A stretch of 34,089 bases of DNA, from NCBI GenBank assembly GCA_031255325.1, contig JAIRST010000067.1, positions 1-34,089 of the forward strand, in the 5' to 3' direction. How positions within the stretch are numbered: the stretch's first letter is position 1; each line of letters begins with the position of its first letter. Both the position numbers and the translations under genes were made by a program. Shown here one piece after another: positions 1-34,089 of this stretch. This stretch comes from Holosporales bacterium (GTDB taxonomy: Bacteria > Pseudomonadota > Alphaproteobacteria > UBA3830 > JAIRMZ01). The notes under the pieces were generated by a model, which searched no databases, was not told the origin of the DNA, and was given only the letters and a program-made list of their open reading frames with translations.

Positions 1-1
1 A

Positions 2-718
2 AAGTGCTTGCAAACTCTTATAGAAGAGGATTTTCGTGATACGATAGAATGTATGGGGGGTGTATCACGCATAACGAGCTCGGCAGAGTTAATACCGTTG
101 TGTTCCAAAATTGATGTTCTTATAGATTTTTCAGCTGCTTCTCAAGTACCTGTTATTGCAGAGGCTTGTGCGCAAGGAGGATGTGCTTTGGTTTCAGGAA
201 CAACCGGTCTTGAAGCTAAGGAAACGCAAGCTTTGGCGACAGCTAGCTGTAAAATTCCTGTATTACATGCAATGAATTTCAGTTTTGGGATTCAGGTGAT
301 GGCCCATCTTATAGAACGAGCAGCGTTTCTTTTGCACGATGAGGCAGATGTGGAAATTCTAGAAAAACATCACCGTTTTAAAGCGGACGCTCCTTCTGGT
401 ACAGCATTATTTCTAGGAGAAGTATTGGCGCAGGCCATGGGAACTTCTTTGCAGAAATGTGCTATATGGCCACGTCTTCCTTATAGGGATGAGCCAAGAA
501 CCTCTGGGAAAATTCATTTTTCTTGTCAACGCGGAGGAGGTGTTGTGGGAACGCATCGTATCGATTTTTTCTGTCCAGAAGAAGTCGTCTCTCTTGAACA
601 TCAGGCGTTGGATGGACGTGTTTTCGCACGAGGAGCCTTAAAAGCAGCTTTATGGATACGACTGCGCCCTCCCAAAATGTATACGATGAAGGATATCATC
701 GTGGATTATGGATTGTAA
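2..718 (+). CDS. dapB: 4-hydroxy-tetrahydrodipicolinate reductase, 5' end cut off by window edge
   Basis: ORF protein contains SGTTGL, EKHHRFKADAPSGTA and RGGGVVGTHRIDF, typical of DapB. The frame is open to the window edge and the N-terminal GxxGxMG nucleotide-binding motif is missing. Confidence 0.93.
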   Translation, partial: KCLQTLIEEDFRDTIECMGGVSRITSSAELIPLCSKIDVLIDFSAASQVPVIAEACAQGGCALVSGTTGLEAKETQALATASCKIPVLHAMNFSFGIQVMAHLIERAAFLLHDEADVEILEKHHRFKADAPSGTALFLGEVLAQAMGTSLQKCAIWPRLPYRDEPRTSGKIHFSCQRGGGVVGTHRIDFFCPEEVVSLEHQALDGRVFARGALKAALWIRLRPPKMYTMKDIIVDYGL

Positions 719-1376
719 CGTACCACTTACAGAAAACCTTCGCTCTCGTCACGAAGAGATAGGGACTGTTTTTAAGGCGTTACGTATGGCGCGTCCTGAT
801 GCATCGATCGAGTTAAAATACACAAATACATTTACTTTACTTGTTGCTGTGATTTTGTCGGCACAAGCAAAAGATGCGCGTGTTAATGCCGTAACAAATA
901 TTTTATTTACGCAATTTTCGACACCACAAGAGGTGTTGGCATTAGGAATAGAAACCTTTGAACGTCAAGTGCGAACAATTGGCTTATACAAAGTAAAATC
1001 GAAGAACATTTTTAAAATGTCGGAAATTTTAGTCGATAAATTTCACGGTTGTGTACCAAATACACGAGAAGAGCTAGAAACTTTACCGGGTGTCGGACGA
1101 AAAACAGCTCACGTAGTACTGAATGTTGCTTTCGGTCAGCCTGTGATTGCTGTGGATACGCACGTCTTTCGTGTAGCGCACCTTTTAGGGCTTTCTACAG
1201 CGAAAACTCCTGAGAGGGTCGGAGAAGACCTGGAACGATGTATCCCTGAAGAATATTTACAGCAGGCACATCATTTGCTTGTTCTTCACGGGCGTTATGT
1301 TTGTACTGCTCATGCTCCCCGATGTGTCGTCTGCGTCGTTCGCAAGTGGTGCACTAAGGAACAAGGTATCTCATGA
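708..1376 (+). CDS. nth: endonuclease III
   Basis: HhH motif LPGVGRKTAHVVLN, catalytic VDTHVFR, and C-terminal 4Fe-4S pattern C-x6-C-x2-C-x5-C (CTAHAPRCVVCVVRKWC). Overlaps dapB by 11 nt. Confidence 0.95.
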   Translation: MDCNVPLTENLRSRHEEIGTVFKALRMARPDASIELKYTNTFTLLVAVILSAQAKDARVNAVTNILFTQFSTPQEVLALGIETFERQVRTIGLYKVKSKNIFKMSEILVDKFHGCVPNTREELETLPGVGRKTAHVVLNVAFGQPVIAVDTHVFRVAHLLGLSTAKTPERVGEDLERCIPEEYLQQAHHLLVLHGRYVCTAHAPRCVVCVVRKWCTKEQGIS

Positions 1377-1630
1377 GGGACCGCAGTATCTGGTTTTAAA
1401 ATAGAGCGCCCAAATTTGGTGGAATGAGGATTCTGTCGGTTCGTGTTTGCTAAAAGCAACGCTCCTGAGGATGGCTTGATCTTTAAGATGATTCTTGGGA
1501 ATCCAAAAAATTTGCGAATTTAAAAATAACTCATCCAGTGGCGTGTTATGAGGACTGTTAACAGGCACAGCTTCTTGTTGTAGGAAACCAATAATAGGCC
1601 TTTTTACAAGAAGAGAAATTCACTCTTGCG

Positions 1631-2572
1631 ATGGGGAGTGTTTCTTATATTTTAGAGAGGGTTTGCAACAATATGAATGAAAGTAATATAAGAAATGCTT
1701 TCCGTGAAGAGGAAATGTCTTTTGATGATTATTGGGTATTCTCAGAACGTGATACCCGCAAAGAGGCCGTTAAAAGAACGGTATCTATAAAATTTAAAAG
1801 TATTACAAAGCAAGATCGCTTTTTTATTCCCGTTATGCTTTATGAACCAGAAAATACAAACAGGAATATTCTCTTATATTTTCATGGGGGAGGATGGGTA
1901 AGAGGCAGTATAGAGAGTCATGATTGTGTTTGTCGCAAAATTGCCAATGCTTTAAATGTAAAAGTTCTATCTGTTGAATATAGATTAGCTCCGCAATATA
2001 AATTCCCAATAGCTTTGCACGATGTTTTGAGTGTTTATTGCGGCTTATTGGATAAGCGTAACATGGATTTTGATGAAATCATTCTCTCTGGAGATAGCGC
2101 TGGAGGGAATCTATGTGCAGCTCTTTGTATGAAATTAAAAGAAGCGCAGTTTAGTCAATATCCCATGGCACAGATTCTTTTTTATCCTGTATTATCAAAT
2201 GATTTTGATTCTCCTTCTTTTACAAAATTTGGGCATGAACCTAGTTTGACAAAATCTATGATGCTGAAATTTATAGACATGTATACGAAAAAAGATCCAG
2301 CAGACGACGTGTTTGTTAACAATAAATTTTTATATCCTGTATTAGAAAAAGATATGTCACTTTTTCCAAAAACGTTAATTGTGTCCGCAGAAAAGGATGT
2401 TTTATTAGATGGGCAATTCTTATTTGCATCAAAACTGAACCAAGCTCACGTAGACGTTCATCATTTAGTGATTGAGGAAGCAAAGCACGGATTCATGACT
2501 TATGGAGAAAAGCATTGGGAATACGCATCTATTGCATTAGATAAAATTAAAAAATTGGGATACGTTTTATAA
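1631..2572 (+). CDS. alpha/beta hydrolase, hormone-sensitive-lipase-like esterase (true start may be ATG at 1673)
   Basis: Oxyanion-hole motif HGGGW, nucleophile elbow GDSAGGN, and C-terminal KHGF histidine region. Confidence 0.85.
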   Translation: MGSVSYILERVCNNMNESNIRNAFREEEMSFDDYWVFSERDTRKEAVKRTVSIKFKSITKQDRFFIPVMLYEPENTNRNILLYFHGGGWVRGSIESHDCVCRKIANALNVKVLSVEYRLAPQYKFPIALHDVLSVYCGLLDKRNMDFDEIILSGDSAGGNLCAALCMKLKEAQFSQYPMAQILFYPVLSNDFDSPSFTKFGHEPSLTKSMMLKFIDMYTKKDPADDVFVNNKFLYPVLEKDMSLFPKTLIVSAEKDVLLDGQFLFASKLNQAHVDVHHLVIEEAKHGFMTYGEKHWEYASIALDKIKKLGYVL

Positions 2573-2700
2573 AATGGATAAATGAAAAAGCCCAACAGGA
2601 TAGGAGAGTTTGAGAATGATTCATTCGCCATATCCCATTAAGGAAAATGAAGATAAAGTAGTCGAATTCCGAAAATAATAGATGAAAACCATCCTTTATC

Positions 2701-2726
2701 TATGATATTATTGCCATAATATCATA
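2701..2726. repeat. perfect 11-bp inverted repeat with 4-nt loop (TATGATATTAT-TGCC-ATAATATCATA)
   Basis: Read directly from sequence; intergenic between the converging esterase and mfd genes; no T-run after it. Confidence 0.8.
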
Positions 2727-2932
2727 AGATTCTAGCCAATGAATCGGGGGCTTAGCTATCCTCTCTCCATTACTTCTCTTATCTCTCCCAAAGGCCAAAG
2801 AGAAGGAAAGAATGCGACCAAAGGAAGGCTTTGCAGATTTTTTGCATAAATTAATTTTAAATAAATTTAATCGCAACTGTTATTAATTATCACTTCCTGT
2901 TATGTCATACCCCAAAAGGACGTCACAATCTT

Positions 2933-5900
2933 TTAAAGGTGGGGTGATTTTTGCGCAATTTTAGTAATAAGCGTGAGGATTTTAGCACTGTATTCTAAAC
3001 GTTCCTCTAGGCTCTGGTCTTTGGTGAAATTTATAGAAATTTTATCACTAGAATGCAAACGCATTGTACCATAAGATTTTTCAATAAGAGCGAGCAATCC
3101 TGCAGGATTTGGGAAATTCCGAAAGCTTAGAAGCATTTTCTGTGTACCAAGATCAAGCCTTTGCACATGTGCCTTTTTTGCCATATTACGGAATCGAATG
3201 ACTGTAAACAGGTTTTTAACCTCAAGGGGGAGCGGACCGAAGCGTTCAATAAGCTCGTCAACAAGTTCTTGTTCCTCTTCTTCTGTGCTAATAGCTGCTG
3301 CACGCCTATAAAGATCGAGTTTTGTTGAAAGATCACGTACGTAAGGTTCAGGAATAAGTACTGAAATCCCTAACGATAATTGGGGCGAAAAATTCTCTTC
3401 CGTTGAGCAATCTTTTTTATTTTTCAAGACTTCAACTGCTTGCTTAAGCATGTTCTGATATAATTCCACCCCTACTTCGCGGATATGACCAGACTGTTCT
3501 TCCCCCAATAGGTTACCAGCGCCACGCAAGTCTAGATCAAAGCTGGCAAGCGTAAATCCAGCGCCTAAATGATCCAAATGTTCAAGAATTTCAAGACGTT
3601 TTTGAGCATGCTCGGACAAAGGCCGTTTGGCATCATAAGTAAAATAGGCATAAGCCTGCACTTGAGAGCGCCCAACACGGCCTCTTAATTGATAAAGTTG
3701 CGATAATCCAAAGCAATCGGAATGATGCAAAATAAGCGTATTAGCAGTGGGAATATCGATTCCTGACTCAATAATATTTGTAGCAAGCAGACCATCATAG
3801 TGTCCATCAAGAAAATCACCGATTGTTGTTTCTAACGCTTGAGTGGGCATTTGCCCGTGGGCTGTACAAAAACGTGCCTCTGGAATGAATTCCTGAAGAA
3901 ACTGCGCAACAACAGCCAGATCCCCAATACGCGGGCATACATAAAAGACTTGTCCACGACGAGCCCGTTCTCGAAGAATGGCTTCACGTAAAATAACAGG
4001 GTCAAAGGGCGTGATAAATGTGTGAACAGCACGACGGTCTATGGGGGACGAGGCAATCAGACTTAAATCTCGCACGCCAGTTAAAGAAAGCTGCAGGGTG
4101 CGTGGAATAGGGGTTGCCGTCAGGGTTAAAACATGCACATCCGTACAAAGCGCTTTTAAATGTTCCTTTTGCTTAACCCCAAAATGTTGCTCTTCATCAA
4201 CAATGAGCAATCCAAGGTCATGAAACTGGAGTGTTCCTTTTAAAAGGGTATGCGTGCCAATGATAATGTCTATTTTTCCATCAGTGATAGCTTTTTTAAT
4301 TTCTTCTACGTCTTTGTGTGGTGTTAAACGTGACAAAAAAGCGATACGAAAAGGAAATCCGGCAAAACGTTCAGAAAATGTATAAAAATGCTGTCGACAA
4401 AGAAGGGTTGTTGGAACAATGATGGCCACTTGCTTGCCAGAGGCAACCATAGAAAATGCAGCTCGCAGCGCAACCTCTGTTTTGCCAAAACCTACATCTC
4501 CACAAATCAGTCTATCCGTGAAATGACCTGAGCGGAAATCCGCCTCAACATCCGTAATGGCGCGCAATTGATCTTCTGTTTCAGGATAAGGAAATCGAGC
4601 GCAGAAAAGATCGTAGTCTTGTGCAGAAGTAGATGTTTCCAAAGGAAGAGCTTCTTTTAACAAACGTTGTGCTGCAAGGTCAATGAGTTTTTGTGCCATT
4701 GCTCCGATACGTTCCTTAACGCGTGCCTTGCGATTTTGCCATTGCAGTGTTCCCAGTCGGTCTAAGGGAGCTGTTACATCCGCGGGACCGTAACGCGAAA
4801 TAACCTCTAGGTCTTCAACAGGAACATAAAGTTTGTCCCCTTTATCATACCAAAGTTCCAGGTAGTCGTGACAAATAGCATCAATTGTCAGTGTTTGTAT
4901 TCCCTTATATTGGCCAATCCCATGATCTTCATGAACAACATAATCGCCAGTGATTAAAGGAATTTGCTTTAAAGGACGCGCTTTTTTATGTCGTGTTGTA
5001 GGTCGACCTAAGCGTTCTCCCCATAAGTCCGCATCTGTCAGCACCCATAGATCTGGAAAAACGAATCCTTCATGCAGGCGCAATCGAACAACCGGCACAT
5101 TTCCTTTTTGGCTTTCTTTTTGCGCGGTCTCCCATGTATCGACAGCCGTTAAAGAAAGAGAAGAAATTGTAGAAAAAGCGTGCAAGATACGGGTACGTGC
5201 CCCTTCTGTTGCACAGGTAAGAAGAACTTTCTTCCCAATTTTGTGCGCCGTTTCAATGTGATGCGCTGCTTTTTGCACTAAGGTTGAAAGATCGTGCCGG
5301 TCCAAAAGAAAATTCTCGCCGCAATGCGCTTTGGTCATATACGTTTCTACAGTCGCCGTCTGCATCGCCGATAGCATCGTTTCCCACTCTTGAGGCGTTA
5401 AGTACAATAGATCAGGAGAAATAGGACAGTAACGGGCTCCTGCGATGGATTTTAACTTTTGTTCAAGGAAATGCAGACGAGCTGTGAAAAAATCCGCGAT
5501 TTGTTTGGTACGCTCTTGGATGCTTTTTTGCCAAGAAGTTGGCAAAATAATAAAGGTACCAGGTGGAAGATAGGTAAAAAAAGACGTTAGTTGTTCATAA
5601 AAAAGAGGTAGCCAATGTTCTTGCCCTGCGTATGGAACACAAGCAGCGATCGCTTCAAAAAAAGGATCGTTGTCCCCAGACGCTTTGAATATTTCCCTAT
5701 ACCGCTGCACAAATATCTCGCGAGCCTTTGACGCCACTACTACTTCGCCAACAGGAGAAAGACGCAAGGCCTCAATATCTTCTTGGCTGCGTTGTGTTTC
5801 GGGGTTAAAAATTCGGATGCGTTCTATTTCATCGTCAAAAAAATCAATGCGATAAGGGTATTTTTCACTTGCGGGGAAAATATCAATAATACCCCCTCGC

Positions 5901-6343
5901 ACGGAAAATTCTCCTGGAGAAAATACTGTTTCTGTGCGTGTAAATCCTAAGGTGCACAGCTGTTCTATCAATGCTGAAAAAGCAAAGCGATTGCCTTTTT
6001 GTAAAGAGCAAGCATTTTGAAGAAATGTACGAGGCGGAAGGCGTTGGCCAATTGCTGATAAGGTTGTCAGAATGCAATAGGAAGAAAGTGGTGCTTGCAA
6101 AAGCTGATCCAATGTGCGCAGGCGCATGGCCATAATATCTTTTTTGGGGGAAACGCGATCGTATGGAAGGCAATCCCAGGCAGGAAAAAGGAGTACATGG
6201 CGTGTTGGATTGAAAAATCGTACAAGGGCAGCAGCTGTTTCTAAAATCATATCATCGGGCAGTATCCATAAAAGGCACGCGTGCGTTTCCTCTTTCAATA
6301 CATAGCTAGCGGCAAGAATAGGAGAAGTATTAAAAGATGGCAC
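2933..6343 (-). CDS. mfd: transcription-repair coupling factor
   Basis: 1136 aa; CarD-like domain (GDYVVHEDHGIGQYKGI), helicase motifs GDVGFGKTEVALRAAF, DEEQHFGV, TATPIPRTL and LRGRVGR, TRCF C-terminal domain. Confidence 0.97.
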   Translation of the reverse strand: MPSFNTSPILAASYVLKEETHACLLWILPDDMILETAAALVRFFNPTRHVLLFPAWDCLPYDRVSPKKDIMAMRLRTLDQLLQAPLSSYCILTTLSAIGQRLPPRTFLQNACSLQKGNRFAFSALIEQLCTLGFTRTETVFSPGEFSVRGGIIDIFPASEKYPYRIDFFDDEIERIRIFNPETQRSQEDIEALRLSPVGEVVVASKAREIFVQRYREIFKASGDNDPFFEAIAACVPYAGQEHWLPLFYEQLTSFFTYLPPGTFIILPTSWQKSIQERTKQIADFFTARLHFLEQKLKSIAGARYCPISPDLLYLTPQEWETMLSAMQTATVETYMTKAHCGENFLLDRHDLSTLVQKAAHHIETAHKIGKKVLLTCATEGARTRILHAFSTISSLSLTAVDTWETAQKESQKGNVPVVRLRLHEGFVFPDLWVLTDADLWGERLGRPTTRHKKARPLKQIPLITGDYVVHEDHGIGQYKGIQTLTIDAICHDYLELWYDKGDKLYVPVEDLEVISRYGPADVTAPLDRLGTLQWQNRKARVKERIGAMAQKLIDLAAQRLLKEALPLETSTSAQDYDLFCARFPYPETEDQLRAITDVEADFRSGHFTDRLICGDVGFGKTEVALRAAFSMVASGKQVAIIVPTTLLCRQHFYTFSERFAGFPFRIAFLSRLTPHKDVEEIKKAITDGKIDIIIGTHTLLKGTLQFHDLGLLIVDEEQHFGVKQKEHLKALCTDVHVLTLTATPIPRTLQLSLTGVRDLSLIASSPIDRRAVHTFITPFDPVILREAILRERARRGQVFYVCPRIGDLAVVAQFLQEFIPEARFCTAHGQMPTQALETTIGDFLDGHYDGLLATNIIESGIDIPTANTLILHHSDCFGLSQLYQLRGRVGRSQVQAYAYFTYDAKRPLSEHAQKRLEILEHLDHLGAGFTLASFDLDLRGAGNLLGEEQSGHIREVGVELYQNMLKQAVEVLKNKKDCSTEENFSPQLSLGISVLIPEPYVRDLSTKLDLYRRAAAISTEEEEQELVDELIERFGPLPLEVKNLFTVIRFRNMAKKAHVQRLDLGTQKMLLSFRNFPNPAGLLALIEKSYGTMRLHSSDKISINFTKDQSLEERLEYSAKILTLITKIAQKSPHL

Positions 6344-6539
6344 GGCTCACTGTTTAAAAAAACCTCTCCCAGCAGAAAGTAAAGCCTCCGCTGTCAAGCG
6401 TCAAACGATCATTTTTGAAAATAAAGTCGTAACTTGCTTCTGCTCCATCTGCCATTTGTGTGCTAAACTACCCGTCTCTGTTGATTTCTAGCGAAATATT
6501 TTATATCTTTTTAAAGATTTTCTGAGAGTAGAGGGTGCT

Positions 6540-6707
6540 ATGGCGAAATCGTCAGTTCTTGTTGTAAAAATGCTCAGTTCTGCAGAGACAGGATTTTTTT
6601 ATGTTGCAAAGAGGAATCCACGCAAAAAGCCTGAGAAAATGGAATTCAGAAAATATGATCCTGTTGTCCGTAAGCATGTTACTTTTAAAGAGACAAAGAT
6701 TAAATAG
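6540..6707 (+). CDS. rpmG: 50S ribosomal protein L33 (below the supplied ORF length cutoff)
   Basis: Manual translation [55 protein letters not shown] (55 aa), matching L33. Confidence 0.95.
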
Positions 6708-6719
6708 TGAGTATCGATT

Positions 6720-7472
6720 ATGTTGGTAGCTGTTATTATTCCTGCGCGGTTACACTCTTCGCGTTTACCCAGAAAAGTTTTAGCCAATATTGGTGGGAAA
6801 CCTCTTATTGTACACGTTTGGGAACGCGCTCTTAAAGCAGATATAGGTCCTGTATATGTAGCCTGCGCCGAAGAAGAAGTCGCCCATGTGGTGCGCGAAG
6901 CTGGTGGGAAAGTGGCTATGACAGATCCCAATCTTGCGTCGGGTTCTGATCGTGTATGGGCGGCCCTGCAAGAAATTGAACAAGAAACTGGTTCTTGTGA
7001 CTATATCGTGAATCTTCAAGGAGATCTGCCCTTTGTCAAACCGCATCTCTTGCAACAAGTGGTTTCTTTGTTTGACCGCGAACCTGATACAGACATTGCC
7101 ACATTAGCAGCTCCTATCGCATACAAGGACGATCATTGGAAGCTGCCGCAAGTTGCTAAAATTGCGCTCAGTTTTGCTCCTTGCGGAACATATGGACGCG
7201 CTCTTTATTTCAGCCGTTCTCCTATTCCTTATGGAGAAGGGGCGTATGCGCATCATATGGGGATTTACTGTTTCAAAAGGGCAGCGTTACAGCGCTTTGT
7301 GTCTTTATCCCCGAGCTCTTTAGAGCAACGTGAAAGCTTGGAGCAATTGCGCGCCCTTGAAGCGGGAATGACTATACGCGTCAAAATGGTGGATACTGTT
7401 CCTTTAGAAGTTAACACTCCAGAAGACTTGGACCTTGTCCAAACCGCTTGGAGCGCACAAGGGTCTTGCTGA
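6720..7472 (+). CDS. kdsB: 3-deoxy-manno-octulosonate cytidylyltransferase
   Basis: N-terminal IIPARLHSSRLPRKVLANIGGKPLI, NLQGDLPFV, HMGIYCFKR, and EQLRALEAGM. Confidence 0.95.
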   Translation: MLVAVIIPARLHSSRLPRKVLANIGGKPLIVHVWERALKADIGPVYVACAEEEVAHVVREAGGKVAMTDPNLASGSDRVWAALQEIEQETGSCDYIVNLQGDLPFVKPHLLQQVVSLFDREPDTDIATLAAPIAYKDDHWKLPQVAKIALSFAPCGTYGRALYFSRSPIPYGEGAYAHHMGIYCFKRAALQRFVSLSPSSLEQRESLEQLRALEAGMTIRVKMVDTVPLEVNTPEDLDLVQTAWSAQGSC

Positions 7473-7822
7473 TATAATTCTGCACACCCTACAGGAGAAT
7501 CCCAGCAATTATCTGCGGCATTGTATAAGCGTATTACGTAAATACTTGTTGTAGTCATCGTTAATGCCATACATCATCTATGAATATTTTCAATAATCTT
7601 ATTATACCACTTACTTTACTCATACATCATTTTTTAATATTTCTTTAACTGTTTTCTGAAAATTTTTTCGAATATTTCACCGAGGATTTCATAATTCTTC
7701 CCAATCTGTTTCCTTCAAGAATCATCGTATTGAAAATCTCGCCCATCCTTAAAAATTGTGAGATAAAAATCGGTTAATGCGAAATTCATGTAGTTTAAAT
7801 TCTTTGCGACCTTAGGAAATAT

Positions 7823-7898
7823 TGGTGCCGAAGAGAGGACTTGAACCCCCGACCCACTGATTACGAATCAGTTGCTCTACCACCTGAGCTACTCCGGC
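7823..7898 (-). tRNA. tRNA-Thr (anticodon CGT), CCA encoded
   Basis: Reverse complement GCCGGAGTAGCTCAGGTGGTAGAGCAACTGATTCGTAATCAGTGGGTCGGGGGTTCAAGTCCTCTCTTCGGCACCA folds as a cloverleaf. Anticodon loop TTCGTAA; acceptor GCCGGAG pairs with CTTCGGC. Confidence 0.95.
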
Positions 7899-8180
7899 AA
7901 ATCAGCGTCACCCTAGCGTTCTTGCCCCTATTCGTCAACGCGCGAACAAAAAGCAACTTCACTTCTCTTTGCGGAAATATGTCAATTCCTTTACCTTTTA
8001 GAGTGAGTATACTTACTCTTATTATGCACTCAGCCTTTGGAAACATAAATGTTGTCGTCGCAGCTGAGAGGATCCAATTTTGATCTCACTTGCATTCCCA
8101 CAAAAAGTTAAGTTTTAAAGTAGGGAATCTTGCTCTCTTTCGAACGTTTATATAGGCTGGCTTAATCATATGGGTTAGGC

Positions 8181-9986
8181 ATGCGCAAAAAATTGTATGA
8201 TCTTCCATACCGTCCTACGCGGCGTCTCTTCGGGCTTTTTATTTTTGAAGTTTTTTCTTTTATCCTTATTTTTTCTCGCTTAGCGTTCCTGCAATTCTGG
8301 GAAGATGAGCGTTATAATTTGCTTTCTCAGAAAAATTGCGTTCGTTTCTTTCCTATCCTGCCTCAAAGGGGGGAGATTTATGATAAGAATGGCCATATTC
8401 TAGCAACAAATGATGGGTCTTATCGCCTTTTTCTGGAAAATCCTTCTAAATCACGATTAGAAAAAATCTTAGGTGTTCTTAAAACAGAATTGTCTCTTTC
8501 CGAAAAAGAGATCGCCTGCATTCAGGAAAAAAGTCTTAAAAGTCCATATCTTTCTTTGATCCTTGTGCGAGATAAACTTTCATGGAAAGAAGTTTCCCTC
8601 TTGGTGTTTCTTCAGTCAACATGGCCAGAGCTCAATATCACTCTTGGATACACGCGTTCTTATCCTTATGAAGAGGCTTTCGGACATGTGGTAGGCTACA
8701 TAGGCTCTTCTAACGCACAGGAAGAAAACCAAGGGGTCTTACCTGTGAAACACCCTGACTATCGTGTGGGAAAAGTCGGGTTAGAACGTACCTTTAATAG
8801 CACTCTGTTGGGCAAGATTGGTTTTCGTAAAGTAGAAACTAATGCAGTAGGACGTATTGTTCGTCAGCTTGAGCTCTCTCCTGCTGTGTCTGGAGAATGT
8901 ATTAAAACGACGCTGGATGCGGATTTACAATCCTTTGTTTATACTTTACTGAAACCCTATAAAGCTGCTTCTTGCATTGTGATCGAAATACCGTCAGGGG
9001 CTATCAGGTGCCTTGTTTCGGTGCCCTCTTATTCCCCTACAGGACTCAGTCAAGGCAAAAGTATCGATTGGCAAACGGCACTTCAAGATCCGTGTCATCC
9101 TTTACTCCATCGTGCTATTGCAGGGCACTATCCTCCTGCGTCACCTTTTAAAATTGTAACTGCCATTGCGGCGTTAGAAGCGGGGATTATTGCCCCAAAA
9201 GAAACTATTTCCTGTCCAGGGTATTTTGAATTAGGAGGACATAAATTCCATTGCTGGCACAAGACGGGTCATGGCTCTATCACTCTTGAGGAAGCCATTT
9301 GTAAATCGTGCGATGTATACTTTTTTACTTTAGCGGGTCGTTTAGGCATTGATAAAATTGCGACAATGGCACAGCGTCTGGGTTTTGGTAAACCTACGGG
9401 AATTATGTTGTATGGCGAGAAAGCGGGTCTTGTGCCTTCTCGTGCGTGGAAATTGTTAAAGCGTCATGAAAGGTGGTCTCCAGCAGATACCGTTCTTGTT
9501 TCCATCGGGCAGGGGCCAATTCTTGCAACACCGTTACAGCTTGCAACATTTATAGCGCATATTGCGAATAAAGGGGTTCGTGTGTTTCCTACATTAGAAG
9601 AAAAAGAAGGACATTCAGCAGAAGAACTTGGATTCCGACCGGAAACGATTGCTTTCCTGCAACGCGCTCTTACGGAAGCGTGTACTACAGGAACGGGACG
9701 TCGTGCTCGTCTTGAGCCTTTTCTTGTGGCTGGAAAAACAGGGACAGCACAAGTACGTAGCATTAGCAGCCAAGACAGAATGCTTGGCAAGACGGACACC
9801 CGCGATCGTCCTTGGGAAGAGCGTGACCATGCGTCTTTTGTTGGATATATACCTGCGGATAAGCCACGCTATGCTTTGGTTATTGTTATTGAACATGGGG
9901 GTAAAGGAGGAGAGGGGGCTGCTCCTTTAGCAAAGGTTGTGTTTGAAAAATTGTTAATCCCTCACGCTGCAGGAGAGCATGCGTAA
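8181..9986 (+). CDS. mrdA: penicillin-binding protein 2 (elongation transpeptidase)
   Basis: N-terminal TM, PQRGEIYDKNGHILATN, active site SPFK, KTGTAQ motif; followed by rodA. Confidence 0.95.
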   Translation: MRKKLYDLPYRPTRRLFGLFIFEVFSFILIFSRLAFLQFWEDERYNLLSQKNCVRFFPILPQRGEIYDKNGHILATNDGSYRLFLENPSKSRLEKILGVLKTELSLSEKEIACIQEKSLKSPYLSLILVRDKLSWKEVSLLVFLQSTWPELNITLGYTRSYPYEEAFGHVVGYIGSSNAQEENQGVLPVKHPDYRVGKVGLERTFNSTLLGKIGFRKVETNAVGRIVRQLELSPAVSGECIKTTLDADLQSFVYTLLKPYKAASCIVIEIPSGAIRCLVSVPSYSPTGLSQGKSIDWQTALQDPCHPLLHRAIAGHYPPASPFKIVTAIAALEAGIIAPKETISCPGYFELGGHKFHCWHKTGHGSITLEEAICKSCDVYFFTLAGRLGIDKIATMAQRLGFGKPTGIMLYGEKAGLVPSRAWKLLKRHERWSPADTVLVSIGQGPILATPLQLATFIAHIANKGVRVFPTLEEKEGHSAEELGFRPETIAFLQRALTEACTTGTGRRARLEPFLVAGKTGTAQVRSISSQDRMLGKTDTRDRPWEERDHASFVGYIPADKPRYALVIVIEHGGKGGEGAAPLAKVVFEKLLIPHAAGEHA

Positions 9987-11091
9987 GTACCGTAATCTCT
10001 CCTTCATTTCTTTTCTTTTAAAGAATGCTGTTTTTCTTACCATAATTTGTTTAATCATGCTGATCGGTGTTGCGATGCAATACAGTGCAGGAGGCGGGCA
10101 TTGGATGCCTCGAGCCGGAAAGCATCTCTTTCGTTTCATTGTATGTATGGGCGTAATGTTAACGATAGCGCTGACCGACCAACGTTTTTGGTATGCATGG
10201 GCTTATTGGTTATACATAGGCGTTCTGTTTTTGCTCTTTTTCGTTGGACTTTGGGGGGGGGTCGGAATGGGAGCGCGGCGATGGATTGGCTTGTACATTA
10301 TAGAAATTCAACCTTCAGAATTTATGAAAGTCGCTCTTGTTCTGGTTTTATCTCGCTATTACTGCAGTCTAAATGTATGTGAAAGACAAGCTCCTGGTGT
10401 TCACATTACGCCCCTTCTGATGGTCGCTATTCCCTCCATTCTCGTTCTAAGACAGCCAGATCTTGGCAGCGCCTTAATATTGGTAGGAGCTGGATTCGGG
10501 GTTATTTTTTTTGCAGGTCTTCAGTTGTGGAAAATTGTTGCCTCTTTCTTGCTCGGATTATGCAGCTTTCCTATCGCTTGGATGCATCTGCATACGTATC
10601 AAAAAAAACGTATCCTTATTTTTCTAAACCCCGACCAAGACCCGCTTGGAGCCGGCTATCATCTGCTGCAATCAAAAATCGCCCTTGGATCGGCAGGGTT
10701 TTGGGGAAAAGGGTTCCTAAAAGGCACACAAAGTCATCTTAATTTCTTGCCAGAAAAACATACAGATTTTATCTTCGCTATGCTATGTGAGGAATTTGGT
10801 TTTCTCGGAGGAAGCTTGCTTTTATTCCTTTATATAACACTGATTGCGCTTAGTTACCTAATGACCAGTACTGTACGTGGATATTTTGGCCGTTTGATGG
10901 GGAGTGGATTGACGTTTCTTTTGTTTCTCCATGTGTTTGTTAATATTGGAATGGTAATGGGGCTTTTACCTATTGTTGGTGTTCCTCTTTCTTTTGTCTC
11001 TTATGGAGGAAGTTCAATGCTTTCCGCCGCCATCGCCCTGGGATTTGTTCTGAACATAGCGCATTATAGTACATTGCGCTTAGGGGAGTAG
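9979..11091 (+). CDS. rodA: rod shape-determining protein RodA (SEDS family)
   Basis: SEDS motifs GARRWIGLYIIEIQPSEFMKVALVL, RQPDLGSALIL, FLPEKHTDFIFAMLCEEFGF, PIVGVPLSFVSYGGSSM. Overlaps mrdA by 8 nt. Confidence 0.96.
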   Translation: MRKYRNLSFISFLLKNAVFLTIICLIMLIGVAMQYSAGGGHWMPRAGKHLFRFIVCMGVMLTIALTDQRFWYAWAYWLYIGVLFLLFFVGLWGGVGMGARRWIGLYIIEIQPSEFMKVALVLVLSRYYCSLNVCERQAPGVHITPLLMVAIPSILVLRQPDLGSALILVGAGFGVIFFAGLQLWKIVASFLLGLCSFPIAWMHLHTYQKKRILIFLNPDQDPLGAGYHLLQSKIALGSAGFWGKGFLKGTQSHLNFLPEKHTDFIFAMLCEEFGFLGGSLLLFLYITLIALSYLMTSTVRGYFGRLMGSGLTFLLFLHVFVNIGMVMGLLPIVGVPLSFVSYGGSSMLSAAIALGFVLNIAHYSTLRLGE

Positions 11092-11212
11092 GTTTTTATC
11101 TATCCACAGCCATGCTAGTCTTACTGCTATACTTACCCTTCCCAATACCTCTCAAAACTTAAAGCCTTATGCTGATATATTTTTTATTTAATTTTATAAA
11201 ATATTATGCTAT

Positions 11213-11242
11213 TATAATTATGTTCCATTATGATGGAACATA
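11213..11242 (+). promoter_or_regulatory. putative promoter -10 (TATAAT, 11213-11218) followed at once by a perfect 10-bp dyad operator TATGTTCCAT-TATG-ATGGAACATA (11219-11242)
   Basis: Both halves read directly from sequence and are exact reverse complements; located upstream of the TrpR-type regulator. Confidence 0.75.
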
Positions 11243-11253
11243 AGAGTGAAAAC

Positions 11254-11547
11254 ATGGGTTTATATGATGATGTTAATTTGTTTGAAGCATTGGTTGCGTT
11301 AGATTCTTTTGATGAGGCAAAGAAATTTCTAATGGATCTTTGTACATTAGCGGAAATTGAAACTTTTTCGGAAAGGTGGAAAGTCTGTCAGCTTTTAGCT
11401 TGCGGAAAGTTTTCTTATAGAGAAATCCGGAAATTAACAGGAGCAAGCTTAACCACGATAAGGCGTGTTGCACGGTTTTTAATTGATGAACCTTATGGAG
11501 GATACAGGAGCTTATTGGAAAAAACACAAAAGAGGAAAGAAAAATGA
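11254..11547 (+). CDS. TrpR/YerC-YecD family transcriptional regulator (start re-assigned from 11230 to ATG 11254)
   Basis: Helix-turn-helix GKFSYREIRKLTGASLTTIRRVARFL and overall TrpR-like architecture. AAGAG ribosome-binding-like sequence sits 5' of ATG 11254, and the 11230 start would lie inside the dyad. Confidence 0.85.
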   Translation: MGLYDDVNLFEALVALDSFDEAKKFLMDLCTLAEIETFSERWKVCQLLACGKFSYREIRKLTGASLTTIRRVARFLIDEPYGGYRSLLEKTQKRKEK

Positions 11548-12494
11548 TGAAGAAGATTATTGCATTGCTATTAGGTTTATCAGGCATTCCCGTGAGTCAC
11601 GCGCTTCTTCCTGAAAACGCAAAGCCCGTTAAAATAGGAGTTTGTAAAGCTATAGAACATGAAGCCTTAAATTCCGTTGTTGCTGGAATGGAAGGATATT
11701 TTAAGCAACAAAAAATCAATTACCAACTTTCCGTGGAAACATGTCAAGGAAATATGGCGCTCGGTTCTCAGGCAATAGCGAAATTCGTCAATTCTGGGTT
11801 TAATATCATCGTTACAGTAGGAACGCTTCCAACACAGTGTGCCTATAGTGTTGCTAAAAGCGGAAAAGCGAAGGTGATTTTTGGGTCTGTCACAAATCCT
11901 AAAGACATATCAGTAAATATTGCAAGCGTTTCTATAACAGGCATATCAAATTTCGTCGATCTTGAGCCTCAAATAAAGATGTTTCAGGACATACAGCCTT
12001 CTCTAAAAACATTGGGAATTTTATATAATACAGGGGAAGCCAATTCCCTTTCAATTGTTAGGGAACTAAGGGATATGTGTGCAAAAAACAACCTTAAATT
12101 AATAGAGCAAGGTGTATATAAAGTGTCTGATATTCCCCAAGCTTGTGAAAAGCTTTCAGCATCTGTGGATGCAATTTTTATAAGCAATGATAATTTAGCC
12201 CTAAGTTGCATAGGAAATATCGTAAAGGTGTGTACTGCCAAGAAAATCCCTGTGTATGTTAGTGATACTGATCAGGTTAAAAACGGATGTGTCGCTGCTT
12301 TAGGACCCAACCAATATAATATCGGGGTGCAAGTCGGGAAAATTGTTGAGCGGATCGCAGCAGGTGAAGACAATATACCAATACAGTATCCAGAAACCGT
12401 AGAGTTACGCATTAACCTTAAGGCGGCTAAAGCATCGGGGGTGACTATTCCTGATACGATTTTATCACGTGCGAAAGAGATCATTCGCGAATAA
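11544..12494 (+). CDS. ABC transporter substrate-binding protein, PF04392-type (tryptophan/tyrosine importer family)
   Basis: Signal peptide MMKKIIALLLGLSGIPVSHA; periplasmic-binding fold with IGVCKAIEHEALNSVVAGM, TVGTLPTQ, KVIFGSVTNP and GILYNTGEANS. ATGA overlap with the regulator. Confidence 0.85.
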   Translation: MMKKIIALLLGLSGIPVSHALLPENAKPVKIGVCKAIEHEALNSVVAGMEGYFKQQKINYQLSVETCQGNMALGSQAIAKFVNSGFNIIVTVGTLPTQCAYSVAKSGKAKVIFGSVTNPKDISVNIASVSITGISNFVDLEPQIKMFQDIQPSLKTLGILYNTGEANSLSIVRELRDMCAKNNLKLIEQGVYKVSDIPQACEKLSASVDAIFISNDNLALSCIGNIVKVCTAKKIPVYVSDTDQVKNGCVAALGPNQYNIGVQVGKIVERIAAGEDNIPIQYPETVELRINLKAAKASGVTIPDTILSRAKEIIRE

Positions 12495-12496
12495 AT

Positions 12497-13348
12497 ATGA
12501 TAAGCGCTCAAGAACTTTTATTAAGTCTAGAAATTGGACTTATATACGGAATTGTTGCCATAGGAATATACATAACCTTTCGAGCGATAAATTTTCCAGA
12601 CATGACGTGTGATGGAAGTTTTATTCTTGGGGCTGTTGTGTCGTCCGTTACGATAAAGTGTGGATATAATCCTTGTCTATCAATCGGACTAGCCTTTCTT
12701 TCGGGAGGCCTTTCTGGATTTTTTACTGGAATTTTAAATATCTGGCTAAAGATAGAAGACCTTCTTTCAGGAATTATCATTGCCTTCATGCTATATTCCA
12801 TCAGCCTGAGGATTATGGGGGATTCCCCTAACATTACTTTTATTGATGAGTTTACTGTATTCAGCGGAGGAAAACCTTTATGTGCAATAGCAACAATTCT
12901 CTTTATTCTTGTGGTGTTTTTTATATTCATTCTTAATACAGACTTTGGGCTTAGTTTAAGAGCTGTTGGCAAAAATAAAAAATTCATTTCTATTTATGGA
13001 GCCTCTGTCAACGCTCTCATCTTTACAGGGCTTATTGCCAGCAATGCTATGATCGGAATGTGCGGTGCTCTTTTTACTCAATATCAAGGATTCTGCGACA
13101 TCTCTCAAGGCACAGGTACGCTTGTCATTGGACTGGCCTCTGTCATTATTGGGAACACAATCTTTTCTTTCAAAAGTGTTTTCTGGTCTGTTCCTGCCTG
13201 CGTTATAGGGTCTGTTCTATATAGGGTTTTTATGGTTTTTGCTATGCACAGCGATTCCCTCGGCTTAAAGACGCAGGATCTTAATTTAGTTACAGGAATA
13301 CTGATGATTACTCTTACGATCTTACGGAAAAGAAAATGCTCCAGTTGA
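12497..13348 (+). CDS. ABC transporter permease of the same importer
   Basis: Multi-TM protein with YGIVAIGIYITFRAINFPDMTCDGSF and GLSLRAVGKNKKFISIYGASV, typical of branched-chain/TrpY-like permeases. 2-nt gap from the SBP gene. Confidence 0.85.
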   Translation: MISAQELLLSLEIGLIYGIVAIGIYITFRAINFPDMTCDGSFILGAVVSSVTIKCGYNPCLSIGLAFLSGGLSGFFTGILNIWLKIEDLLSGIIIAFMLYSISLRIMGDSPNITFIDEFTVFSGGKPLCAIATILFILVVFFIFILNTDFGLSLRAVGKNKKFISIYGASVNALIFTGLIASNAMIGMCGALFTQYQGFCDISQGTGTLVIGLASVIIGNTIFSFKSVFWSVPACVIGSVLYRVFMVFAMHSDSLGLKTQDLNLVTGILMITLTILRKRKCSS

Positions 13349-14010
13349 AAAATATCACTGTCAGAAATGTTCTGCATAATCTCAATTTAACAGTTGATAC
13401 GGGAGATTTTATTCTGCTAATTGGCGAAAATGGAGCTGGTAAAACGACATTATTTAACACAATTTCCGGAGATCTTATCCCAAAGAGTGGCTCTATTATA
13501 ATAGACGGTCGGGATGTAACCTGTATCCCGCAACACAAAAGAGCGGTTCTTGTTTCAAGTGTTCTGCAAGATCCTCGGTCTGGTACTGTGGGAGGAATGA
13601 CGCTTCGCGAAAATCTACATATCGCCTATACGCGCGGGAAAAGACGGCACTTAAAGATCAGTAATTCCTGCTTGCGCGAGGATTTATATAAAGAGAAATT
13701 AAGCCTCTTAGGCATGAATTTAGAAAATAGATTAGACGAATATGTGGAAAATTTATCTGGAGGGCAGAGGCAGGCGCTAAGCATCATACTATCAATTATT
13801 GCAGATTCTAAAATCATTTTACTCGACGAAATAACAGCTGCGTTAGATGCCAAATCATCCTATAGTATTATGGAAATTGTGGATAAAACAATAAGGCAAG
13901 GGCAAAAAACCTGCCTTATGATTACCCATGATATAAGCCATACCACCCAATTCGGGGACAAAGTTCTCCTTTTAAAGAAAGGAACATTAAAAGAGGCCAA
14001 TCCTTCATAG
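13336..14010 (+). CDS. ABC transporter ATP-binding protein of the same importer
   Basis: Walker A GENGAGKTT, signature LSGGQRQALS, Walker B IILLDEITAALD, H-loop MITHD. Overlaps the permease by 13 nt. Confidence 0.93.
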   Translation: MLQLKNITVRNVLHNLNLTVDTGDFILLIGENGAGKTTLFNTISGDLIPKSGSIIIDGRDVTCIPQHKRAVLVSSVLQDPRSGTVGGMTLRENLHIAYTRGKRRHLKISNSCLREDLYKEKLSLLGMNLENRLDEYVENLSGGQRQALSIILSIIADSKIILLDEITAALDAKSSYSIMEIVDKTIRQGQKTCLMITHDISHTTQFGDKVLLLKKGTLKEANPS

Positions 14011-14151
14011 GATGAAAGCCGTTAGATAAAAGATAATGGTAGCTCTAGAAAGAGGCAACAATAATTTCCACATAATTTTAGACTTCATCGTTTTAAAATC
14101 ATGCATATGCTTTCTTAAATCGTCGTCATGAGGGGGCTGTTTTGATTGCAT
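14005..14151 (-). CDS. possible small membrane protein (48 aa), below the supplied ORF cutoff
   Basis: Manual translation MQSKQPPHDDDLRKHMHDFKTMKSKIMWKLLLPLSRATIIFYLTAFIL*: polar N-terminus, single hydrophobic C-terminal helix. Weak RBS. Confidence 0.3.
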   Translation of the reverse strand: MQSKQPPHDDDLRKHMHDFKTMKSKIMWKLLLPLSRATIIFYLTAFIL

Positions 14152-14314
14152 CGTTATCTGTAATGGATACACGGCTCACCCTTCTCAAAGTGCGAGTATC
14201 CTATTGTTTGTTTCATAAACCTATCTCATCAATATCCTAGAAACAAATCATTCTCCGACATTGCATACGAAAGATTCTCCATTTATACAAAGAAGACGAA
14301 TAAATGGGAAAAAG

Positions 14315-15541
14315 ATGGCGATTTTTCAACCAGTGCGTGGGATGCATGATTTTCTGCCAAAGGAAGCCTATCGCTTTTCTTGTTTAATAGAGCAAGGGCG
14401 TACTCTTGCTCGTCACTATGGTTTTCATGAGATTCAAACGCCGATACTGGAAAAAGCAGAAGTATTTTCTCGCCCGTTGGGGGAATCCAGTGATGTTGTC
14501 GGCAAGGAAATGTACCTCCTTACAGACCGAGGAGGCGAGATACTCGCTCTTCGCCCTGAAGGGACAGCATCCGTTGTACGTGCCTTTCTTTCGAATGGAT
14601 TAACAGATACGCTTCCCTTTAAAGAATTCTATACAGGCCCCATGTTTCGCTATGAACGTCCGCAAAAAGGGCGTTACCGCCAATTTCATCAAATAGGAAT
14701 CGAAAACTTAGGAGAATCAAGTCCTTGGAGCGATGCCGAAAGCATTTTTCTGGCACAACAATACCTGAAATCTATTCAGATAGAAGCCTTTCTTGAAATC
14801 AATACACTTGGAGACGCGGCATCACGCGCCGCTTACAAAGAAGCGTTAGTAGCGTATTTTAAAGAAAAACGTACGACCCTTTCTGCATTAAGCTTGAAGC
14901 GCCTTGAACAAAATCCGCTTAGAATTTTGGATTCCAAAGAACCTGAAGACCAAGATATTATTCAACAGGCCCCAACTTTAGAAGCTTTTCTAACCTCAGA
15001 AGCTCGCACCTTCTTTGAAACATTATGCACAGGATTAAAAACTCTTGGCATAGCGTATCGGCAGAATCCGCGCCTCGTGCGAGGATTAGATTACTATACG
15101 CACACAGTTTTTGAGTTCGTTCCTCCCTCGGGTGAAGGAGGAACTCTTCTTGCGGGGGGGCATTATGATCATCTTGTCGAGCTGATGGGTGGTCCAAAAA
15201 TGTCTGGATTTGGATGGGCTGCAGGGTTGGAACGACTATCGCTCGCGGCCTGCCCGATGGGAGCTATGGAACGCTCTATTGCTGTTATTACGGTTAACTT
15301 TAATAGTGAGGCTTATACTTGCGCTCGTCTTTTGCGTGACCAAGGATACATTGTAGAAGTATTTAGCGGAAAAGATTTTGGGAAACTTTTAAAAAAGGCT
15401 GATAGGAATCAAGCACGTTATGCTGTTATTTTAGGAGAAGAAGAAATAAATACGGCGACTGTTTCAATTAAAGATCTGGATAACCGAATCCAAGAGCGTG
15501 TTCCTTTAGCCTCTTTAAAGGAGTTTTCAAAACCTTTATGA
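14315..15541 (+). CDS. hisS: histidyl-tRNA synthetase (start adjusted from 14261)
   Basis: [56 protein letters not shown]; conserved start MAIFQPVRG. Confidence 0.96.
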
Positions 15542-16614
15542 GCCTGTATGAAACCTATGCCATCTATCTAAAGCGTTTTTCTGATTTGAAGGAAGCGATG
15601 GCCAAGGAAGCTGGAGATGCCGAGCGTTTTATCACGCTTTCTAAAGAGTTCTCGGGACTTGAGCCTATTGTAGAACGCATTACTGAGGTACAAGCCGTAC
15701 AGGAGGAAATTCTCCAGATTGAGGAAGCTTTGCAAGGTGATGAAGAAGATGAAGCGTTTGTTGTGCTTGCCACCGAAGAACTCCAGCAGCTTAAAGAAAA
15801 ACTCCCAGAGCTTGAACGTCAGCTTAAAGTTTTCCTGCTGCCAAAAGATGCCTTTGATGAAAAGAGTGCTATCATCGAAGTACGAGCAGGTGCCGGTGGA
15901 GATGAAGCCGGATTGTTTGCTGCAGATTTATTCCGGATGTACCAGCGCTATGCGGAAACGCAAAAATGGCGTGTTGAGATTTTATATACCCATGAAAATG
16001 AATTAGGAGGTTTTAAAGAAGCTTCGGCGAGCATTAGAGGATGCGGGGTATTTTCACAGTTGAAATTCGAAATGGGAGTTCATCGTGTGCAACGTGTTCC
16101 TGAAACTGAAGCGAGTGGACGTATTCATACTTCAACAGCGACGGTTGCAGTGCTTCCAGAACCGGAAGAAGTGGATGTGCAACTTGACGATAAAGACCTG
16201 AAAATTGATGTCATGCGGGCTTCTGGGGCTGGGGGGCAGCATGTCAACAAAACGGAAAGTGCCGTGCGCATTACGCATATTCCTACAGGGCTTGTTGTCT
16301 TCCAACAAGATGAGCGTTCGCAGCATATGAATAAAGCAAAAGCGCTGAAAATTCTCCGTGCTCGTTTATTCGAATTAGAAAGATCCCGTGCGGATGCTGA
16401 ACGCGCAGCAGATAGAAAGGACCAGGTAGGTACCGGAGACCGTTCCGAACGCGTTCGGACGTACAATTTCCCTCAAGGGCGCGTTACGGATCATCGTATT
16501 AATATGACTCTTTATAAGCTCGACAGGGTCTTAGAAGGAGAAGCTTTAGGAGAGCTGATCAAAGCCCTCATCCGCGCAGATCAAAATACCCGCTTAGCTA
16601 CGGCGCATGTATAA
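15538..16614 (+). CDS. prfA: peptide chain release factor 1
   Basis: GGQ motif [26 protein letters not shown] and [22 protein letters not shown]; overlaps hisS by 4 nt. Confidence 0.97.
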
Positions 16615-16810
16615 AAAGCGAGAGGATGTATGAAATCCTAAATATAAATTGGTTTTTTCTTATTGATAGGTGGTTCTCTAAATTCTATTACACACAAATG
16701 TTTTTATCTTTTGTACAAATTTCAAAGAATTCATGCACGCAAGAATTTCTCGGCATATCCTCTTTTAGTTATCCAGGAGTTAGCGTAAATTGAAAACAAC
16801 AATCAAATAG

Positions 16811-17866
<1,056 letters not shown>

Positions 17867-17875
17867 TAAGGACAC

Positions 17876-18721
17876 ATGCCTTCTCCTGTACAAAAGCCTA
17901 AAAGTATTCCCCACACAGCGGTCACTTTAAGACGAAGGCAGGCGTTTTTAAGCTTACTTTTAGGATGTGTCGGTATAGGAGGGTTGCATACGCCGTACAT
18001 GGCGCCTTACATCGAGCAGGCGCGCTTTGTTACAATGGAAGCTAAAGCTGTCCTATTAAAGAAGTATCATATCCACATAGTTGAAAAACTCTGGGAGCTT
18101 CTTGGCTTATCAGACCAGCACCGGACAATTGAGACGTTACAAGAGCAGCTTATTACCTCGCGCATCGAGGAGCAGAGAGCACAATATTTACGTCAAGAAA
18201 ATGCCGAGCTCCGTAACTTGCTTGCCATTGATGCGCCACAAGAATTTATCGCACTTGGAGCTCGTATTTTAGGACAGACAGAAGCGCATACACATACGCT
18301 TATGCTGGATATTGGTACCGATAAGGGCGTTTGTCTGAATGCTGCCGTTGTGGTTCGTGATGGCCTTATCGGTCGTATCACACAAGTTGGCAAAGATTGG
18401 AGCCAAGTATTGCTGGTAACGGATGGTACAGCACGTATTCCTGTTTCCTTATATCCTTCTGGAGAACGGGCGATTTTAAGTGGAGATTTCTCACAAACCC
18501 TAAGGGTAGATCTTCTTCGAAATCTACATTTCAATTCTGAGCAACTGGCCCTTACATCGGAAGTTGGGGCCTGTTTCCCAAAAGGAGTTCCTGTTGGTTC
18601 TATGGACGTGAAGACGTCTGCGCTACGCGTTATTCCTGCAGCATCTGCGCAGAATTTGGAATTCGTTTGTGTTTTAATCTCTGTTGCCGCGACTCAGGAA
18701 AGAACATATGCAGAACCTTAA
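17876..18721 (+). CDS. mreC: rod shape-determining protein MreC
   Basis: Single TM plus coiled coil, QENAELRNLLAI, DIGTDKGVCLNAAVVVRDGLIGRITQVG; position after mreB. Confidence 0.92.
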   Translation: MPSPVQKPKSIPHTAVTLRRRQAFLSLLLGCVGIGGLHTPYMAPYIEQARFVTMEAKAVLLKKYHIHIVEKLWELLGLSDQHRTIETLQEQLITSRIEEQRAQYLRQENAELRNLLAIDAPQEFIALGARILGQTEAHTHTLMLDIGTDKGVCLNAAVVVRDGLIGRITQVGKDWSQVLLVTDGTARIPVSLYPSGERAILSGDFSQTLRVDLLRNLHFNSEQLALTSEVGACFPKGVPVGSMDVKTSALRVIPAASAQNLEFVCVLISVAATQERTYAEP

Positions 18722-19181
18722 ACGTTGGTACATTTTCCCAATTTGTCTTATGGTTGCAGCACCTTTAGGCTTCCTTCCGGTTTTTCCGAATAGGCTTTTC
18801 TTTATATGGCTTCTTATGTTTCAAGGAATTCTAACATTCCAGCAACCTTCTTACTTTGGGGTATGGAGCATTTGCCTGTTTTTAGATTTTTTCTATGATA
18901 TTCCTATTGGGGTAACTTTTCTTTCTTTTGCTATAATATATTTAGGGCTCGATTGGGCATTTAAATATCTGATTGGCGTCTCGTTCTTTATCTTATGGGG
19001 AATCGTTATTGTCGTCGTTATAGGGCTTGATGCCCTTTTTTTTAGGGGGGGGGCTTGGCGCATGTTGATGCATTCTGAGTCATGGGTCAGGCTAGGCATT
19101 GCCGTAGGATTTTATCCACTCATCACGTGGGTATGTCGAAAAATACGAGAGAGTAAAATTTTCACCACTTCAAAAAATTAA
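18708..19181 (+). CDS. mreD: rod shape-determining protein MreD (start adjusted from 18684)
   Basis: About 157-aa multi-TM protein directly after mreC with typical MreD length and hydrophobicity, including LFLDFFYDIPIGVTFLSFAIIYL. Confidence 0.85.
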   Translation: MQNLKRWYIFPICLMVAAPLGFLPVFPNRLFFIWLLMFQGILTFQQPSYFGVWSICLFLDFFYDIPIGVTFLSFAIIYLGLDWAFKYLIGVSFFILWGIVIVVVIGLDALFFRGGAWRMLMHSESWVRLGIAVGFYPLITWVCRKIRESKIFTTSKN

Positions 19182-19259
19182 TATTTATACTTCAAAATAT
19201 CCATGAAATATGCTGCCATAAAAAATGGAAACTATTGACCGAACAATTTTATAGAATAA

Positions 19260-19748
19260 ATGTCGTTAACTCATCCTTTTGAACCTGTTTTTGATAAAAA
19301 TTCCTCTATTCTAATATTAGGAACGTTTCCATCCGTAAAATCACGAGAGTATGGTTTTTATTATGGGCATCCTCAGAATAGATTTTGGAAAGTAATCGCC
19401 TCTATTACGCATACCTCACTCGTTCCCGAAACAATAGAAGAAAAAAAGCTTCTCCTTCTCAACAATAAAATCGCTCTTTGGGATATCCTGAAAAGATGTT
19501 CTATAAAAGGTTCAAGTGATTACAGTATTAAAAACACTGTTCCCGTAGATTTATCTATTTTATTAGAATATACGCATATTACACAAATTTTTGTTAATGG
19601 TGAAAAGGCGCATCAACTGTTTATGAGATATTTTTATAAAAATCTTAAAAAAGAAGCGATAAAACTTCCCTCAACAAGTTCAGCGAATGCTCACTATACC
19701 TTTGACAAATTGGTTTTGGCTTGGAAACGCGTAACACAAGAACTTTAA
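19260..19748 (+). CDS. uracil-DNA-glycosylase-superfamily / DNA-deoxyinosine glycosylase
   Basis: ILGTFPSVKSREYGFYYGHPQNRFWKVI, ALWDILKRCSIKGSSDYSI and LPSTSSANAH match the hypoxanthine-DNA-glycosylase-type branch. Confidence 0.88.
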   Translation: MSLTHPFEPVFDKNSSILILGTFPSVKSREYGFYYGHPQNRFWKVIASITHTSLVPETIEEKKLLLLNNKIALWDILKRCSIKGSSDYSIKNTVPVDLSILLEYTHITQIFVNGEKAHQLFMRYFYKNLKKEAIKLPSTSSANAHYTFDKLVLAWKRVTQEL

Positions 19749-19944
19749 AGAATCTTATCCCAAAGACCAAGCTGAAGAACAGAAAGCAATGCGATAAAAG
19801 TTATTTTAGCATCCATTAGACTTGTCATCATGAGATTTTTAAGGGAAATATCATGCCTTGTAATTGATACAGTATGTTTTTGTGACTTTAAAATCCACTA
19901 AACGGTATTGAATCTGATATAGGTGTCAGTTCACGAGAAGCGTT

Positions 19945-21903
19945 TTACGCATGTCTTTGCTGTGTGAATAAGGGATCGGCTGCTGTATAGCATCTAATGG
20001 GTTGTACGGGAACATCTATCCCCATGGTGTCGAATTTTTTCTTGAGCCGTCTGTGAAATTCAAATCCAACAAGTTTCAAGGGATCAGGATGCGTTTTAAT
20101 AGCCCAAATGAGGGTTATCCCTTTTAAATCAAAGGGTGTAATACCAAAAATTTGTACTGGTTCGGTGACTTGCTCTTTATAAGAATCGTCTGTAAGAAGC
20201 TCTTGTCCCACTTCCTCGAGAGCTTGTGTAACTTTAGCGACGTTCTCACGAGGATCGATCGTAAGCTCATAAATTTGAAGGGTATAATCTCGCGATAGAT
20301 TACAGAATGCACTCACTGTGGAATAAGGAATAACATGTAGCGTTCCACTGACCTCACGTACATAGACAGCGCGGATGGACATGCGTTCCACAAATCCGCT
20401 GATGCCATTGATCGTGACATAGTCACCTGTATCCATGTCATCTTCAATAAGCACGATGGTTCCTTGGATAAAAGATTTCGTGACTTCTTGTGCTCCAAAG
20501 CTGATTGCAAGTCCCAACACACTGAATCCAGCGAGAAGCGGAGCTATACTAAATCCAAGGTTTTCCACTATTCCTGCAAGAACAACAAAAAAGATAGCAA
20601 CATGAAAAACGCTTTTTAAGAGCGGCAAAAATGTCCGCAACCGCTTTTCCTTTTCTGGATTTTCCGCTTGAACCAAGGTTATTTTATAATCTATACAAAG
20701 CGTTAAAGCTTGATATAGAACGATCCCTGCACACATCAGAAAAGCATTCCCTAAAAAGCTAACTAAAATGATATGCCCCCACGGTGTACTTGCTGCATGG
20801 AAAATAGACAGTCCACAAAAGTGGCCAATCAAAAGCACAAGGAATATGTAGAATATTGCGATAGTGAGAGATTCGATTTGCGTAAGGCTCTTTTGTGCAC
20901 GTTCTAAAAAAGTACTGTTTTGTGCTTTGCTTTCCTTTAAGATACGTCGTACCTTACGAGGAAGCCACAAAATACAAGAAATAATAAATTGCATTCCTGC
21001 TATAGTAATAAGACTAATGGCCAAAGGTTTGAGCCAGTTAGCAGGCTTAAATTCTATTTCGTAAAACTCTAATCCCAAAAGGAGTACACCACCGTATCCA
21101 AGGAAAATCCACCATCTTTTATTAAGAGCGCAAAAAATATCTATCCAAACGCTTATATTGTTTTCTTTATGTGTACTATTTAAAAGATCCTTGATAGCGG
21201 AACGGGCACGAAAAACAGAAAGCAACATATAACAAAGAGCTATGGAAAGAAGACTGTGCTTCGTAAGGGTTATGGTTGTTTTTGGGAATTCCAGCAAAAA
21301 TTGAGCGCTACTTACCGTTATGATACCGATACTTGTTATCCATAATGTAGTTTTGATGAAAGACCATAAAGAACGCATGTGAATTTCTGCAGCACGGAAT
21401 AAGCGAGCATGCGGAGTGTATGGAGAGAGTACTGCCATGGCAAAAAGGCGCAGGAAAGCTGCACTTGATAAAGTACCGACAAAAGTTACGTAAAAAGTAT
21501 GAAGTGATCTACTTTGAAGAAAACTTGCTTCATAAAAACCAAGTAAAGCAAAAAGAGCAATAGGTACCATAGATCGACACAAACTGCCAAAAGTAAAAAA
21601 CAGGTGGTCTATTTTAGAAGAATGATTAATATAACGTATCAACGCCCGTTCTAGTATCCACGAAGCCCAAAATTGAACGATCAGAAAAATGATAAAAACA
21701 ATGAATGGATATAATAGAACTGATGTGTATCCTTCAGATAAAGTTTCCGTATTAAGGAGAGTCTGTACTTCTTGCAACGAAGAAATTTGTGCTTTGGCTG
21801 ATTGCAGCAATGCTAGGAAAGTCATGCTTCCTGTACATAAGCTTAAGATCTTTTTTTGTACATTTGACAGACTCATCGAAAAACTCCCCAAAAAGTCTTG
21901 CAT
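19945..21903 (-). CDS. MscS-family mechanosensitive ion channel with extended N-terminal membrane domain
   Basis: Core GFSVLGLAISFGAQEVTKSFIQGTIVLIEDDMDTGDYVTINGISGFVERMSIRAVYVREVSGTLHVIPYSTV; many preceding TM segments. Confidence 0.92.
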   Translation of the reverse strand: MQDFLGSFSMSLSNVQKKILSLCTGSMTFLALLQSAKAQISSLQEVQTLLNTETLSEGYTSVLLYPFIVFIIFLIVQFWASWILERALIRYINHSSKIDHLFFTFGSLCRSMVPIALFALLGFYEASFLQSRSLHTFYVTFVGTLSSAAFLRLFAMAVLSPYTPHARLFRAAEIHMRSLWSFIKTTLWITSIGIITVSSAQFLLEFPKTTITLTKHSLLSIALCYMLLSVFRARSAIKDLLNSTHKENNISVWIDIFCALNKRWWIFLGYGGVLLLGLEFYEIEFKPANWLKPLAISLITIAGMQFIISCILWLPRKVRRILKESKAQNSTFLERAQKSLTQIESLTIAIFYIFLVLLIGHFCGLSIFHAASTPWGHIILVSFLGNAFLMCAGIVLYQALTLCIDYKITLVQAENPEKEKRLRTFLPLLKSVFHVAIFFVVLAGIVENLGFSIAPLLAGFSVLGLAISFGAQEVTKSFIQGTIVLIEDDMDTGDYVTINGISGFVERMSIRAVYVREVSGTLHVIPYSTVSAFCNLSRDYTLQIYELTIDPRENVAKVTQALEEVGQELLTDDSYKEQVTEPVQIFGITPFDLKGITLIWAIKTHPDPLKLVGFEFHRRLKKKFDTMGIDVPVQPIRCYTAADPLFTQQRHA

Positions 21904-21960
21904 TTTTCTTCATTGTGCGAACAAATTGTGAAAAAATCCTGAATAAATATTGAGAAGAGA

Positions 21961-22722
21961 ATGGATATCCTGCGTTTCTTTAAAAGAATGACGAATATTT
22001 TACTTCCGCCGCATTGTGTATGTTGTCAAGAACCCATCACAGGGGATGTTGCCTTATGCGCAACATGTTGGAAAAAGCTCAGCCTTTTTCATACTCCTTG
22101 GTGTGCACGGTGTGGAACACCTCTTAATTTCGAGCTTCCTGGCGAAAATATTTGTGAAGAATGCTCTAGAAAATTTATTCATATTTTCGATGGCGCCCGT
22201 TCTGTTGCTGCTTATCAGGGAAGTGCACGCACTTTGGTATTAAAACTCAAGCACGCCGATGCAGCTTATTTAGCGCCTCTTATGGGATCGTTGATGCAAC
22301 GTGCAATAAAGGACCTCAAAAACGTGGATTATGTTATTCCTGTCCCTTTGCATTGGAGGCGCCTTTTGAAACGCAAATACAATCAATCCGCTCTTTTGGC
22401 GTATTACTTAACAAAAAAAAGACATCTTCCCTATGCGCCGAGTTTTTTAAAGCGCCATCGCGCCACCCCCTCGCAAAAAGGCCATAATGCGCAAGAACGT
22501 TATGAAAATGTAGAAGGCGCTTTTTCTGTTACAAAAAAAGGATACCTGGCTTTGGAAAGAAAAAATGTACTCCTTATCGATGACGTATGGACAACAGGCG
22601 CTACGTTAACCTCCTGTACAAAAACGCTAAGAAAAGCAGGTGTTTCTAAGGTATATGTCTTAACTTTTGCCCGAGTCCTAAAGGGAGAAGCTCTGGTGCG
22701 ATTGAGTGAAGACACCCTCTAG
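21961..22722 (+). CDS. comF: ComF family phosphoribosyltransferase
   Basis: N-terminal zinc-binding Cys pairs (CVCCQEP, CATCWKK, CARCGTPL, CEEC) and PRPP motif VLLIDDVWTTGATL. Confidence 0.93.
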   Translation: MDILRFFKRMTNILLPPHCVCCQEPITGDVALCATCWKKLSLFHTPWCARCGTPLNFELPGENICEECSRKFIHIFDGARSVAAYQGSARTLVLKLKHADAAYLAPLMGSLMQRAIKDLKNVDYVIPVPLHWRRLLKRKYNQSALLAYYLTKKRHLPYAPSFLKRHRATPSQKGHNAQERYENVEGAFSVTKKGYLALERKNVLLIDDVWTTGATLTSCTKTLRKAGVSKVYVLTFARVLKGEALVRLSEDTL

Positions 22723-22836
22723 CATAGGTAATAAAAGATAGAATTTTTTCATGTTTTTCCTTGTATCTTTACAAGATTTCTTGTAGATATCCTAATAAGA
22801 TGAAGCGAAGAGTTGTTCTAAAAAAGGAAAAAGATT

Positions 22837-23025
22837 GTGGCTGTTCCTAAAAAGAAAACATCAAAGTCTCGGCGAGATATGCGTCGGGCCCATGCAGCGT
22901 TGGTTCCTGTCTTCGGCGGAGAGTGTCAAACATGTGGAGAGAAGAAGCGTCCACATCATGTGTGCCCTGTGTGTGGGCATTATAACAAACGTCCTGTTTT
23001 AAAAGATTCCCGCGTCTCTGAGTAA
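22837..23025 (+). CDS. rpmF: 50S ribosomal protein L32
   Basis: [21 protein letters not shown] and two CxxC pairs; GTG start; upstream of plsX as in many bacteria. Confidence 0.96.
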
Positions 23026-23040
23026 ATTTACGGAAAGCAT

Positions 23041-24105
23041 GTGATGTCATCATCGCCCAGGCCTATTCGCATAGCTATCGATTGTATGGGAGGGGATACA
23101 GCTCCAGAGGTTGTTTTTCAAGGAATCTCTCTTTGTGCGAAAGAGTTGGGGCCTATTTCTCTACAGCTTTATGGGGTACAGGCGGCGATAGAGCCCCTTG
23201 TTGAAGAGATTAAGAAAGATACTGCCTGCAAAGATTTATTTATTGAAGTAATCCTAGCCGACGATGTGGTTACCTCTGACATGAAACCTAAAGTCGCTGT
23301 ACGCTCTCATCGAGCCTCTAGTATGGGGCTCGCTGTTATGGCTGTTCGGGAAAAGCGTGCAGATGCTGTTCTATCAGCGGGAAACACGGGTGCTTTCATG
23401 GCGTTTTCCAAGATTATGCTCGGTACGTTAAAGGGGATTGATCGTCCTGCTATTGCAACATTCCTTCCCACATCCAAAGGGCAGTCTTTGGTATTAGATT
23501 TAGGAGCGAATGCAGAATGTTCCGGTCGTAACCTGGTGGAATTTTCTTTCATGGGCGAGGCGCTGACGCAAGCATGTTTGGGCATTTCTGCCCCTAGTAT
23601 TGGGCTATTAAATATCGGTTCAGAAAACACGAAAGGTAATCGTATTGTTCAGGAAGCTGCAGAGATTCTCACGAAAACAGATCTTCTGAAAAATTATATA
23701 GGATTTGTAGAAGGAACGGATATCATGGCAGGGACAGTAGATGTCGTCGTTACAGATGGATTCACAGGAAATGTTGCCCTGAAAACGATCGAAGGATCTA
23801 TGCGCTTTGTCAAAGAACAAGTTGGACGTGCCGTAAAAAAATCTATTGGAACACGTATTAGCGCTTTTATACTTTATCGTACCCTGAAGAAAGCTTTTAC
23901 ACGCTTCGACCCACGTATTTATAACGGAGCTGTACTCTTAGGTCTCAATGCTTTAGCGGTAAAAAGTCATGGAAATGTGGATGCCTTTTCCTTTGCACAT
24001 GCGCTAAAGTTTACCGTAAATGTTGCGCGTCAAGATCTTTTAACGCATGTAAAAACATATGTTGATAGATGGGCATCAACCGAAGAAGGGACTTCCAGGG
24101 AATAA
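23041..24105 (+). CDS. plsX: phosphate acyltransferase PlsX
   Basis: IAIDCMGGDTAPEVVFQG, SAGNTGAFMAFSKIMLGTLKGIDRPAIAT, VVTDGFTGNVALKTIEG. Confidence 0.97.
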   Translation: MMSSSPRPIRIAIDCMGGDTAPEVVFQGISLCAKELGPISLQLYGVQAAIEPLVEEIKKDTACKDLFIEVILADDVVTSDMKPKVAVRSHRASSMGLAVMAVREKRADAVLSAGNTGAFMAFSKIMLGTLKGIDRPAIATFLPTSKGQSLVLDLGANAECSGRNLVEFSFMGEALTQACLGISAPSIGLLNIGSENTKGNRIVQEAAEILTKTDLLKNYIGFVEGTDIMAGTVDVVVTDGFTGNVALKTIEGSMRFVKEQVGRAVKKSIGTRISAFILYRTLKKAFTRFDPRIYNGAVLLGLNALAVKSHGNVDAFSFAHALKFTVNVARQDLLTHVKTYVDRWASTEEGTSRE

Positions 24106-25067
24106 TGCTCTGCTCAGTCTTAAAAGGTGTAGGGGGATACCTCCCTACAAGCGTGTTAACAAATGATGACCTCAGTCGAACGATGGATACATCCGATACA
24201 TGGATCCGTCGGCGAACAGGAATAGGCGAGCGACATATTGCCGCCCCCGAAGAATGCACTTCCGATCTTGCCGTGTATGCGGCGCAACGCGTTTTCAAAG
24301 CAGCAGGGATAAGTCCTGAAGCCATTGATTTAGTGTTAGTGGCAACTGTTTCTCCAGACCGAACTTTTCCATCCACAGCAGCTTTAGTGCAAGGGAAATT
24401 GGGCATTACGCGCGGCATGGCGTTCGATGTTAATGCAGCCTGTAGTGGGTTTTTGTATGCCATAACCCTGGCGGATGCCTTACTCAAGCAACGTCAAGCA
24501 ACCTGTGCTTTGGTAATAGGGGCCGAAACATTTTCCCGATTGCTCGATTGGTCTGATCGAACAACGGCTCCCTTATTTGGAGATGGGGCAGGTGCTGTTA
24601 TTTTGAAAGCAGAAGAACATTCAGCGCCTGCTGGCATCCTCTCTTCTTGCCTCTATGCAGATGGAAGCCAGTGGGAGATTTTGTATACGGATGGGGGGCC
24701 TTCTTTAAATCAGCGAACAGGTGTTACCCGGATGCAAGGACGTGAGGTCTTTCGCCAAGCGATCGAAAAGATGCTTGAGTCTATCCGATACCTTCTGGTA
24801 CAAGCGGATATTTCCCTTGATGAAATTGCATGGATCATCCCCCATCAGGCTAATGCACGCATCATCGAATCTATAGCCGAACGCCTCTCTTTTCCTATAG
24901 AGCGTGTCTTAGTGACAGTAGATCGTCATGCTAATACTTCGGCCGCTTCTATTCCTTTGGCTATCGTTGAAGGATTCGAATCAGGGAAACTAGCATTCGG
25001 TCAACATGTCCTATATACTAGCATTGGTGCTGGTTTAACATGGGGAGCATCTTTGATGCGTTTATAG
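24105..25067 (+). CDS. fabH: 3-oxoacyl-ACP synthase III (start adjusted from 24069)
   Basis: Catalytic Cys in AACSGFLYA, HQANARII, HANTSAASIPLAI. TAATG junction with plsX. Confidence 0.97.
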   Translation: MLCSVLKGVGGYLPTSVLTNDDLSRTMDTSDTWIRRRTGIGERHIAAPEECTSDLAVYAAQRVFKAAGISPEAIDLVLVATVSPDRTFPSTAALVQGKLGITRGMAFDVNAACSGFLYAITLADALLKQRQATCALVIGAETFSRLLDWSDRTTAPLFGDGAGAVILKAEEHSAPAGILSSCLYADGSQWEILYTDGGPSLNQRTGVTRMQGREVFRQAIEKMLESIRYLLVQADISLDEIAWIIPHQANARIIESIAERLSFPIERVLVTVDRHANTSAASIPLAIVEGFESGKLAFGQHVLYTSIGAGLTWGASLMRL

Positions 25068-25075
25068 GCAAGAAG

Positions 25076-25378
25076 ATGAGCACAAAAAAAACATCAACGG
25101 TTATTCGTGCAGAATTAGCGAGAGCTTTAGCTGAAGCGTTCAAGATCCATCGTCTTCAGTCAGAGGAGTTTCTGGAAACCACACTTGAGGAAATTGGCGC
25201 AGCGCTAGCACGCGGAGAAAGTGTAAAACTAACCAATTTTGGCACATTCAAGCTTTTATCGAAAAAAAGCCGTCTTGGGCGCAATCCTAGAACACTTGAA
25301 CCTGCAAAAATTAAAGCACGACGTGTTATATCGTTTCATTCTTCTTTGGAATTAAAAACACGTCTTAATGCACCTTAA
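25076..25378 (+). CDS. ihfA: integration host factor subunit alpha / HU-family protein (start adjusted from 25040)
   Basis: VKLTNFGTFKLLSKKSRLGRNPRTLEPAKIKARRVISFHSS; position after fabH as in alphaproteobacteria. Confidence 0.88.
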   Translation: MSTKKTSTVIRAELARALAEAFKIHRLQSEEFLETTLEEIGAALARGESVKLTNFGTFKLLSKKSRLGRNPRTLEPAKIKARRVISFHSSLELKTRLNAP

Positions 25379-25553
25379 TTTTCGGTATTTTTTGAGAATT
25401 GGCACTTCTATAATTTATAAGGCCTAGAAGCCATTTATGGTGGATTTTTAAGATCGTAAGAGCATATTGTATTAAATTAGAAAGGATTTTTATAATTAAC
25501 AAGAGGAAAGTAGGTAATGAATAGGGTAAAAAGTCCTGCAGAATTTCAAGTTG

Positions 25554-26120
25554 TTAAATCCTTGCGATTGCGCCGATTTTGATAAGCTCGGCGTGAAGAC
25601 GCTCTAGAATTTCGCGCATTATAGTACGCAAGATGGTATCGCGCTTTTCGGCAGAAATATCCCGTTCAGCAACTTTGTTTACAGATACCTGGATGCGATG
25701 AGAATAAGCCGGAGCTTTTGCTGCGTCTTTTTTTTCTAATGTCATTAAACACTGCGCTGTATATTGCACTTTTGGCGTTGTAAAAGTAGAAGCGAAGAAG
25801 CCTTGAGGCTCTGCCACCGGAAAGGCGCAAATGGAAGCCTCTTCAATGATGACACGCGTTTGTCCATGGGCACCCGAAGGAATCAGGCATTTCTCTGCCC
25901 AACTTTCCACAACTTCTGGAAAGGATGGAGTAACAAGATGCTCTAAATGTGGGGCTAGTTCCGTTGGATGAAAAGCACGTACCATCGAGACGTTCGCTGT
26001 ATCAAGAGCAATAGGCGTTTGATAAAAAAGCTCCGTTACGGAAGCTGATTCTTTATCAGCAGAACATCCGCATAGGTAAACACACACTATGCATAGACAA
26101 AGTTTTTGAAATTTTGCCAT
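25554..26120 (-). CDS. hypothetical lipoprotein, family not recognised
   Basis: 188-aa ORF with signal peptide and lipobox-like VYLCGC; lies directly downstream of the mlaC-like gene. Confidence 0.7.
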   Translation of the reverse strand: MAKFQKLCLCIVCVYLCGCSADKESASVTELFYQTPIALDTANVSMVRAFHPTELAPHLEHLVTPSFPEVVESWAEKCLIPSGAHGQTRVIIEEASICAFPVAEPQGFFASTFTTPKVQYTAQCLMTLEKKDAAKAPAYSHRIQVSVNKVAERDISAEKRDTILRTIMREILERLHAELIKIGAIARI

Positions 26121-26141
26121 ATAGGCTCCTTTTTCTATTCT

Positions 26142-26867
26142 TTATTTCACATTTTTGGGTGTATTGAAAGCACGCTGCACCCGCCCGTCAAGATCTGAAA
26201 GAAAAGCGCTCATATCGTCTCCCAATTTCTGGATAACATTGGCAAATTCTGAACGCTGTGTAATACCCATGCTTACGCCATCAAGTACAACATCGACGAC
26301 TTTAAATTTTGCTCCATTAGATGAAGGAAACATTTTCCATATAATTTTTACTTGCCCTCCTCGTGGTAGGGTAATCACGCTCTCTACGTTCACCCCCCCT
26401 TGTGCAACGCATGTCGCTCCTTTTACTTGCAAAACAACTCCAAAAAATTCTCTAAAACGTGCGGCGTAGTTGACAACAATCATTTTACGAAAGAGTGTAA
26501 TAAACTGTTGCTTTTGCTCATTTGTCAATCGACGCCAATGACGCGCTAAGACAAAACGTCCAATAGCAGCTACATCAAACCCTTCATCTAAAAGAACCGC
26601 GAATCGCTCTTGCCGGATAGGGGCTGCAATATTGGGATTGGTTAAGGCCATGATTGCCCGTTTGCCAAAGTCCGCAATAAACTGTTGCGCTTCTGCAGAT
26701 ATGGCTGCTTCATCACTGTACGTAACCCTAAAAGGGCACTCCGCAAGGATACCAATACCAAAAACTGTCGCAATCATTCTTAAAAGGTGCAGAGGGCTTA
26801 TAAAAAAAAAGGCGAATATTGTTTTCGAATAAGAGGACACTTTACTTCTCCATTGTTTCATTAACAA
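26142..26867 (-). CDS. MlaC/Ttg2D-family phospholipid-binding protein
   Basis: MlaC-like RFAVLLDEGFDVAAIGRFVLARHWRRLTNEQKQQFITLFRKMIVVNYAARF and VVDVVLDGVSMGITQRSEFANVIQ. Confidence 0.9.
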   Translation of the reverse strand: MLMKQWRSKVSSYSKTIFAFFFISPLHLLRMIATVFGIGILAECPFRVTYSDEAAISAEAQQFIADFGKRAIMALTNPNIAAPIRQERFAVLLDEGFDVAAIGRFVLARHWRRLTNEQKQQFITLFRKMIVVNYAARFREFFGVVLQVKGATCVAQGGVNVESVITLPRGGQVKIIWKMFPSSNGAKFKVVDVVLDGVSMGITQRSEFANVIQKLGDDMSAFLSDLDGRVQRAFNTPKNVK

Positions 26868-26939
26868 GCACGTTTATGCTTGAATAGTTAATAACGTGAA
26901 ATAGAAAGCATTGTCACGGATTTTCTATTTTTTGCCTAT

Positions 26940-27572
26940 TTAAGAAAGCTCTATAAGTTTAAAGACACGAGGAGAAAATTTTTCTCCATAGACACTTTGT
27001 TCTAAAGTAATCGTTGTCTTGTGATGTTCGTCATCTTCCAAAATCCATTGCTGTAAGGAAAGTGTTGCCATATCGAAAACAAGCGTTAGCGTTCCCGGTT
27101 CGTTAAAAGCAGTCAGGGTGAGTCGAACATTATAGACTCCTTTTGTAAAGCTTTTTATTTGAACGTCTGGAGTTCGAAAACTTATTTTTTCTTTCAAAAA
27201 TAGATACAAAGGATTCGTTTGTGGCAGCTCGGAACGTTCTTTTAGTTCTTTGTCGACATGATAGAGATGTCCTCTATTTGATATGATAAGATTCGGATTG
27301 GGCGCATCATAATCGAAACGCACTTTCCCAGGGCGCTCTAAATAAAACCATCCCGTTGCTAGACGGTTATTTCGGTCTATTTGTACAAAACGTGCTTTTA
27401 ACGTTGTGATCCGATTAAACGCAGCTTCAACACGAGAAAGCGTCAAGACGGAAGAAGACACCTCTTGCGTATGAGCGGTATTCTGCAAGGACCCATAAGC
27501 CTTATTTCCCAAAAACCCTAAGCAACATAACACTGCTAACTTATAGCGAGCGCAGAATTTTGACATAATCAT
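26940..27572 (-). CDS. lolA: outer-membrane lipoprotein carrier protein LolA
   Basis: Signal sequence, RVEAAFNRITTLKARFVQID, ATGWFYLERPGKVRFDYDAPNPNLIIS; directly downstream of ftsK with a 4-nt overlap. Confidence 0.93.
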   Translation of the reverse strand: MIMSKFCARYKLAVLCCLGFLGNKAYGSLQNTAHTQEVSSSVLTLSRVEAAFNRITTLKARFVQIDRNNRLATGWFYLERPGKVRFDYDAPNPNLIISNRGHLYHVDKELKERSELPQTNPLYLFLKEKISFRTPDVQIKSFTKGVYNVRLTLTAFNEPGTLTLVFDMATLSLQQWILEDDEHHKTTITLEQSVYGEKFSPRVFKLIELS

Positions 27573-29821
27573 CCTAAAATCTCTCTTTTCCCTGTATGGT
27601 TAGCTGAGCTAACAAATCCACGCGCTTCCATTTGATCAACAATACGGGCTGCTCTATTATAACCTATTTGTAAATGCCGTTGAATAAAGCTTGTTGACAC
27701 CTTTCCTTCACGTCGTACAAGAGCTAAAGCTTCTTCGAATATAGGATCTGCACCTCCATTTTCCACGTTTCCATCGCTAAATGTATCCTCTTCATCTTGA
27801 ACGATTTCCTCTGTGTATTGCGGGTCCCCTTGCTCTTTAAGTTCCTGCACAACAAGCTCCACCTCACGATCCGAAACGAAGGGCCCATGGATACGAACGA
27901 TTTGCCCTCCGGTTGCCATATACAGCATATCCCCTTGGCCTAAAAGCTGTTCAGCTCCTTGCTCCCCTAGAATAGTGCGACTATCAATTTTCGAGGTTAC
28001 ATGAAAACTGATACGTGTAGGAAAATTGGCCTTAATCGTTCCTGTAATAACATCTACAGAAGGACGTTGCGTTGCCATAATTAAATGAATTCCGGCGGCA
28101 CGTGCCATTTGAGCCAATCTCTGCACGGCATTTTCAATATCCTTTCCGGCAACGAGCATTAAATCCGCCATTTCATCGACAATAACGACGATATAAGGTA
28201 AAGGAGTCAACTCAAGCGGTTGGTCTTCATAGATAGGAAGGCCTGATTCGGGATCAAATCCCGTCTGGACGCGACGGAGTAACGGCTCTTTATTCTTCAG
28301 CGATTCAGCTAAACGTGTATTATATCCTTCGATGTTACGTACCCCTAAGCGCGCCATCGCTTTATAGCGATTTTCCATCTCTCGAACTGTCCATTTTAAA
28401 GCAACAACCGCTTTTTTAGGATCCGTCACAACCGGTGTTAGTAAATGAGGAATACCGTCATACACAGAGAGCTCTAGCATCTTGGGATCAATCATAATAA
28501 AGCGACACTGTGCCGGAGAAAGTCGATATACCAAAGATAAAATCATTGTATTGACTGAGACAGATTTTCCAGATCCTGTCGTCCCCGCAACAAGTAAATG
28601 GGGCATGCGGGCTAAATCGACGACAATAGGAACGCCTCCTATACTTTTTCCAAGCGCCAAAACTAAGGATCCTGGGAATTTCTCGTACGTGGAAGCCGAT
28701 AAAAGCTCGCGCAGATAGACCGTTTGGCGTTTTGCATTCGGCAATTCAATGCCGATGACGTTTTTCCCTGGAACAACAGCAACGCGTGCTGATATGGCGC
28801 TCATCGAGCGGGCGATATCATGTGCCAATCCTATAACGCGGGAAGATTTAATCCCTGCGGCTGGGCGCAATTCGTAAAGCGTTACAACAGGTCCCGGTTT
28901 GGTGTCAACAATTTCTCCTTTAACGCCAAAGTCATTCAATACACGCAGAAGCTGATCTGCATTAGCAGCTAAAGCAGCCGTACTGACAGGTTCTTCTTTC
29001 CCATGAGGAAGGGAAAGAAGTTCTAAAGAAGGAAGCGTATATTCCCCTAGAAAAGCCAGATCCAAGTCTGCCTGAGCCGAATGTTTCTTCTCTGAATCTG
29101 ATTTTTGCGCAGATTCAGATGACTCAAAAGGATCTGATCTTCCTGGTATGCTCTCTAAAGTAACCTCTGCAATACCCTTCTTTTTTGCTATTAGAGGGGG
29201 TGAAGAAAAAAAGCGTGGCATGTAATGCTTTAAGTTCCCAAAAAAGGAAAATTCTTTAGGAGGTGAAATACCATGCCAATAATTTTTACAAAAAGAGAAA
29301 AGGGGGGAGACAGAAAGACGAAGAGCGATAACAAACAGCAGCCCTCCTAAACATCCTGCTATCGGTGCAATAAAGCAAACACCTTCAGCAAGAAACGGCT
29401 GCAAGCAATGAACACTAGCATGGAATACAAGCTGCCCTAAGGCTCCCCCTAAGGTTAAGGTTGCAGGCCAAGAAGAGAGACGAAGAGGAACGCCGCCAAG
29501 AGCGAACGAAAGAAGGAAAACCGCCCCTAAAATACCGAAAATAGCACCTTTAATAGGGTATCTTTTTTGTATTTTCCTAATGCCGATAACGCATAAAGCA
29601 ACAGGAAGCAAGCCAGAAGCTAAGCCAAAAAATTGGATCAATACGTCAGCCAACGCATTTCCCAGAATGAACCAGCTATTTTGCATCGTTTCAACGGAAG
29701 TATTCCAAGACGGCTCTTCTGCATTATAAAAAAACAGAGCAGTACCAAGTGTAAAAGCAGCTCCTAAAAGGAAAAAACCCATAAGCGAACGGAAGAAATC
29801 TTGGATTTTTGTTGAAATCAC
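27569..29821 (-). CDS. ftsK: DNA translocase FtsK
   Basis: N-terminal TM segments, Walker A VAGTTGSGKSVSVN, VIVDEMADLMLVAGKDIE, ATQRPSVDVITGTIKANFPTRI, C-terminal gamma/winged-helix region. Confidence 0.97.
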   Translation of the reverse strand: MISTKIQDFFRSLMGFFLLGAAFTLGTALFFYNAEEPSWNTSVETMQNSWFILGNALADVLIQFFGLASGLLPVALCVIGIRKIQKRYPIKGAIFGILGAVFLLSFALGGVPLRLSSWPATLTLGGALGQLVFHASVHCLQPFLAEGVCFIAPIAGCLGGLLFVIALRLSVSPLFSFCKNYWHGISPPKEFSFFGNLKHYMPRFFSSPPLIAKKKGIAEVTLESIPGRSDPFESSESAQKSDSEKKHSAQADLDLAFLGEYTLPSLELLSLPHGKEEPVSTAALAANADQLLRVLNDFGVKGEIVDTKPGPVVTLYELRPAAGIKSSRVIGLAHDIARSMSAISARVAVVPGKNVIGIELPNAKRQTVYLRELLSASTYEKFPGSLVLALGKSIGGVPIVVDLARMPHLLVAGTTGSGKSVSVNTMILSLVYRLSPAQCRFIMIDPKMLELSVYDGIPHLLTPVVTDPKKAVVALKWTVREMENRYKAMARLGVRNIEGYNTRLAESLKNKEPLLRRVQTGFDPESGLPIYEDQPLELTPLPYIVVIVDEMADLMLVAGKDIENAVQRLAQMARAAGIHLIMATQRPSVDVITGTIKANFPTRISFHVTSKIDSRTILGEQGAEQLLGQGDMLYMATGGQIVRIHGPFVSDREVELVVQELKEQGDPQYTEEIVQDEEDTFSDGNVENGGADPIFEEALALVRREGKVSTSFIQRHLQIGYNRAARIVDQMEARGFVSSANHTGKREILG

Positions 29822-29890
29822 TACGTTTTTCCTTTGCGAAAAACCTTACCATTGCTTTTTATACGTTGAAGATCTTTTGTCCATAACGTT

Positions 29891-31021
29891 TTACGTTGAT
29901 GGAGCAAGGGCTCTTTTCCATCGGTAAATTTTTCGGGTTTCTCGCACTAAATTTACAAGCGTCAGCCCAATTAAAACAGGATACATATATTGCAATACAG
30001 GTTGCATGAACTGCACAATCCCTGAAAATCCTAGTGTCGAAACAACAAAAGCAATACAAAGGCTCGCGATCAAAACCTTTTCATAAGAAATTTTGGAAAA
30101 GTGCAATATCTTTGTAACAAAAGCTGTCCACACCGAAATGGCGGCTACAGCTGTTGTTAGGCATGCAATAATAATAACTAAGCTGTAAACATAAGTTGAA
30201 AAACGCCCAAGAGAAAGCTCCACGATCCGAGGTAGAATATCTTCTGGCGCTACCCCAACAAGAAAAGTGCTATATTGAACTCCTAAACATATAAAAGCTA
30301 TATACATAATAGTCAACAGCAAAGCGCTAATACAGCTTGCTGCAATACCTTTCACAAGAAGATCCTTCTTCGATTTGTTCCCTTTAAGCGTCATAAGGTA
30401 CCCCATGGCCATGGATGAAAAATAAATAGCTCCGGGTAAATCATAGGTCTGGTACCCAGCAAGGATGCCCTCGTTAAAAGCGGACAAGGAAAAAACTAAA
30501 GAATTCCCTTTGTATGGTGTCGCCTGTGACAGCCCCCAAATAACAAGCAAAGACAAAAATCCCAATTTAATGGGGGTCAAAAACTTCCCAATGAAAGGAA
30601 CAACATGCTCTTTTTTCACAGTCATTATGCCCACACATAGGCACGCCCCTCCACAAAATGCCCAAGAAGGAACGGAAGGTGCCATGGCTTTACACCCCCC
30701 ATACGCCACATTAAGGCAGCGTGGAACAATGCCGAAAGGGCCTTCAATAGCCATAATGGCGGCTTGTAACAAAAAGGCACATACCTTTCCTAGAGGGGTA
30801 AAAAAACTGTCAGAATTACCAGAAAGCAACACGACAGCAATAAGCCCAAGGAGCGGAACAAGTACTCCCGTTAAGCAAAATCCACCAATCGCTGAAGGCC
30901 AGGCATGAGGCCAAGTTTCCCCAAGAATTGGAGGAAATACGACATTCCCTGCACCAAAGAACATTGCAAAAATAGCTCCTCCTGCAAGGAAAATCCCTTT
31001 CACATCTTTTCTCCTCAGCAT
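29891..31021 (-). CDS. brnQ: branched-chain amino acid transport system II carrier protein (BrnQ/LIVCS family)
   Basis: IFAMFFGAGNVVFPPILGETW, FKIxLTP-like region FIGKFLTPIKLGFLSLLVIWG, multi-TM. Confidence 0.92.
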   Translation of the reverse strand: MLRRKDVKGIFLAGGAIFAMFFGAGNVVFPPILGETWPHAWPSAIGGFCLTGVLVPLLGLIAVVLLSGNSDSFFTPLGKVCAFLLQAAIMAIEGPFGIVPRCLNVAYGGCKAMAPSVPSWAFCGGACLCVGIMTVKKEHVVPFIGKFLTPIKLGFLSLLVIWGLSQATPYKGNSLVFSLSAFNEGILAGYQTYDLPGAIYFSSMAMGYLMTLKGNKSKKDLLVKGIAASCISALLLTIMYIAFICLGVQYSTFLVGVAPEDILPRIVELSLGRFSTYVYSLVIIIACLTTAVAAISVWTAFVTKILHFSKISYEKVLIASLCIAFVVSTLGFSGIVQFMQPVLQYMYPVLIGLTLVNLVRETRKIYRWKRALAPST

Positions 31022-31190
31022 AAAATCAACATATTTTACAATAAGCCGCCCAAATGGGCAACCTTCCGCCTGATGGGATACGTAATGGCTGTCGGTAAAA
31101 GGGCGGAAATTTTAGGATGTATATTGATTTAAGGTTTCTAAATTCCGCTTCTTTAACTTTCACAGATCGTCCATAATGATAAATTAATCT

Positions 31191-32444
31191 TTATTCTTCA
31201 AAAGGCTGAGCGGTGCGGTCGCGCATTTTAGAGAGGGCATACAAGGCGCAAAGTGTGCCAAAGGCGAATTGAGCCGTAACGATACGGATATCTTTCGTTT
31301 GTTCAACAAGATACGTAGCAATAAGTGGCGCTGTTCCGCCCATAAGAGCTTGGCCAAGTCCAAGGGCGAAAGATACGGCTGTACAGCGCACATGCGCGGG
31401 AAATGTCTCGGCGAAAAACGCTGTACGCCCTCCGTAATAGGAAGATAAAAACAATCCCGCTAAAAGATGCAGCACACCGTAAATTAAAAGATTACCCGAT
31501 CGAATGCATGTCGTCATAGGATAGACCAAAAGGAAAACGCCTAAAACGCCTGCTTGCAGAAAAGATTTGCGTTGCTTAAAGCGGTCTGTCATATATCCAG
31601 CGAAGAGAGTCATAGGGATCATGCAAGCATTTGTTACAGCTGTCATAAGAAAGGCACATGTAGGAGAAGCCTTCCCAGAAATAACAAGATAATTCGGGAG
31701 GAAGACAAGAAGACTGTAAAACGCAATTCCGCTGAAAAATGTTATAAACATCGCCCATAGAGCTGGCTTTCTATGGTTTTTAAAAACTTCAACGATGGGA
31801 AGACGGGATACTTTCTTTTGTTTTGGAGGCTCTTCCAAGTTCTTTTTTAATTGAAATCCAACATAAACCAAACAAAGACTAAACAAAAAAGGCAACCGCC
31901 ATCCCCAGGTTCTGTAAGCTTCGGCACTTAATACAGCTCCCAGGACTGCTGCTGTAAGTTGTCCCCCTAACAGGGTTCCGGTTAGACATCCTATATCTGC
32001 CCAGCTCCCTGTTCGGCCACGTTTTTCTGCTGGAGCATTTTCAACAAGATACACCATAGAGCTCGTATACTCACCACCAATCGCAAGCCCTTGCAGAATG
32101 CGGATTAGTGTTAACAATGCTGGTGCCCACAGACCGATTTGCGCATACGTTGGCAAAAGACCAACACACACTGTAGGAATGGCCATAAGAGAAATAGACA
32201 AGAACAACGCGTTCCGGCGGCCTACTTTATCGCCTATATGACCGAATAGAACGCCTCCCAAAGGACGTGCGATAAATCCCAAAGCAAAGACGCCAAATGC
32301 GGCTAGTTGCGAAGCAAAGGCATCGGAGCTGGGAAAAAATAAAGGCGCCATAACTGCAGAAAACGCACCGTAAAGGGAATAATCCAACCACTCCAGCATA
32401 TTCGCTAGTACACCGATACGTATGCCTTTTTGTTTCGTGCTCAT
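31191..32444 (-). CDS. MFS transporter, ProP-like metabolite:H+ symporter
   Basis: NMLEWLDYSLYGAFSAVMAPLFFP, GFIARPLGGVLFGHIGDKVGRRNAL, RILQGLAIGGEYTSSMVYLVENAPAEKRG. Confidence 0.93.
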   Translation of the reverse strand: MSTKQKGIRIGVLANMLEWLDYSLYGAFSAVMAPLFFPSSDAFASQLAAFGVFALGFIARPLGGVLFGHIGDKVGRRNALFLSISLMAIPTVCVGLLPTYAQIGLWAPALLTLIRILQGLAIGGEYTSSMVYLVENAPAEKRGRTGSWADIGCLTGTLLGGQLTAAVLGAVLSAEAYRTWGWRLPFLFSLCLVYVGFQLKKNLEEPPKQKKVSRLPIVEVFKNHRKPALWAMFITFFSGIAFYSLLVFLPNYLVISGKASPTCAFLMTAVTNACMIPMTLFAGYMTDRFKQRKSFLQAGVLGVFLLVYPMTTCIRSGNLLIYGVLHLLAGLFLSSYYGGRTAFFAETFPAHVRCTAVSFALGLGQALMGGTAPLIATYLVEQTKDIRIVTAQFAFGTLCALYALSKMRDRTAQPFEE

Positions 32445-32485
32445 GACGTCCTCTTTACTGGAATTCTACTTAACAAATGGTAAAA

Positions 32486-32497
32486 TTCTTATAAGAA
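32486..32497. repeat. 12-bp perfect palindrome TTCTTATAAGAA within a wider partial dyad (TACTTAAC...GTTAAATA)
   Basis: Read directly from sequence, about 42 bp upstream of the MFS start codon. Confidence 0.6.
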
Positions 32498-32601
32498 GTT
32501 AAATACCCTTATGTCCTAACGCACAAGATCCCAATTTAGAAGATTTTAAAAAGACTGCAAGAGATGCAATAGGCTAGTTTTAGAAAATAGGAAATGGCGT
32601 C

Positions 32602-32729
32602 TATATCAGATTTTGCACCTTGTGTTATTTATTTTCTTTTATCAAATACAAAAATTCTATTACTATTCAAGAATAGCATATCTTTGCACTTTTAAAAATT
32701 TTTCTTCAATCCCTCTAAAATCTGATATA
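32602..32729. repeat. 13-bp perfect inverted repeats TATATCAGATTTT (32602-32614) / AAAATCTGATATA (32717-32729) bounding 128 bp
   Basis: Exact reverse complements in the sequence; the core also occurs at 19911-19932. Confidence 0.6.
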
Positions 32730-32788
32730 AGGATCAGTTCCGTATCGTTTGAAGATATCTTTGTTCTATAGTAAGCTTTGTAATATAG

Positions 32789-33153
32789 CTATTTCTTCAA
32801 TTCTTTTAACAAATATTCGGCTTCTTCTTTAAAAGCATCTGTAATAAAAGCCACCTCAAAAGCTCTCGCTTCATCATAAACATGCGATGTTACATTACGT
32901 TTATGTCTATATTCTATCCGTTTTTCCAGATTATTAAGCAACAATCCCACCTTATCTGTAGTTCTCATTATTTCATTAAAGTCCATAACTTCTACGTTTT
33001 CTCCTTCAGCAAGACATAATCGTAAAAACCTCTGTATCCATTAAAATAGTAAAAAGAACGTATATTCAAATCGTTGAACCGCGGCGTCTCTTACGGCTGT
33101 ATCGTTTCATTTCTGTACCGCTTGATGATTTCATTGAAGCTAGCTTAGCTTTC
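32789..33153 (-). pseudogene. decayed HEPN-domain nucleotidyltransferase substrate-binding protein (HI0074-type)
   Basis: Reconstructed minus-strand peptide ES*ASFNEIIKRYRNE[fs]NDTAVRDAAVQRFEYTFFLLF*WIQRFLRLCLAEGENVEVMDFNEIMRTTDKVGLLLNNLEKRIEYRHKRNVTSHVYDEARAFEVAFITDAFKEEAEYLLKELKK*. Stops at 33043-33041 and 33109-33107 plus a frameshift near 33105; RN-x-T-x-H-x-Y HEPN signature kept. Confidence 0.78.
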
Positions 33154-33510
33154 ACTATTGGATGATAAGTTGATTGATTTTCTACTCGATGCTAGATAAT
33201 AGTTTTATAATTGGTAATGTCTTTATTGAATAGGACGATCAATGATATATTTTTTGCATCATCCATCTATCTGTTTTTCTCATTATCAATGACGCTAAAA
33301 TTCTATAGAGTTGCCAATCTAGAAAAACAAAGTTTTCCTTAAAATTTAATCGTATACTGGAATTATCCTTTTTATTCATTAATAAAAATTTTCTCTATTC
33401 ATCCCTTAACCCATTATGCGATTATGGTGTTAATTTCTTACAATTCTTTTGGTAAGATTATTTATCTATCTATCTCGTTAATCAAAAACTTATCCTAAAA
33501 TGGAGATCTA

Positions 33511-34089
<579 letters not shown>

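Follow-up and report, generated by a model that had tools for sequence, protein, structure and literature searches.

The regulator YerC has been renamed HisR, a histidine-dependent repressor whose regulons were reconstructed in nearly 500 genomes (Ashniev et al., 2022; PMC9413887). HisR of R. gnavus needs histidine to bind its hisX operator. The operator motif of alpha- and gammaproteobacterial HisR is TGTAnTArnnnnyTnTTACA, which resembles operators of TrpR, whereas the consensus of Firmicutes differs (cacTTTAnnnnnnTAAAgtg) (PMC9413887). Most proteobacterial hisR genes covered there stand at the front of histidine biosynthesis operons rather than of an importer; operons of the arrangement hisR-hisXYZ* are described in Wohlfahrtiimonas chitiniclastica and Acholeplasma laidlawii, while the alphaproteobacterial cases come from Rhodobacterales and Caulobacterales and Holosporales are absent from the text (PMC9413887). 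Importers with binding proteins of the family PF04392 are known for aromatic cargo: solved PF04392 proteins bind phenylalanine (3LKV), tyrosine (6HNI, CD0873) or tryptophan (3LFT, SP1069), with two positions setting the choice (Ala/Tyr for phenylalanine, Glu/Tyr for tyrosine, Ala/Gln for tryptophan) (PMC6816091), and the TrpXYZ importer of Streptococcus suis is under Trp T-box control (PMC9382623).

Here, an operon is examined that looks tryptophan-related by its family names. It lies in a stretch of 34,089 nucleotides (the window), one contig of a 900-kb Holosporales genome that is 97.7% complete. Among named relatives, Holosporaceae and Holosporales metagenome genomes have the closest operons, followed by Candidatus Paracaedibacter symbiosus, Holospora undulata, and Rickettsiaceae, and the source is therefore best read as a symbiont-type alphaproteobacterium with a reduced genome. 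Named Holosporales relatives are mostly symbionts. A search of a limited collection of papers found none on histidine uptake in Holosporales. The evidence favors histidine over tryptophan, and very probably the locus is a hisR-hisXYZ* operon, in which HisR regulates both itself and the importer that supplies a histidine auxotroph with histidine.

The operon, its regulator, and its operator

The features of the locus, in window coordinates, are as follows.

11213-11218, plus strand: TATAAT, a possible -10 element (tentative, from the letters alone)
11218-11243, no strand: operator dyad TTATGTTCCAT-TATG-ATGGAACATAA, 11+4+11 bp with perfect 11-bp arms
11221-11240, no strand: 20-bp HisR-type operator core inside the dyad
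11230-11547, plus strand: hisR, TrpR-family repressor of the YerC/YecD type (Pfam PF01371, 7.5e-17)
11461-11463, plus strand: codon for Arg78 (numbered from 11230), at the position of TrpR Thr83 (alignment of relatives)
11544-12494, plus strand: hisX-like solute-binding protein, 316 aa (Pfam PF04392, 7.2e-53)
12264-12266, plus strand: codon for Asp241, ligand-specificity position 1 (Glu263 in CD0873; alignment to 6HNI, 3LKV, and 3LFT)
12312-12314, plus strand: codon for Gln257, specificity position 2 (Tyr279 in CD0873, Gln284 in SP1069; alignment)
12497-13348, plus strand: hisY-like permease (Pfam PF02653, 4.3e-24; gene order as in relatives)
13336-14010, plus strand: hisZ*-like ATPase (Pfam PF00005, 6.7e-27; gene order as in relatives)
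14261-15541, plus strand: hisS, histidyl-tRNA synthetase (TIGR00442, 430.9 bits, cut-off 286.75)

Four head-to-tail genes on the plus strand (11230-14010) are flanked by rodA (9979-11091) and by hisS, which stands 250 bp 3' of the importer genes and whose translation probably starts at ATG 14315. Coordinates and Pfam matches bear out the anatomy given by the first-pass annotation, in which regulator and binding-protein genes overlap by ATGA, binding-protein and permease genes are separated by a 2-nt gap, and permease and ATPase genes overlap by 13 nt. That annotation had also called the regulator YerC/YecD-type, and a search with family models agrees: the protein passes the YerC/YecD model TIGR02531 (53.4 bits, cut-off 42.2) and misses the TrpR model TIGR01321 (24.5 bits, cut-off 67.25). 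Its best solved relatives are the HisR-type proteins 3G1C, 3FRW, and 3KOR, with E. coli TrpR entries ranking behind chance-level matches, and it is intact, every invariant residue being in place.

Perfect dyads with arms of at least 11 bp and spacers of at most 8 bp occur twice in the window, where first-order Markov simulations predict 0.05 per 34 kb on average. The dyad at hisR is placed as the operators of relatives are and has no second perfect copy in the 900-kb genome, where the runner-up sites have 3 mismatches; the dyad operator proposed in the first-pass annotation holds up. The second dyad (TATGATATTAT-TGCC-ATAATATCATA, window 2701-2726, likewise 11+4+11) is AT-rich and is flanked by two ORFs that run toward each other, with ends at 2572 and 2933.

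The annotated start of the regulator (11230) falls within the dyad. Translation is likely to begin instead at ATG 11254, which is preferred because it gives an N-terminus (MGLYDDVNLFEAL) as long as those of relatives (e.g., MSKETINLFEAL in L004). The dyad then lies 10 bp upstream of the gene; in relatives, too, the operator is found shortly before the gene. The TATAAT at 11213-11218 would, tentatively, set the start of transcription inside the operator; a scan for the sigma-70 consensus at the operator called no promoter pair. Local autorepression of the operon is well supported, and the earlier picture of a single autoregulated operon in an amino-acid scavenger is supported as well.

Linkage and operators among relatives

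The regulator is present in 26 of 101 related genomes, and within the order the importer adjoins it in nearly all carriers. A class-wide search for the family found it in 34 of 385 genomes, several copies lying upstream of hisG, followed by hisD or hisC. With a profile search of further genome contigs (402 relatives found, 80 kept), a total of 109 distinct regulator loci was reached, of which 58 stand beside a PF04392 importer, 36 beside hisG, and 15 elsewhere. The linkage of regulator and importer, which the first-pass annotation had expected to be conserved, is found in 58 of the 109 loci. A phylum-wide search added 13 loci above the cut-off (L209-L221), all 13 preceding hisG, and no relative of the regulator was found upstream of trp genes in the contexts identified.

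Each group of operators, importer-linked and hisG-linked, was used in turn to train a motif for the other. Training on hisG-linked sites alone yields a motif with hits in 52 of 57 importer-linked upstream regions (threshold, the 99th percentile of simulated sequence), and a motif trained on importer-linked sites, with the window left out, finds sites in 31 of 36 hisG-linked regions. Since the cross-trained motifs succeed both ways, importer-linked and hisG-linked operons respond to one type of operator. In Wohlfahrtiimonas populi and W. larvae, hisR stands with a PF04392 importer, and the only other operator sites with at most 1 mismatch precede hisG by about 30 bp without an intervening hisR; to judge from these sites, the operator before hisG would tie the importer-linked regulator to histidine where both targets exist. 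In the window genome the importer operon is the sole HisR target found, and we infer its cargo.

Importer-linked and hisG-linked proteins fall mostly in separate parts of the regulator tree, which is built on few columns and has weak support in places. It is mainly for this reason that some doubt about the ligand is kept, a shift of ligand between the two groups being conceivable. The importer itself varies: in two distant relatives, L125 (Dependentiae) and L149, hisR heads an unrelated importer (PF00497, PF00528, and an ABC ATPase), followed in L149 by hisS, and hisS also lies 3' of the PF04392 importer in Holospora undulata (L162), as in the window. The constant element is HisR with histidine, not the importer family.

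Several relatives depart from these arrangements. In L043 (genome G035), an intact importer is preceded at about 300 bp by what is left of hisR, a short piece that reads MEDDHHHSDK... up to a stop codon; the regulator can therefore go while uptake stays. In five Rickettsiaceae/Rickettsiales loci (L110, L118, L126, L133, and L139) hisR is followed by a binding-protein gene alone, with no related permease or ATPase in the downstream stretch, and this binding protein may function with an importer that is encoded far away or is of another kind. HisR-family genes adjoin neither hisG nor an importer in L158, L161, L063, L076, L152, and L176.

The window operator differs from those of its relatives. 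Where they read TGTA(C/T)TA...TA(A/G)TACA, it reads TGTTCCA...TGGAACA, with changes mirrored at positions 4/17 and 6/15 such that the palindrome is kept. The site scores 13.8 bits against a motif built from the remaining importer loci, a value reached by 0 of 2000 simulated upstream regions; with the hisG-trained motif it scores 5.1 bits, below the 99th percentile, because its sequence is altered. The window regulator is also alone among the 109 in having Arg at the position of TrpR Thr83, which is Gly in the majority and Thr in most of the rest; this position is listed as DNA-contacting (PMC9413887). Among regulators with a small residue there (Gly, Thr, Ala, or Ser), operator position 4 is a purine in 181 of 184 half-sites and T in 2, whereas with Arg, Val, or Cys it is T in 11 of 14 (Fisher P 8e-14 for 11/14 vs 2/184; the half-sites are not independent and represent 3 or 4 separate lineages, L074 was added by eye, and the 182 in the second row of the table are all non-T letters, one of them a C). 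Val accompanies T in two lineages (L059-L061; L067, L074, and L211), and L174, with Cys, has T in one half-site. L214, a further Val lineage, has A at position 4, so residue 78 does not strictly dictate the operator. From these alignments we tentatively suggest, at somewhat less than even confidence, that repressor and operator of the window changed together and that the TrpR Thr83 position may act as a specificity switch of the HisR family. What is novel about the locus is this combination of mirrored operator changes with an Arg, seen in no other regulator of the set, at a DNA-contacting position.

Cargo and competing explanations

HisD was not detected in the window genome or in 24 other genomes of the order or importer type, in which control families were detected, and trpA is absent from the window genome and the tested members of the order. 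Absence of histidine and tryptophan biosynthesis is thus read from these single marker families. Because hisD is absent, histidine must come by uptake; auxotrophy alone cannot decide the ligand, because trpA is absent as well.

The binding protein, whose closest solved relatives are 3LKV, 6HNI, and 3LFT, misses the TrpX model NF041285 (172.5 bits vs a cut-off of 390). Its Asp241/Gln257 matches none of the pairs Ala/Tyr, Glu/Tyr, or Ala/Gln. All HisR-linked binding proteins that were compared carry Asp/Gln in the setting SDTD...ALGPNQY; they come from Holosporales, Rickettsiales, gammaproteobacteria, and Verrucomicrobiota and are 35-63% identical to the window protein. This invariance suggests one fixed cargo. 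For histidine, an acidic residue opposite the imidazole makes chemical sense. The pair is also found in 6 of 26 PF04392 proteins with no HisR link, which weakens it as proof; as a mark of histidine binding it would offer support, not proof.

In the resulting model, with ample histidine HisR would bind the dyad at the transcription start and shut its own operon, probably by blocking the promoter; as histidine falls, HisR would release, and the PF04392-type ABC importer would be made and bring histidine in. Histidine would accordingly serve as both co-repressor and cargo in the window species, and in a genome without hisD the operon would form a complete supply-and-demand switch.

The first-pass annotation had read the locus as an import switch for an aromatic amino acid (tryptophan or tyrosine) sensed by a TrpR-like regulator. 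Its view that the ligand of the regulator is the cargo of the transporter is supported, and an aromatic identity for that ligand is not, since YerC-type regulators are HisR and relatives precede hisG, hisD, and hisC with the same operator. Solved PF04392 members do bind aromatic amino acids (PMC6816091), Gln257 is as in the tryptophan binder SP1069, tryptophan must be imported because trpA is missing, and proteobacterial HisR operators are TrpR-like (PMC9413887). However, the TrpR and TrpX cut-offs are both missed, the latter by a binding protein with Asp rather than the Ala of the tryptophan binder at position 1; relatives and operator are tied to hisG, hisD, hisC, and hisS; and in Wohlfahrtiimonas one operator is common to importer and hisG. 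On the family cut-offs, the linkage to his genes, and the common operator, an aromatic switch is very unlikely and is rejected. On this evidence the annotation was right on anatomy and logic and wrong on the ligand.

It is also unlikely that HisR senses histidine and governs a TrpX-family importer of other or broad cargo (e.g., histidine plus aromatics). The family affinity of the binding protein to TrpX and the unlinked carriers of Asp/Gln would fit such a cargo; the invariance of the pair in HisR-linked proteins, and the pairing of HisR with an unrelated importer, argue against it. Degenerating regulation, with a regulator that no longer binds or matters and a constitutive importer, might be read from the departure of the window operator from consensus and from the relative that keeps its importer beside a decayed hisR (L043). 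A perfect palindrome with paired substitutions and an intact regulator are the opposite of drift, and we consider this reading very unlikely.

Taking the operon as a HisR-autoregulated histidine importer corrects a likely misreading of such loci in Holosporales, Rickettsiales, and other host-associated bacteria. It would extend the published HisR regulon to reduced-genome auxotrophs, in which the regulator survives only to meter uptake, and it offers two predictions: two residues would mark histidine specificity among PF04392 binding proteins, and a single residue would govern operator choice by HisR.

Comparison with known systems

Like the window regulator, E. coli TrpR (PF01371) has the same fold family, a helix-turn-helix, a TGTACT-type palindromic operator, and autoregulation. 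At what are presumably contact positions of TrpR, its Gly85, Ser88, and Leu41 correspond by hand alignment to Val80, Phe83, and Asp36 of the window regulator. The HisR/YerC proteins of Firmicutes and of proteobacterial his operons (TIGR02531; 3G1C, 3FRW, 3KOR) agree with it in family and length, and share its D-L/V-C-T...E helix, TGAS..T-I-x-R-V recognition region, palindromic operator, and autoregulation. Importers of the TrpXYZ/CD0873 type have the same binding-protein family and, unlike the Asp/Gln of the window, carry Ala/Tyr, Glu/Tyr, or Ala/Gln. The closest match is hisR-hisXYZ* of Wohlfahrtiimonas (PMC9413887), which has the same four genes in the same order and a 20-bp palindromic operator before hisR. 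Its importer is of the PF04392 type in L140, L141, L147, and L148, which belong to other species than the W. chitiniclastica named in that study, with identities to the window of about 36% for the binding protein, 45% for the permease, and 50% for the ATPase. Unlike the window genome, which is without hisD, Wohlfahrtiimonas has histidine biosynthesis with an operator before hisG, and its operators are of the TGTACTA type rather than the TGTTCCA type. The kind of operon is thus already known from Wohlfahrtiimonas; the present example has an altered operator and belongs to a Holosporales-like auxotroph.
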